DNA of 64,000 nt from Methylothermaceae bacterium. GTDB lineage: Bacteria > Pseudomonadota > Gammaproteobacteria > Methylococcales > Methylothermaceae. The notes beneath the pieces were generated by a model. It saw only the letters and a program-made list of their open reading frames with translations, had not been told where the DNA came from and ran no database searches. Below are positions 1 to 64,000 of this stretch, piece after piece (positions within the stretch are counted from its first letter, which is position 1; every line of letters begins with the position of its first letter). The translations under genes and the position numbers were made by a program. Location: positions 1-64,000 of the forward strand of contig JALSIB010000009.1 in the NCBI GenBank assembly GCA_026981855.1, in the 5' to 3' direction.

Positions 1-98
1 CATCTTTTACCACTGGTGGCGGCGACACCCCGCTCCTGGCATCACTGACCCTCCCATTGACGACCTTTTCAACGAATCCGGTGGCTTGTTGGCGGGAA
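1..98 (-). other. Region after the ABC ATPase gene; possible first codons of a permease
   Basis: These 98 bases lie downstream of the minus-strand ABC ATPase gene, where a MacB/LolC-type permease would be expected next in the operon. On the minus strand a GTG at 28-26 follows an AGGAG-like site and opens a frame that is still open at the window edge (M/V-S-P-P-P-V-V-K-D). An ATG at 3-1 in another frame is a second possible start. Only up to nine codons are visible, so neither can be confirmed. The ATG codons at 57 and 42 run into a stop almost at once. Confidence 0.25.
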
Positions 99-791
99 TC
101 AGGTGAAAAAATGGGGAGACGCCAGCGAATCAAGTACGATTGCGCCATCCCGCATTTTGATCATCCGCCTGGCGCGTTCACCCAGCTCTTGATCGTGAGT
201 CACCAATACCAGGGTCAACCCCTGCCGGTTGAGTTGTTCGAGAAGATCCATCACCTCGCTTCCCGATGCCCGGTCCAGATTGCCTGTCGGTTCGTCCGCC
301 AAAATCAGTGTCGGTTTCATGGCGATGGCGCGCGCGATCGCGACCCGTTGCTGTTGACCTCCCGACAGTTCGGCCGGGCGATGGTGGGCGCGTTCGGAGA
401 GACCCAGTTTTTCCAGCAATTCCCGAATTCGCCGGCGCCGCTTTGGCGGTGGAATGCCTGCCAGTATCATGGGAAGTTCAATGTTCTGGGCAGCGGTCAT
501 GCGTGGAATCAGATGAAAGGTCTGGAAGACGAAACCGATCTTCTCCTGGCGCAGCCGCGCTCGATGCTCTTCGTCCAGGGTGGTGGTTTCGATTCCGTCC
601 AGGTAGTATTTCCCCTGATCTGGATGGTCGAGCAGCCCCAGCACGTTGAGCAGAGTACTCTTTCCCGACCCGGAAGGCCCCATCACCGTCACGTACTCGC
701 CCGTGGCGATCTTCAGGTCGATGCGGCGCAGGGCTTGAACCGGCTCGCCGCCCACCATGAACGTTCGCCAGACTCCCCGCAGCTCGATCAT
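99..791 (-). CDS. ABC transporter ATP-binding protein, MacB/LolD type
   Basis: This 230-residue protein is a complete ABC ATPase. It has a Walker A loop ([12 protein letters not shown], about residues 39-50), the signature [14 protein letters not shown] near 142 and Walker B/D-loop [12 protein letters not shown] near 161. The N-terminus ([20 protein letters not shown]) and length are typical of the MacB/LolD/FtsE-like class, which drives permeases working on substrates in or from the outer leaflet rather than classical importers. Its ATG overlaps the stop of the upstream adaptor gene by four bases, so the two are translationally coupled. A permease probably follows beyond the left edge. The substrate cannot be told from the sequence. 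Confidence 0.93.
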
Positions 792-1939
792 GGCGATTTT
801 TCGGCGATGGCGGGAACGCCTGCTTTCACGCCTTCACGATCGAGCGACAGCACCACTTTTTCACCCTCTCCCAGTCCCAGGGTTACTTCGGTCCATTCCC
901 AGTTGCTCAGGCCGGTTTCGATTTTCCTTTCTTCCAGTCTGCCCCTCTTCAGAATCAATACCCGTTGTCCCTCCATCAACGATTCGGTCGGGATTCTCAA
1001 AACGTCCAGGCGGCGGGCCAGGACGATCTCCACATCCGCGCTGTATCCCGGTCTTTGCCTGGCTTCGTCCTCTTGGTCGAGGAAATCCACTTCCACCTCG
1101 ACGGTGCGAGCCTGCTTTTCCACTTCCAGGACATAGGGCGCGATACGACGCAGCCGTCCTGGAAAACGGCGATCGCCAAAGGCATCGATATGAATGCGTG
1201 TCTCCATGCCCGGCTCGATCCGGCCGCTATCGATTTCATCGATGGGGGCGGAGACGTAGAAACAATCGACCGAGATCAGATCGACGGCGGGCGGGGTCGC
1301 CACACCGGGCGGGGAGGGGGTGATATATTCGCCTTTTTCGCCAATGACCTTGGCTACGATCCCATCGAAGGGGGCGTATAGGTGCGTCTTGTCTAGCTGT
1401 GCCTGGGCAAGGTCGCGCTGGGCTTTCTGGATGTCGATCCGGGTTCTGGCCGCCTCACATTCCTGGTGCAGGGATTTCGCTTTGGTCGAGGCCTGGTCCA
1501 CCGCATCCACCGAAACCAAGTTGCGCTGGCGCAAGCGGGAAAGGCGAGCCGCTTCCCGGCGGGCCTGGGCGGCACGCAGACAAACGGCTCTGGCTTGGGC
1601 GCGGGCTGTTTTGATCTGAGCGGTGGCGAGTTTCAACCGTGCCTGCAAGTCCTGATTCCATAAGCTCAGGAGTAATTGGCCCTTTTCGACCTTTTCACCG
1701 TCATGGATCTGTATGGTTGCGATCTGCCCTCCCATGGCAGGCGACAGACGGCTGCGTTTGCAGGCTTTGACGCTCCCTACCCGCGTATTGGCGGCGGTCT
1801 CCTCCACAGTGCCGCGGGTAACTTCATGCACTCTGACGGCAACGGGTTCAGGGCGATTGGCATACCAAAGGATTGCGCCTGCAACGATCAGCAGCGACAA
1901 AGCAGTGACGCTATTTCGTAGCAAAAGCAGAGCAGGCAT
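788..1939 (-). CDS. HlyD/MacA-family periplasmic adaptor of an efflux pump
   Basis: A 383-residue membrane-fusion protein. The N-terminus holds one signal anchor (LLLLRNSVTALSLLIVAGAI, about residues 4-23). It is followed by the first lipoyl-like half (GGQIATIQIHDGEKVEKGQLL), a long alpha-helical hairpin rich in Ala, Arg, Gln and Lys (about 110-185), the second lipoyl half (LYAPFDGIVAKVIGEKGEYI) and beta-barrel segments. In the MacA/HlyD family such proteins bridge an inner-membrane permease and an outer-membrane channel. It is the first gene of the operon and overlaps the ATPase gene by four bases, which supports a MacAB-like tripartite pump. Substrate unknown. Confidence 0.9.
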   Translation of the reverse strand: MPALLLLRNSVTALSLLIVAGAILWYANRPEPVAVRVHEVTRGTVEETAANTRVGSVKACKRSRLSPAMGGQIATIQIHDGEKVEKGQLLLSLWNQDLQARLKLATAQIKTARAQARAVCLRAAQARREAARLSRLRQRNLVSVDAVDQASTKAKSLHQECEAARTRIDIQKAQRDLAQAQLDKTHLYAPFDGIVAKVIGEKGEYITPSPPGVATPPAVDLISVDCFYVSAPIDEIDSGRIEPGMETRIHIDAFGDRRFPGRLRRIAPYVLEVEKQARTVEVEVDFLDQEDEARQRPGYSADVEIVLARRLDVLRIPTESLMEGQRVLILKRGRLEERKIETGLSNWEWTEVTLGLGEGEKVVLSLDREGVKAGVPAIAEKSP

Positions 1940-1976
1940 GGGGCCTTACGAGGACTCTGTCCCTGTCATCCGGACA

Positions 1977-2429
1977 TCATGGGTGGTACAGGTGGATCTC
2001 GTCCGGATCGATTTCAATCATGACCGCCTCGCCGTAATGGATTCCCGGAATGAAGGGGGCCAGAATTTCCAGTACATGGGGAGATTGGAAGTGCGTTTTC
2101 TTGGTCTCCGGGTGCGGATAATAAATCCATCCAGGATGGCTTGTTCTGTGAAAGGTAATGACGCAAGGGGAGAAAGAGAAATCCTCCGGTGGGTGCAGTG
2201 AGGTCCATTCGACTTGGCGGAAAGTGTAACGGGGCTCTCCCATTTCGAATCGCAGGGGGAGGATGGAGACGTTCAAGGTTCCGTCATGACAGGAGGTGAG
2301 GTCCAGTCCAAGCTTCTTGAAAAACGGCTTTTGCATGGTGATGGTGCCCCGGGGATAACGATTGTCCGCGGCCTGGCCTGAAGCCACACGGTGTCCCTGG
2401 ATCACGGTTCCCTCGATGGTTTTTGCCAT
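1977..2429 (-). CDS. Small protein resembling CTP-dependent riboflavin kinase (RibK/DUF120-like)
   Basis: A 150-residue soluble protein when started at the ATG at 2429 (MAKTIEGTVIQGHRVASG). The open frame runs further upstream to 2609, but that part is low-complexity and rich in Arg and Pro. The order of motifs recalls archaeal CTP-dependent riboflavin kinase: an N-terminal G-x-V-x-x-G-x-x-x-A strand, a central HDGTLNVSI (residues 48-56) close to the family's PGTLNV nucleotide/metal loop, and a C-terminal YPHPETKKTH...LEILAP...GEAVMIEI segment like that family's P-x-x-T-x-H, E and G-D/E-x-V positions. I infer a cradle-loop barrel fold of the RibK type. Activity is uncertain, since bacteria normally use ATP-dependent RibF. 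It stands alone between the efflux operon and a gene remnant. Confidence 0.55.
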   Translation of the reverse strand: MAKTIEGTVIQGHRVASGQAADNRYPRGTITMQKPFFKKLGLDLTSCHDGTLNVSILPLRFEMGEPRYTFRQVEWTSLHPPEDFSFSPCVITFHRTSHPGWIYYPHPETKKTHFQSPHVLEILAPFIPGIHYGEAVMIEIDPDEIHLYHP

Positions 2430-2874
2430 GGTCGTGGTTCGATATGTGGTTCGATATCTTGCGTGAGCCGCTCTGCAGGAAGGGGGAAGGCCCGCTCTGG
2501 CGGATCTTCCCCCGGCCGGTTTATTCGTCCGGCATTTCGGGCAAGGGGGGGAGGCGATCCAATCCAGCCAAAAGCAAATCCGCCACGATTCTGTGGGCCG
2601 TCTCCACATTGGGAACCAGTAATACCAATCTTTTCATGGGCCTTCCCTCCGCTGTTTTCGTTTGGGATCCAGATGGATTTTGGGGCCCTGGAGGCTGGAT
2701 TGCAAGGTGCGCCGGTCTTTTTTGCCCTGGCTTTTCCAGGAGAATGATTTTTTGCTTGAACTTGCCGCAACCCGCCCCCAACTGTTGAAAACGGCACAAT
2801 CATAAATAACTCTGATTGCTCAGAGCCAAATGATCATTGCGCCTGATGATGTTCAGTAAATGATGGAGGAAAAA
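2430..2874. other. Mostly non-coding stretch before the HdeD-like gene
   Basis: Apart from the short minus-strand remnant listed separately, no gene is supported here. Near 2437-2457 the 12-base unit GTGGTTCGATAT occurs twice, almost in tandem. A short perfect hairpin lies at 2810-2825 (CTCTGA, loop TTGC, TCAGAG), about 50 bases before the HdeD-like start, in an AT-rich stretch that may hold its promoter. I could not assign convincing -35/-10 boxes. Confidence 0.5.
2521..2637 (-). pseudogene. N-terminal remnant of a DUF1269-like membrane protein gene
   Basis: From the ATG at 2637 a 38-residue frame reads MKRLVLLVPNVETAHRIVAD and continues through LLLAGLDRL before a Pro-rich tail and a stop. 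I recognise the first 27 or so residues as the conserved start of DUF1269-like proteins (typically K-R-L-x-F-L-V-P-D-x-E-x-A-x-x-I-V-D-E-L-L-L-A). Those normally continue with a region ending in a glycine-rich membrane hairpin. Nothing of that is found in any frame downstream, so the gene looks cut off by deletion after the first helix. An intact but very short protein is possible but less likely. Confidence 0.5.
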
Positions 2875-3459
2875 ATGAATACGAGTACGCTTGATCCCGG
2901 CCGGGATCTGCCCAAATCCTGGGGCATCATGCTTGCCTTGGGGGTGTTGTCGTTGGTGCTGGGGGTGATTGGGGTCGGCATGAGTTTTGCCTTGACGATC
3001 ACCAGCATCGTGTTTTTCGGCGCTTTCCTGTTGGTCAGTGGGAGCGTTCAGCTTGCCCACGCCTTGTTCGGCAAGGAGCTTCAGGAATGGCGGGGTAAGG
3101 CGAGCCATGCCCTGATCGCGGTTCTGTATATCGTTGGTGGGTTGATGACGGTCTTCAATCCCATCGCCGCATCCTTCGCGCTGACCGCCATGCTGGCGGG
3201 CGTTTTTCTCGCCATGGGGGCGTACCGGGTCTACGTGGCGGTGGAATCGCGCAAGCAGGGGAAGCCGTGGGGAACCTTGGCGACAGTCGGGGTGGCCGAT
3301 ATCGTGATGGCGTCGATCATCATGCTCGGGATGCCTTGGACGGCGTTCTGGGTCATTGGTCTGTTGATCGCCATCGAGCTGATCATGAACGGTTGGATGC
3401 TGATCGCCATTGCGCTGACCAAGCGTAAATTGGAACAACAAGCGCAATCCACCGTTTGA
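2875..3459 (+). CDS. HdeD-family inner membrane protein
   Basis: A 194-residue membrane protein of the DUF308/HdeD family with about six hydrophobic segments and the usual succession of short loops (for example WGIMLALGVLSLVLGVIGV at the start and AFWVIGLLIAIELIMNGW near the end). I start at 2875 because GGAGG lies five bases before it. The in-frame ATG at 2860 lies upstream of that site. E. coli HdeD is an acid-resistance membrane protein of unknown mechanism. Here the gene is followed in the same direction, 122 bases on, by a yfdX gene, another family tied to acid stress, so a shared envelope-stress role is plausible. Confidence 0.85.
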   Translation: MNTSTLDPGRDLPKSWGIMLALGVLSLVLGVIGVGMSFALTITSIVFFGAFLLVSGSVQLAHALFGKELQEWRGKASHALIAVLYIVGGLMTVFNPIAASFALTAMLAGVFLAMGAYRVYVAVESRKQGKPWGTLATVGVADIVMASIIMLGMPWTAFWVIGLLIAIELIMNGWMLIAIALTKRKLEQQAQSTV

Positions 3460-3581
3460 GATGTGCTTGGGGTATCTGATTCGTGGCGCTCATAGGGTGG
3501 CCAGCGCTTGCTCGGAGAGCGCTTGCGAGCGGTTTTCTTTTCAAATAAATCGTTATTCAATTTTCGAAGGAGGGTTCATTT

Positions 3582-4490
3582 ATGCGTGATGCTTTGATTG
3601 GAAGTGTGGTGATCGTTTCGTTGCTGTTGGCGGGTGTGGCGCATTCCAAAGCAGCCCGGGATGAGGCGGCACGTAAGGAGGTTCAGCCGCAGGTCCAGGC
3701 GGCTCAGAAAAAGGCCATCGGCAAAAAAGAATCCGAGGCGGTCAAGGAGGCGCTCGATGCGGTACTTGCCACCCGGGCTGCCCTGGAGGCGTTGGACAAG
3801 GGGGAAACCAGGCAGGCGCTCGCGCACTTGGAGATCGCCAATGGGAAGCTGGCCTTGTTGCTGGCCCGCTATCCAGAGCTGGGCTTGATTCCGGTGGACA
3901 ATGAGGCAATCGTCATCGACTATACGGGGGATCTCAAGTCGATCGAGGAGGCCGTCGACGAAGCGGAGGATCTGCTCGACGACGGCAAGGTGCAGGAAGC
4001 GCGGGCTGTCTTGTCGCCCCTGGCGAGTGAGATTCGTTTCACCACTACCAACCTGCCGCTGGCCATCTATCCGGATGTGATGAAGCAAGTGGCGCCCCTG
4101 GTCGAGGCTGGAAAAATCAAGGAGGCCAAGGAAACCTTGCTGGAGGCCTTGTCGACCCTGGTCATTACTGAATCGGTCATTCCTTTGCCGCTGCTGCGGG
4201 CAGAGGCCATGGTGCGCAAGGCCGCGGATCTGGCCCAGGGCGAAAATCCCGACAGGGAAAAGGTTCTCAGGCTGTTGGGTAATGCGAAGTATCAGCTTCA
4301 GTTGACTCGGGCGCTGGGGTATGGAGATGTCGAGAAAGACTACAAGCCTCTGTATGCGCAAGTGAAACAACTGGAGAAAAAGGTCAAGGCCAGAGGCTGG
4401 GGAAGCAAGCTCGACCAAGCGATCGAGCGGTTCCAGCAGGCTCTGAGGGGGTTGCGGGCCCGTATCGGGGAGCCGCAAAAGGCGCATTGA
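3582..4490 (+). CDS. YfdX-family exported protein
   Basis: A 302-residue protein with an N-terminal signal peptide (MRDALIGSVVIVSLLLAGVAHSKA, cleavage likely after residue 24) and a mostly helical, charged mature part. The YfdX core is clear around residues 150-220, notably LPLAIYPDVMKQVAPLVEAG and ALSTLVITESVIPLPLLRAEA. E. coli YfdX is a periplasmic protein of the EvgA-regulated acid-response regulon with chaperone-like behaviour. This one is longer than the E. coli protein (about 210 residues), with extra helical sequence at both ends. A near-perfect ribosome site (AAGGAGG) sits eight bases before the ATG. The 122-base gap from hdeD holds direct repeats of AGCGCTTGC. A strong terminator follows. 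Confidence 0.88.
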   Translation: MRDALIGSVVIVSLLLAGVAHSKAARDEAARKEVQPQVQAAQKKAIGKKESEAVKEALDAVLATRAALEALDKGETRQALAHLEIANGKLALLLARYPELGLIPVDNEAIVIDYTGDLKSIEEAVDEAEDLLDDGKVQEARAVLSPLASEIRFTTTNLPLAIYPDVMKQVAPLVEAGKIKEAKETLLEALSTLVITESVIPLPLLRAEAMVRKAADLAQGENPDREKVLRLLGNAKYQLQLTRALGYGDVEKDYKPLYAQVKQLEKKVKARGWGSKLDQAIERFQQALRGLRARIGEPQKAH

Positions 4491-4515
4491 CCGTTTCTCT
4501 TTCTCCGCTGTGAAG

Positions 4516-4553
4516 AGACATGGCGATCCTTGTGCGATCGCCATGTCTTTTTT
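4516..4553 (+). terminator. Rho-independent terminator after yfdX
   Basis: A perfect 13-base-pair stem (AGACATGGCGATC and its exact complement, loop CTTGTGC) is followed directly by a run of T. It lies 26 bases after the yfdX stop, on the plus strand. Confidence 0.95.
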
Positions 4554-4633
4554 CTTTCATTAGGGTGAGGCGCTGAACGGAAATCTCGCGCTTTTCCCTC
4601 CAGGCGCGTCAAAATGACCCATGCCACCTGGAA

Positions 4634-4649
4634 TGTTTCACGTGGAACA
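4634..4649. other. parS: parS chromosome-partition site
   Basis: The plus strand reads TGTTTCACGTGGAACA. Its reverse complement, TGTTCCACGTGAAACA, fits the ParB-binding consensus TGTTNCACGTGAAACA at every fixed position. ParB (Spo0J) loads on such sites to spread along and segregate the origin region, and they are usually confined to origin-proximal DNA. It lies in the gap between the convergent yfdX and mpl genes, where binding would not disturb a coding region. I found no second CACGTG-centred copy in the window. Confidence 0.88.
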
Positions 4650-4687
4650 TTATCGATTCGGCAAAGGGGCGTTCGACGGGAGGCGGC

Positions 4688-6049
4688 TCAAGGACGCGAT
4701 GCTTTCAAAGCATCGAGGAAGCGGGCATGAATGTTTCCGAAGCCGCCGTTGCTCATGAATACGAAATGATCGCCAGGCCGGGCTGTCCGGGTCAGGTCGC
4801 CGATCAGTCGCTCGATATCTTCATAAACCCTGGTGTCGTTCCTGCCCTCAAAAAGCGGCCGGGGATTCCACTGGATATCTGGCGGCGTGAAAAGGAAGAC
4901 AAGATCTGCTGGTGCAAGGGCTTCGGGAAGTCGTTCCGCGTGGACGCCCATGCGCATGGTGTTCGACCGGGGTTCCAGGATGGCGATCAGGCGGTGCGGG
5001 CCGATGCGCTGGCGGGCGCCGTGAAGGGTGGTGGCGATGGCCGTGGGGTGATGGGCGAAATCGTCGTAGACATGGATATCATCGACGACTCCCCGCAATT
5101 CCATCCGTCGCTTGACGTTCTCGAACCGGCTCAATGCCCGGATTGCTTCGGCGGGGTCGATGCCCGCGTGGGTGGCGGCGGCGATGGCGGCCAGGGCGTT
5201 GCAGACGTTGTGATGGCCGCTCAGCGCCCATTCCACCTCCCCGATCAGTTTCTGGTGATGAAACACCTGGAATCTGCCGCTGTGTTCACCGGCGGGTCTG
5301 GCGTGCCACGGCGCCGAAGGGGTGAGGCCGAAGCGTGTCAGCGGCGTCCAGCAACCCTGTTCGAGCACCTCGTCCAGGTGGGGATCCCGCCAGGGCAGAA
5401 TGATGGCACCCCGCCCGGGTAGAGTGCGGACGAGGTGGTGGAACTGCGTCTGGATGGCGGAAAGGTCGGGGAATATGTCGGCGTGGTCGTATTCAAGGTT
5501 GTTGAGAATGGCGATCCGGGGCCGGTAATGGACGAATTTGGAGCGTTTGTCGAAGAAGGCGGTGTCATATTCGTCCGCCTCGATGACGAAAAAAGGGGAA
5601 GCGCCAAGGCGCGAAGAGCGGCCGAAGTTACGGGGGATGCCGCCTATCAGGAAGCCGGGCTGCATTCCCGCCTGTTCGAGAATCCATGCCAGCATGGCCG
5701 AGGTGGTGGTCTTGCCATGGGTGCCGGCGACCGCAAGGACCGTTCTGTCTTTCAGGACCGACTGGTACAACCATTGTGGACCGGAGGTATAGGGGAGCCC
5801 CAGATCGAGAACCGTTTCCACTTCCGGGTTTCCCCGGCTGAGGGCGTTGCCGATGACCACGAGGTCGGGTCTGGGGGTGAGGTTGGCGGGGTCGTAGTGA
5901 TTGAGTTCGATCCCGGCGGCCTCCAGCTGGGTGCTCATGGGTGGATAGACATTCCGGTCGGAACCGGTGACGCTCAGGCCCAGTTCGCGGGCGAGTAAGG
6001 CCAGCCCGCCCATGAATGTCCCGCAGATTCCAAGGATATGTATATGCAT
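4688..6049 (-). CDS. mpl: UDP-N-acetylmuramate:L-alanyl-gamma-D-glutamyl-meso-diaminopimelate ligase
   Basis: A 453-residue Mur-ligase-family enzyme of cell-wall recycling. In the cytoplasm it joins the recycled tripeptide to UDP-MurNAc using ATP. The start MHIHILGICGTFMGGLALLA is typical of Mpl rather than MurC. The ATP loop GTHGKTTTSAML lies near residue 110, with EADEYDTAFFDKRSKF near 158, NLEYDHADIF near 187 and DDFAHHPTAI near 330, all standard Mur-ligase positions. The length matches the family (about 450). The gene stands alone on the minus strand between the parS site and the ankyrin-repeat gene. Confidence 0.96.
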   Translation of the reverse strand: MHIHILGICGTFMGGLALLARELGLSVTGSDRNVYPPMSTQLEAAGIELNHYDPANLTPRPDLVVIGNALSRGNPEVETVLDLGLPYTSGPQWLYQSVLKDRTVLAVAGTHGKTTTSAMLAWILEQAGMQPGFLIGGIPRNFGRSSRLGASPFFVIEADEYDTAFFDKRSKFVHYRPRIAILNNLEYDHADIFPDLSAIQTQFHHLVRTLPGRGAIILPWRDPHLDEVLEQGCWTPLTRFGLTPSAPWHARPAGEHSGRFQVFHHQKLIGEVEWALSGHHNVCNALAAIAAATHAGIDPAEAIRALSRFENVKRRMELRGVVDDIHVYDDFAHHPTAIATTLHGARQRIGPHRLIAILEPRSNTMRMGVHAERLPEALAPADLVFLFTPPDIQWNPRPLFEGRNDTRVYEDIERLIGDLTRTARPGDHFVFMSNGGFGNIHARFLDALKASRP

Positions 6050-6073
6050 GGGGGTATCTTACTGGAAGAAGCG

Positions 6074-6622
6074 TTATTTTTCCTCCGCCGGGGATTCGGT
6101 GGTGCTTTCCGGAGGGGAGCTTTCCCCCTCGTTTTCGTTCGGTTCGCCAGATTCCGCGGCGGAGGGCGGCGCTTCACCGCCGGATTGGGGTGGCTCTCCG
6201 CTCAGCAGGGCGATCAAATCGGTTGCGCCATTCTGGCGGGCCTTGTCCAGGGCGGTCAACCCTGCCTTGTCTTTGACCTGAACGTCGGCGCCGGAAGAAA
6301 GCAGAAGTTTGACGATTCGGACCCACCCCCCCGAGGCGGCGTCCATCAATGGGGTGACACCCCGGTTGTCGGCGGCGTTGACGTCCGCGCCGTAACCGAT
6401 CAAAAGGCGTACCGAGCGCTCGTTGCCGAAGAAGGCGGCGCACATGAGCGCCGTTCTGCCAGCGGTGTTTCGGGCATCGACATCCACGCCTCCGCCCAGC
6501 AGACTTTGCAGTCGCGTGATTCTGCCCTGGCACGCCGCCGCAAGCAGTTCAGTGGCGGCAGGCTCGGCTGCGTTGGCGGGTATCGATGAAAACAAAACAA
6601 TCGCTAAAAAAATGTGCCACAT
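6074..6622 (-). CDS. Exported ankyrin-repeat protein
   Basis: With the ATG at 6622 this is 182 residues: a signal peptide (WHIFLAIVLFSSIPANA, cleavage after about residue 18), then three to four ankyrin repeats (GRTALMCAAFFGNERSVRLL, GVTPLMDAASGGWVRIVKLL, AGLTALDKARQNGATDLIAL), then a low-complexity acidic tail rich in Glu, Pro and Ser. Ankyrin repeats bind proteins, so a periplasmic scaffold or partner protein is likely; no enzyme motif is seen. An in-frame ATG at 6667 would give a longer, more basic signal peptide. A TATACT box at about 6661-6656 (minus strand) favours the shorter start. The frame stays open further upstream to 6892 without coding character. Confidence 0.75.
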   Translation of the reverse strand: MWHIFLAIVLFSSIPANAAEPAATELLAAACQGRITRLQSLLGGGVDVDARNTAGRTALMCAAFFGNERSVRLLIGYGADVNAADNRGVTPLMDAASGGWVRIVKLLLSSGADVQVKDKAGLTALDKARQNGATDLIALLSGEPPQSGGEAPPSAAESGEPNENEGESSPPESTTESPAEEK

Positions 6623-6819
6623 CGTTTTCTGAAATTGCCGCTTCAAACACGTTGCAGTATAGGCCATGAGGCGGGTCCGAGTGACAGGGGCTGTGAATAA
6701 GGGGCGCGCCGGGCCTGAATTTACGGACGAATTTTGCTCCGGCGAACCCTTGCCGGACCCCGAAAAAGCAAACCGACAGGTATTGAAGGGGGCGGAAACC
6801 ACGCTTGCAATCCCGGCGT

Positions 6820-6858
6820 GCCTGCGGTACAAAAACGGGCCTTTTGTGTACCGCAGGC
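6820..6858. repeat. Long inverted repeat just upstream of apaH
   Basis: GCCTGCGGTACA at 6820-6831 is repeated as its exact complement at 6847-6858. The pairing extends inward through AAAA/TTTT with a single bulge, leaving a short CG-rich loop. It ends 32 bases before the apaH ATG and 17 bases before its AGGAG ribosome site, in the gap between the divergent ankyrin and apaH genes. No T-run follows, so it is not a normal terminator. An operator or an RNA hairpin in the apaH leader are the two likely readings. Confidence 0.8.
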
Positions 6859-6890
6859 GCCACCAGGGAAGGCGCAGGAGAGTTTTATTC

Positions 6891-7709
6891 ATGGCCCATT
6901 ATGCAATCGGGGATATTCAAGGTTGTTTTTTCGAGCTGCAGAAGTTGCTCGATAAGATCAATTTCGATCCGGAAGAGGATTTGCTCTGGTTCACGGGGGA
7001 TTTGGTCAACCGCGGCCCTCATTCCCTGGAGGCGCTGCGGTTCGTCAAGGCGCTGGGGGATCGGGCGGTTTGCGTGCTGGGCAATCATGATCTTCATCTC
7101 CTGGCGGTGGCCCATGGGCAGAACTACAAGCACAAACAGGATCTGGAGCAAATCCTGGAAGCGCCCGACCGGGACGAATTGCTCGAGTGGCTGCGCCGGC
7201 GTCCATTGATGCACAAGGATGAGCGGTTCTGTCTGATTCATGCCGGTTTGCCTCCCCAGTGGGATGTCGAGCTGGCGCTGCGATGTGCCCGGGAAGTGGA
7301 ATCGGTTCTGCGGAGCGAAGAGCTGGGCGAATTCCTGAGGGTCATGTACGGAAACATGCCCGACATGTGGTCCGACGAGCTGGCGGGATGGGAGCGGTTG
7401 CGGTTCATCGTCAATTGCTTCACCCGCTTGCGATATTGCGATCTTCAAGGGCGGCTGGCACTGACCCATTCAGGGCCGCCAGGCACCCAGCCAAAGGGAC
7501 TGCTTCCCTGGTTCGAGGTGCCGGGGAGGCGTAGCGAGGGGCAGGAGATCATTTTCGGCCATTGGTCATCCTTGGGATTCGTCGCCAGGAATGGCTGTTA
7601 CGGGATCGATACCGGTTGTATCTGGGGCGGGCAGCTGAGCGCCTTGCGGTTGGATGGGGAAATGTATCGAATCAGCCTTCAGTGTTCGGGCTACCGCAGA
7701 CCCGGGTGA
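6891..7709 (+). CDS. apaH: Diadenosine tetraphosphatase, symmetrical
   Basis: A 272-residue metallophosphatase that cleaves Ap4A (and probably capped RNA 5' ends) to ADP. Signature motifs are GDIQGCF (residues 7-13), GDLVNRGP near 38, GNHDLHLLAVAHG near 66 and a GHWSSLG segment near 222, covering the metal ligands of the PPP-family fold. I start at 6891 because AGGAG lies ten bases before and the N-terminus MAHYAIGDIQG fits the family. The frame is open upstream only as non-coding sequence. It faces folA, which lies on the opposite strand 31 bases downstream; in E. coli the same two genes are neighbours. Confidence 0.97.
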   Translation: MAHYAIGDIQGCFFELQKLLDKINFDPEEDLLWFTGDLVNRGPHSLEALRFVKALGDRAVCVLGNHDLHLLAVAHGQNYKHKQDLEQILEAPDRDELLEWLRRRPLMHKDERFCLIHAGLPPQWDVELALRCAREVESVLRSEELGEFLRVMYGNMPDMWSDELAGWERLRFIVNCFTRLRYCDLQGRLALTHSGPPGTQPKGLLPWFEVPGRRSEGQEIIFGHWSSLGFVARNGCYGIDTGCIWGGQLSALRLDGEMYRISLQCSGYRRPG

Positions 7710-7740
7710 CGGGACGCGGCGGCAAGGGAGATCGCTTTCC

Positions 7741-8244
7741 TCACCTCCGCTCCAATACCATGAAACGGTAAGTGTGGGGGAAATCGGGGGCCGGCGGGCG
7801 TTCCTCCCGCGTTACTTCGCGCCATTCGCCGCGATCCCACCGGGGAAAGAACGTATCCCCCGGGTAATCGGCATCAATCACCGTCAAATACATCCTGGAG
7901 GCCAAGGGCAGTGCGGCTTCATAGAGAGTGGCGCCGCCGATGATCATGCCTTCGACATTGCCCGCGAGGGCCAGACCCGCTTCCAGAGAGTGAACGATGG
8001 TGCAGCCCTCCGGCCGGAAGTGGGCGGAGCGGGTGAGGACGATATTGTGCCTGCCCGGCAGGGGCCTGCCGATCGCCTCGTAGGTGTATCGTCCCATGAG
8101 GACCGGTTTTCCCCAGGTGATCCGGCGAAACCGGCGCAAATCTTCGGAGAGGTGCCAGGGCATTTTCCCCCCGTCGCCAATGACCTGGTTGCGGGCCATG
8201 GCGACGATCAGGCTGATCCGGGAGGGATGTCTCATGTTCTTCAT
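7741..8244 (-). CDS. folA: Dihydrofolate reductase
   Basis: A 167-residue enzyme that reduces dihydrofolate to tetrahydrofolate with NADPH. Motifs include ISLIVAMARNQVIGDGGKMPWHLSEDLRRF at the N-terminus (described by its key residues: the acidic D in the PWHL-x-x-D helix), MGRYTYEAIGRPLPGRHNIV and MIIGGATLYEAALP. The start is ATG 8244, four bases after the thyA stop; an ATG at 8235 is also possible. It ends an operon with thyA, lgt, gyrB and recF. Pairing with thyA is functional, since thymidylate synthase makes the dihydrofolate that this enzyme recycles. Confidence 0.97.
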   Translation of the reverse strand: MKNMRHPSRISLIVAMARNQVIGDGGKMPWHLSEDLRRFRRITWGKPVLMGRYTYEAIGRPLPGRHNIVLTRSAHFRPEGCTIVHSLEAGLALAGNVEGMIIGGATLYEAALPLASRMYLTVIDADYPGDTFFPRWDRGEWREVTREERPPAPDFPHTYRFMVLERR

Positions 8245-8248
8245 CGGT

Positions 8249-9043
8249 CTAAACCGCCACGGGCGCCTTGATATGGGGGTGCGCCTGGTAGCCGTGCAGC
8301 TGGAAGTCCTCGAATCGATATTCGTACAAAGACCGGGGGTGGCGGGTGATTTCCAACGACGGTGGCGGATAGGGCCGCCGGCCCCGTTGCAGCCTGGCTT
8401 GTTCCAGGTGATTCAGGTACAGATGGACATCGCCGCCGCTCCAGATCAGATCGCCCGGCTCAAGGCCGCATTGCTGGGCCACCATGTGGGTCAGCAGGGC
8501 GTAACTGGCGATATTGAACGGTAGTCCCAGAAAGGCGTCCACCGAACGCATGTTGAACAGGCACGACAGGCGGCCTGAGGCGGTATAGAACTGGAACGAA
8601 TAGTGGCAGGGCGGCAACGCCATGCGGGAAATGTCGGCGACGTTCCAGGCGCTCACCAGCAGCCGCCGGGAATCCGGATCTTTTTTGATGGTTTCCACCA
8701 CCTGGGTCAACTGGTCGATGACCCGGCCATCCGGCGTTTCCCATGCCCGCCATTGTTTGCCGTATACCGGGCCGAGTTCTCCTTCTTCATCAGCCCATTC
8801 GTTCCAGATCCTGACACCCTGCCGCTGGAGGTAACCGATATGGGTGCTGCCGGAAAGAAACCACAGCAGTTCGTGAACGATGGAGGGCCAGTGGAGTTTC
8901 TTGGTGGTGAGAAGGGGAAAGCCCTGACGGAGGTCGAAGCGCAACTGGCGTCCGAAAACGCTCAGGGTGCCGGTGCCGGTCCGGTCTCCCTTTTCTATGC
9001 CGTGTTCCAGGATGTCGCCCAGCAGATCCAGATAGTTTCGCAT
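8249..9043 (-). CDS. thyA: Thymidylate synthase
   Basis: A 264-residue enzyme, the same length as E. coli ThyA, which methylates dUMP to dTMP with methylene-tetrahydrofolate. It has [20 protein letters not shown] near residue 20, [16 protein letters not shown] near 57, the catalytic cysteine in [12 protein letters not shown] (Cys146) and LYLNHLEQA near 207. It sits between lgt (four bases upstream) and folA (four bases downstream), so the three are probably co-translated. Confidence 0.98.
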
Positions 9044-9047
9044 TTCA

Positions 9048-9827
9048 TCACGCCTCCCGGCGGCGATAAGCCAGGATCAGCAAAGCCGAACCCGCCAAGA
9101 TCATGGGCAGGGACAGGATCTGGCCCATGGTGACCCACCCGAAGGCCAGGTAACCCAATTGCGGATCGGGAATACGCACGAACTCCACCAAAAACCGAAA
9201 TGTGCCGTAGAGCGTCAGAAACAGCCCCGAGACCGCCATTGTGGGGCGGGGGCGGGCGGAATAAAGCCACAGCACGGTAAACAGCACCAGCCCTTCCAGG
9301 GTGGCTTCATACAACTGGGAGGGATGTCTGGGCAAGGGGCCTCCTCCGGGAAAGACCATGGCCCAGGGGACGTCGGTCACCTTTCCCCACAGCTCGGCAT
9401 TGATGAAATTGCCGATCCGGCCGAAGAACAGCCCGATGGGAACCAGCGGGGCGATGAAATCGGTGATTTCCCAAAAATGGCGTCGGTGTTTGCGGCCGAA
9501 CAGCCACATGGCCAGGAGGACGCCCAACAATCCCCCGTGGAAGGACATGCCCCCTTCCCAGATATGAAAAAAACTCACCGGATTGGAAATGAGTTGGGGC
9601 AGGTTGTAGAACAGCATATAGCCCGTCCGCCCACCGAGCACCACCCCCAGGGCGCCATAGAACAGCAGGTCCTCGATTTCCTCGTTGCGCCAACCGAATC
9701 GCGGTGCGCGTTTTCTGGCCAGCAGCCAGGCTCCAAGGAACCCGAACAGGTACATGAGTCCGTACCAATGAATTTTCAGCGGCCCCAGTTGAATGGCGAC
9801 AGGATCGATCCGGGGATAGTTCAGCAT
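9048..9827 (-). CDS. lgt: Phosphatidylglycerol-prolipoprotein diacylglyceryl transferase
   Basis: A 259-residue inner membrane enzyme with about seven hydrophobic segments that moves diacylglycerol onto the lipobox cysteine of prolipoproteins. The Lgt signature is [17 protein letters not shown] near residue 140, preceded by [20 protein letters not shown] around residue 98. The start [24 protein letters not shown] is typical. The gene begins two bases after the gyrB stop and runs into thyA, the lgt-thyA order also seen in E. coli. Confidence 0.97.
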
Positions 9828-9829
9828 GG

Positions 9830-13344
<3,515 letters not shown>

Positions 13345-13369
13345 TTCCACATGATATCGGAAGGCGCTC

Positions 13370-14788
13370 TCATCGGGCCAGCGTGTACGCCGAGAAGTCG
13401 TCACCCCACTCCAGAAGTTTGGCGATCCTGTATTCGTTTTCTTCCATCAGGATGGAGGTACCGGGTTTGAGCCGGGTCTGGGGTACCACCAAAGCGCCGT
13501 TTCCCTTCGGGGAAGCCACATGGATGGCGGGGCCGGGGCCCAGACCCGGGACGATTGCGGTGACGATTCCGGCCCGCCCGGGCAGCAAATCGAGCCCGAA
13601 CCTTCCCGCATTGCCGAACATTCCCGGCCGGCTCCAGCGAACGACGGCGAGCACAATGGAATCGTCCAGCAGTTTCAGCCCCAGCAGTCCCCCCGGGCGC
13701 AGACGGACGTGTGTCTCGATGATGGCGGCGGAGTCGTGGCGGTGTTGTTTCAGCAGGGCGTTCACATGGCGATGAGGGCGTCGCCAGTCGGAATCGACTT
13801 CGCCATGGGTCGGCCCGGTTGGGGCGTCGGGCAGGAGAAGCTCGAAATCGGGGACGGACAACCATTCCCCGTTTCCGCGGCGCAGTCCCCTCTGATGCCG
13901 CTCGAGTTCGGTCACCGCGCATTCCCGGCCGCACCACAATTCATCGACTCTTTTTTCCTTTTGGTAGTCGAGACTGGACAACTGATCCAGTTGATGTTGC
14001 CACTTGCGGGCGATGGGGTCCGGCAATTCGGGCGGCTCTTTGGTTTCGATGTGTAAGTAACGCAGATTCCCCGCGTTGTCGGGTGTGGCGGCGAGGAAAC
14101 GGGCGGACTTCGCCTGCCGGGGATCGAAACACCAACACGAACCGGAAGGGTCGGCGGTAATGGTGATTTTGTCTTTGTTCCTTTCCAGATAGAGCAGGCA
14201 GCGGGGCAGCCAGGCGGCCTCGAGCCACATTGGTGTCATCGCCATGAATGCCAGGATGCAGCGGACAGAATCGATGGGCGTGCAGGTCTGCGCGGGAGAA
14301 AGCGGGTCGTGCACCGGGACATCCAGCCAGCCTTCGTTTTCTCCTTCCAGATAATGATCGAACAGGCGTCGCCAGGTGCTGCCGGAAAGCGGTTCGCCCA
14401 GCTGGACGATGCGCAGCATCATCCAGGCCAGAGACGCCAGGGCGCGCTGTTTACCGAAAGGTGAAGGGTCGGGGGGAAGACGTTCGTATCCCCTGGCCAG
14501 TTCATGATGAAGAAAAACACTCAGTTTGGCGGTGCTTCTTGCCGACTCGCCGAGGGGGGGCGTCATGGCGGTGAACTCGGCCGCCAGCATTTCCGAGGTG
14601 GTGTAAATACCGTGGCGAAGCGTTTCCAGAACCTCCAGCCGCGAAGCCGGTTCGAGAGATGACAGGTTCAGGGCCTTGAGCGATCGATACAATCGATGGG
14701 CGCGGGATTTGGGGCCGTCTTTCTGCAGGGCGGTCAACCATTTTTCCGCCGATTCCGCGGTTGGGGTGAAGGGCAGCGGTTCAGTCAT
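13370..14788 (-). CDS. Conserved hypothetical protein with a PilZ-like C-terminus
   Basis: A soluble 472-residue protein started at ATG 14788 (MTEPLPFTPTAESAEKWLTA); the TTG at 14890 sits directly against a purine run and looks less likely. The N-terminal third is helical and resembles a proteobacterial family with W-L-x-x-L and L-E-x-L-R motifs (LEVLETLRHGIY). The C-terminal 100 residues look like a divergent PilZ barrel: VVRWSRPGMFGNAGRFGLDL and GTSILMEENEYRIAKLLEWG. The classical RxxxR and D/NxSxxG c-di-GMP motifs are not obvious, so ligand binding is open. It probably starts the recF-gyrB-lgt-thyA-folA operon, an odd partner for replication genes. Confidence 0.6.
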   Translation of the reverse strand: MTEPLPFTPTAESAEKWLTALQKDGPKSRAHRLYRSLKALNLSSLEPASRLEVLETLRHGIYTTSEMLAAEFTAMTPPLGESARSTAKLSVFLHHELARGYERLPPDPSPFGKQRALASLAWMMLRIVQLGEPLSGSTWRRLFDHYLEGENEGWLDVPVHDPLSPAQTCTPIDSVRCILAFMAMTPMWLEAAWLPRCLLYLERNKDKITITADPSGSCWCFDPRQAKSARFLAATPDNAGNLRYLHIETKEPPELPDPIARKWQHQLDQLSSLDYQKEKRVDELWCGRECAVTELERHQRGLRRGNGEWLSVPDFELLLPDAPTGPTHGEVDSDWRRPHRHVNALLKQHRHDSAAIIETHVRLRPGGLLGLKLLDDSIVLAVVRWSRPGMFGNAGRFGLDLLPGRAGIVTAIVPGLGPGPAIHVASPKGNGALVVPQTRLKPGTSILMEENEYRIAKLLEWGDDFSAYTLAR

Positions 14789-14925
14789 AGAGGATCGCCA
14801 GGGTATCGGGCCGGAGAGCCTGTCTGTTACAGAACGGGGTGCAGTGCCTGGATGAAAGCATGGATAAAGGCCATCCAGGACGGCTTTCAACCTCCCCTAA
14901 AGTCTAGTTCCTTTTCCAGGGCGCG

Positions 14926-15906
14926 TCAGGGTATCAGGACGATTTTGCCGATATGTTCCCGGCTTTCCAGGATGCGATGGGCTTTGGCGGCCTGCGCCAG
15001 GGGCAGGGTGGTGTCGATGACCGGCCGTATCCGCCCGGCTTCGATCAATGGCCAGACCGTGGCGGCCAGTTCCCGGGCGATCTGTGCTTTTTCCCGGACC
15101 GGTCTGGATCTGAGGGTGGAGCCGGTCAAAGTCAGTCTCTTGAGAAAGATCGGCAGCAAATTGATCTCGGTGCGATGGCCTTCCTGGACGGCAATGATGA
15201 CCAGCCTGCCCTCGAGTGCCAGAGATTTCAGATTGGATTGCAGGTAGGGGCCGCCGATGATGTCGAGAATGAGATCGACCCCCTGGTTTTGGGTCACTTG
15301 GGCGATTCTTTCCGCAAAATCCTCGTGCCGGTAGTCGATGGTGACGTTCGCGCCCAGTCGGTGGCAGAACCGGCATTTTTTCTCGTTGCCACAGGTGGTG
15401 AAAATCCACGCCTGTCGTAATACGGCGGCAAGCTGGATGGCCGTGGTGCCAATCCCCCCTGCTCCGCCGTGAACCAGAAACTTTTCTCCTTCTTTCAACC
15501 TGCCGCGGCGAAAAACATTTTCCCAGACCGTAAAGTGCGTTTCGGGAAGCGATGCCGCCTCGATGGCGCTCAATCCCGAAGGAACGGGCAGGCACAGATC
15601 TTCCGCCGCCACGCAATATTGCGCGTATCCCCCGCCGGTTAGCAGCGCGCATACCTCGTCGCCGATCCCCCACCGCCCGGCGCCCTCGCCCAGTTCGACG
15701 ATGGTTCCGGCCACCTCCAGGCCGGGTATGTCCGGCGCGCCCGGCGGGGGTGGATACAAGCCTTTGCGTTGCATGACATCCGGACGGTTGACCCCCGCCG
15801 CCGCGACCTGGATCAACACTTCCCCCCGTCCCGGTGTGGGAATGGGGCGCCGGGTCAGGCGCAGGGATCCATCCTTGCCCGGATGAACGATTTCGATTGC
15901 GTGCAT
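14926..15906 (-). CDS. NAD(P)H quinone oxidoreductase, zinc-free MDR family (PIG3-like)
   Basis: A 326-residue cytoplasmic oxidoreductase started at ATG 15906 (MHAIEIVHPGKDGSL); an ATG at 15921 is also possible. It has GRGEVLIQVAAAGVNRPDVM near residue 30, GLEVAGTIVELG near 65, GYAQYCVAAEDLCLPVP near 95 and the nucleotide loop VHGGAGGIGTTAIQLA near 145. The structural-zinc cysteine cluster of true alcohol dehydrogenases is missing. A CRFCHRLGA segment near 179 matches the C-x-x-C/x-LGA region usual in the PIG3 subgroup. The likely role is NADPH-dependent reduction of quinones or enals. Monocistronic. Confidence 0.88.
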   Translation of the reverse strand: MHAIEIVHPGKDGSLRLTRRPIPTPGRGEVLIQVAAAGVNRPDVMQRKGLYPPPPGAPDIPGLEVAGTIVELGEGAGRWGIGDEVCALLTGGGYAQYCVAAEDLCLPVPSGLSAIEAASLPETHFTVWENVFRRGRLKEGEKFLVHGGAGGIGTTAIQLAAVLRQAWIFTTCGNEKKCRFCHRLGANVTIDYRHEDFAERIAQVTQNQGVDLILDIIGGPYLQSNLKSLALEGRLVIIAVQEGHRTEINLLPIFLKRLTLTGSTLRSRPVREKAQIARELAATVWPLIEAGRIRPVIDTTLPLAQAAKAHRILESREHIGKIVLIP

Positions 15907-16154
15907 GTCGAGTCCAATCATTTGTCTTGTGAAGGCGCCGCCGGAGCGAAACAGGTGGTAAGGGGTCAAAGTCCGCCGACTGACCCAGGGGCTCCCCGCG
16001 CGGAAATGCAAGGTGCCCTATGAGCATACACGGAGATTCCGGCCGGATGGAAGCGAATAAGGCTCATTCGACGGGAAAAGTGACGGTACAATGATGGGAT
16101 GAACCGATCCGGCGTGGGCCGGCTTTCATCCACTATTCCCAGGAAAGATACCGT

Positions 16155-16928
16155 ATGCTGCCGACCGAATACGATGTTCGAAAACTCAATAATCCCGCGT
16201 ACGCGTTGCGTTGTCTGGCGCAGGGTCTGGCGCTTCTCAAAAGGCCCGAGCTGCGCAAATTCATCCTCATTCCACTGTTGATCAACCTGGTATTGTTCGC
16301 CGGGGCATTTGCCCTGGCGGGCTATTTCTTCGCCGATTTTCTGCAATGGCTGATCCCCGCCTGGCTCGACTGGTTGCGATGGTTGTTGTGGCCCGTCTTC
16401 GGATTGGCCTTCATCCTGATGACTTTTTTCACTTTCACCCTGGTGGCCAATCTGCTGGCCGCCCCTTTTTATGACAAGCTGGCGGAGCGGACGGAGGAAC
16501 TGCTTACCGGCAGCCCCCCCCGAAGGAAAGACGAATCTTTCGCCAAGTCGGTGGCGAAGGAGATGGGGGCCGAGCTGAGGCGCTTGCTCTACTTCGTCCT
16601 GCGGGTCATTCCGTTGGCCATCCTGTCCGTGATACCGGGCGTCAATCTGGTGGCGCCCTTTCTGTGGATGTTGTTCAACGCCTGGTTCCTGGGGCTGGAA
16701 TATACCGCCTACCCGCTTGCCAATCATGGCCTGTTGTTTCCCGAGCAGCGCCAGTTGCTGAAGAAGGCGCGTCTTGGCTCCCTGACCCTCGGTGGGGTGG
16801 TGATGCTGGGTGTGGGGGTACCGTTGTTGAATATCGTGATGCCGCCGGCGGCGGTGATTGCGGCGACGGTCTATTTCGTCAATGCCCGGCGTCCAGCGCG
16901 CCGACAAGCTGATCGCCCGCTTCCGTAA
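16155..16928 (+). CDS. cysZ: CysZ-like sulfate transporter (EI24 family)
   Basis: A 257-residue membrane protein with four or more hydrophobic segments. The start NPAYALRCLAQGLALLKRPELRKFILIP has the G-x-x-x-L-x-x-P-x-L-R pattern of the EI24/CysZ family. The middle motif NLLAAPFYDKLAERTE and LVAPFLWMLFNAWFLGLEYTAYP are also typical. In E. coli CysZ passes sulfate into the cell for cysteine synthesis. No cys gene is adjacent, so the substrate is taken from the family. The last 50 bases overlap the 3' end of the convergent mtaB gene. Confidence 0.85.
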   Translation: MLPTEYDVRKLNNPAYALRCLAQGLALLKRPELRKFILIPLLINLVLFAGAFALAGYFFADFLQWLIPAWLDWLRWLLWPVFGLAFILMTFFTFTLVANLLAAPFYDKLAERTEELLTGSPPRRKDESFAKSVAKEMGAELRRLLYFVLRVIPLAILSVIPGVNLVAPFLWMLFNAWFLGLEYTAYPLANHGLLFPEQRQLLKKARLGSLTLGGVVMLGVGVPLLNIVMPPAAVIAATVYFVNARRPARRQADRPLP

Positions 16929-18162
16929 CGGCCGTCAAGCGGGTGGGGGTGATCGAATTGGTGAGGTCGAGATCCGGCGGCACCTTGACCTGAACCCGCA
17001 AATAATGGGGGGTGTAGCCGGTGAAAAGCTGTCTGTCGGCCTCCGCCCTCCCCCGCTCCCACAATACGGGTTGAATCAGGCCCAAATGACTCGTCAATAC
17101 TTGGCGGCGAAGCGAGGCCGCCAGCTGGTGCAGCCGACGGCTTCGCGCTTTCTTGACCTGGTTGGGTATTTGATCGGGGAAACCGGCGGCTGCCGTTCCC
17201 TGGCGGGGCGAATAGGGGAAAATGTGGATATGGGCGAAGCCGATTTCCTCGGCCAGCGTCAGCGACTGCTCGAAATCCCGTTCCGTTTCTCCCGGAAAGC
17301 CGACGATGATGTCGGTGGTTACCGTCAGGTCGGGGCGATGGTTTCTGGCGCGGTCGACCAGTCGGTGGAAATCGTCGCGCCGGCAGCGCCGGGCCATGCG
17401 TTTCAGAACCGGGTCCGAGCCACTCTGCAAGGGCAGGTGGAGATGCGGCATCAGTCGGGGGTGTTCCAGCAGGGCGAAGAAATCCTCTGACAATTCCCAG
17501 GGTTCCAGCGACCCCAGCCGCAGCCGCGGCAGATCGGTTTCCTCGAGGACCGCCCGAACCAGGTCGGACAGGCCGATGCCCAGGTCACTGCCATAGCCTC
17601 CCAGGTGGACGCCGCTCAGGACGGCTTCCCGGATGCCTGCAGCGCACAGCTGGCGCAATTCGGCGACGATATCCGCCACGGGCCGGCTGCGTTCCCGGCC
17701 GCGGGCGACAGTCACGATACAGAAGGTACAGCGATGGCGGCAACCGTCCTGAACCTTGATGAATGCGCGTTGCCGGCTGGCGGCGAAAACAGCGGCGTCT
17801 TGCGCTGTCGGTGCGGGGATCCGTTCAGGCAGAATCTCGCGTGTCAATTCCACCAGCCGGTCCTTGTCCTGGTTGGGAATGACCAGGTCCACCCCGAGCG
17901 CCTTGGCCACTTCGGCCGGATGCAGCGTGGCGTAGCATCCGCTGACGACCAGCCGGGCCTGGGGATTGGCGCGTTTGAGGCGGCGGATGATCTGGCGCGA
18001 TTTGCGCATCGCCTCCCCGGTGACGGCGCAGGTGTTGAGCACCACGACATCGGCTTGTGCCACCGGCACGACCGCCGCGCCCTGGGCGCGGAAACGCCGG
18101 GCCCACGATTCCGATTCGGCCTCGTTGAGACGGCAACCCAAAGTTTCGAATGCAACTTGCAT
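16879..18162 (-). CDS. mtaB: tRNA ct6A37/t6A37 methylthiotransferase
   Basis: A 427-residue radical-SAM enzyme that adds a methylthio group to t6A at position 37 of tRNAs. The N-terminal domain carries the three cluster cysteines in TLGCRLNEAES, LNTCAVTGEAM and VVSGCYATLHP. The radical-SAM motif C-x3-C-x2-C is in CRHRCTFCIVTVARG near residue 148. Typical later motifs are PHLHLPLQSGSD near 270 and TDIIVGFPGE near 315. The C-terminus holds a TRAM-like domain. I start at ATG 18162 (MQVAFETLGCRLNEAES). It begins five bases after the stop of the SpmA/B-like gene, suggesting co-transcription. Confidence 0.93.
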   Translation of the reverse strand: MQVAFETLGCRLNEAESESWARRFRAQGAAVVPVAQADVVVLNTCAVTGEAMRKSRQIIRRLKRANPQARLVVSGCYATLHPAEVAKALGVDLVIPNQDKDRLVELTREILPERIPAPTAQDAAVFAASRQRAFIKVQDGCRHRCTFCIVTVARGRERSRPVADIVAELRQLCAAGIREAVLSGVHLGGYGSDLGIGLSDLVRAVLEETDLPRLRLGSLEPWELSEDFFALLEHPRLMPHLHLPLQSGSDPVLKRMARRCRRDDFHRLVDRARNHRPDLTVTTDIIVGFPGETERDFEQSLTLAEEIGFAHIHIFPYSPRQGTAAAGFPDQIPNQVKKARSRRLHQLAASLRRQVLTSHLGLIQPVLWERGRAEADRQLFTGYTPHYLRVQVKVPPDLDLTNSITPTRLTAVTEAGDQLVGALDAGH

Positions 18163-18167
18163 CTGTG

Positions 18168-19394
18168 TCAGCCGAAAAACCAATATCCAATGAAAACCGC
18201 CGCGGTCAGGCCGGCGATGTCCGCCACCAGGCCGCACGCCAGCGCATGCCGGATGCGCCGGATACCCACCGCGCCGCAGTAAACCGCCAATACGTAAAAG
18301 GTGGTTTCGGTGCTGCCCTGCATGATGGCGGCCATACGACCGGCGAGAGAGTCCACGCCATGGGTGCGCATGGCGTCGATCATCATGGCCCGGGCGCCGC
18401 TTCCGCTGAAGGGCTTCATCAAGGCGGTGGGCAGGGCGTCGAGAAAGCGAGTGTCCAGCGAAAGGGCGATTAAAATATCACGCAATTCATTCAACACCAA
18501 ATCCAGTATTCCGCTGGCTCTGAGCAGCCCGACGGCCACCAGCATGGCGATCAGATAGGGAATGATGGTGACGGCGGTCTGAAACCCTTCTTTGGCGCCT
18601 TCGAGGAAGCATTCGTAGGCGTTGATCTTTCGCCCCCAGGCCGCCAGCAGGAAAGCCGCAATCAGCCCCAGAATGAGCCCCTGGCTGATCAGTCCCGAGC
18701 GGGCCTGCATCGTTTCCTGGGGAAGCCCGGCGAGGGACCAGGCCAGTCCCGCGATGATCCCCCCAAGACCCAACAGATACGCCAGGATCACCGGATCCCA
18801 CAGCCGCAGCCTTTGCGCGGCGGCGACGGCCAGCAAGCCCGCCAGAGTGGAGCAATAGGTCGCCATCAGGATGGGCAGGAATACATCCGTGGGATCGGCC
18901 GCGCCAAGCTGGGCCCTGTAGGTGAAGACCGCGACCGGAATCAGGGTGACCGCCGAGGTGTTGATCACCAGAAACAGGATCTGGGCGTCGCTGAGGGTGT
19001 CCGGACTGGGGTTGAGCTTCTGCAGTTCCCGCATGGCCTGGATGCCCAGGGGCGTGGCGGCGTTGTCGAGCCCCAACACGTTGGCGGCGAGATTCATGGT
19101 CATCGCCCCCAGGGCGGGGTGGTTTGCGGGGACGCCGGGCATCAGACGGTCGAAAAGCGGCCTGAGCACTCCGGTCAGGAAGGTGACGGCACCCGCCCGC
19201 TCTCCTATCTTGAGGATGCCCAGCCACAGGGCCAGAACGCCGGTCAAGCCGAGGGAAATCTCGAAACCCGTCCTGGCCATGGTGAAGAGGCTGTCGATCA
19301 TACGGGCGAAGACGCCGCTGTCGTCATAGAAAAAGAAACGTGCGCAGCCTGTGGCCAGGGATATCAGAAGAAGCCCGCTCCAGACTTTGTTCAT
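18168..19394 (-). CDS. Fused SpmA/SpmB-type nucleoside-recognition membrane protein
   Basis: A 408-residue polytopic membrane protein made of two Gate-type halves. The first half has GLTGVLALWLGILKIGERAG and NLAANVLGLDNAATPLGIQAM (SpmA-like, residues 45-120). The second has AVTIIPYLIAMLVAVGLLRASG and MRTHGVDSLAGRMAAIMQGS (SpmB-like, about 280-375). In Bacillus the separate SpmA and SpmB proteins are needed for spore core dehydration. Gram-negative bacteria carry the fused form with no known role; a small-molecule transporter is the usual guess. The upstream purB terminator ends close to this start, so it probably has its own promoter. Confidence 0.85.
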   Translation of the reverse strand: MNKVWSGLLLISLATGCARFFFYDDSGVFARMIDSLFTMARTGFEISLGLTGVLALWLGILKIGERAGAVTFLTGVLRPLFDRLMPGVPANHPALGAMTMNLAANVLGLDNAATPLGIQAMRELQKLNPSPDTLSDAQILFLVINTSAVTLIPVAVFTYRAQLGAADPTDVFLPILMATYCSTLAGLLAVAAAQRLRLWDPVILAYLLGLGGIIAGLAWSLAGLPQETMQARSGLISQGLILGLIAAFLLAAWGRKINAYECFLEGAKEGFQTAVTIIPYLIAMLVAVGLLRASGILDLVLNELRDILIALSLDTRFLDALPTALMKPFSGSGARAMMIDAMRTHGVDSLAGRMAAIMQGSTETTFYVLAVYCGAVGIRRIRHALACGLVADIAGLTAAVFIGYWFFG

Positions 19395-19404
19395 GGGGGA
19401 AATG

Positions 19405-19445
19405 AAAAAACCCCGGTCGCGGCGGTCCTGCCACGCTCCGGGGTT
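19405..19445 (-). terminator. Rho-independent terminator after purB
   Basis: Read on the minus strand, AACCCCGG and CCGGGGTT form an eight-pair stem around a 21-base loop, and six T follow. It lies about 130 bases after the purB stop and ends ten bases before the start of the SpmA/B-like gene. Confidence 0.8.
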
Positions 19446-19572
19446 AGGTTGCCGCCGGATGGGGGTGGAGGGAGGAGGGGATAGAGGGCAGATTCACCAC
19501 CATCGCCTGCGACAACCATGTTCACAAGTCTGGCACATCCAGAAATTTCAGACGTGAACCGGGTCACAAAAT

Positions 19573-22058
<2,486 letters not shown>

Positions 22059-22096
22059 CCGGTGATATGGCTTGTGGGGTTCGGTTCGATTGTGGA

Positions 22097-22543
22097 TCAG
22101 GATAGAGTCTGGAGTATTTCCAGGGGAATACGTTGTCCGCTTTCATAGGCCAGAATGGATTCCCACACCAATGGGCTGCGTAACCGGTCCCGCATGCGTT
22201 CGATTTCTCCCCGCTGAAACCAAGTGGCGGCGATGATGCCCGAGTCCAGGGGTTGCGTCGGATCGTGGTCGAGCACTTGGCCGCAGAAGGTGAAACGCAG
22301 GAAGGTCAACCGGTTATGGGGGTGCCGCCATAGCTGGATGGTTAGCAGAGCCTGGGGGACGAAACGATAAGCCGTTTCCTCCCTCACTTCCCGGCGGATT
22401 GCATCGATTAGGGACTCGCCTTCCTCCAGATGTCCCGCAGGTTGGTTGAAGACATGATCGCCGTCGATCGTTTCCTCTACCAGCAGGTGGCGCCCAGCCT
22501 CTTCAATCACTGCGGCGACCGTTACATTGGGTTTCCAGTTCAT
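22097..22543 (-). CDS. nudJ: NUDIX hydrolase, NudJ type
   Basis: A 148-residue NUDIX enzyme. The Nudix box G-x5-E-x7-R-E-x-x-E-E appears as [20 protein letters not shown] (residues 37-56). The N-terminus [20 protein letters not shown] and the position directly upstream of mnmA match NudJ of E. coli, which hydrolyses thiamine diphosphate and nucleoside triphosphates in vitro. The true substrate is unproven. It is the first gene of the nudJ-mnmA-purB operon, whose control region lies beyond 22543. Confidence 0.88.
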
Positions 22544-22590
22544 TGGCGGGAAGCGTTCCGGAAATGCGTTATTTTACTTAAATATTCCTT

Positions 22591-22611
22591 CCTCGTCTTG
22601 CCAAAACGAGG
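22591..22611. promoter_or_regulatory. Imperfect palindrome between divergent genes
   Basis: CCTCGT and ACGAGG flank an inner TTG-x-CAA, giving a 21-base near-palindrome centred at 22601. On the minus strand it contains TTGGCA, which could be the -35 box of the nudJ operon (17 bases before TTAAGT). That placement would suit a repressor site. Boxes are approximate. Confidence 0.4.
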
Positions 22612-22665
22612 CGGTCATAAAATAATGTGTCCAAAAGCCTGACCAACCCTGACCGGATTGTATGT

Positions 22666-23439
22666 ATGCCGTATAAACTCAAAGATCTGCCTTTTTCAGT
22701 CAAAGTGCTGTTTTCTTCCTATTTGCTCATCATTGCCATCGGCTATCTGGTGGCGATGTTGCAGATCCTTTTCACTCATGGTCTGGCGGACGGGAAATTT
22801 GGTCTGTCCATCGAAGATATTGTCTACAGTTATTATGGCAACCGTTCGGGTTCCAAGCTGGAACTGATGCTCAACGGCTCGATGAAGCCATTCGCGCCGC
22901 CCGGGGAGCGATTCGAGATCATCCGTTGGGTGCGAAGCGGTGCTTCCGAGAAAAGCTACGGGAAGACGGTCAAACCCATCATCGAACAGCGCTGCCTGAA
23001 GTGCCACAATCCCGATGCCTCCATACCCGACTTCACCCGCTTCGAGGTGCTCAGGGAGCGTGCGGCGACAGACATGGGCGCTACCATCCAATCCCTGGTC
23101 AGGGTGACGCATATCCATCTGTTCGGCATCGCGTTCATTTTCATGTTCATCGGGATCATCTTCTGCTTCGCGTCCGGCGTGCCGGAGAAGCTCAAGGCCT
23201 TGTCCGTGGCCATGCCGTTCATTTTTCAATTGACGGATATCGCTTCCTGGTGGCTGACCAAGCTGTCTCCACACTTTGCCTGGCTGGTGATCGCGGGGGG
23301 AGCCGGGATGGCCATGGCTTTCGTCTTCATGTGGATCGTGTCGATGTACGAGATGTGGTTGCTGCCTTTGCAGCAGCGGGGAGGCCGGGAGATCCGAACG
23401 GAATCCTATTCGCGTTATTTGCGCCGGGAGCATGACTGA
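22666..23439 (+). CDS. Membrane protein with one c-type haem motif
   Basis: A 257-residue protein I do not recognise by name. It has an N-terminal membrane helix (about residues 14-36), a periplasmic stretch of about 110 residues containing a single haem-attachment motif C-L-K-C-H (Cys110, Cys113, His114), and three more hydrophobic helices (about 148-170, 183-199, 203-228). His149 and His151 at the head of the second helix could supply the distal haem ligand. The start at ATG 22666 is chosen by sequence character; a GTG at 22627 is possible. It may be a membrane-bound monohaem electron carrier. It overlaps clpS by eight bases, though a shared function is not implied. Confidence 0.7.
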
Positions 23440-23863
23440 ACCTGAGAAAAAAACTTTGGTCGAATGGATATCCATGAGCAGACTGACCCTGGACAGACAA
23501 CGAGTCGCCGTCCACTTGGCGGCGCCCTATAATGGCGGCGGGGGGGAAGATGGCAACGAAACCGGCACGGGAGCCGGTACGGCGGTTCAGGAAGCCCTGC
23601 CCAAGCAGAAGCGTCCACCCCTGTACCGGGTCATTCTCTTGAACGACGATTTCACCCCGATGGACTTCGTCGTCGAGGTATTGATGCGTTTTTTCGCCAT
23701 GAGCGAAGAGAAGGCGACCCAGATCATGCTGCACGTTCACAGCCGGGGGGTGGGGGTCTGCGGCGTCTTCACCCGGGATATCGCGGAGACGAAGGTACAG
23801 CAGGTCAATGAATATTCGAGAAGCCATCAACATCCCTTGCTTTGTACCATGGAAGAAGCGTGA
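23432..23863 (+). CDS. clpS: ClpA adaptor protein ClpS
   Basis: A protein of up to 143 residues that hands N-end-rule substrates to ClpAP. The core is complete: [20 protein letters not shown] (about residues 64-83), the [20 protein letters not shown] helix-turn region and the C-terminal [12 protein letters not shown]. The start is unsure: ATG 23432 overlaps the previous gene, and ATG 23474 (MSRLTLDRQ) gives a form closer to the usual length of about 105 plus a Gly-rich N-terminal tail. It is followed 36 bases on by clpA, the standard order. Confidence 0.95.
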
Positions 23864-23899
23864 ACCGCTGTTTTTATAGATGCTTAGAGAGTCTCGATC

Positions 23900-26170
23900 A
23901 TGCTGAGTAAAGAATTGGAGCAGTCTCTTAATGCGGCGTTCAAATATGCCCATGAGAAACATCACGAATACATCACCGTGGAGCACTTGCTGCTGGCGAT
24001 GCTGGACAATTCATCTGCTGTGGAGGTGCTCAAGGCGTGCGGCGGGGATATCGAGCAACTGCGCCGGGAGCTGAATCAGTTTCTGGAGGAGACCACGCCG
24101 CTCATTCCCGCGGGCATCAACCGGGAGACGCAGCCGACGCTCGGGTTTCAGCGGGTTTTGCAGCGCGCGGTATTCCATGTGCAGTCCGCCGGCAAGAAGG
24201 AAGTGACCGGCGCCAATATCCTGGTGGCGATTTTCAGCGAGCAGGATTCCCATGCGGTTTATTTGCTCCACAAACAGGACATCACAAGGCTCGATGTGGT
24301 GAACTTCATTGCGCACGGGATATCCAAGGTCAAGGACGATTCAGAGAGCGATCCCTCGACGCAGGATATGGGTGAAGCCGAAGAAGCCCAAAACAGCAGT
24401 GGCGGCAATCCGTTGACGAAATACGCCACCAATCTGAACGAAGCCGCCCGGGTGGGCCGCATCGACCCCCTGATCGGCCGCGATGCCGAGATTGAGCGGA
24501 CGATTCAGGTGTTGTGCCGGCGAAGGAAGAACAATCCCTTGCTGGTGGGAGAGGCGGGTGTCGGCAAGACGGCCATTGCCGAGGGGCTGGCGAAAAAGAT
24601 CGTCGAGGAAGAGGTTCCGGAGGTTCTCAGCGAGGCGGTGATCTATGCCCTCGACCTTGGCGCCCTGGTGGCGGGGACCAAATACCGGGGCGATTTCGAA
24701 AAGCGGCTCAAATCCTTGCTGGCCCAGCTCAAGAAGCAGCCCGAGGCCATCCTTTTCATCGACGAAATCCATACCATCATCGGCGCGGGGTCCGCCTCGG
24801 GGGGGGTGATGGACGCCTCCAATCTCATCAAGCCGGTTCTGGCTTCCGGTGAGTTGCGTTGCATCGGGTCGACGACGTATCAGGAATATCGGGGCATTTT
24901 CGAAAAGGATCGCGCTTTGGCCCGCAGATTCCAGAAGATCGACGTTCACGAGCCCAGTGTCGATGAGACTTTCGAGATTCTCAAGGGGTTGAAGACCCGT
25001 TTCGAGGAGCATCACGGGGTGAAGTATACCGACGATGCCCTGAAGGTGGCGGCTGAATTATCGGCCCGCTACATCCCTGACCGCCATTTGCCCGACAAGG
25101 CGATCGATGTCATCGACGAGGCGGGCGCCCGGCAGAGGTTGCTGGATGAGAAGGATCGCAAGCCGGTCGTCGAGGCCGATGAAATCGAGCAGGTCGTCGC
25201 CAGGATGGCCAGAGTTCCTCCCAGAACGGTGTCGGCCAATGACAAGGAAAAGCTGAAGGATCTGGAAAAGAACCTGAAGATGCTGGTGTACGGTCAGGAC
25301 GAAGCCATTCAAACCTTGGCCTCGGCGATCAAGCTGGCGCGGGCGGGTTTGTCGCAGGAACACAAGCCGATCGGGGCGTTCCTGCTCGCCGGTCCCACGG
25401 GGGTGGGTAAAACGGAGGTGACCCGCCAGCTGGCCCAGCTTCTGGGCCTGGAGTTGATTCGCTTCGATATGTCGGAATACATGGAACGGCACACCGTTTC
25501 CCGCCTGATTGGCGCGCCGCCGGGATACGTGGGGTATGACCAGGGGGGGCTGTTGACCGAGGAGATCGCCAAGCATCCCCACGCCGTCTTGTTGCTGGAC
25601 GAGATCGAGAAGGCGCATCCGGATGTGTTCAACCTGCTGTTGCAGGTGATGGATCACGGCACCCTGACCGACAACAACGGCCGGAAAGCCGACTTTCGCA
25701 ACATCATTCTGGTCATGACCACCAATGCCGGGGCGGCCGAAACCAGCCGGGCGGCAATCGGGTTCACCACCCGGGAGCATGCCAGCGACAGCCTGAAGGC
25801 CATAGAGAAGACGTTCACCCCGGAATTCCGCAATCGCCTGGATGCCATCATCCAGTTCAGGCCCCTGGACAGGAAGATCATCGCCCAGGTGGTGGACAAA
25901 TTCATCTTCGAGCTGGAATCGCAGCTGGCCGAGCGGGGGGTGACCTTACAGCTTACGGCGCAAGCCAGGGAGTGGCTGGCCGATCGGGGTTATGATCCGC
26001 AAATGGGCGCGCGTCCGATGGCCCGGGTCATCCAGGAATTCGTGAAGAAACCGCTGGCGGAGGATCTGCTCTTCGGTCGCCTGACGGAAGGCGGGCATGT
26101 GAAGTTTTATGTCCGGGATGGCGGGCTGGAATTTTCCGTGGAGAGCAGGAAACCGGTGACGCCGGCTTGA
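23900..26170 (+). CDS. clpA: ATP-dependent Clp protease ATP-binding subunit ClpA
   Basis: A 756-residue AAA+ unfoldase that feeds ClpP. The N-domain (residues 1-145) begins [20 protein letters not shown]. The first AAA module has Walker [19 protein letters not shown] near 208 and Walker [14 protein letters not shown] near 285. The second has [19 protein letters not shown] near 497 and [20 protein letters not shown] near 562. An IGF-like ClpP-binding loop lies around [11 protein letters not shown] near 620. It lacks the coiled-coil insertion of ClpB. Length and clpS neighbour fit ClpA. Confidence 0.98.
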
Positions 26171-26182
26171 GGCCGGAAGAAC

Positions 26183-26401
26183 TTACTTGAGGCGGAAAGT
26201 GATCCGCCCCTTCGACAGATCGTAAGGTGTCATTTCGACCTTGACGCGGTCTCCCGTCAGAATGCGGATGTAGTGCTTGCGCATCTTGCCTGAAATATGG
26301 GCCGTGATGACATGCCCGTTATCGAGTTTCACCCGGAACATGGTGTTGGGCAGGGTTTCGATCACCGTGCCTTCCATTTCTATTACATCTTCTTTGGCCA
26401 T
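26183..26401 (-). CDS. infA: Translation initiation factor IF-1
   Basis: A 72-residue S1-type OB-fold protein that binds the ribosomal A site during initiation. The sequence [20 protein letters not shown] with [20 protein letters not shown] and [15 protein letters not shown] is the canonical IF-1, full length. I start at ATG 26401; the frame is open further upstream but without coding character. It converges on clpA (13 bases between stops), the clpA-infA neighbourhood also seen in E. coli. Confidence 0.98.
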
Positions 26402-26556
26402 GAGCGCGGTATTTCTCCATTTTCTGTTAAAAATAGCCGCCGAAATAGTACCATAAAGCCTGAAAGCGGGCATCCCCTCGCAGCCGCCGTGCCGTATGGG
26501 GTAGTTGTCCACTCCTCAGATCAATGTTGCCGTGATCCGCATCGGTCCGGAGTTTT

Positions 26557-27807
26557 ATGGTGAAAGTTGATGCCGGGCTCAGGAATCGGATAGACACCTT
26601 ACTGGCCTTTTCCCGCTTCTTCTGGCGCCGATTCGGAGAGAGTCATTGCGCTCACAGCGCTTCGGCGCTTTCCTATACCACGCTGCTGGCCCTGGTTCCG
26701 CTTTTGGCGCTTTCGCTGGCGATTTTCACCGCCTTTCCCGCCTTCCACGACATCAGCGACAAAGTTCTGGCCGCGTTGTTCGAGCATTTGGTGCCGGCGG
26801 CCGAAGAGACGGTCCTCGAGTATCTGCGCACGTTCGCGGACAAGGCCAAGAAGCTCACTGGCCCGGGAATCATTTTTCTGATCGTCACCGCTTTGATGTT
26901 GATGGTCACCATCGAAAAATCGCTCAATGAAATATGGCGCGCCCCGCCCTATCGGGCCATCCACAGACGTTTGATCATCTATTGGGCCGTGCTGACGCTG
27001 GGGCCGCTGCTGATGGGGACAGGGACGGCCTTGACTTCGCAATTGATCGCCATGGCGCGTATTTCGAGCGATGGAGGCGGAATGGAATGGAAATTGTTGT
27101 CATGGCTTCCCTGGTTGTTGGAGTCGGTCGCCTTCACCATGCTTTATCTGGTCGTTCCCAACGCCCGGGTTCAGGTCAAGATGGCGATATGGGGCGGCCT
27201 GCTCAGTGCCGGGCTATTCGAGGCGGCCAAGATGGGATTTGCCTATTACATCACCCGTTTTTCCACCTATGAGGCGATTTACGGGGCGTTGGCCGCCATG
27301 CCCATATTTCTGGTATGGCTTTATCTTTCCTGGCTGGTCACGTTGGTGGGGGCGTTGTTTACCTATTGTCTGTCGGTTTTTCACTACGATGCGGGAGGCG
27401 AATGCACGGTGTCCCCCGACCATGACTTGCTGGTGGTCTACCGGGTCTTGCTCGAATTGTGGCGTGGGCAGCGACAACTGCAATTTCTGAACGAGTCGGA
27501 GATGAGGGTGCGCATGCCTTGGCTCAGTCCCGTTCATCTGGAGCGGGTGCTGGCCGCTTTGCGACGCAATGGCTGGGTCGTACATGACGACGAGGGCGGT
27601 TGGCTGTTGTGCCGGGATCCTCATTTGGCAACGCTGCTGGATCTTTATCGCAGCGACAGATATTTTCTTCCCGCTTCCGATGGTTTGGATAAATTGTCGG
27701 ATACGCTTGGGCCGTTGCTGGAAAATGTCGATGAGGTGATTGACAAGGCCTTTGCGGTTCCTTTGGCGGAGCTGTTTGCAGCCGAAGATGATGGGCGTCG
27801 GATATGA
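26557..27807 (+). CDS. YihY/BrkB-family inner membrane protein
   Basis: A 416-residue protein with an N-terminal six-helix YihY domain (about residues 20-285). It shows the family motifs HSASALSYTTLLALVPLLAL near 30, LIFLIVTALMLMVTIEKSLN-like residues near 110, YEAIYGALAAMPIFLVWLYL near 235 and W-L-V-T-L-V-G-A. A cytoplasmic C-terminal domain of about 130 residues looks like a winged-helix fold (LERVLAALRRNGWVVHDDEG). The family was once called RNase BN by mistake; its function is unknown. GGAG lies seven bases before the ATG. Genes of this type are often near tRNA-processing genes; none is adjacent here. Confidence 0.88.
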   Translation: MVKVDAGLRNRIDTLLAFSRFFWRRFGESHCAHSASALSYTTLLALVPLLALSLAIFTAFPAFHDISDKVLAALFEHLVPAAEETVLEYLRTFADKAKKLTGPGIIFLIVTALMLMVTIEKSLNEIWRAPPYRAIHRRLIIYWAVLTLGPLLMGTGTALTSQLIAMARISSDGGGMEWKLLSWLPWLLESVAFTMLYLVVPNARVQVKMAIWGGLLSAGLFEAAKMGFAYYITRFSTYEAIYGALAAMPIFLVWLYLSWLVTLVGALFTYCLSVFHYDAGGECTVSPDHDLLVVYRVLLELWRGQRQLQFLNESEMRVRMPWLSPVHLERVLAALRRNGWVVHDDEGGWLLCRDPHLATLLDLYRSDRYFLPASDGLDKLSDTLGPLLENVDEVIDKAFAVPLAELFAAEDDGRRI

Positions 27808-28041
27808 CAATAGCGGTCACGGAATTGACGGAGCAGGTTTTCTGTTTTAAAGTTCTGACTTCCTGATGGCTTTAGCCTGGGGCGGGTTTGGATTCAAACA
27901 CTTCTGAAAATTTAAGCATCCAGCCGTGTGGCAAGGCTCGCGGGCCGTGATGTGACAGAATTTTTTCCGACCTGCCGACCGAGTGGCTGAAGCCATTTGA
28001 AGTTATTAAAAATCATAAACTCTTAAAGTTGGAGCGAACAC
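27808..28041. other. Control region and long leader of the RuMP operon
   Basis: This gap holds no gene. A sigma-70-like promoter lies at its left end (listed separately), and the last 50 bases before hxlA are AT-rich (TTATTAAAAATCATAAA), which could hold a second start point. The implied leader from the first promoter is about 180 bases. I see no known riboswitch or strong hairpin. Confidence 0.6.
27825..27853 (+). promoter_or_regulatory. Predicted sigma-70 promoter for the hxlA-hxlB operon
   Basis: TTGACG at 27825-27830 and TAAAGT at 27848-27853 are separated by 17 bases. They lie just after the YihY stop and about 190 bases before hxlA. Confidence 0.5.
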
Positions 28042-28692
28042 ATGGCGAAAGAAATTCTCATTCAAGTTGCATTGGACACCCTGGATCCCCAGGTAACACT
28101 GGATCTGGCGGCAAAAACGGCTCCTTATATCGATATCATCGAAATCGGTACCCCCTGCCTGAAATACAACGGCATTTCCCTGGTCAAGGATATGAAGGCC
28201 AAATTCGGTGACAAGAAAGTGCTGGTCGACCTCAAGACCATGGACGCCGGCGAATACGAAGCAAGACCTTTCTTCGAAGCGGGCGCGGACATCACCACCG
28301 TTTTGGGTGTCGCCGAGCTGGCAACCATTCAGGGCGTCATCAAGGCCGCTCATGACAACAATGCCTGGGCACAGGTCGACTTGATCAGCGTGGCCGACAA
28401 GGCCGCTTGCGCCAAAGCTTGTGCCGAATCCGGCATCGACGTGATCGGTATCCACACCGGTCTGGACGCGCAGGCCGCGGGCGCCACGCCTTTCGCGGAC
28501 CTCAATCTGATCGCCGGTTTGAATCTGGGCAAGAAAATCTCCGTCGCTGGCGGTATCAAGCCCGAAACCGTGGCGGATGTGGTGAAGGCTGGTGCCGATA
28601 TCGTCGTGGTTGGTGGCGCGATCTACGGTGCTGACGATCCTGCCGCTGCCGCCAAGCAGATGCGTGAACTGGTGGACGCGGCTGCGTCTTGA
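28042..28692 (+). CDS. hxlA: 3-hexulose-6-phosphate synthase
   Basis: A 216-residue TIM-barrel enzyme of the orotidine-decarboxylase suprafamily. It condenses formaldehyde with ribulose 5-phosphate to 3-hexulose 6-phosphate, the fixation step of the RuMP cycle. Typical segments are IQVALDTLDPQVTLDLA at the start, IEIGTPCLKYNG near 33, VLVDLKTMDAGEYEA near 60 (the catalytic D-x-K-x-x-D), GIHTGLDAQAAG near 138 and SVAGGIKPETVADVVKAGAD near 170. GGAG lies seven bases before the ATG. Codon choice is strongly biased compared with neighbouring genes, as expected for very high expression. hxlB follows ten bases on. Confidence 0.96.
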   Translation: MAKEILIQVALDTLDPQVTLDLAAKTAPYIDIIEIGTPCLKYNGISLVKDMKAKFGDKKVLVDLKTMDAGEYEARPFFEAGADITTVLGVAELATIQGVIKAAHDNNAWAQVDLISVADKAACAKACAESGIDVIGIHTGLDAQAAGATPFADLNLIAGLNLGKKISVAGGIKPETVADVVKAGADIVVVGGAIYGADDPAAAAKQMRELVDAAAS

Positions 28693-28702
28693 GGTTTAAG
28701 GG

Positions 28703-29242
28703 ATGAATCCTCATCGTCAGCTTGTCCTGGACAAGATCACCGACATTTTGTCATCCACGCCCGATGATTACGAAGACCGCCTGACCAAGATGGTCGAAGA
28801 GGCGGAGCAAGTCTTCGTCGGCGGGATGGGAAGAAGCGGATTGGTGACCAAGTTCTTCGTCATGCGCCTGATGCACGCCGGCTACAAGGCCTTCGTGCTC
28901 GGCGAGACGGTGACGCCCGCCATCCGCAAAGGTGATCTTTTCATCGTTATTTCAGGCTCCGGAGAAACCGGTGCGATGATCACCAATGCCAAGACGGCGA
29001 AGGAGAAAGGTGCCCGGGTCGTGCTGATTTCCGCCAAGAGCAGCTCGACCATCGCCGATATCGCAGACGAAGTGCTGCAGATCGGCACCGATGACTCCTA
29101 TGCCAAGGTGAAGGGGCTCCCCATGGGAACCATGTTCGAGCTCTCGACCCTGATTTTCCTCGAAGCCCAGATTTCTCACGTTATTCATGAGAAGGGGATC
29201 GAGGAAGAGGAGATGCGCTCCAGGCACGCAAACCTGGAGTGA
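28703..29242 (+). CDS. hxlB: 6-phospho-3-hexuloisomerase
   Basis: A 179-residue SIS-domain isomerase that turns 3-hexulose 6-phosphate into fructose 6-phosphate. It shows the SIS loop VFVGGMGRSGLVTKFFVMRL near residue 36, VISGSGETGAMITNAKTAKE near 75 and GTMFELSTLIFLEAQISHVI near 136. The GAGG that serves it overlaps the hxlA stop. The pair forms a complete formaldehyde-to-fructose-6-phosphate module and is closed by a terminator 54 bases downstream. Confidence 0.96.
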   Translation: MNPHRQLVLDKITDILSSTPDDYEDRLTKMVEEAEQVFVGGMGRSGLVTKFFVMRLMHAGYKAFVLGETVTPAIRKGDLFIVISGSGETGAMITNAKTAKEKGARVVLISAKSSSTIADIADEVLQIGTDDSYAKVKGLPMGTMFELSTLIFLEAQISHVIHEKGIEEEEMRSRHANLE

Positions 29243-29295
29243 TTCAGGCAGAGGTGACAAAGCTTCTGGCAGCGGCCGTTGCCAGTGGCGGGTTG

Positions 29296-29326
29296 AAAGG
29301 CAAGTGTCTTCGGCGCTTGCCTTTTT
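29296..29326 (+). terminator. Rho-independent terminator after hxlB
   Basis: AAAGGCAAGTG pairs with CGCTTGCCTTT (one G-T wobble) around the loop TCTTCGG, and a T-run follows. It ends the RuMP operon. Confidence 0.92.
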
Positions 29327-29392
29327 CCTTTTTATAGGCGCGTGGATCTGAAAGAGCGAATCGCCTAAAATGATCATCGGTTTCAAGTCAGG

Positions 29393-29425
29393 AACGGGAT
29401 GCCGCAGAGAGGTCATCCCGTTTTA
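29393..29425 (+). promoter_or_regulatory. Terminator-like hairpin in the carA leader (possible attenuator)
   Basis: AACGGGATG at 29393-29401 pairs exactly with CATCCCGTT at 29414-29422 across a 12-base loop, and the T-rich stretch TTTTATTTG follows. A -10-like TAAAAT at 29365-29370 lies upstream, so the hairpin would fall in the carA leader, 22 bases before the GTG start. As the hxlB terminator is already upstream, a second terminator here suggests control of carAB by premature termination. Confidence 0.6.
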
Positions 29426-29446
29426 TTTGTCCAGTAAGGTGAATGC

Positions 29447-30583
29447 GTGAGTAAGACAGCGATCTTGGCGTTGGAAGACGGAACCTTGTTTCAGGGTATG
29501 GCAATCGGCGCAAGCGGATACAGGGTGGGCGAAGTGGTGTTCAATACCTCCGTGACCGGCTATCAGGAGATTCTGACCGATCCCTCCTATGCCCGGCAGC
29601 TGGTCACCCTCACCTACCCCCATATCGGTAATACCGGCGTGAACGAGGAAGACGCCGAATCGGATAAAGTGCATGCGGCCGGCCTGATCATCCGCGATTT
29701 ACCGGTCATGCCGAGTAATTGGCGCATGACCGAGTCTCTGCCGGACTACCTTCGTCGGCAAGGTGTGGTGGCCATCTCCGGAATCGATACCCGCAAACTT
29801 ACCCGGATTCTGAGGGACAAAGGGGCCCAGCGGGGATGCCTGTGGGCGGGTGAAGAGGAGGCGTTGGATGCCGCGGCGGCGGTGGCCAGAGCGAGGGATT
29901 TCCCGGGCCTTGAGGGCATGGATCTGGCCAAAGAGGTCACTTGCAGACAGCCCTTCAAGTGGGGAGTGGGGGATTGGTCTTTGGGCCGGGGTTATCGAAA
30001 AGCCGAATCCGGCGGCCGCCGCGTGGTGGTATATGACTTTGGCGTCAAGCGCAATATCCTGTGCCTGCTTGCCGCACGAGGGTGTGAAGTGACCGTGGTG
30101 CCCGCCACCACCGCGGCAAGCGAGGTTCTGGCGCTTTCACCCCAAGGCGTGCTGTTGTCGAACGGGCCGGGTGACCCCGGGCCCTGTGGCTACGCCATCG
30201 AGGCGATCCGGGAGATACTGGATGCCAGCGTCCCGATATTCGGCATCTGTCTCGGCCATCAGTTGCTGGCGTTGGCTTGCGGCGCCAGGACGGTCAAGAT
30301 GAAGTTCGGTCACCATGGCGCCAATCACCCCGTTCAGGATCTCGATACTGGCAAGGTGGTGATTTCCTCGCAGAATCATGGCTTTGCCGTGGACGAGGCG
30401 ACGCTTCCCGCGCATTTGCGCCCCACTCACAGGTCCCTGTTCGATGGTAGCCTCCAGGGCGTCGCGCATACCGCCTTGCCGGCATTCGGTTTTCAGGGAC
30501 ATCCGGAAGCCAGTCCAGGTCCCCATGACGTGGAAAGCCTGTTCGACCGCTTCATGGAATTGATGGCCAGCCACAATCATTGA
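29447..30583 (+). CDS. carA: Carbamoyl-phosphate synthase small subunit
   Basis: A 378-residue glutamine amidotransferase subunit that supplies ammonia to CarB for arginine and pyrimidine synthesis. The N-terminal domain starts [20 protein letters not shown]. The class I amidotransferase domain has the nucleophile in [15 protein letters not shown] near residue 267 and the histidine and glutamate in [14 protein letters not shown] near 350. The start codon is GTG, preceded by AAGG. carB begins six bases after the stop. Confidence 0.98.
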
Positions 30584-30589
30584 GACGCC

Positions 30590-33500
30590 ATGCCTAAAAG
30601 AAACGACATACAATCCATATTGCTCCTCGGGGCCGGGCCCATCGTCATTGGCCAGGCGTGTGAATTCGACTATTCCGGAACCCAGGCTTGCAAGGCCTTG
30701 CGAGAAGAGGGATACCAGGTCATTTTGGTGAATTCCAATCCGGCCACGATCATGACCGATCCCGAAACCGCCGACCGCATCTATATCGAGCCGGTCGATT
30801 GGCAGACGGTGGCCAGGATCATCGAAAAAGAGCGGCCCGATGCCTTGCTGCCCACCATGGGAGGACAAACCGCGCTCAATTGTGCGCTTGATCTCGATCG
30901 CGAAGGCGTATTGGAGCGTTTCGGCGTGGAACTGATCGGCGCGCGGAAGGAAGCGATCGAAATGGGGGAGGACAGGGATCTGTTTCGTCAGGCGATGGCC
31001 CGGATCGGGCTCGACATGCCCCGCTCCGGTATCGCCCACTCCATGGAGGAAGCCCTGGAGGTATTGGAGGAGATCGGTTTTCCCGCCATCATCCGACCTT
31101 CCTACACGTTGGGGGGGACCGGGGGCGGCATCGCCTACAATCGGGAAGAATTCGTCGAAATCTGCGAGCACGGCCTGGAGCTTTCGCCGGCCGGGGAACT
31201 GTTGATCGATGAATCCATCCTCGGCTGGAAAGAGTTCGAAATGGAGGTGGTGCGCGATGCCAAGGACAACTGCATCATCGTTTGCTCCATCGAGAATCTC
31301 GACCCCATGGGCGTTCATACCGGTGATTCCATCACCGTGGCGCCGGCCCAGACCTTGACCGACAAGGAATATCAGATCATGCGTGACGCCTCGCTTGCGG
31401 TGTTGCGCGAGATCGGTGTCGATACCGGAGGCTCCAACGTCCAGTTCGCGGTCAATCCCGAGGATGGCCGGTTGGTGGTGATCGAGATGAACCCCCGGGT
31501 CAGCCGCTCCTCGGCCCTGGCTTCCAAGGCGACCGGCTTTCCCATCGCCAAGGTGGCGGCGAAGCTGGCGGTGGGTTACACCCTGGATGAATTGCGCAAT
31601 GAAATCACCGGCGGTTTGATTCCGGCTTCATTCGAACCCTCCATCGATTATGTGGTCACCAAGGTGCCGCGTTTCGCCTTCGAGAAATTCCCCAACGCCG
31701 ATGATCGTTTGACCACCCAAATGAAAGCGGTCGGTGAAGTGATGGCGATCGGCCGGACCTTCCAGGAGTCGTTGCAAAAGGCCTTGCGTGGCCTGGAAGT
31801 GGGTGTGGACGGTTTGTGCGAGAAGCTGGATCCCAACGCGGAGGATGCCCGCGACCGGCTGGTGCAAGAGCTCAGAAGCCCCGGCGCGGAACGCATCTGG
31901 TTCGTGGCCGATGCATTCCGCTGCGGGATGACATTGGAAGAGGTCCATGATCACAGCCGGATCGATCCCTGGTTCCTGGCCCAGATCGAGGCGATCGTGG
32001 AGGCGGAGGATGGCCTGCGCAGCCGGACCCTGGCGACTCTGAAAGCTGACGAACTGCGCCGGCTGAAGCGGATGGGGTTCGCCGACAGCCGTCTGGCCAC
32101 CTTGCTGGACAGCTCCGAGGCGGAGGTGAGGGCCGCGCGGCAAAAGCAGGGCATCCGGCCGGTGTACAAGCGCATCGACTCTTGCGCGGCCGAATTTTCC
32201 TCCAGTACCGCCTATATGTATTCCACCTACGAGGAAGAATGCGAGGCCGGGCCTTCTGATCGCCGCAAGATCATGATTCTGGGGGGCGGGCCCAATCGTA
32301 TCGGCCAGGGAATCGAATTCGATTATTGTTGTGTTCATGCGGCCTTCGCCCTGAAGGACGATGGCTTCGAAACCATCATGGTCAACTGCAATCCCGAGAC
32401 GGTCTCGACCGACTTCGATACCGCCGACAGGTTGTATTTCGAGCCCTTGACCCTGGAGGACGTGATGGAGATCATCGATCTCGAAAAGCCGGAGGGGGTG
32501 ATCGTTCAGTATGGCGGCCAGACACCGCTGAAACTGGCTCGGGATCTGGAGGCGTATGGGGCGCCGGTGATAGGGACTTCTCCCGATTCCATCGACCTGG
32601 CGGAAGACCGGGAGCGGTTCCAGAAGTTGGTGGAACGGCTGAATCTGAAACAACCGGACAATCGAACCGCCCGTTCTCAGGAAGAAGCGGTGCTGGCAGC
32701 CAGGGAACTGGGGTATCCGCTCGTGGTCCGGCCCTCTTATGTGCTCGGCGGACGGGCCATGGAAATCGTCTTCAATGAAGAGGAGCTGCGCCGCTATATG
32801 GTCGAGGCGGTCAACGTCTCCAATCAGTCGCCGGTCTTGCTGGACTCTTTCCTCGATGATGCCGTGGAGGTGGATGTCGATGCCGTGAGTGATGGGGAAA
32901 CCGTATGGATCGGCGGAATCATGGAGCATATCGAGCAGGCGGGGATCCACTCGGGTGATTCCGCCTGTTCGATTCCCCCCTACGAGCTGAGCCCGGCGCT
33001 TCAGGCGCGGCTCAAGGAGCAGGTCAGGTCGCTGGGCGAAGCGTTGGGGGTGGTCGGTCTGATGAATACCCAGTTCGCCATCAAGGGTGATGACATCTAC
33101 ATCCTCGAAGTCAATCCCCGGGCATCGAGAACGGTTCCCTACGTCTCGAAGGCCATCGGTCTTCCCCTCGCCAAGGTGGCGGCCCGCTGCATGGCGGGCC
33201 GGACTCTGACGGAGCAAGGCGTGTCAGCCGAGCGGGTGCCGCCGTATTACGCGGTCAAGGAAGCGGTTTTCCCTTTCATCAAGTTCCCCGGAGTCGATCC
33301 CCTCTTGGGGCCGGAGATGAAATCCACCGGCGAGGTCATGGGTGTGGGACTCACCTTCGGGGAAGCCTACGCCAAGGCCCAGCAGGCGGCATCCAGCCGC
33401 TTGCAGAAAGGCGGCAAAGTGCTCATGAGCGTGCGGGACCGTGACAAGGCCCGCCTCATCCCCGTCGCCCGGAGCCTGCTGGAAAAGGGTTTTGAGCTGA

Positions 33501-33817
33501 TTGCGACCCGGGGAACCGCAGAAGCGCTGAAACAGGCGGGAATCGTCTGCCAGACGGTCAACAAGGTCGGGCAGGGGCGGCCTCATATCGTCGATCTGAT
33601 CAAAAACGGCGAGATCCAATTGATCATCAATACCACCGAAGGCAAGAAGGCCATCGCCGATTCCTTCCTCATCCGGCGGGAGGCCCTGCAGCATCAGGTG
33701 ACTTACACCACCACCCTTGCGGGTGCCCACGCCATTTGTCTGGCGCTGGAGGCGCTCGATACGGGAAGGGTCTATTGTTTGCAGGATCTGCACGAACAAC
33801 TGGAGGAAAACCTATGA
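30590..33817 (+). CDS. carB: Carbamoyl-phosphate synthase large subunit
   Basis: A 1075-residue enzyme with two ATP-grasp halves and a C-terminal MGS-like allosteric domain. The first half begins [20 protein letters not shown], with [16 protein letters not shown] near residue 169. The second begins [20 protein letters not shown] near 562, with [16 protein letters not shown] near 715. The C-terminal part (about 940-1075) has [16 protein letters not shown], the region that senses UMP and ornithine in E. coli. It is full length and overlaps greA by four bases (ATGA). Confidence 0.98.
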
Positions 33818-34290
33818 ACAAAGTGCCATTGACGGTCAAGGGTGCGGAGAAACTGAAGCGCGAATTGCAGCAGCTCAAATCCGTGGCCCGCCCCAAAGTG
33901 ATCCAGGCGATCGCCGAGGCCAGGGCGCACGGGGATTTGAAGGAAAACGCAGAATATCACGCAGCCCGCGAGCAACAGAGCTTCATCGAAGGGCGGATCA
34001 AGGAGATCGAATCCAAACTGGCCAATGCCCAGATCATCGACGTCACCCAGGTGAAGGCCGATGGGAAGGTGGTCTTCGGCGCCACCGTGGAGCTGGAGGA
34101 TCTGGACAGTGGTGAAACCGTCACCTATCAGATTGTCGGGGACGACGAGGCCGATATCAAGCTCGGTCTGATTTCCATTTCCTCCCCGATCGCGCGGGCG
34201 CTGATCGGCAAGGAGGTCGAGGACGTGGTGGAGGTCAAGACTCCCAAGGGCATCCGGGAGTACGAAGTCCTGGCCATCCGCTACGAATAG
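33814..34290 (+). CDS. greA: Transcription elongation factor GreA
   Basis: A 158-residue factor that rescues backtracked RNA polymerase by promoting transcript cleavage. The N-terminal coiled coil has [17 protein letters not shown] and the acidic tip [20 protein letters not shown] near residue 36-55. The C-terminal globular part has [25 protein letters not shown] lies before the ATG, which overlaps the carB stop. carA-carB-greA is a common gammaproteobacterial order. Confidence 0.98.
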
Positions 34291-34416
34291 GCAGATTTCC
34301 CGCCGCCTGAGTCAAAACGTTCATAATACTCCTCCCCCCTGCTTGCTGTCGTCCGGCATGGCTGCTCATGGCGATCACCCGTCAGCCGGTGAAATCCATG
34401 TGGAGCCTTGCCTTGA

Positions 34417-34439
34417 CCGTGGCGCTTCCGGCGCCACGG
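34417..34439. repeat. Hairpin between greA and yhbY
   Basis: CCGTGGCGC pairs exactly with GCGCCACGG across the loop TTCCG. It lies in the 154-base gap between the convergent greA and yhbY genes. No T-run follows on either strand; it may help end or protect the two transcripts. Confidence 0.6.
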
Positions 34440-34444
34440 CGGGT

Positions 34445-34717
34445 TCACGGATTTTCCGGCCGCTTGCGGTACAAGGTGGCCACGTGGCCCAGCAGCTGGA
34501 TCGGCTCTGCGTGCAGCCGGTCGCAGATCTGCTGTATCATGGTTTTCCTTTCCTGGCGGCCTTCCGCGTTGATTCTGACCTTGATCAATTCATGATGCGC
34601 GAGGGCGATGTCGATTTCCGCCAGGACGGCTTCCGTGAGCCCCAGTTGCCCGGTGATGACGACGGGTTTGAGAGGGTGTGCGCGGGCCCTGAGATGTTTT
34701 TTTGTCGAGGCATCCAT
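34445..34717 (-). CDS. yhbY: Ribosome assembly RNA-binding protein YhbY
   Basis: A 90-residue CRM-domain protein that binds pre-50S ribosomal particles. The signature is the KPVVITGQLGLTEAVLAEID region (about residues 17-36) with GRQERKTMIQQICDRLHAEP and LGHVATLYRKRPENP at the end. It is divergent from rlmE, as in E. coli, so ribosome-assembly functions face each other across one control region. Confidence 0.95.
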   Translation of the reverse strand: MDASTKKHLRARAHPLKPVVITGQLGLTEAVLAEIDIALAHHELIKVRINAEGRQERKTMIQQICDRLHAEPIQLLGHVATLYRKRPENP

Positions 34718-34734
34718 TCTTGGAATGAGATTTC

Positions 34735-34762
34735 TTGAAATGGAAGGGGCTTTCAGTATATC
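34735..34762 (+). promoter_or_regulatory. Predicted promoter for rlmE-ftsH
   Basis: TTGAAA at 34735-34740 and TATATC at 34757-34762 are 16 bases apart, in the gap before rlmE. E. coli rlmE-ftsH is under heat-shock control; the -10 here does not match the sigma-32 consensus, so a housekeeping promoter is the better reading. Confidence 0.4.
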
Positions 34763-34824
34763 GGAAAAGGAACAACGGATGGATACATTGGGTCCAAGGT
34801 TGAGTAAAATGCTAGGGATTGACG

Positions 34825-35445
34825 ATGGCGAGAAGCCGTAGCAGCAGTCGTTGGCTGGCTGAGCATTTCAAGGATGATTATGTCCAGCAAGCCCGGCAAT
34901 TGGGATATCGTTCACGCGCGGTCTTCAAGCTGGAAGAGATCCAGCGCCGCGATCGTATCTTGCGCCCGGGTATGACGGTGCTCGATCTGGGGGCGGCTCC
35001 CGGTGGCTGGTCCCAGCTGGCCAGCGAGCGGGTGCAGCCGGGTGGAAAGGTGATCGCCGTGGACATCCTGCCAATGGACCCTTTGGCGGGGGTGAACTTT
35101 CTGCAGGGGGATTTCACCACGGAAGAGACCTGGCGGCGATTGCAGGCATTGATTGGAAATGAGCCGGTGGACTTGGTATTGTCCGATATGGCGCCTAATA
35201 TGAGTGGCAATAGAAGCGTCGATCAGCCCCGCGCCATGTATCTTGCGGAGCTGGCCCTCGACGCCGCCGAGCAGGTGTTGGTCGGGAACGGCTGTTTTCT
35301 GACGAAACTTTTTCAGGGGGAGGGGTTCGAACCCTTTCAGAAAAGGTTGCGCCAGCGCTTCGACCGGGTGGTGATCCGCAAGCCCAAGGCGTCGCGGGCC
35401 CGGAGTCGGGAAGTCTATGCCCTGGCGCTGGGGTTCAAGTCATAA
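34825..35445 (+). CDS. rlmE: 23S rRNA (uridine-2'-O) methyltransferase RlmE
   Basis: A 206-residue SAM-dependent methyltransferase (FtsJ/RrmJ) acting on U2552 of 23S rRNA. The SAM loop is [19 protein letters not shown] (about residues 52-70). The catalytic K-D-K-E set fits [28 protein letters not shown] and [10 protein letters not shown] start at ATG 34825 ([19 protein letters not shown]), seven bases after AGGG; the TTG at 34819 is less likely. ftsH follows 100 bases on. Confidence 0.97.
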
Positions 35446-35544
35446 CGTTTTTTGGCCTGCGCATTTCGTGCAGGTGTAACTCGATGGCAATACAGAGGAA
35501 GTGTTGTCGGATTAAAGACTGGAAGGAGCCGGTTGGGAGAGTAC

Positions 35545-37494
35545 ATGAGTAATATGGTGAAAAACATACTCCTTTGGGTAGTGATCGCTGCGGTGCTGAT
35601 GTCTGTGTTCAATAATTTTGGCGCACAGAAATCGGCCGGTTCATCGTTGTCCTACACCCAGTTCATTTCCGCCGTCCATGGCGGTCAGGTGAAGGCGGTG
35701 ACCATCGATGGCAATGCGATCAAGGGAGTGACGACGGGGGGGCAGAAGTTCGTGACCTACAGCCCCAACGATCCACATCTGGTGGACGATTTGCTGGAAA
35801 ACAACGTCGAGATCAAGGCGCAGCCGCCCAAGGAGCATTCTCTGCTGATGCAGATCTTCATCTCCTGGTTCCCGATGTTGCTGCTCATCGGTGTGTGGAT
35901 TTTCTTCATGCGCCAGATGCAAGGTGGCGGAGCCGGTGGCCGGGGCGCGATGAATTTCGGCAAAAGCAAGGCCCGGTTGATGGAAGAAGACAAGATCAAG
36001 GTCACTTTCAAGGACGTGGCCGGCTGTGAGGAGGCCATCGAGGAGGTCAAAGAGGTGGTCGACTTCCTGAAGGATCCGAGCAAGTTCCAGAAGCTCGGCG
36101 GGAAGATTCCCCGCGGCATCTTGATGGTGGGGCCTCCCGGAACGGGTAAGACCTTGATCGCCCGCGCCATCGCCGGCGAGGCCAAGGTGCCCTTCTTCAC
36201 CATCTCCGGTTCGGATTTCGTGGAGATGTTCGTGGGGGTCGGCGCCTCGCGGGTGCGTGACATGTTCGAACAGGCCAAGAAGCATGCGCCGTGCATCGTC
36301 TTCATCGACGAGATCGACGCGGTCGGACGCCATCGCGGGGCCGGCCTGGGCGGTGGTCACGACGAACGCGAGCAAACCCTCAATCAGCTCCTGGTGGAGA
36401 TGGACGGATTCGAAGGCAACGAAGGGGTCATCGTCATCGCCGCCACCAACCGGCCCGACGTGCTCGATCCCGCCTTGCTGCGTCCGGGGCGTTTCGACCG
36501 CCAGGTGACGGTGGGGCTGCCCGATATCCGTGGCCGGGAGCAGATCCTCAAGGTGCATCTGCGCAAGGTTCCGACCACCGACGACGTGGATCCCAAGGTG
36601 ATCGCCAGGGGGACGCCCGGTTTCTCCGGCGCCGATCTGGCCAACCTGGTGAACGAGGCGTCCCTCTTCGCCGCACGCGCCAACAAGAAACTGGTCAGCA
36701 TGGCCGATCTCGACAAGGCCAAGGACAAGATCCTGATGGGCGCCGAACGCCGCTCCATGGTGATGAGCGAGGAGGAGAAACGCATGACCGCTTATCACGA
36801 GGCGGGTCACGCCATCGTCGGCCTGACGGTGCCGGAACACGATCCTGTCTACAAGGTCAGCATCATGCCGCGAGGCCGGGCGCTGGGCATCACCATGTTC
36901 CTGCCGGAAAGAGACCAGTACAGCGCCTCCAAGCGCAAGCTGGAAAGCCAGATCTCCAGCCTGTTCGGCGGCCGTATCGCCGAGGCGTTGATCTTCGGTA
37001 ACGACGCCATCACCACCGGCGCTTCCAATGATATCGAGCGGGCGACCGATATCGCTCGCAGCATGGTGACCAAGTGGGGGTTGTCGGAGCGGATGGGTCC
37101 CCTGGCCTATGCCGAGGATGAGGGCGAAGTGTTTCTGGGACGTTCGATCACCCAGCACAAGCACATGTCCGAGGCGACCGCCAAGATGATCGACGAGGAG
37201 ATCCGGGTGCTCATCGACCGTAACTATGACCGGGCCGAGCGGATCCTGAAAGAGCATATGGATCAGCTCCACAAAATGGCCGAAGCCTTGGTCAAGTACG
37301 AAACCATCGACCGGAATCAGATCGATGCCATTATGGAAGGCAGGACGCCCCCGCCTCCCAAGGACTGGGAAGACACGCCGCCTACCGAAGGCAAGGGAGC
37401 CGGTGAGGAGGAAGAGGGTAAGCAAGAAACACCCGCTACAGCCTCGCCGGGTGTCAGTCCGCTGGGCGGGCCGGCAGGGCAACATTACGAGTGA
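35545..37494 (+). CDS. ftsH: ATP-dependent zinc metalloprotease FtsH
   Basis: A 649-residue membrane AAA+ protease. Two N-terminal membrane helices flank a periplasmic domain (about residues 5-25 and 105-125). The AAA module has [18 protein letters not shown] near 195, [20 protein letters not shown] near 255 and the [16 protein letters not shown] near 315. The zinc site is HEAGHAIVG near 417. The C-terminal tail is low-complexity, rich in Pro, Glu and Gly. GGGAGA lies five bases before the ATG at 35545; the longer frame from 35452 is not supported. A strong terminator follows. Confidence 0.98.
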
Positions 37495-37505
37495 CGGGAT
37501 GATGG

Positions 37506-37543
37506 AAAAACCCCGCGCTTCTTCCAGGGGCGCGGGGTTTTTT
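37506..37543 (+). terminator. Rho-independent terminator after ftsH
   Basis: AAAACCCCGCGC pairs exactly with GCGCGGGGTTTT across an 11-base loop and runs into six T in total. It separates ftsH from glmM. Confidence 0.95.
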
Positions 37544-37569
37544 ATGGGAAAGTGCGAATCCGGGATCGC

Positions 37570-37598
37570 TTAAGAAAAAATGGCCGATGACCTATACT
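37570..37598 (+). promoter_or_regulatory. Predicted promoter for glmM
   Basis: TTAAGA at 37570-37575 and TATACT at 37593-37598 have a 17-base spacer, 34 bases before the glmM ATG and just after the ftsH terminator. Confidence 0.65.
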
Positions 37599-37631
37599 GA
37601 AGGCCATACGAAAGAATATGGAGAGTCTGGC

Positions 37632-38972
37632 ATGGCAACAAGATATTTCGGTACGGACGGCATTCGCGGCAAGGTGGGCGAGTTTCCCATCACTCCCGAT
37701 TTCGTTCTCAAGCTCGGATGGGCCGCGGGCCAGGTGTTTCGGGACCAGGGCCCGGCCCATGTGTTGGTGGGCAAGGACACCCGGATCTCGGGTTACATGT
37801 TCGAGTCCTCGCTGGAGGCAGGGCTGTCGGCGGCCGGGGTGGATACCCAGTTACTGGGTCCGATGCCGACCCCAGGCATTGCCTACCTGACGAGAACCCT
37901 GCGGGCCAAGGCGGGCATTGTCATCAGCGCTTCGCACAACCCTTACCCGGACAATGGCATCAAGTTCTTTTCCGCGGAGGGAAAAAAACTACCGGACGAA
38001 ACGGAAGCGGCGATCGAGGCGATGCTGGATCGGCCGATGACGACCGAACCCTCCGACAGGCTCGGCAGAGCGGTGCGAATCGACGACGCCAGGGGCCGCT
38101 ATATCGAATTTTGCAAAAGCACCGTTCCCGCTCGCATGGATCTCAACGGCTTGTCCATCGTTCTCGATTGCGCCCATGGCGCGACTTATCACATAGCGCC
38201 CCATGTGTTCAGCGAGGTGGGCGCCACCGTGGCCGCCATCGGCGTGGACCCTGACGGACTGAACATCAATGAGGGCTGTGGTTCCACCAAGCCCGAAGCC
38301 TTGCAGCGGGAGGTCGTTTCCAGGCGGGCGGATCTCGGCATCGCATTCGATGGCGATGGCGACCGGGTGATCATGGTGGATCATACCGGCGCTTTGGTGG
38401 ACGGCGACGAGTTGCTCTATATCATCGCCAGCTCGAGACAGGGGGCGGACAAGCTGCAAGGGCCGGTGGTGGGTACCCTGATGACCAACCTGGGGCTCGA
38501 ACACGCCCTGGCCGGGCTTGGGGTGGAGCTGAAGCGCGCCCAGGTCGGGGACCGCTACGTCATGGAGTTGCTGGAATCGTGCAATGGCATTTTAGGGGGG
38601 GAGAATTCGGGACACATCATCTGCCTGGACAGAACCACCACCGGCGATGCGATTGTCGCGGCGCTCCAGGTGCTGGCGGAAATGTGGCGCAGCGGCAAAT
38701 CCCTCCATGAGCTCAGACAGGGGATGGAGAAATATCCCCAGGTGCTCCACAATGTGCGGGTGAGAGAAAAGCCCCGCAGCCTCGACGAGATCGAGCCCCT
38801 GTCCCGGGCCAGAAAGAAGATCGAAGGCAAGCTCAATGGCAGCGGCAGAGTCCTGTTGCGCCCGTCGGGAACCGAGCCGGTGATCCGGGTGATGATCGAA
38901 GGTCAGGACGAGGCGCTCATCAATCAATTGGCGCAGGAGCTGGCGGAAGCCGTTCAGCATGCGCTGAGTTGA
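37632..38972 (+). CDS. glmM: Phosphoglucosamine mutase
   Basis: A 446-residue phosphohexomutase that converts glucosamine 6-phosphate to glucosamine 1-phosphate for UDP-GlcNAc synthesis. The start [20 protein letters not shown] is canonical. The phosphoserine loop is [20 protein letters not shown] near residue 100, the metal loop [12 protein letters not shown] near 240 and the sugar loop [12 protein letters not shown] near 325. In E. coli folP lies between ftsH and glmM; here it is missing and glmM has its own promoter. Confidence 0.98.
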
Positions 38973-39019
38973 CACCCCCTGCTTTAGGCCAAAGGCCGCT
39001 TGGCCCTTGACGATAAAAC

Positions 39020-39043
39020 ACGGTTTAAGTTAACTTAAACCGT
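39020..39043. promoter_or_regulatory. Perfect 24-base palindrome before ilvB
   Basis: ACGGTTTAAGTT is followed directly by its exact reverse complement, with TTTATTT after it. Two readings compete. As RNA it is a ten-pair stem with a TTAA loop and a T-rich tail, so it may be the glmM terminator (47 bases after its stop). As DNA it overlaps the spacer and -10 area of a TTGACG box at 39007-39012, so it may be an operator for ilvB. A GGCCAA/TTGGCC hairpin lies just upstream at about 38987-39005. Confidence 0.75.
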
Positions 39044-39081
39044 TTATTTAGCTGAACGCAGATGTATCGCAGGGGTGATCA

Positions 39082-40811
39082 GTGGAGCTGAGTGGCGCGG
39101 AGATCGTGGTCCAGGCCCTGAAGGACGAAGGGGTCGAATTTATTTTTGGCTATCCGGGGGGCGCCGTCTTGCACATCTACGACGCCTTGTTTGGACAAGA
39201 GGATGTCAAACACGTGCTGGTGCGTCATGAGCAGGGGGCGACCCATATGGCCGACGGCTACGCCAGGGCAACCGGACGGCCCGGGGTGGTGCTGGCGACC
39301 TCCGGTCCCGGGGCGACCAATCTGGTGACCGGAATCGCGACCGCTTATATGGATTCCATTCCTCTGGTGGTGATCACCGGCCAGGTTCCCACGCCGGTGA
39401 TCGGCAGCGATGCGTTTCAGGAATGCGACACGGTGGGGATCACCCGTCCCTGCGTCAAGCACAACTACCTGGTGAAGGATCGCAGGAAACTCGCAGAAAC
39501 CATCAAGAAAGCCTTCTACATCGCTTCCACGGGGCGCCCGGGGCCCGTTCTGGTGGACATCCCCAAGGATATCACCGACCCCAATATCAAGGTTCCCTAT
39601 CACTACCCGCAGTCCGTTTCCCTGCGTTCGTACAAGCCCAAGGTCAAGGGGAACCCCAGGCAGATCAGGAAAGCCGCGGATCTGATCGCTTCCGCCAGGA
39701 AGCCGATGATCTATTCCGGCGGCGGGGTGGTGTTGGGCGAGGCCGCCAGTGAGCTGACTGAATTGACCCGGTGGTTGAACTTCCCCATCACCAATACCCT
39801 GATGGGCCTGGGCGCGTACCCGGGGAGCGACCGCCAGTTCCTCGGCATGCTGGGGATGCACGGCACCTACGAGGCCAATATGGCGATGCACGAGTGTGAT
39901 GTGCTGATCGCCATCGGGGCCCGCTTCGACGACCGGGTGACGGGAAAACTGGATGAGTTCTGCCCCTATGCCAAAGTTATCCATATCGACGTCGATCCCG
40001 CCTCCATCGCCAAGAACGTGCCGGTGGACGTGCCGATCGTGGGGCAGGTGAAGCCGGTGTTGTCGGAACTGATTTCTTTGCTCAAATCGTCCGGTCATCG
40101 TCCGGATCCCGACGCCCTGGAGGCGTGGTGGGCGCAGATCGAGCGCTGGCGGTCGCTCGACTGTCTGCGTTATGATCGCGAAAGCGCGTTGATCAAGCCC
40201 CAATATGTGATCGAGCAGTTGTGGGAGATCACCGGCGGCAACGCCTATGTGACCTCGGATGTCGGCCAGCACCAGATGTGGGTGGCGCAATATTATCGCT
40301 TCGAAAAGCCCCGGCGCTGGATCAATTCCGGAGGGCTTGGAACGATGGGGTTCGGAATGCCGTCGGCGATTGGGGTGAAGCTGGCCCACCCGGAAGAAGA
40401 AGTGGTGTGTGTGACCGGTGAGGCCAGCATTCAGATGTGTATTCAGGAATTGTCCACCGCCCTGCAGTACAAGGCCCCGATCAAGATCGTCAACTTGAAC
40501 AATCGTTATATGGGGATGGTAAGGCAGTGGCAGGAATTCACTTATGAGAGCCGTTACTCCCATTCCTACATGGACACCATCCCGGATTTCGTCAAACTGG
40601 CGGAGGCCTATGGGCACGTGGGAATGCGGATCGAGAAACCCGAGGAGGTCAGGCCGGCGCTCGAGCAAGCCATCGCCATGAAGGACCGTTTGGTCTTTCT
40701 CGATTTCATCACCGACCGCACCGAGAACGTCTATCCCATGGTGGAAGCCGGCAAGGCGCAGCACCAGATGCGTCTCCCCCCCTGGATTTCAACCGACAGG
40801 GAGCTAGCCTG

Positions 40812-40812
<1 letters not shown>
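39082..40812 (+). CDS. ilvB: Acetolactate synthase large (catalytic) subunit
   Basis: A 576-residue thiamine-diphosphate enzyme for the first common step of valine, leucine and isoleucine synthesis. The catalytic glutamate lies in VRHEQGATHMADGYARATG near residue 48. The FAD/central domain has KPMIYSGGGVVLGEA near 200, and the ThDP-metal motif is VVCVTGEASIQMCIQELSTA near 438, where the usual GDGSF is changed to GEASI. The start codon is GTG with AGGGG upstream. It overlaps ilvH by one base (TGATG). Confidence 0.97.
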
Positions 40813-42358
<1,546 letters not shown>

Positions 42359-42396
42359 TGGCATCCGGGGGCTGTCATCAGGCGCGTATGGCATGA

Positions 42397-43146
42397 ATGA
42401 TGGCTGAAAAGCGCGCACGGCGGCGGGGCATCTATCTGTTGCCCAATTTGTTCACCACCGGGTGCCTGTTTTGCGGCTTCTACGCCATTACCGCGGCGAT
42501 GAATGGTCGTTTCGAGACCGCCGCCCTGCTCATCTTCACCGCCATGGTCATGGATGGGCTGGATGGCCGGGTGGCGCGTCTGACCCACACCCAGACCGCT
42601 TTTGGAGCTGAATACGACAGCCTTTCCGATATGGTGTCGTTTGGTCTGTCGCCGGCGCTGATCATGTATCTGTGGTCTTTGTCTGCTCTTTCCCGGCTGG
42701 GATGGTTCGCGGCTTTCGTTTATGCCGCCGCCGCCGCGTTGCGTCTGGCCCGTTTCAATACCCAGATTGGCGTCGAGGACAAGCGTTACTTTCAGGGGCT
42801 GCCCAGCCCGTCTGCGGCGGCGGTCGTGGTGGGGCTGATCTGGATGAGCGAGACCTACGGTTTGAATGGCGAGGCGATGCGCTATGTGGCGGCCGCGGTG
42901 ACGACCGTAGCAGCTCTGCTGATGGTGAGCAACATCCGCTATTACAGTTTCAAGGAAATAGATGTCCGGGGCCGGGTTCCCTTTGTGGTGATCATCGCGG
43001 TGACGCTGGTTTTTGCGGTGATCTTCACCAATCCCCAGTTGATGTTGTTCACTCTGTTTTCCGCTTATGCCGTCTCCGGCCCCTTGATGACCCTGGTGTT
43101 GTTGCAGCGTCATCGCAGCCGCAAGCGGCGCAAAACCGCTTCCTGA
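42397..43146 (+). CDS. pssA: CDP-diacylglycerol-serine O-phosphatidyltransferase
   Basis: A 249-residue membrane enzyme making phosphatidylserine. The CDP-alcohol transferase motif D-G-x2-A-R-x8-G-x3-D-x3-D is present in MDGLDGRVARLTHTQTAFG followed by AEYDSLSDM (about residues 49-76). About seven hydrophobic helices follow. The start RGIYLLPNLFTTGCLFCGFY is typical of PssA type II. With psd at 62460 it gives the route to phosphatidylethanolamine. The ilvC-pssA-leuA order is common in gamma- and betaproteobacteria. Confidence 0.95.
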   Translation: MMAEKRARRRGIYLLPNLFTTGCLFCGFYAITAAMNGRFETAALLIFTAMVMDGLDGRVARLTHTQTAFGAEYDSLSDMVSFGLSPALIMYLWSLSALSRLGWFAAFVYAAAAALRLARFNTQIGVEDKRYFQGLPSPSAAAVVVGLIWMSETYGLNGEAMRYVAAAVTTVAALLMVSNIRYYSFKEIDVRGRVPFVVIIAVTLVFAVIFTNPQLMLFTLFSAYAVSGPLMTLVLLQRHRSRKRRKTAS

Positions 43147-43190
43147 TTTTTCCCCGTCCCTGCGGGAAAGCCGGTTGGCACCGGGCAGGC

Positions 43191-43219
43191 TTGGCAAGTT
43201 TCCTTCAAGCGGGTATATT
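43191..43219 (+). promoter_or_regulatory. Predicted strong promoter for leuA
   Basis: TTGGCA at 43191-43196 and TATATT at 43214-43219 with a 17-base spacer, each one base off consensus. The expected start point is near 43226, giving a leader of about 260 bases before leuA. Confidence 0.7.
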
Positions 43220-43226
43220 TCCTTCC

Positions 43227-43486
43227 ATGGAATGGATTGTTTTGTGAAGATGAATATTGTGGCTGCCTTGTTCCCTTCGGAGTTGTTCGTATCTGTTTCG
43301 GGTCATATCGATCCCGATTGCGGGGGGGATGGCCTGTTTGTCCGGTTGAGGCGGGACGGCGGCCGGGTTGACGGGTTTTCGTGGATGGCGGGCCTGCTGC
43401 CCCGCTAGGGGGCGGTCGATTTTGAATGTGCGTCGCTTTTTTATCGTTTGATCATCCATGTAATCCCTCAACGGAGTTCCTGATTC
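43227..43486 (+). promoter_or_regulatory. leuA leader with two short frames and a terminator-like hairpin
   Basis: This stretch between pssA and leuA holds no conventional gene. It contains a six-codon frame at 43227-43247 reading M-E-W-I-V-L with Ile, Val and Leu codons in a row, starting at the predicted transcript 5' end. A second frame follows at 43250-43408 (52 residues, start MNIVAALFPSELFVSVSG, rich in Leu and Val). A short GC hairpin (GCCCC, GGGGC) lies near 43398-43412, close upstream of GATTTTG. The layout resembles an amino-acid attenuator, but neither frame has a clear ribosome site, so this is tentative. Confidence 0.35.
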
Positions 43487-45031
43487 ATGAAAGAAAAACT
43501 CGTCATTTTCGACACGACATTGCGCGACGGTGAGCAAAGCCCCGGCGCTTCCATGAACCGAGACGAGAAAGTCCGCATCGCCAAGGCATTGGAACGCCTG
43601 CGGGTGGATGTGATCGAAGCCGGCTTTCCCGCCGCCAGCCCGGGTGATTTCGAAGCGGTCCAGGCGATCGCATCGAGTGTCGAGGAAAGCGGGGTATGCG
43701 GCCTGGCCAGGGCACTGGACAGTGATATCGACCGGGCCGGGGAGGCGCTCGCCGCGGCCAGGCGCCCGCGGATTCATACTTTCATCGCCACCTCCCCCAT
43801 TCACATGCGGCACAAGTTGCGCATGGAGCCCGGGCAAGTGGTGGAGCGCGCCGTGGCGGCGGTGACCCGGGCCAGGAAATATACCGATGATGTGGAATTT
43901 TCCCCCGAGGATGCCGGCCGCAGCGAAGAGGATTTTCTTTGCCAAATCATCGAGGCGGTGATCGCGGCCGGCGCCACCACGATCAATATTCCCGATACCG
44001 TGGGATACAGTCTTCCCCACGAGTTCGGCGCCTTGATAGGGCGGTTGCGGGCGCGTATTCCCAATGCCGACAAGGCCGTATTCTCGGTGCATTGTCACAA
44101 CGATCTGGGGCTGGCGGTGGCCAATTCCCTGTCGGCGGTGCTCAACGGGGCGCGTCAGGTGGAATGCACCATCAACGGCTTGGGGGAGCGGGCGGGGAAT
44201 GCGGCGCTCGAAGAGGTGGTGATGGCGGTGCGCACCCGCCAGGACGCTTTCCCTTGCGAGACGACGGTCAACACCCGGGAGATCGTTCCCTGCTCCAAGC
44301 TGGTTTCCAGTATCACCGGCTTTCCGGTGCAGCCGAACAAGGCCATCGTGGGGGTCAATGCCTTCGCTCACGAGTCGGGGATCCATCAGGACGGGGTGCT
44401 CAAAAGCCGGGAAACCTATGAAATCATGCGGGCCGAGGATGTGGGCTGGAGCGCCAATCGGATGGTGCTCGGCAAGCATTCCGGGCGCAACGCTTTCCGT
44501 ACCCGGATGCGTGAGTTGGGGATCGAGTTCGACTCCGAAGAGGCCTTGAATGAGGTGTTTGCCCGCTTCAAGCAATTGGCGGACAAGAAGCACGAGATCT
44601 TCGATGAGGATTTGCAGGCCTTGATCACCGAGCAGACCTTCGAGGCCGAGGCGGAACGGGTCAAGCTGATTTCTCTCCATGTCTGCGCCGATACCGGCGA
44701 AATACCGAGGGCCAAGGTGGTGCTCAAAGTGGACGGTGAGGAGCAGGTGGGCGAGGCCCAGGGCAGTGGGGTCGTGGACGCGACCTTCAAGGCCATCGAG
44801 GCCCGGCTGGAGACAGGCGCCACTTTGCTCTTGTATTCGGTCAACAATATCACCACTGGGACCGATTCCCAGGGAGAGGTCACGGTGCGCCTGGAAAAGG
44901 GTGGCAGAATCGTCAACGGTCAGGGAGCCGATACCGATATCGTGATTGCTTCCGCCAAGGCTTATGTCAACGCCGTCAACAAACTCCTGAGTCCGGCTTT
45001 GCGCAAACATCCCCAGGCGGCGGACGTATAG
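43487..45031 (+). CDS. leuA: 2-isopropylmalate synthase
   Basis: A 514-residue enzyme for the first step committed to leucine. The HMGL-like barrel begins [20 protein letters not shown], with [20 protein letters not shown] near residue 203 and the [20 protein letters not shown] region near 232. The C-terminal LeuA allosteric domain (about 395-514), which binds leucine, is present, ending in [20 protein letters not shown]. The following gene starts at the last base of its stop codon. Confidence 0.97.
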
Positions 45032-45711
45032 TGGACCCGGCATTGCGGCTCAAATATCTGGAAGCCATGGGCGTGCCGGTGTGGATACGCCGGGAACCGG
45101 AAACGGACGGCGGTGACGAGGGCTGCCGGAAAAATGACGATGAAGCGCTTTGGCTTCAACTGGAAGAAGAAATCGCCCGTTGCACCAGATGTTCCCTGCA
45201 CCGTACGCGTACCCATGTCGTGCCGGGTGTGGGAAATCATCACGCCGAATGGATGTTGATCGGAGAGGCGCCGGGGGAACAGGAGGATCTCAAGGGGGAG
45301 CCTTTCGTGGGCCGGGCGGGGCAGTTGTTGACGGAAATGCTGCGGGCCTTGGGACTGGATCGTGAGCAGGTGTTCATTACCAACGTGTTGAAATGCCGCC
45401 CACCGGGAAACCGTGACCCGAAACCTGACGAGGTGGTGGCCTGCGAGCCTTTCCTGATGCGCCAGATCGCCTTGATTCGACCCCGGATCATCCTCGCGGT
45501 GGGGCGTATCGCGGCACAAAACCTGCTCAAGACCACCACGCCCTTGGGGCGTCTGCGCGGCAGGGTACACCGTTATGATGAGATTCCATTGGTGGTGATT
45601 TATCACCCCGCCTACTTGCTGCGTAATCCGGCAGCCAAGCGCCAGGCCTGGGAAGACCTGAAGTTTGCCTGGCGAGTCTACAGTGAAAACAGACAGGGGA
45701 ACCATGGATAA
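45031..45711 (+). CDS. Family 4 uracil-DNA glycosylase
   Basis: A 226-residue iron-sulfur DNA repair protein that removes uracil. The core holds the cluster cysteines in CTRCSLHRTRT (about residues 50-60) and later NVLKCRPPGN and DEVVACEPFLM. The uracil pocket motif is LIGEAPGEQEDLKGEPFVGR near 73, and the C-terminal IYHPAYLLRNP near 190 carries the H-P motif. The start is GTG, overlapping the leuA stop by one base. The 45 residues before the cysteine motif are a charged linker usual in proteobacterial members. Confidence 0.92.
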   Translation: MDPALRLKYLEAMGVPVWIRREPETDGGDEGCRKNDDEALWLQLEEEIARCTRCSLHRTRTHVVPGVGNHHAEWMLIGEAPGEQEDLKGEPFVGRAGQLLTEMLRALGLDREQVFITNVLKCRPPGNRDPKPDEVVACEPFLMRQIALIRPRIILAVGRIAAQNLLKTTTPLGRLRGRVHRYDEIPLVVIYHPAYLLRNPAAKRQAWEDLKFAWRVYSENRQGNHG

Positions 45712-46621
45712 GCTGACCAGCATGAAAGTCTTTGCCCGGGTGGCCAAGAGTGGCAGTTTCGCGGGTGCCGCCAAGGAGCTGGGAATATCCCGGGCGATGG
45801 CGACCAAGCACGTCATGTTTTTGGAAAACAGTCTCGGGGTGCGCTTGCTGAATCGGACCACCCGCAAGATCAGCCTCACCGAGGCGGGAACGGCTTATCT
45901 GGAGCGGTGCCAGCAGATTTTAGAGGATATCGAAGAAACCGAACTCTCCGTCACCCAGCTGCACACCGAGCCACAGGGGTTGCTCAGGATATCGACGCCC
46001 CCCTTTTTCGGCACTTTTCATCTGGCGCCCACCATCGCGGCTTATCTGGAGCAATATCCAAAAGTGCGGGTGGACCTGGTGGTCAGGGGTGGGTTGGTGG
46101 ATGTGGTCGCCGAAGGTTTGGATCTTGCCATCCGCTTGGGGGAGCAGCCCGATTCGAGTCTCATCGCCAGGCGGCTCGCTTCCTCTCCGCGGGTTGTCTG
46201 TGGCGCGCCGGCTTATTTCGACAAGCATGGCGTTCCCGAGAGCCCGCAGGATTTGCGGCAGCATAACTGTCTGGTCAACTGGGGGTTCGAGCCCCACGAT
46301 TACTGGCGCTTTACGGATCCCGACGGCGAGACGATCACGGTGCGGGTCTCCGGGAACTTCCAGGCCAACACTGCCGATCCGTTGCGCTTGGCGGCCATTC
46401 ATGGTCTTGGACTGGTGGTGCTGCCGACCTATATCGTGGGGCAGGATCTGAGCAAGAACAGGTTGGTGACCGTGCTGGAGGATTATGGTTTGCCCTCCAT
46501 GGATATCTTCGCCGTTTATCCCCACAGACGCCATTTGTCCGCCAAGGTGCGTACCTTTCTGGATTTCCTTGCGGAAAGATTGCATCCGGTGCCCTATTGG
46601 GAAAAGTGGCGTGCGGCTTGA
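45704..46621 (+). CDS. LysR-family transcriptional regulator
   Basis: A 305-residue regulator started at ATG 45704 with AGGGGA upstream. The N-terminal winged helix (residues 1-60) has MKVFARVAKSGSFAGAAKEL and RLLNRTTRKISLTEAG. The C-terminal substrate-binding domain follows (about 90-300), with LRISTPPFFGTFHLAPTIAA. It belongs to the broad group of single-domain CrgA/AaeR-like regulators. It overlaps the glycosylase gene by eight bases and has no divergent partner, so the usual clue to its target is absent. Confidence 0.92.
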   Translation: MDKLTSMKVFARVAKSGSFAGAAKELGISRAMATKHVMFLENSLGVRLLNRTTRKISLTEAGTAYLERCQQILEDIEETELSVTQLHTEPQGLLRISTPPFFGTFHLAPTIAAYLEQYPKVRVDLVVRGGLVDVVAEGLDLAIRLGEQPDSSLIARRLASSPRVVCGAPAYFDKHGVPESPQDLRQHNCLVNWGFEPHDYWRFTDPDGETITVRVSGNFQANTADPLRLAAIHGLGLVVLPTYIVGQDLSKNRLVTVLEDYGLPSMDIFAVYPHRRHLSAKVRTFLDFLAERLHPVPYWEKWRAA

Positions 46622-46624
46622 CTG

Positions 46625-46987
46625 ATGGAGCGCAGAGGTTTTTTTCGCAAACAGGTGGATCTGCCGGGAGAGCTGATTCTCTCGAGCGGTACGCGCTTGC
46701 TTATCCGGGTGAGAGACGTTTCCGCAGGTGGGATGCAGATCCAGTGCGACGCTTTCGATGGTGAGGTGATCGCCCCGAACGGGAATTTTCTCGATCGGTT
46801 CGGCCGGCCGGTGGAAATGGATCTGGTGTTCGCTCCCGCTTCAGGCAAGGCGCTGGTGATGCATTGCCGGGTGGTTTTCGTCCGCCGGGTTTCCTGGGAC
46901 GAGTTCAGGATCGGTCTGCGTTATACCGATATGCTGCAACCGGAGCTGGCGGAGCTGAGAGATTTCATCCAGGGCGATCATCGATAA
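46625..46987 (+). CDS. PilZ-domain protein
   Basis: A 120-residue single-domain protein. The c-di-GMP motif pair is visible: an RxxxR in ERRGFFRKQVD (residues 2-12) and D-V-S-A-G-G-M-Q-I near residue 30, matching D/N-x-S-x-x-G. The end, FRIGLRYTDMLQPELAELRD, is the usual barrel-closing strand and helix. It likely binds c-di-GMP. It begins three bases after the LysR gene stop, so both are probably co-transcribed. Target unknown. Confidence 0.85.
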   Translation: MERRGFFRKQVDLPGELILSSGTRLLIRVRDVSAGGMQIQCDAFDGEVIAPNGNFLDRFGRPVEMDLVFAPASGKALVMHCRVVFVRRVSWDEFRIGLRYTDMLQPELAELRDFIQGDHR

Positions 46988-47001
46988 GCCCCGAAAGGGG
47001 C
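46988..47001. terminator. Short GNRA hairpin between convergent genes
   Basis: GCCCC, loop GAAA, GGGGC, in the 27-base gap between the PilZ gene and glnD. There is no T-run, so it may only mark transcript ends. Confidence 0.35.
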
Positions 47002-47014
47002 GAGGGGCGGTGAG

Positions 47015-49594
47015 TCAGGACAACTGCGCTTTCAGGCTTTCGGAGAGCGCCTCACGCAGCGCTTCTTCGTCCAGGGGGCGGTTGTCGTGACCGGTGATGC
47101 AGAAGACGTCTTCCGCCCGATTGCCGAGGGTGGCGATACGTGCATCGAGCAGTCGGATACCGAAGTGGTCGAAAATCTTGCCGACTTCCGCCAGTAAGCC
47201 GGGGCGGTCGGCGGCCACGAGTTCCAAGACGCTGTAACCCCGCCTTGAATCGTGGTGAAACTGAACTTTCACCGGCAGCGCAAAGTGTTTGAGATGCCGG
47301 CCTGGCCTGCGGTCGATTTTGAAGCAAAGGGGCTGCGGATCTTTGAGGCAGCGTTTGAGCCGGCTCGCGATCTGTTGTTCCCGAAGCAAATCCTTGACCG
47401 GCCTGCCATCCCGTTCCAGCACATGGAAACTGTTGATGACATATCCATCGCTGGAGGTTCTCAGTTTCGCCGCCAGAATGGTCAGCCCGAGCTGATCCAG
47501 ATGAGCGGCGATTTGAGCGAAGATGCCCTCGCGGTCTCTCATGTATATGAAGATCTCGGCACTGCCCCGGGCGTCGTGAGGGCGCACCAGCACCATCGGC
47601 AAGTGCTCTTCCGGCGTCATGTGAATGGCCAGGGTATGCCACGCGCATTCTTCCGGAAGGGTGCGGAGGAAATAATCGTCGTCGAAATGGCGCCAGATGC
47701 GCAAGGTGCTGTCGCCATTCAGACCCAGTCGTTCCAGCCTTGTCAAGGCTTCTTTTCTGGTGGCGTCGATGCGCTCCCTGCGGGCGGTCAAAGCCGTCTT
47801 CTCGCGCAATACTTTTCGGGTGCCGAGGAACAACTCCCTGAGCAGGGTATCGCGCCAGGAGTTCCACAGCGTGGGATTGGTGCCGCGGATGTCCGCGACG
47901 GTCAACAGGTACAGGTGATTCAGCCTTTCCTCCGATTCCACCTGGGCGGCGAATGCCTGGATGACTTCCGGATCCTGAATGTCCTTGCGTTGGGATGTTA
48001 CGGACATGATCAAGTGATTGCGCACCAGCCAGCAGATGAGGCGGGTATCCTTTTCCGGGATCTCGTGGCGCTGGCAGAAATCACGGGCCAGTCGTTCTCC
48101 TATGATCGAATGGTCGCCTCCCCGCCCTTTGCCCATGTCGTGATAGAGGCCGACCAGGTAAAGGATTTCGGGTTTGCCGATACGGGGGAAGATTTTGGCG
48201 GCGAAAGGAAGCTCCTCTCGGAAACGGGCAATGCCCATGCGGCGTAAATTGCGGACCACGAACAGGCTGTGTTCATCCACGGTATAGGCGTGAAAGAGGT
48301 CGTATTGCATTCGGCCGGCGATGTGGGCGAACTCCGGCAGGTACGCTGCCAACACCCCATAGCGGTTCATCCTTCTCAGCTGGTGGGTGATGCCTTCCGG
48401 TTGCCGGAAGATTTCCAGAAACAGCCTGCGGGCCTGGACGTTTTGGCGAAAATCGTCATCGATCAGATGGAGGTGCTGGCGGATGGCGCGGATGGTGTTG
48501 GCGCGGATACCCTTGAGGTGGGGCTGTTTTTGCAGCTGGAGGAAGATTTCCAGCAAACCCAGGGGGTGCTCCACGAACACGGCCGGGTGGCGAATCTCCA
48601 AATGCCCGTTGGTGATCTGGAAATGCATGTCGAGAGGTTCGGCTTCGGCGTGGAAATCCGGGCAGAGGGTTTCTTCGAGCATCTGCAACAGCATTTCGTT
48701 GAGCCGTTGAACACGCTGGGCGGTGCGAAAGTATGCCTGCATAAAAGCTTCCACCGCCGCGTTCCCCCCGCCCTCATATCCAAACCATTCCGCCAGGGTG
48801 CGCTGGTAATCGAACAGCAGTCTGTCCTCGCAACGGCCTGCCAGGATGTGCAAGGCGAAACGCAGCTTCCATAAGTATTGGAGATCCCGTTGCAGCTCGG
48901 CATATTCGTCCGCGGTCAATTCGCCCTGCTCCACCAGTTCAGAGAGCGTCGCGGCATTGGAATGGCGCTTGATGACCCAGGCGATGGTCTGAATGTCCCG
49001 CAACCCGCCGGGGCCTTCTTTGATGTTGGGTTCCAGGTTGTAAGCGGTATCGTGGCATTTGGCGTAACGGGCCTCCTGCTCTTTTCGTTTAGCCTGGAAA
49101 AATTCCCGGGAGGGCCAGATCCTGGTGGGCGCGATGCCTTCGTTCATGGCCTCAAAGAGTTGTGCATCGCCAGCGATCAAACGGGCATCCATAAGATTGG
49201 TGATGATGGTTTGATCCTTCTCGGCCGCTTCCACGCATTGCGTGACGGTGCGTACGCTGTGACCGGGTTGCAGGCCGATGTCCCACAGAAGGGTGAACAA
49301 GTGGCCCAGATTGCATTCCAGTTCCGCAGGTTCCTGCTCCGGCACCAGAATCAGGAGGTCGATGTCAGAGCAGGGATGAAGCTCACGGCGGCCATATCCG
49401 CCGACCGCCACCAGCGCCGCGTTTTTCTGGAACGGCCCCATGTAGTGGCGCCAGCAGGAAGACAGCAGTCCGTCGATGAATCGGGCCCGTGCGTGCAACA
49501 GTTCGACCACGGGGGTGCCCTGGTGAAAGCGTTTCTCCATCTCCGCGCGGAATGCCTGCAGGGCCTGTTTGAGATTCGCCGGATCTGTGTTCAA
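47015..49594 (-). CDS. glnD: Bifunctional uridylyltransferase/uridylyl-removing enzyme (PII regulator)
   Basis: An 859-residue nitrogen sensor that adds and removes UMP from PII proteins according to glutamine level. The nucleotidyltransferase has VGGYGRRELHPCSDIDLLIL near residue 66. The HD domain has YHDMGKGRGGDHSIIGERLA near 478. Two ACT domains close the protein (about 680-760 and 790-859), starting with EIFIYMRDREGIFAQIAAHL. The start appears to be a TTG at 49594, preceded by GGAA; no ATG fits the family N-terminus. map lies 12 bases upstream on the same strand. Confidence 0.96.
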   Translation of the reverse strand: MNTDPANLKQALQAFRAEMEKRFHQGTPVVELLHARARFIDGLLSSCWRHYMGPFQKNAALVAVGGYGRRELHPCSDIDLLILVPEQEPAELECNLGHLFTLLWDIGLQPGHSVRTVTQCVEAAEKDQTIITNLMDARLIAGDAQLFEAMNEGIAPTRIWPSREFFQAKRKEQEARYAKCHDTAYNLEPNIKEGPGGLRDIQTIAWVIKRHSNAATLSELVEQGELTADEYAELQRDLQYLWKLRFALHILAGRCEDRLLFDYQRTLAEWFGYEGGGNAAVEAFMQAYFRTAQRVQRLNEMLLQMLEETLCPDFHAEAEPLDMHFQITNGHLEIRHPAVFVEHPLGLLEIFLQLQKQPHLKGIRANTIRAIRQHLHLIDDDFRQNVQARRLFLEIFRQPEGITHQLRRMNRYGVLAAYLPEFAHIAGRMQYDLFHAYTVDEHSLFVVRNLRRMGIARFREELPFAAKIFPRIGKPEILYLVGLYHDMGKGRGGDHSIIGERLARDFCQRHEIPEKDTRLICWLVRNHLIMSVTSQRKDIQDPEVIQAFAAQVESEERLNHLYLLTVADIRGTNPTLWNSWRDTLLRELFLGTRKVLREKTALTARRERIDATRKEALTRLERLGLNGDSTLRIWRHFDDDYFLRTLPEECAWHTLAIHMTPEEHLPMVLVRPHDARGSAEIFIYMRDREGIFAQIAAHLDQLGLTILAAKLRTSSDGYVINSFHVLERDGRPVKDLLREQQIASRLKRCLKDPQPLCFKIDRRPGRHLKHFALPVKVQFHHDSRRGYSVLELVAADRPGLLAEVGKIFDHFGIRLLDARIATLGNRAEDVFCITGHDNRPLDEEALREALSESLKAQLS

Positions 49595-49606
49595 GTCGGT
49601 TTTTCC

Positions 49607-50425
49607 TTACATTTCCCTCGAGGTGCGGGGGAAAGTCTCTTCGGGGCGCAGCGTGAAGATCTCGAAGCCGTCCTCGGTGACCGCCAGCGTGTGTTCCCAC
49701 TGTGCGGACAGGCTGCGGTCCTTGGTCACCACGGTCCAGCCGTCCTTCAACAGCTTGACGTGCCGCTTGCCGGCGTTGACCATCGGCTCGATGGTGAAAG
49801 TCATGCCCGGAACCAGGATGATGCCGGTATCCGGCTTGCCGTAGTGGAGAACCTGGGGCTCTTCGTGAAAGCCCCGCCCGATTCCGTGGCCGCAGAACTC
49901 CCTCACCACAGAATACTGATGGGATTCCACATATTTTTGAATCGCCTGGCCTATCACGCCGAGATCGACGCCGGGCTTGACCTGTCTGATTCCCTCGTAC
50001 AATGCTTCCTGTGCCACTTTGACCAGGCGTCTGGCTTGGAGGGAAGGTTCACCGACGAAGAACATCTTGCTGGTGTCTCCATGCCAGCCGTCCTTGATGA
50101 CGGTGATGTCGATGTTGACGATGTCCCCTTTCTTGAGTTTTTTGCCTCCGGGAATACCATGGCACACTTGATGATTGACCGAAGTGCAGATGGATTTCGG
50201 GAAGCCTTTGTAATCGAGAGGCGCTGGAATGACCCGCTGCTCATTGACCATGTAATCATGACAGATTCGGTCCAGCTCCTCAGTGGTGACGCCAGGCCGG
50301 ACGTAGGGCGCGATCATGTCCAGCACTTCCGCGGCCAGCCGCCCGGCGGTACGCATTTTTTCCAATTCATCGGGGGTTTTGGGTCGGATGTTCAAGCCAG
50401 AAACCTTTCGTTGCCCGTGTTTCAT
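49607..50425 (-). CDS. map: Methionine aminopeptidase, type I
   Basis: A 272-residue metalloenzyme that removes the first methionine of new proteins. The metal ligands sit in VNIDITVIKDGWHGDTSKMF (two Asp), FCGHGIGRGFHEEPQVLHYG (His), MTFTIEPMVN (Glu) and SAQWEHTLAVT (Glu). I start at ATG 50425 (MKHGQRKVSGLNIRPKTPDE), which gives a usual length; the frame is open to 50476. It is divergent from rpsB and leads into glnD, as in E. coli. Confidence 0.97.
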   Translation of the reverse strand: MKHGQRKVSGLNIRPKTPDELEKMRTAGRLAAEVLDMIAPYVRPGVTTEELDRICHDYMVNEQRVIPAPLDYKGFPKSICTSVNHQVCHGIPGGKKLKKGDIVNIDITVIKDGWHGDTSKMFFVGEPSLQARRLVKVAQEALYEGIRQVKPGVDLGVIGQAIQKYVESHQYSVVREFCGHGIGRGFHEEPQVLHYGKPDTGIILVPGMTFTIEPMVNAGKRHVKLLKDGWTVVTKDRSLSAQWEHTLAVTEDGFEIFTLRPEETFPRTSREM

Positions 50426-50483
50426 ATTCGAGGTGATCTCCAGGGAGGATTGGGGGCGTGACGGTCGCCCGGTCAAGGAAACA

Positions 50484-50513
50484 TTGTCGGAGGGTGGCCA
50501 ATTATGGTATAAA
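50484..50513 (+). promoter_or_regulatory. Predicted rpsB promoter
   Basis: TTGTCG at 50484-50489 and TATAAA at 50508-50513 with an 18-base spacer, in the map/rpsB divergent gap. The start point would be near 50520. Confidence 0.6.
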
Positions 50514-50519
50514 TTGCTG

Positions 50520-50645
50520 CTATTTTAGCAATAATCCACACATCTATCGACACATTCGGATGGGTGCTTGTTCCCTGGTCGAGAGCGAGTTTCCGGATGG
50601 GATGGATGGAGGCCTAACCCTGATCTTACACGTGAGGAACGATCC
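50520..50645 (+). promoter_or_regulatory. rpsB leader, probable S2 feedback site
   Basis: About 125 untranslated bases precede rpsB. In gammaproteobacteria the rpsB leader is long and structured and lets ribosomal protein S2 repress rpsB-tsf. The length fits, but I could not draw the conserved fold with confidence. A short repeat TTGCT/AGCAA overlaps the presumed start point. Confidence 0.4.
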
Positions 50646-51407
50646 ATGGTAGACGTAACGATGCGCGAGCTTCTGGAGGCTGGCGTGCATTTTGGTCATC
50701 AAACCCGGTACTGGAATCCGAAAATGGCGCCGTACATCTATGGCGTACGCAGCGGAATTCACATCATCAACCTGGAAAAGACACTGCCACTTTTCCGCGA
50801 GGCGATGCGTTTTCTGGAGGAAACCGCGGCCAACAAAGGGGTGGTGCTGTTCGTTGGCACCAAAAAGACCGCCCGCAAGGCGGTGCAGGAAGAAGCGACA
50901 CGCTGCGGAATGCCTTATGTCAACTATCGCTGGCTGGGAGGCACCCTGACCAATTTCAAGACGATTCGTCAATCGGTCAAGCGGCTCAAGGAGCTTGAGG
51001 CGATGCGCGACGATGGGACGCTCAACCGTTTCAGCAAGAAGGAGGCCCTGACCCTGATGCGTGAGTTGGAGAAACTCGAGCGCAGCCTGGGGGGGATCAA
51101 AGACATGAACACATTGCCGGATGTCATGTTCATTCTCGATGTCGGCCAGGAAAATATCGCCGTCAAGGAGGCGCGCAAACTGGGGATTCCCATCGTCGGT
51201 GTCGTGGATAGCAACAACTCCCCCGACGGAATCGATTACATCATCCCGGGTAACGATGATTCCATCCGGGCCATTCAGTTGTATTGCAGCACCGCGGCCA
51301 CCTCAATTTTGGAGGGCAAGGCCAGTCAGGTGGAAATGGTGGCGGCCGAAGACGAGTTTGTCGAGGCTCCGGAAGAGGCTTCCGAGGCCGCTGCGGCATC
51401 CGAGTGA
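50646..51407 (+). CDS. rpsB: 30S ribosomal protein S2
   Basis: A 253-residue ribosomal protein with the canonical start [20 protein letters not shown], the middle motif [20 protein letters not shown] near residue 98 and [20 protein letters not shown] near 188. The C-terminal tail is acidic and Ala/Glu-rich. The start at ATG 50646 has GAGGAA upstream. It heads the rpsB-tsf-pyrH-frr group. Confidence 0.99.
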
Positions 51408-51444
51408 CAAGTTACTAACAAGCGAATTCCCGACGAGGTAGAGA

Positions 51445-52332
51445 ATGACCAAGATTACCGCTGCAATGGTAAAAGAGCTGCGTGAACGGACCGGCTCTGG
51501 AATGATGGAGTGCAAAAAAGCCCTGGTTGAAGCCGGGGGTGACATCGATGCCGCAATCGAACAGATGCGCAAGTCCGGGCTTGCCAAGGCGGACAAGAAG
51601 GCCGGGCGTACCGCGGCTGAAGGCAAGATCGTCATCAAGGTGAGCGACGATGGCAAACGCGCTGTGATCCTGGAAATCAACAGCGAAACGGATTTTGTGG
51701 CCAAGAATGAGGATTTCCTCAATTTCGCCGACCAGGTCGCCAAGAGGGCTTTGGAGGCCGGGGCGCTGACCGTGGAGGAGTTGTTGCAGCTTCCCCTGGA
51801 AGAAGGCGGCCCCACCATTGAAGAGGCACGGCGCGAACTCATCGCAAAGCTGGGAGAAAACATCAATATCCGCCGCTTGATGCGTTTTGAGACCGAGTCA
51901 GGCAAGTTGGCCTGTTATCTCCATGGTAACCGGATCGGCGTGGTCGTGGAGATGGAAGGCGGGGACGATCAGTTGGCGAAAGACATTGCCATGCATGTGG
52001 CTGCCAGCAAGCCCGTCTGTGTGGATGAGTCCGGGGTGCCCGCGGAAACTCTGGCGAAGGAAAAAGAAATCTTTTCCGCCCAGGCGGAAGCCAGTGGAAA
52101 GCCGGCCAACATCATCGAGAAAATGGTGGAAGGGCGTTTGCGCAAGTTCCTCAAGGAAATTACCTTGCTTGGCCAGCCCTTCGTCAAGGATCCGGATCAG
52201 AGCGTGGAGCAACTGCTCAAAAGCAACGGGGCCACGGTGATCCATTTCGTGCGTTTCGAGGTGGGTGAGGGCATCGAAAAACAGGAAGCGGATTTTGCCG
52301 AAGAAGTGATGGCGCAGGTGCGCGGCGGTTGA
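51445..52332 (+). CDS. tsf: Elongation factor Ts
   Basis: A 295-residue exchange factor for EF-Tu. The start [20 protein letters not shown] holds the N-terminal UBA-like domain, followed by [20 protein letters not shown] near residue 80 (the T-D-F-V-A motif that contacts EF-Tu). The end [20 protein letters not shown] is typical. A GAGG site lies before the ATG. pyrH begins two bases after the stop. Confidence 0.99.
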
Positions 52333-52333
52333 T

Positions 52334-53059
52334 ATGAGCTCTCGCTATCGCCGGATCTTGCTGAAACTCAGTGGCGAAGCCTTGATGGGGCGGCGTGAAT
52401 GCGGGCTTGATGCCGAGCCGGTGCGTCGCCTCGCCTCCGAGATCGTGGAGTTGCGGGGGATCGGAGTGGAAGTCGGCCTTGTCATCGGCGGCGGCAATAT
52501 CATCCGCGGTGCTGAGAAGGCCGCCGAAGGGCTCGACAGGGTCACCAGCGATCATATGGGAATGCTTGCGACCGTGATCAACGCATTGGCCATGCAAGAC
52601 GCCATAGAGCATCTGGGGCAGCCGGTGCGGGTGATGTCGGCCCTGAAAATCAATCAGGTGTGCGAAGACTATATCCGCCGCCGGGCCGTCCGTCACCTGG
52701 AAAAAGGGCGGGTGGTCATTTTCGCTGCGGGTCTGGGCAATCCTTTCTTCACCACCGATTCCGCCGCCAGCCTCCGGGCCATCGAGATAGACGCCGATCT
52801 TCTGATCAAGGCGACCAAGGTGGATGGGGTCTACAGTGCCGATCCGGAGAAAGATCCGCAGGCGGAGCGAATCTCATACCTCACCTATGACGAGGCGCTC
52901 AAACGGCGGTTGGCGGTCATGGATACGACCGCTCTGGTGTTGTGCCGTGACCACGACCTGCCGTTGCGGGTGATGAATGTTTTCGAGCCTGGAGCGATCG
53001 TGCGGTTGGTTCAGGGTGAGGCGGTCGGTTCACTTATCGATACGGGCAAACGAAGATGA
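52334..53059 (+). CDS. pyrH: Uridylate kinase
   Basis: A 241-residue hexameric UMP kinase of the amino-acid-kinase fold. Motifs are [13 protein letters not shown] near residue 6, [10 protein letters not shown] near 50, [20 protein letters not shown] near 74 and [20 protein letters not shown] near 136, with the acceptor-site [14 protein letters not shown] near 163. It overlaps frr by four bases (ATGA). Confidence 0.98.
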
Positions 53060-53613
53060 TCGAAGAAATCTATAAAGAAACCAAGGCCAAGATGGAAAAG
53101 ACCGTGGCGGCGATCAAGCAGGATCTCGCCAAGATCCGCACCGGACGGGCACATCCCAGTTTGCTGGATCATGTCAAAGTAAGCTATTACGGTAGCGAAG
53201 TGCCCATCAGTCAGGTCGCCAACGTCACCACCGAAGACGCCCGCACCCTGGCGATCACGCCATGGGAGCGCGACATGATTCCGGTCGTCGAAAAAGCCAT
53301 CATGGAGTCGGACCTGGGTATCAACCCCCTGACCGCCGGTACGGTGATCCGGGTTCCCCTCCCCTCTCTGACCGAGGAACGGCGTCGGGAACTGATCAAA
53401 GTGGCCCGGCACGAGGCCGAGCAGGGACGGATCTCGATTCGTAATCTGCGGCGCGAGGCCAACGCTGAGCTCAAGGAGGCCCTGAAAGAGAAATTGATCA
53501 CCGAGGATGAGGAACGAAAAGGTGAAGAGCGGATCCAGAAATTGACCGATCAGTATATCGCACAGATCGATCGGTTGCTGGCGGACAAGGAAAAGGACCT
53601 CTTGTCCATCTGA
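53056..53613 (+). CDS. frr: Ribosome recycling factor
   Basis: A 185-residue protein that splits post-termination ribosomes with EF-G. The start [20 protein letters not shown] and the motif [20 protein letters not shown] near residue 25 are canonical, as is [20 protein letters not shown] near 115. It is the standard length. Confidence 0.99.
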
Positions 53614-53620
53614 CAAGCGT

Positions 53621-54397
53621 ATGAATCAGCCCTCATCGGACGATAGTCCCCTCTCTTCCCTGCCCCGCCACGTCGCCATCATCATGGATGGCAACGGGCG
53701 CTGGGCCAAGCGCCGGCTTTTGCCCCGTACCGCAGGCCACCGGGCCGGCGTTTCGGCGGTGCGAAAAACCGTGGAGCGATGCGCCAAACTGGGGGTTGAA
53801 GTCCTGACCTTGTTCGCCTTCAGCAGCGAGAACTGGCGCCGCCCGTCCGACGAGGTGGGTGTGTTGATGCGCTTGTTCGACCGGGCTCTGGCGCAGGAGG
53901 CCCAGCGCTTGCACGACAATGGCATAAGGCTTCGGGTGATCGGTGACCGAAGCGCTTTCTCCAGCCACTTGCAGAAACGGATCGCCGATACCGAGGCGCT
54001 GACTTGTGACAACCGGCGGATGACGCTGCTGATCGCCGCCAATTACGGTGGCCGCTGGGATATTACCCAGGCCGCCAGGCAATTGGCCGGCCGGGTGGAG
54101 CGGGGTGAAATCGCGGCGACAGAGATAAACGAGGAGATGCTGGCATCCCATCTGTCGTTTACGGGGCTGCCCGAGCCCGACTTGTTCATCCGCACCGGTG
54201 GCGAGCTTAGAATCAGCAATTTCCTGCTGTGGCAACTGGCCTATACCGAACTTTATTTCACCGACGTGCTGTGGCCTGATTTCGACGAGAGGGAACTGGA
54301 CAGGGCGATAGCGGAATACGCCAAGCGGGAACGCCGGTTCGGACATATCAGCGAGCAACTGACGGGGCAGTCACGACACGCTGTCACTTCGGCCTGA
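53621..54397 (+). CDS. uppS: Undecaprenyl diphosphate synthase
   Basis: A 258-residue cis-prenyltransferase that builds the C55 lipid carrier for cell-wall and surface polysaccharide synthesis. The catalytic motif is [16 protein letters not shown] near residue 17, with [20 protein letters not shown] near 36, [15 protein letters not shown] near 66 and the [20 protein letters not shown] segment near 186. It begins seven bases after frr and leads into cdsA, dxr and rseP, a common gammaproteobacterial order. Confidence 0.98.
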
Positions 54398-54445
54398 GAC
54401 GGATGCCGCCGGGAGCCACCATAACAATAAAGAGCATATTCGAGC

Positions 54446-55357
54446 ATGGTTGATATGACGACATCCAAAGCTTCCCTTCTGACCCATACCCTGACGCTGC
54501 GTATTCTCACTGCTGTGGTTCTGATACCGGTGGTGCTTGGGGCGGTGTACAAACTCCCGGTGAGCGGCTTCCTGATCGCCTGGGGCGTGGTGATTCTTGC
54601 GGCCGCCTGGGAGTGGAGCCGGTTGACCGGAATCGTGAATCCCCTTGGCCGGGTGGCGTTTGTGGCAATGGTTCTGACGGCGCAATTTCTGGCATGGTAC
54701 TGGCCAAAACTGTTAATGTGGGTTTCGGATTTGATCAACTGGCCGGAACTCGTCCGGGCGGTGGTGTTACTCGATCATATCGTCTGGCCCACCGTCGTTT
54801 TCTGGTTGTTGCTGGGGTTCGCCTTCCGCACCTGGCCGGAAAAAATGAAACAGAATCCCTGGCCAAAGGGCTTGAAAATATTCGTGGCGTGGTTCGTCCT
54901 GGTTACCGCTTGGTTGTTGGCCGGGAGATTGCGGGCGAATTTTGGCAACGCATCGATCATCTACCTGCTTTTTTTGATCTGGATAGCCGATACCGTGGCT
55001 TACTTCGTCGGGAAAAAGTGGGGCAGGACGCCATTGGTCCCGGCGATCAGCCCGGGCAAGACCATGGAAGGCGTATACGGGGCAGTATTGGCCACTGCGG
55101 CGTATGCGGCCGCGGTGGGGTATTTCATGGAATTTGAGACCAAGCTCATTCTCGATTTCACCATGCTCTCGGTGATCGCGGTGCTGGTGTCGATCTGTGG
55201 AGACCTTCTGATCAGCCTGTACAAACGCTGGTCCGGGGTCAAGGATTCCGGCAGATTGCTGCCCGGGCACGGGGGGCTGCTCGATCGTATCGACAGTCTG
55301 CTGGCTGCCAGCGCCGTCTTGTACGCGGGCTTTTTCGGGCGGGTGCTGTTTTGGTAA
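54446..55357 (+). CDS. cdsA: Phosphatidate cytidylyltransferase
   Basis: A 303-residue membrane enzyme that makes CDP-diacylglycerol, the precursor used by PssA and by the CDP-alcohol transferase later in this window. About eight hydrophobic segments are visible. The family signature near the C-terminus is [20 protein letters not shown] followed by [12 protein letters not shown] (about residues 257-288). The region [20 protein letters not shown] near 180 is also typical. dxr starts inside the last codons. Confidence 0.96.
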
Positions 55358-56523
55358 AGAGACTGTGTATTCTGGGAGCGACCGGCTCCATCGGTTTGAG
55401 CACCCTGGATGTGGTGTCGCGACATCCGGAAAAATATGAAGTGGTGGCGCTCACCTGTCATCATCGGGTCGAGGAGCTGTTTCAACTGTGCTTGCGCCAT
55501 CGTCCCCGTTATGCCGTTGTGGGAGAGGAACGGTCGATTCCAGGACTGCAGGGCAGGTTGAGGGAAGCCGGGCTGCCGACCGAGGTGGTTGCAGGTACCC
55601 AGGCCCTGGTGGATGTCGCCACCTTGCCCGAAGTGGATTATGTGATGGCCGCCATCGTCGGCGCGGCCGGTCTTCTGCCCACGCTCGCCGCAGCCAGAGA
55701 AGGCAAGAGAATTCTGTTGGCCAACAAGGAGGCACTGGTGATCTCGGGGCCCATCTTCATGGATGCCGTGCGCCACTCCGGAGCGGACCTGTTGCCCATA
55801 GACAGCGAGCACAACGCCATATTTCAGTGTATGCCCGCAGGGTACCACGCGGGGAAAGATCCCGCGGCGGTGCGAAAGATATTGTTGACCGCATCGGGCG
55901 GGCCTTTCCTCAACACTCCCCTTGAGCATCTGCCCAAAGTGACGCCGGAAGAAGCGGTGGCGCATCCGAAATGGGATATGGGCAAGAAGATCTCGGTGGA
56001 TTCGGCCACCATGATGAACAAGGGCCTGGAAGTCATCGAGGCCAGCTTGCTGTTCGCCGTCCCGCCGGAACGGATACAGGTGGTGATTCATCCCCAAAGC
56101 GTGATCCATTCCCTGGTGGACTATGAGGATGGGTCGGTGCTGGCGGAACTGGGCAACCCGGACATGCGGATTCCCATCGCCTACGGTCTGGCCTGGCCGG
56201 AAAGAATCGAGTCCGGGGTCGAGCCTCTGGACTTGTTCGAAATCGCGCGGCTGGATTTTCAGCCCCCGGATCTGGCGCGTTTCCCGTGTCTTCGTCTGGC
56301 TTTCGAGGCTGCTCAAGCCGGCGGTACGGCGCCGGCACTGCTCAATGCCGCCAATGAGGTCGCGGTGGCCGCTTTCCTGGAAGGAAGGATTCCCTATACG
56401 GGCATCGCCGAGGTGATTGGCGATACACTCGACAGACTTTCTCCCACTGCTGCCGATGATCTGGACAGTGTGTTGGCTGCAGATGCCGAGGCGCGCCGGT
56501 TTGCCGAAAGCCAGATTCCCTAG
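55351..56523 (+). CDS. dxr: 1-deoxy-D-xylulose 5-phosphate reductoisomerase
   Basis: A 390-residue NADPH enzyme of the MEP isoprenoid pathway. The NADPH loop is [18 protein letters not shown] (residues 5-22). The catalytic metal site lies in [13 protein letters not shown] near 148, and the substrate loop in TASGGPF near 186. The start is probably a TTG at 55351, inside the end of cdsA, as no ATG or GTG fits the conserved N-terminus. Isoprenoid units made here serve uppS in the same group. Confidence 0.97.
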
Positions 56524-56540
56524 CCGATTCCGGAGTCATC

Positions 56541-57905
56541 ATGGAAGCCTTCGCTCATAACCTGTTCTTTTTCATCGTAGCCATAGGCGTCCTGATCACA
56601 TTCCACGAATTTGGCCATTTCTGGGTTGCGCGGAAAGCCGGTGTCAAAGTGCTGCGCTTCTCCATCGGATTCGGCCCACCCCTTTGGCGATACCGGAAAT
56701 CCCCCCACGATACCGAATTCGTGATCGCGGCGATGCCGTTGGGCGGATATGTCAGGATGGTGGATGAGCGCGAAGGCGAGGTGGCGCCTGAAGATCTGCC
56801 CTATGCCTTCAATCGTCAGCCTCTTGCCAAGCGCGTGGCGATCGTCGCGGCCGGTCCTTTGTTCAATTTGTTGCTGGCGGTATTGCTGTACTGGGTCGTT
56901 CTCATCAGCGGCGAAGCGGGACTCAGGCCCCTTGTGGCCCCCCCCCAGCCGGGAACGTTGGCCGCGCAGGCGGGCTTCCAGGAGGGGGATGAAATCCTCT
57001 CGGTGGAGGGAGAGCGGACGCCCACCTGGAATCAGGTGGTGGGGCGGCTCACCGCAGAGATGATGAAAGATCGGACGATTCGCTTCGAAGTGAAGACATC
57101 CGCCGGTGAACGAACAGTCAGAATCCTGCAGATTCCCGGGGAACTGGCCGATGATCCGGCTAAATTGGGCACCCGGCTGGGTCTCAAGCCCTGGGAGCCG
57201 CCGATTCCCGCCGTGATCCAGAGAATCGAGCCGGCAAGCCCCGCCGAACAGGCTGGACTGGAGGCGGGGGACAGAATCGTCGCCGTCAATGGGGAGAAGA
57301 TCGACGATTGGCGCCAATTGGTGGCGATCGTCAGAGAGAATCCGGGAAAGATGTTGCGCCTGGAGGTCGAACGAAACGGCAGGCGTTTGTCCTTGACCCT
57401 GATACCGGAGACGGTCGCCGGTCCCGATGGCGGGGAAAGGGGCCGTATCGGGGCTGGCGTGAAGGTTCCTGAGGGTGTGTACGAGCGAATGAAGGTGACG
57501 TATCGTTTGGGGCCCTTCGAGGCGCTGACGAGCGCTGTCGGCAGAACCGCGGAGTTCTCCTGGCTGACCTTGAAAATGATGGGGAAAATGGTGATTGGGG
57601 AAGCATCGGTCAAAAATCTCTCCGGCCCCATCAGCATCGCCCAATATGCGGGACAATCGGCGGCTTTGGGGGTGAACTATTTTCTCAAGTTTCTTGCCAT
57701 AGTGAGTATCAGTCTGGGCGTTTTGAACCTGCTGCCCATCCCCATGCTGGATGGCGGGCACCTGTTGTTCTATTTGATCGAAGGGGTTCGGGGCAGACCG
57801 CTTCCCGACGAGACGATAGCCATGGCACAACAGATAGGGATGACGATCCTGCTGGCATTGATGGCCCTGGCCTTCATCCTGGACATCCAACGGCTTTTCC
57901 ATTGA
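56541..57905 (+). CDS. rseP: Site-2 protease RseP
   Basis: A 454-residue inner membrane zinc protease that completes RseA cleavage in the sigma-E envelope-stress response. The zinc motif is HEFGH (residues 22-26) in the first helix, and the second metal region is NLLPIPMLDGGHLLFYLIEG near 393. Two tandem PDZ domains lie between (about 125-200 and 220-300; for example SPAEQAGLEAGDRIVAVNGE). Four membrane helices are expected. bamA, the usual next gene, is replaced here by dsbC. Confidence 0.96.
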   Translation: MEAFAHNLFFFIVAIGVLITFHEFGHFWVARKAGVKVLRFSIGFGPPLWRYRKSPHDTEFVIAAMPLGGYVRMVDEREGEVAPEDLPYAFNRQPLAKRVAIVAAGPLFNLLLAVLLYWVVLISGEAGLRPLVAPPQPGTLAAQAGFQEGDEILSVEGERTPTWNQVVGRLTAEMMKDRTIRFEVKTSAGERTVRILQIPGELADDPAKLGTRLGLKPWEPPIPAVIQRIEPASPAEQAGLEAGDRIVAVNGEKIDDWRQLVAIVRENPGKMLRLEVERNGRRLSLTLIPETVAGPDGGERGRIGAGVKVPEGVYERMKVTYRLGPFEALTSAVGRTAEFSWLTLKMMGKMVIGEASVKNLSGPISIAQYAGQSAALGVNYFLKFLAIVSISLGVLNLLPIPMLDGGHLLFYLIEGVRGRPLPDETIAMAQQIGMTILLALMALAFILDIQRLFH

Positions 57906-57915
57906 AGAGACACTT

Positions 57916-58626
57916 ATGAAAAAAACAGTATGGTTGATCATCCTGCTGGCGTCCTTTCCCCTCCTGGCGGAGGAGGCCGGTCAGATCGGGAAATTGCGTC
58001 AAGCACTGACAAAGTCCCTGGACGGCGCCAAAATAGACGCCATTCGGGAGTCCGAAATCGACGGGTTGTTCGAAGTCGTGATCGGTCCCAGGCTCTATTA
58101 CGTCTCCAAGGATGGCCGTTATCTGCTGCAGGGGCACCTGATCGACCTGCTCACCCGGACCGATGTCACGGAAGCCAGATTGAAACAGGCCCGCATCAAG
58201 GCGCTGGAGAATATGAGCGAGGACAAGATGATTGTCTTTTCGCCCGCCGAACCGGAGCATACGATAACGGTCTTTACCGATATAGATTGTGGCTATTGCC
58301 GCCGGTTGCATTCCCAGATCGATGAGTATCTGAAACGCGGGATCCGGGTGCGGTACATGTTTTTTCCCCGGGCGGGAAAGGATTCGGAGTCTTACGACAA
58401 AGCGGTCGCGGTATGGTGCGCCAAAGACAGGCGGAAGGCTTTGACCGGGGCCAAACAAGGGCAAGCCATCGAGATGAAGCGTTGTGACAATCCGGTGGAT
58501 GAGCATATGCGGTTGGCGCAGGATTTCGGAGTGAGCGGGACGCCGATGATCATTACCGACGGTGGGGTCGTTCTGCCGGGTTATGTGCCTCCCGATGCCC
58601 TGGAGCGATACCTCAAAGCCCAATGA
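57916..58626 (+). CDS. dsbC: Periplasmic disulfide isomerase DsbC
   Basis: A 236-residue thioredoxin-fold protein that reshuffles wrong disulfides in the periplasm. It has a signal peptide (KKTVWLIILLASFPLLA, cleavage near residue 18), an N-terminal dimerisation domain (about 20-75, with GLFEVVIGPRLYYVSKDGRY) and the catalytic CGYC at about residues 126-129 in TDIDCGYCRRLHSQ. A cis-proline follows in SGTPMIITDG near 214. A second cysteine pair (VWCAKDR and KRCDNP) matches the structural disulfide of DsbC. It overlaps cobO by four bases. Confidence 0.96.
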   Translation: MKKTVWLIILLASFPLLAEEAGQIGKLRQALTKSLDGAKIDAIRESEIDGLFEVVIGPRLYYVSKDGRYLLQGHLIDLLTRTDVTEARLKQARIKALENMSEDKMIVFSPAEPEHTITVFTDIDCGYCRRLHSQIDEYLKRGIRVRYMFFPRAGKDSESYDKAVAVWCAKDRRKALTGAKQGQAIEMKRCDNPVDEHMRLAQDFGVSGTPMIITDGGVVLPGYVPPDALERYLKAQ

Positions 58627-59153
58627 TCTTGGGTCGCCGGGGCCGGGTGCTGGTCCATACCGGAGAGGGTAAAGGTAAGTCATCCAGTGCCTTTGGAACG
58701 GCATTTCGCGCTGCGGGCTGGGGAATGCGGGTATGCGTGATCCAGTTCATCAAGGGCCAGTGGCAGACCGGCGAACAGCGTGCCGCAGAGCGTTTTGACA
58801 ATCTGGAATGGCACGCATTGGGGGATGGTTTCACCTGGGATACCAAGAACCCCGAGCAGGATCGTCGAACGACCCGGCGGATCTGGCGATTCAGCCAGGA
58901 GAAGATCGAGAGCGAAGCGTACGATCTGGTGGTGCTCGACGAAATCAATTATTGTTGTGGCTATGGCTGGCTCAGCGGAGAGGAGGTCGCGGCGTTCATC
59001 CGTGGGCGCAAAGCTGCCTGGGTGCATTTGATCTTGACGGGGAGAAAGGCGCCCCGGGAAGTGGTCGAAGTGGCCGACACCGTTACCGAAATGCGGCTGG
59101 TCAAACATGCCTTCGACCAAGGCATTGTGGCTCAGAAGGGGATCGAATTTTAA
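58623..59153 (+). CDS. cobO: Corrinoid adenosyltransferase (CobO/BtuR)
   Basis: A 176-residue enzyme that transfers the adenosyl group of ATP to cob(I)alamin. The P-loop is HTGEGKGKSSSAFGTAFRAA near residue 12. Typical motifs are VCVIQFIKGQW near 37 and LVVLDEINYCCGYGWLSGEE near 101. The canonical N-terminal arm seen in some BtuR proteins is missing, which suits a short CobO. Coupling to dsbC by a four-base overlap is probably an operon accident. Confidence 0.95.
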   Translation: MILGRRGRVLVHTGEGKGKSSSAFGTAFRAAGWGMRVCVIQFIKGQWQTGEQRAAERFDNLEWHALGDGFTWDTKNPEQDRRTTRRIWRFSQEKIESEAYDLVVLDEINYCCGYGWLSGEEVAAFIRGRKAAWVHLILTGRKAPREVVEVADTVTEMRLVKHAFDQGIVAQKGIEF

Positions 59154-59156
59154 TCC

Positions 59157-60203
59157 ATGTCGGTGTGGTGGCTGGTGGACGACAGGCCCGGCAATCTGAC
59201 TCAGTCCTCAGGATTGCTGGATGCCTTGAAGCTTCCATACCAATGCAAGCACTTGAATTTCGGTATCATCCCGGCTTCCGGGAATGTTTGCCGTACCCGC
59301 TTCCCGGAACTGGCGCCTCCCTGGCCGAGGCTGTTGATCACCACCGGAGGGCGTACGGCCTTGCCTGCGGAGTGGGTCAAAAAGCAAAGTGGCGGAATGA
59401 CGAAGGTCGTCATGCTCGGGCGCAAGGGTGCGCGCAGACTGCTGAGCTTTGATGCCGTGGTGGTGCCTTTCTATGCCAGATTGCCGAAACGGGACAATCT
59501 CATCGAAACCCTCCTTCCCCTGTGCCGGGTGAACACGCGATCATTGCGTCAGGCGGCCATGCAATGTCCTGGCCTCCTGAGCAGCGCCGATAAGCCCCGG
59601 GTCGTGGTTCTTGTCGGCGGTCACAGTGGGCGTTTTCTTTGGAATACGGAAATCGCCTTGCAAATGGCGAAGGATTTGTCCCAGTGGGTCGCCACCCAAG
59701 GCGGCTCGCTTACGCTGATTGCGAGCCGCCGCACCGGTGAGGAGGAAACGGCGGCCCTGGCGCGTGGATTGAGTGGCAAGGGAACATTGATTGCCTGGAA
59801 ACCTGGCGTGAGCGTGCCTTATTTGTCTTATCTGGCTGCCGCCGATGTGCTGGTGGTGACCGGCGACAGTGAATCGATGCTGGCCGAGGCGCTGGCCACC
59901 TCCTCTCCCGTATATCTCTACAGGTTGCCCGAACTGACGGTTACGGCCAAGAAAAGATATAAGACGATATGGCGAGTGACGCTTTATTCTTTTTTGAAAA
60001 AACGGGAGGAGTATGCCAAGTGGATACATGAAGGAAGGGTACTGCCCCCCCCGCGGGACTATGCCGCGTTACATGAAAAACTGGAAGGGTTGGGCCGGTT
60101 GCGCTACTTCTTCCCTGCTGTGGAGCTGGTGACGGCCAAGCGGCGCCCCCTCAACGAGGCGGAGGGTGTGGCCGCCGAGCTGCGCCGCCGCGGGGTGATT
60201 TGA
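59157..60203 (+). CDS. ELM1-family (DUF1022) protein
   Basis: A 348-residue protein of the family named after plant mitochondrial fission factor ELM1. The start VWWLVDDRPGNLTQSSGLLD fits the family's G-x-x-x-Q motif. A central VVVLVGGHSGRFLWNTE (about residues 149-165) and a later SYLAAADVLVVTGDSESMLA and YLYRLPEL look like the two halves of a GT-B glycosyltransferase fold, so a nucleotide-sugar or lipid-linked sugar role is plausible. No bacterial member has a firmly known function. It starts three bases after cobO and ends 13 bases from the convergent nucleotidyltransferase gene. Confidence 0.82.
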   Translation: MSVWWLVDDRPGNLTQSSGLLDALKLPYQCKHLNFGIIPASGNVCRTRFPELAPPWPRLLITTGGRTALPAEWVKKQSGGMTKVVMLGRKGARRLLSFDAVVVPFYARLPKRDNLIETLLPLCRVNTRSLRQAAMQCPGLLSSADKPRVVVLVGGHSGRFLWNTEIALQMAKDLSQWVATQGGSLTLIASRRTGEEETAALARGLSGKGTLIAWKPGVSVPYLSYLAAADVLVVTGDSESMLAEALATSSPVYLYRLPELTVTAKKRYKTIWRVTLYSFLKKREEYAKWIHEGRVLPPPRDYAALHEKLEGLGRLRYFFPAVELVTAKRRPLNEAEGVAAELRRRGVI

Positions 60204-60216
60204 AGGGGGGTGGAAA

Positions 60217-60996
60217 TCAGCGGGTGCCGGTATGGATCGCCTTTGCATCCCCCCAATATTCCGTTCCCCAGTTCCAGGCCGCGATCATGGATTCGGCATG
60301 TTTCAGGTCCAATGGATAATCGACCTCGGCCCAGTCGAGCCCTTCCACCGATGCGGTCCATACCGCCCGGGTTTCATTGGCGATCTGATCGATGACAGAC
60401 AGATACCATCTTTCCAGCGCCACCGGCTCCTGCATACAACGTTCGATGGTGGCGCGAAAGATCCGGGCACCTTCGGAATCGAAGCGAATCATACCGATGG
60501 ATTCGCCATCTACCTGTTCCAGGGGAAGTTTTTTGCCGATCGACAGCAATCGCTCGTCGTCGAGAATGAGCTTCATGTCGTCCTCGTCGTAATGAGGCTT
60601 GTGATCCCGCGCCAGAGTGATGGGGTGTTGTCCGCCCGAAAGCAGCCGTTGCGCCACCGAAGGTTCGAACAAAGTGTCGCCATTGATCAGCAGGAAATCC
60701 CCCGCGAAGTGTTCCCGCACCATCCAGCAACTGGCCAGATTGTCGGCAACTTCGAAAAAGGGATTGAAAACGACATCGACAGCGCCTTTCCCGTAGCGGT
60801 TGTCCAGCAGGTCGTGAACCTTGTCGGCCTTGTATCCGGTCACCACGACAATCTCGTCGACAGCGTTTTCCCTGAGGGCGTCAATCTGCCATTCGATGAG
60901 GGTCTTGCCCTCGATACGCAAGGTGCATTTGGGCCTTTCCGCGGTGAGAGGCAAAAGCCGGGAACCCTGTCCGGCGCTGAGAATGATGGCTTTCAT
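60217..60996 (-). CDS. Sugar- or polyol-phosphate nucleotidyltransferase
   Basis: A 259-residue nucleotidyltransferase started at ATG 60996, with AAGGAAG six bases before. The nucleotide loop is MKAIILSAGQGSRLLPLTAE followed by RPKC; LINGDTLFEP near residue 105 holds a metal-binding Asp, and the DLDW-like LDWAEVDYPLDLKHAESM near 222 the second. The closest families I know are the LicC/phosphocholine- and inositol-phosphate-cytidylyltransferases, so the product may be a CDP-alcohol. That would suit the divergent CDP-alcohol phosphatidyltransferase next door. The substrate cannot be read from the sequence. Confidence 0.85.
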   Translation of the reverse strand: MKAIILSAGQGSRLLPLTAERPKCTLRIEGKTLIEWQIDALRENAVDEIVVVTGYKADKVHDLLDNRYGKGAVDVVFNPFFEVADNLASCWMVREHFAGDFLLINGDTLFEPSVAQRLLSGGQHPITLARDHKPHYDEDDMKLILDDERLLSIGKKLPLEQVDGESIGMIRFDSEGARIFRATIERCMQEPVALERWYLSVIDQIANETRAVWTASVEGLDWAEVDYPLDLKHAESMIAAWNWGTEYWGDAKAIHTGTR

Positions 60997-61235
60997 GGTG
61001 CTTCCTTGAAATATGGTTGACTGTTTTGCGTTGCTGTCGGGCAACAGCAATTTCAAATTCTGATTTTTTTGTTGTTTGCGCTAATATCCTGTCGATTGTG
61101 ACAGAATTATGACTTTCTGTTGAGAGAGAATATATAAAATGTTGCTCGAGCACAAGCAGCCATAGGTAAAATTGTTGCTTTTTGACAAATCGGCCTGCAG
61201 GGCCATCGATGAAATTTCACAAGAGGTGCGAGGAG
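60997..61235. other. Divergent control region of the lipid-headgroup genes
   Basis: This AT-rich gap separates the nucleotidyltransferase (leftward) from the CDP-alcohol transferase (rightward). It holds a hairpin at 61031-61050 (TTGCTGT, ACAGCAA) in the leader of the leftward gene and the inverted repeat listed separately. A rightward promoter may be ATGACT at 61109-61114 with TATAAA at 61133-61138. Confidence 0.5.
61101..61120. promoter_or_regulatory. Inverted repeat, possible operator
   Basis: ACAGAA and TTCTGT face each other across eight bases. The right arm overlaps the proposed -35 box of the CDP-alcohol transferase gene, so a repressor or activator could act on one or both divergent genes here. 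Confidence 0.4.
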
Positions 61236-62456
61236 ATGCCTGTTTATTACCGGATTGTCGGAGCCGATACCCTGCCCATATGGGGATTGAGTCAAACTCA
61301 GAGAACTGCCAGGGTTTTGACCAAACTGCTTCAGGATGAGAAAGAGAAGCCCGAAATCTGGCCGGAGGATCCTGGTTCTTCAATCGACAGCGAAGGGGTT
61401 TTGTTGCTTCGTGCCGATTATCTGGTCGATGAACGGGTCATCGCCGGTCTGGTCAAGGGAGGAGAGATAAACCGTGTGGTGGAGAAAAACGGCGTTCCGA
61501 TCGTCGCCTGGGTCGCTCCCGGGCAGGTGAAGGCGGCGGAGAAGCTGCTTTCCGGCGGGCAGCAGAGCGAGGGTTCGGTATTGACCAGGGAGCCGCTGGA
61601 AAACATGGGGGCCGCCGTTTTGCGCAAACTGCGCAAGGTTTCTCCCCCCTTCGCCCTTTTGGTGACGCGGGACACGGTCAGGCAGGTGGAACATCATCTT
61701 TTCAATGAGGCCTACAAGGGCATCACCGACCTGGTGACCAAGTGGGTGTGGCCCAGGCCCGCCGAACAGGTGGTGCGTTTCTGCGTCAGGCATGGCATCC
61801 GTCCCAATCATGTCACGGCGATGAGTTGGATACTGGCCATCTTTGCCGGAATTTTGTTCTATCGGGGGTTTTTGTGGCCGGGTTTGTTGCTGGGCTGGAT
61901 CATGACGTTCTTGGATACCGTGGATGGCAAGCTGGCCCGGGTGACGGTGGATTCCAGTCCGTTCGGCCATTTGTTCGATCATGTCCTGGATTTGATTCAC
62001 CCCCCCTTGTGGTATCTGGCCTGGGGATTGGGGTTGTCCCATTATCAGCCGCTTTTGCTCATGCTGCCGGTCATGCAGGCTTTCTGGCTGCTGTTGGCCG
62101 CCTACGTCGGGGGGCGGGTGGTAGAAGCAGTGTTCAAGAAATTCGTTGCCGGTTTCAGCATTTTCACCTGGCGACCTGCCGACTCCATCAACCGCCTGAT
62201 TACTGCACGGCGCAATCCCTGCCTGATTTTGCTGACGCTCAGCCTGATCGCCGGCAGGCCGGATCTCGGCTTTGAGGCGGTCACCTTGTGGACAATCTTT
62301 TCCACCTTGTTTCTCCTGCTTCGATTGGGAGAAGCGATTTACCGCAAGAAAGCGGGCAGTCCTCTTCAATCGTGGCTGGATCGGATCGACCCGAAACGGG
62401 CCCGGGGGGTCGAGCGCTGGTTCATCACCCCGGCCGGGAAAGGCCCGGCAGACTGA
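61236..62456 (+). CDS. CDP-alcohol phosphatidyltransferase with N-terminal degenerate nucleotidyltransferase-like domain
   Basis: A 406-residue protein started at ATG 61236 (MPVYYRIVGADTLPIWGLSQ); ATG 61209 is a close alternative. The C-terminal half is a membrane CDP-alcohol transferase with the full motif D-G-x2-A-R-x8-G-x3-D-x3-D in DTVDGKLARVTVDSSPFGHL and FDHVLD (about residues 228-252) and about six helices. The N-terminal 170 residues look like a nucleotidyltransferase fold (GLSQTQRTARVL, then VLLLRADYLVDERVIAGLVK) but lack the G-x-G-x-R and GD loops. The family therefore resembles fused IPCT/DIPPS enzymes that make inositol phospholipids, with the transferase half inactive and supplied by the neighbouring gene. 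Head-group unknown. Confidence 0.8.
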   Translation: MPVYYRIVGADTLPIWGLSQTQRTARVLTKLLQDEKEKPEIWPEDPGSSIDSEGVLLLRADYLVDERVIAGLVKGGEINRVVEKNGVPIVAWVAPGQVKAAEKLLSGGQQSEGSVLTREPLENMGAAVLRKLRKVSPPFALLVTRDTVRQVEHHLFNEAYKGITDLVTKWVWPRPAEQVVRFCVRHGIRPNHVTAMSWILAIFAGILFYRGFLWPGLLLGWIMTFLDTVDGKLARVTVDSSPFGHLFDHVLDLIHPPLWYLAWGLGLSHYQPLLLMLPVMQAFWLLLAAYVGGRVVEAVFKKFVAGFSIFTWRPADSINRLITARRNPCLILLTLSLIAGRPDLGFEAVTLWTIFSTLFLLLRLGEAIYRKKAGSPLQSWLDRIDPKRARGVERWFITPAGKGPAD

Positions 62457-62459
62457 GCG

Positions 62460-63332
62460 TTATTGCGCCTTTTGTGTGGTAAGGATTCTGGCGACGGGGC
62501 TGCCCAGTTTCAGCTTGTCGCCGGGGGCGCGTGGCAACCACTCCACCGCCCCTTGGGGAAACAGCAGGATGACGGTGGAACCCATGTTGAAGCGGCCCAT
62601 CTCCTCCCCCTTGCCCAGCTCGACTTTTCCCGAGGGATAATGCCACGACTGCAGCGTAGGCCGTGTCGGTGGCGTGACCACGCCATGCCAGACGGTTTCT
62701 ATGCTGGCCACCAGCAACGCGCCCACCAGCACCATGGCCATGGGGCCGGCTTCGGTGTCGAACAGGCACGCCACCCTTTCGTTTCGGGCGAACAGGTTTT
62801 CCACCGCTTCGGTCGTGGCGGGATTGACGCTGAAAAGACGCCCTGGAATATGGATCATCCGTCTCAAGGAGCCGGTGACGGGCATGTGGATTCGATGATA
62901 GTCGCGGGGTGACAAGTACAGGGTGGTGAATTCGCCATCCTCGAACCGGCTTGCCAGCTCCGGGTCGCCGAGCAAGGCGGCGGCCGAATAATCTCTGCCT
63001 TTGGCTTGAATCAACCATTGTGAGGTGAGGGCGCCCATCTGGCTGATGGTGCCATCCACCGGGCTGACGATGCTTCCCGGCTCTTCGTCGATGGGCCTGA
63101 TTCCAGGCTTCAATGGCCGGGTGAAGAAGTCGTTGAAAGAGGGGTAAGCAGTTGGCTCGCCGACCGCGGCTTCGCCCATGTCGATGTCGAATTTCAGGAC
63201 GAACAGGCGGATGAGGAGATCCTTGACCCAGGGGACTTTGCAGTGGGTCAGCTTTCCCACCAATCTGGAAAGTGCGTGGTGGGGCAGTGGATACTGCCAC
63301 AATGCGAATAAGGATTGTTTCAAGGTGGGCAT
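62460..63332 (-). CDS. psd: Phosphatidylserine decarboxylase proenzyme
   Basis: A 290-residue enzyme that makes phosphatidylethanolamine from the product of PssA. It self-cleaves at the Gly-Ser bond of the GST motif, seen here as F-N-M-G-S-T-V-I-L-L-F (near residue 250) where most proteobacteria have L-G-S-T. Further motifs are SFNDFFTRPLKPGIRPID near 65, DGTISQMG near 93 and YHRIHMPVTGSL near 147. It overlaps the upstream kinase gene by 13 bases and converges on the CDP-alcohol transferase gene with a three-base gap. Confidence 0.96.
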   Translation of the reverse strand: MPTLKQSLFALWQYPLPHHALSRLVGKLTHCKVPWVKDLLIRLFVLKFDIDMGEAAVGEPTAYPSFNDFFTRPLKPGIRPIDEEPGSIVSPVDGTISQMGALTSQWLIQAKGRDYSAAALLGDPELASRFEDGEFTTLYLSPRDYHRIHMPVTGSLRRMIHIPGRLFSVNPATTEAVENLFARNERVACLFDTEAGPMAMVLVGALLVASIETVWHGVVTPPTRPTLQSWHYPSGKVELGKGEEMGRFNMGSTVILLFPQGAVEWLPRAPGDKLKLGSPVARILTTQKAQ

Positions 63333-64000
63333 CCGTTTCGATTGACCTCGATTCGATGGATTTGATGATCGGTCCCCAGTTCCAGCACGATATCCGCTCG
63401 CCGGGGCATCTCTTCGAGCATCCAGCGGGTCAAACGTTCATAATGCTGGATGAAGCGATGCAGTTCGCGTTCGTTCATCAACTTGAGACGCCCCTTTGAG
63501 TGGTCTGTAGCAAATTCCGCCAGTTTGCGTTCCTGTTCCAATCGCCAGCGGAAAACACATTCCATGCTTGGGACCTTGAGCATGATCAGGTGATCCAGAA
63601 AGGCGAAGAGGCGCTGGTAGGGTCCCTCGAGCTGCTCATTGACGTAGCGGCGCCAGCGTCCATCCGGATCTTCCCGCCTTTCCAGCTCGTTGATGGGTGT
63701 ATCCAGAGCCGGTCGCGGTTGGGGTCTGGCACCGACACACCAGCCTTCGAACAGGATGATGTCGACCTCACCCCGCCAGACGGGCCATTGGGAGAGGGGC
63801 TTGCGATCATCCAGCGCCTTGTCGAAGACCGGGAGGGGAATGGTGTCTTCGGGGCCGGCGGCTTGCAATGCGCCCAGGGTTTTGATGCCCAGCTCCACAT
63901 CGTGGGTGCCGGGAACGCCCCGCGTGCGCAGCAAGGGGTGAATGGTGGCGGCAAGGTGTTCCCTTTCCGCACGGGTCAGATAGAGGTCGTCGATGGAAAG
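63320..64000 (-). CDS. Glycerate-kinase-like P-loop kinase, cut by the window edge
   Basis: The last 226 residues of a kinase related to plant-type D-glycerate 3-kinase; the N-terminus with the P-loop lies beyond 64000. The visible part starts LSIDDLYLTRAEREHLAA, then HPLLRTRGVPGTHDVELG, both typical of this family's substrate and metal region. VDIILFEGWCVGARPQP near visible residue 95 is the next family motif. In a RuMP organism glycerate 3-kinase could feed serine- or glyoxylate-linked carbon into glycolysis, but the family also has other substrates. The gene overlaps psd by 13 bases. Confidence 0.85.
   Translation of the reverse strand, partial: LSIDDLYLTRAEREHLAATIHPLLRTRGVPGTHDVELGIKTLGALQAAGPEDTIPLPVFDKALDDRKPLSQWPVWRGEVDIILFEGWCVGARPQPRPALDTPINELERREDPDGRWRRYVNEQLEGPYQRLFAFLDHLIMLKVPSMECVFRWRLEQERKLAEFATDHSKGRLKLMNERELHRFIQHYERLTRWMLEEMPRRADIVLELGTDHQIHRIEVNRNGCPP

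Follow-up and report, generated by a model that had tools for sequence, protein, structure and literature searches.

Phosphosphingolipids support the survival of Caulobacter in the absence of LPS. The CPG/CPG2 pathway of Caulobacter has already been described (PMC11324152, PMC12275187): CpgD uses CTP and phosphoglycerate as substrates in vitro (PMC12275187), the ceramide kinase CpgB is needed for CPG, and the reaction of CpgA is a proposal that is still unproven. The same gene set is found in Caulobacter, Azotobacter vinelandii, Pseudomonas luteola and Nitrosomonas eutropha (PMC11324152), and we found no assayed enzyme of the CpgD/CpgA group outside Caulobacter. We analyzed a 64,000-nucleotide stretch of a Methylothermaceae genome (the window), in which the initial annotation singled out five neighboring genes and knew of no defined pathway with such a set in methanotrophs, a statement that the Caulobacter descriptions make out of date. 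We propose, with a probability of roughly 80%, that a divergent gene pair in the window acts as the head-group module in a phosphosphingolipid pathway like that of Caulobacter, with CpgD- and CpgA-like proteins that would place phosphoglycerate onto ceramide. A search of methanotroph, ceramide and sphingolipid literature by title returned no title on a CPG/CPG2-type pathway in methanotrophs, and the proposal turns an unassigned “phospholipid” locus into the testable prediction that methanotrophs of the Methylothermaceae make phosphosphingolipids.

The pair consists of a cytidylyltransferase-like gene at 60217–60996 on the minus strand and a CDP-alcohol phosphotransferase gene at 61236–62456 on the plus strand. 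The open reading frame of the latter was listed as 61182–62456 (+); with the conserved ATG at 61236 as its start, the two start codons lie about 239 bp apart on either side of a common intergenic region (60997–61235). These two genes and the neighboring ELM1, psd and kinase genes are all present where the initial annotation had placed them. Its view of the pair as divergent from one control region holds for the geometry, but no sigma-70-like site turned up between the start codons when the intergenic region was scanned for promoters. The pair is adjacent and divergent in five relatives (G002, G003, G005, G006 and G009), and because this arrangement is kept, the adjacency exceeds chance.

The 60217–60996 protein belongs to the LicC/IPCT-type nucleotidyltransferase family, matching NTP_transf_3 (PF12804, E 5.5e-14) and, also above the cut-off, PF00483. 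Its best solved relatives are 1jyk, a CTP:phosphocholine cytidylyltransferase, and the Thermotoga enzyme 4jd0, which has been called an inositol-1-phosphate cytidylyltransferase (PMC12275187). Twelve active-site residues known from CpgD crystal structures (G12, R16, K26, N90, T93 as S/T, N110, G111, D112, M147, K161, S170 and W201) are kept in 47 of 47 orthologs when mapped by the residue spacing given in the CpgD paper. A control paralog differs at three of these positions, N90, M147 and S170. The protein resembles Caulobacter crescentus CpgD (CC_1152/CCNA_01210) in family, in the spacing of its CTP and phosphoglycerate contact residues and in its cluster partners in relatives; it differs in that its gene is divergent from a cpgA-like gene and is unlinked to the ceramide cluster. 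We therefore predict, from homology and active-site residues, a CpgD-like enzyme that would use CTP to turn 2- (or 3-) phosphoglycerate into CDP-glycerate, with release of pyrophosphate.

The same family relationships raise the possibility that the pair does serve a sphingolipid pathway but puts another phospho-alcohol on ceramide, such as choline, ethanolamine, glycerol or inositol phosphate. The nearest solved enzymes act on phosphocholine and inositol-1-phosphate, the transferase of the pair is built like IPCT-DIPPS, and substrate can change with single residues. Against this, the glycerate-holding residues N90, N110, M147, K161 and S170 are invariant in the 47 orthologs, the position of N110 is not Asn in the printed alignments of 1jyk and 4jd0, and for the inositol case no inositol-1-phosphate synthase is present. 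We regard another head group as unlikely, though it is the most serious competitor to phosphoglycerate.

The 61236–62456 protein matches PF01066 above the cut-off (E 4.7e-8) and carries the catalytic motif D(x)2DG(x)2AR(x)8G(x)3D(x)3D in full, with D227, D230, G231, A234, R235, G244, D248 and D252 invariant among 36 aligned relatives. It has an N-terminal cytidylyltransferase-like domain (residues ∼1–160) followed by the CDP-alcohol transferase membrane domain (∼165–375). Profile-profile comparison of the N-terminal domain with the cytidylyltransferase gave no sequence support for this assignment (probability 7.5), but structure comparison does support it. A model of the protein (pLDDT 90.4) matches AF2299 with a Z score of 22.2 over 311–317 residues and Archaeoglobus IPCT-DIPPS with 20.0 (4o6m, 4mnd), a likeness that covers the whole two-domain fold. 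The identity to these proteins is ∼16%, their substrates are different, and the window has a separate cytidylyltransferase gene. With CpgA (CC_1159/CCNA_01217) of Caulobacter crescentus the protein shares the CDP-alcohol transferase domain, and its relatives in Pseudomonas duriflava and at a Nitrospirota locus likewise lie beside CC_1160-like and CC_1161-like genes. Unlike CpgA, the window protein would act without CpgB and may have a different acceptor. The pair is assigned to CpgD and CpgA by cluster position and by published residue spacing.

Gene neighborhoods and gene content both tie the transferase to ceramide. Across phyla, 78 of 80 relatives of the CDP-alcohol gene adjoin sphingolipid-cluster genes, scored as bCerS (ceramide synthase), CC_1153-like, CpgD-like, lptF2/G2, CC_1158-like or CC_1161-like (TAM41) genes; these make up the set published for Caulobacter, Azotobacter vinelandii and Pseudomonas luteola, and the 80 include loci from Azomonas and Pseudomonas duriflava. 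The CDP-alcohol gene occurs in 12 of 369 gammaproteobacterial genomes; bCerS is present in all 12 of these and in 12 of the remaining 357 (Fisher p 2e-16, with relatedness ignored; 9 families). In the window genome itself, contig C38 carries spt, acpR, cerR, aasR and cerS together with a CC_1153-like gene, and its Spt scores above the NCBIfam serine palmitoyltransferase cut-off (NF047599, 610 versus 500). Contig C8 carries genes of CC_1158, CC_1161 and lptF/G type, the first two being recognized as homologs of genes in the clusters of relatives. The ceramide cluster and the pair are unlinked in this genus, two members of which (G001 and G008) have ceramide genes and no good match to either gene of the pair. 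In a genome of the same order (G044) both genes lie within a complete spt-cerS cluster, so that the CpgD ortholog stands beside ceramide genes as in Caulobacter crescentus. Since published phosphosphingolipid gene sets are scattered in Sphingomonadales (PMC11324152), function does not depend on position. The initial annotation had a phosphorylated polyol being activated and moved to a lipid by the pair; the two genes do appear to form one module, but the lipid is most likely ceramide and not a glycerophospholipid.

The strict co-occurrence with ceramide genes also bears on inositol, which the initial annotation had offered as a head group. An inositol-phosphate glycerolipid as the product of the pair, or alternatively di-inositol phosphate or another soluble compatible solute, would agree with the fold match to AF2299 and Archaeoglobus IPCT-DIPPS. 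This co-occurrence speaks against such a route, as do the ∼16% identity to DIPPS and the active-site residues, which match the phosphoglycerate enzyme CpgD. We rejected it as highly improbable because PF01658, the inositol-1-phosphate synthase family, is missing from the window genome, as compared with 6 of 14 control genomes that were positive.

Under the preferred phosphoglycerate reading, ceramide would be supplied by the spt, acpR, cerR, aasR and cerS products, the 61236–62456 membrane protein would transfer phosphoglycerate from CDP-glycerate to a ceramide hydroxyl with release of CMP, and products of the CC_1153-, CC_1158- and CC_1161-like genes would carry out further steps. The gene set departs from the Caulobacter scheme at the kinase. 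At 62 of 71 scorable relative loci a ceramide kinase gene lies between the CDP-alcohol gene and the TAM41-like gene; in the window neither a ceramide kinase nor a CC_1161-like gene is beside the cpgA-like gene, and psd follows instead. A search for CpgB that covered the DAGK_cat family (PF00781) only found no match in the window genome, which is 99.15% complete, while the control was positive in 13 of 14 genomes. The gamma- and betaproteobacterial sets published for Azotobacter vinelandii, Pseudomonas luteola and Nitrosomonas eutropha (PMC11324152) comprise the same genes, and the window genome differs from them in the absence of this kinase family and in the division of its genes over three contigs. 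Since the search turned up no ceramide kinase of the DAGK type, ceramide might receive its first phosphate directly from CDP-glycerate or by way of an unrelated kinase. The kinase-less set is a natural test of direct ceramide charging by CpgA.

The name of the ELM1 family derives from plant mitochondrial fission. The window member (59157–60203, plus strand; PF06258, E 1e-52) had been read as a glycosylating GT-B-like protein, and its AlphaFold model (pLDDT 86.5) has a GT-B fold that matches the galactolipid synthase MGD1 (Z 17.4) as well as MurG and GumK. When the ELM1 profile was searched against PDB sequences, the only matches were weak and unrelated-looking, and the GT-B folds were recovered by structure search. 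This fold alone is no proof of sugar transfer, because UDP-GlcNAc 2-epimerases share it. Of the 14 genomes that carry the sub-type to which the protein belongs, 12 have bCerS, and the sub-type is often inside the ceramide cluster; in a Competibacteraceae locus a relative with 42% identity directly follows the CDP-alcohol gene. Since the sub-type is almost confined to ceramide-making genomes and is often in the cluster, it is probably a sphingolipid glycosyltransferase that attaches a sugar to lipids of the class on which the pair would act, a prediction that we hold less firmly than that for the pair. The initial annotation was right in linking the GT-B-like protein to the lipid class of the pair. 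Sgt1 and Sgt2 of Caulobacter glycosylate ceramide (PMC6445935) and may be analogues of ELM1 in role. The literature searched contained nothing that links bacterial ELM1/DUF1022 with glycosyltransferases or sphingolipids; the link looks new and offers a concrete candidate function for a widespread bacterial family with a plant-mitochondrial name. It is a tentative and rather doubtful extension that Methylothermaceae both use the pair to obtain ceramide phosphoglycerate straight from CDP-glycerate, with no ceramide kinase step, and modify it further with the ELM1 sub-type as a new family of bacterial sphingolipid glycosyltransferases, which would give methanotrophs an undescribed glycosylated phosphosphingolipid.

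A single local phospholipid pathway of all five neighbors, which the shared gene order around the pair in the sister genome (G005) would favor, was rejected as most improbable because the pair's neighbors differ in the other four of the five relatives, where no ELM1, psd or kinase gene was found within ∼8 kb of it. Neighborhood conservation is therefore a property of the pair, and the earlier inclusion of psd and the kinase in its pathway is not borne out. The psd gene (62460–63332; PF02666, score above the PS_decarb cut-off) and the kinase gene are ordinary neighbors of the pair. The nearest solved relatives of the P-loop protein are D-glycerate 3-kinases, as which we identify it by sequence, and its gene sits in a serine-cycle-type operon with an aminotransferase, a hydroxypyruvate/glyoxylate reductase and the glycerate kinase itself. 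Such a kinase may be a source of 3-phosphoglycerate that is not specific to the pair. The P-loop gene spans 63320–64294 of the contig and runs past the end of the window, where it is cut at 64000.

The initial annotation had grouped into one possible phospholipid pathway a cytidylyltransferase-like gene (60217-60996, minus strand), a CDP-alcohol transferase gene (61236-62456, plus strand, earliest possible start 61182), an ELM1 gene, psd and a P-loop kinase gene. All are present at this place (59157-62456 and beyond), and the first two are divergent. In the same-genus genomes G002, G003, G005, G006 and G009 these two genes are also adjacent and divergent, but ELM1, psd and the kinase gene hold their position beside the pair only in G005, a close sister. 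Since the pair is conserved and its other neighbours are not, the pair is the unit needing explanation, and psd and the kinase are not retained as pathway members. Two further same-genus genomes (G001, G008) have complete ceramide clusters and no good match to either gene of the pair, which are possible losses within the genus.

We conclude that the locus is a variant of a known bacterial sphingolipid pathway that is dispersed, lacks the known ceramide kinase and has an ELM1 type alongside. The proposed transfer of an activated phospho-alcohol onto a lipid stands in outline, with the lipid class changed to sphingolipid and the probable substrate to phosphoglycerate. In G044, from another family of the same order, both genes of the pair lie 7 kb apart inside a single gene run. 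The run encodes an acyl-ACP synthetase, a cerR-type reductase, acyl carrier protein, serine palmitoyltransferase, the cytidylyltransferase, a MobA/CofC-like protein, a ceramide synthase of the GNAT type, LptF, LptG, a metallophosphoesterase, the CDP-alcohol transferase and a TAM41-like protein. The same set of genes makes up the phosphosphingolipid region CC_1152-CC_1165 of Caulobacter (PMC11324152), in which CC_1159 (CpgA) is a predicted CDP-alcohol-type transferase; CC_1152 (CpgD) has been purified as a CTP:phosphoglycerate cytidylyltransferase (PMC12275187).

When 84,980 species genomes were scanned, the CDP-alcohol gene had at least 580 relatives. The best 80 come from Nitrospirota, Thermodesulfobacteriota, Nitrosospira, Salinicola, Pseudomonas, Verrucomicrobiota and other groups, and 78 of them are flanked by one or more additional genes of the sphingolipid set. 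Those of the 80 loci that have full flanks, 32 in all, contain TAM41-like (32/32), ceramide synthase (29/32), CC_1153-like (29/32) and CpgD-like (21/32) genes. Across 369 gammaproteobacterial genomes, ceramide synthase occurs in 24 and the CDP-alcohol gene in 12, all 12 of which have ceramide synthase (Fisher p 2e-16, with relatedness ignored and nine families contributing). Loci of Nitrospirales NPIRA04 and NPIRA01 (L094, L103, L125) each carry two cpgA-like genes.

The predicted structure of the transferase (pLDDT 90.4) matches both domains of AF2299 (Z 22.2, rmsd 3.5-3.8 Å over 311-317 residues) and also Archaeoglobus IPCT-DIPPS (Z 20.0), and the CDP-alcohol catalytic motif is intact and invariant across relatives. 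The tree places the Methylothermaceae proteins in a single clade (100/99), which groups (99/93) with proteins of Chromatiales and Competibacteraceae encoded in sphingolipid clusters or next to ceramide genes. A second PF01066 CDP-alcohol phosphatidyltransferase gene in the window (42397-43146) probably encodes an ordinary phospholipid synthase.

The remaining sphingolipid genes of this genome are located elsewhere. Contig C38 encodes serine palmitoyltransferase (scoring above the curated NCBIfam cut-off), acyl carrier protein, reductase, acyl-ACP synthetase, ceramide synthase and a CC_1153-like protein. At a third locus (L185, contig C8, 12000-25000), TAM41-like (PF09139) and CC_1158-like phosphoesterase genes adjoin the genome's only lptF/lptG pair. 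Caulobacter has second lptF/lptG copies, whereas here LPS and sphingolipids may share a single Lpt permease pair. An MsbA-like ABC transporter gene adjoins spt, ELM1 or ceramide genes on C38 (L060:14859-16682) and in G140, G187, G395 and the Competibacteraceae locus L119; this placement in several families makes it a candidate sphingolipid flippase.

A search for the DAGK_cat family, to which the ceramide kinase CpgB belongs, found no member anywhere in the window genome. In relatives, a ceramide kinase lies between the CDP-alcohol and TAM41-like genes in 62 of 71 scorable loci; none was recognised there in G044, L070 or L139. Because the CC_1161-like (TAM41-like) gene is retained without CpgB, an unrelated kinase may exist in the window genome.

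Residue conservation is the best, though indirect, evidence that phosphoglycerate is the probable substrate of the cytidylyltransferase. Crystal structures of CpgD name its CTP- and glycerate-binding residues (PMC13228409). We placed these by their spacing, permitting shifts of up to two residues in loops; on this basis Gly12, Arg16, Lys26, Asn90, Thr93 (Ser or Thr), Asn110, Gly111, Asp112, Met147, Lys161, Ser170 and Trp201 are shared by the window protein and 47/47 orthologs. A paralog with 30% identity, encoded in a different genome, differs at the Asn90, Met147 and Ser170 positions, and in printed alignments 1jyk (LicC) and 4jd0 have no Asn110 equivalent.

From homology and these residues, the cytidylyltransferase would convert phosphoglycerate and CTP to CDP-glycerate. 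The transferase, judged by homology and context, would then hand phosphoglycerate to a ceramide lipid, which could be ceramide itself, ceramide phosphate from some other kinase, or ceramide phosphoglycerate. The neighbouring glycerate kinase, whose linkage to the pair is not conserved, could supply 3-phosphoglycerate; of the two isomers, CpgD works better with D-2-phosphoglycerate (PMC13228409).

To the right of the pair, gene overlaps, the encoded enzymes and the D-glycerate 3-kinases that are the nearest solved relatives of the P-loop kinase suggest an operon of the serine-cycle type that carries the phospholipid gene psd. psd (62460-63332, minus strand) overlaps the kinase gene (63320-64294 in contig coordinates, minus strand). 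The kinase gene in turn overlaps one for a hydroxypyruvate/glyoxylate reductase, and ahead of this lies an aminotransferase gene near the BhcA/serine-glyoxylate type. From 63320 through the window end at 64000 to 66480 on contig C9, kinase, reductase and aminotransferase genes overlap or abut, operon-like with psd.

ELM1 (59157-60203, plus strand) is the last gene of a uppS-cdsA-dxr-rseP-dsbC-cobO run. PF06258 is present in 80 of the 369 gammaproteobacterial genomes. One sub-type is defined solely by how far it aligns along the profile (approximately from the start to position 257-282 of 304) and not by a tree. Of the 14 genomes that carry it, 12 also encode ceramide synthase (Fisher p 2e-14). 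By profile range, the window ELM1 and three paralogs in its genome belong to this sub-type. Its genes often lie within sphingolipid clusters; examples are a copy immediately following the TAM41-like gene of G140 and copies next to spt in both G140 and G401. The closest relative of the window ELM1 seen outside the genus (42% identity, L119) directly follows a CDP-alcohol gene. The window ELM1 model has a GT-B fold (pLDDT 86.5); its structural matches include the glycosyltransferases MGD1 (galactolipid synthase), MurG and GumK, and UDP-GlcNAc 2-epimerases with equal or higher scores. Given the association with ceramide genes, the likeliest role of the sub-type is that of a sphingolipid glycosyltransferase. 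In G004 (L032:9110-10238, contig C256) an ELM1 gene is followed by only a C-terminal piece of a CDP-alcohol gene at the contig end, and another such piece begins contig C34.
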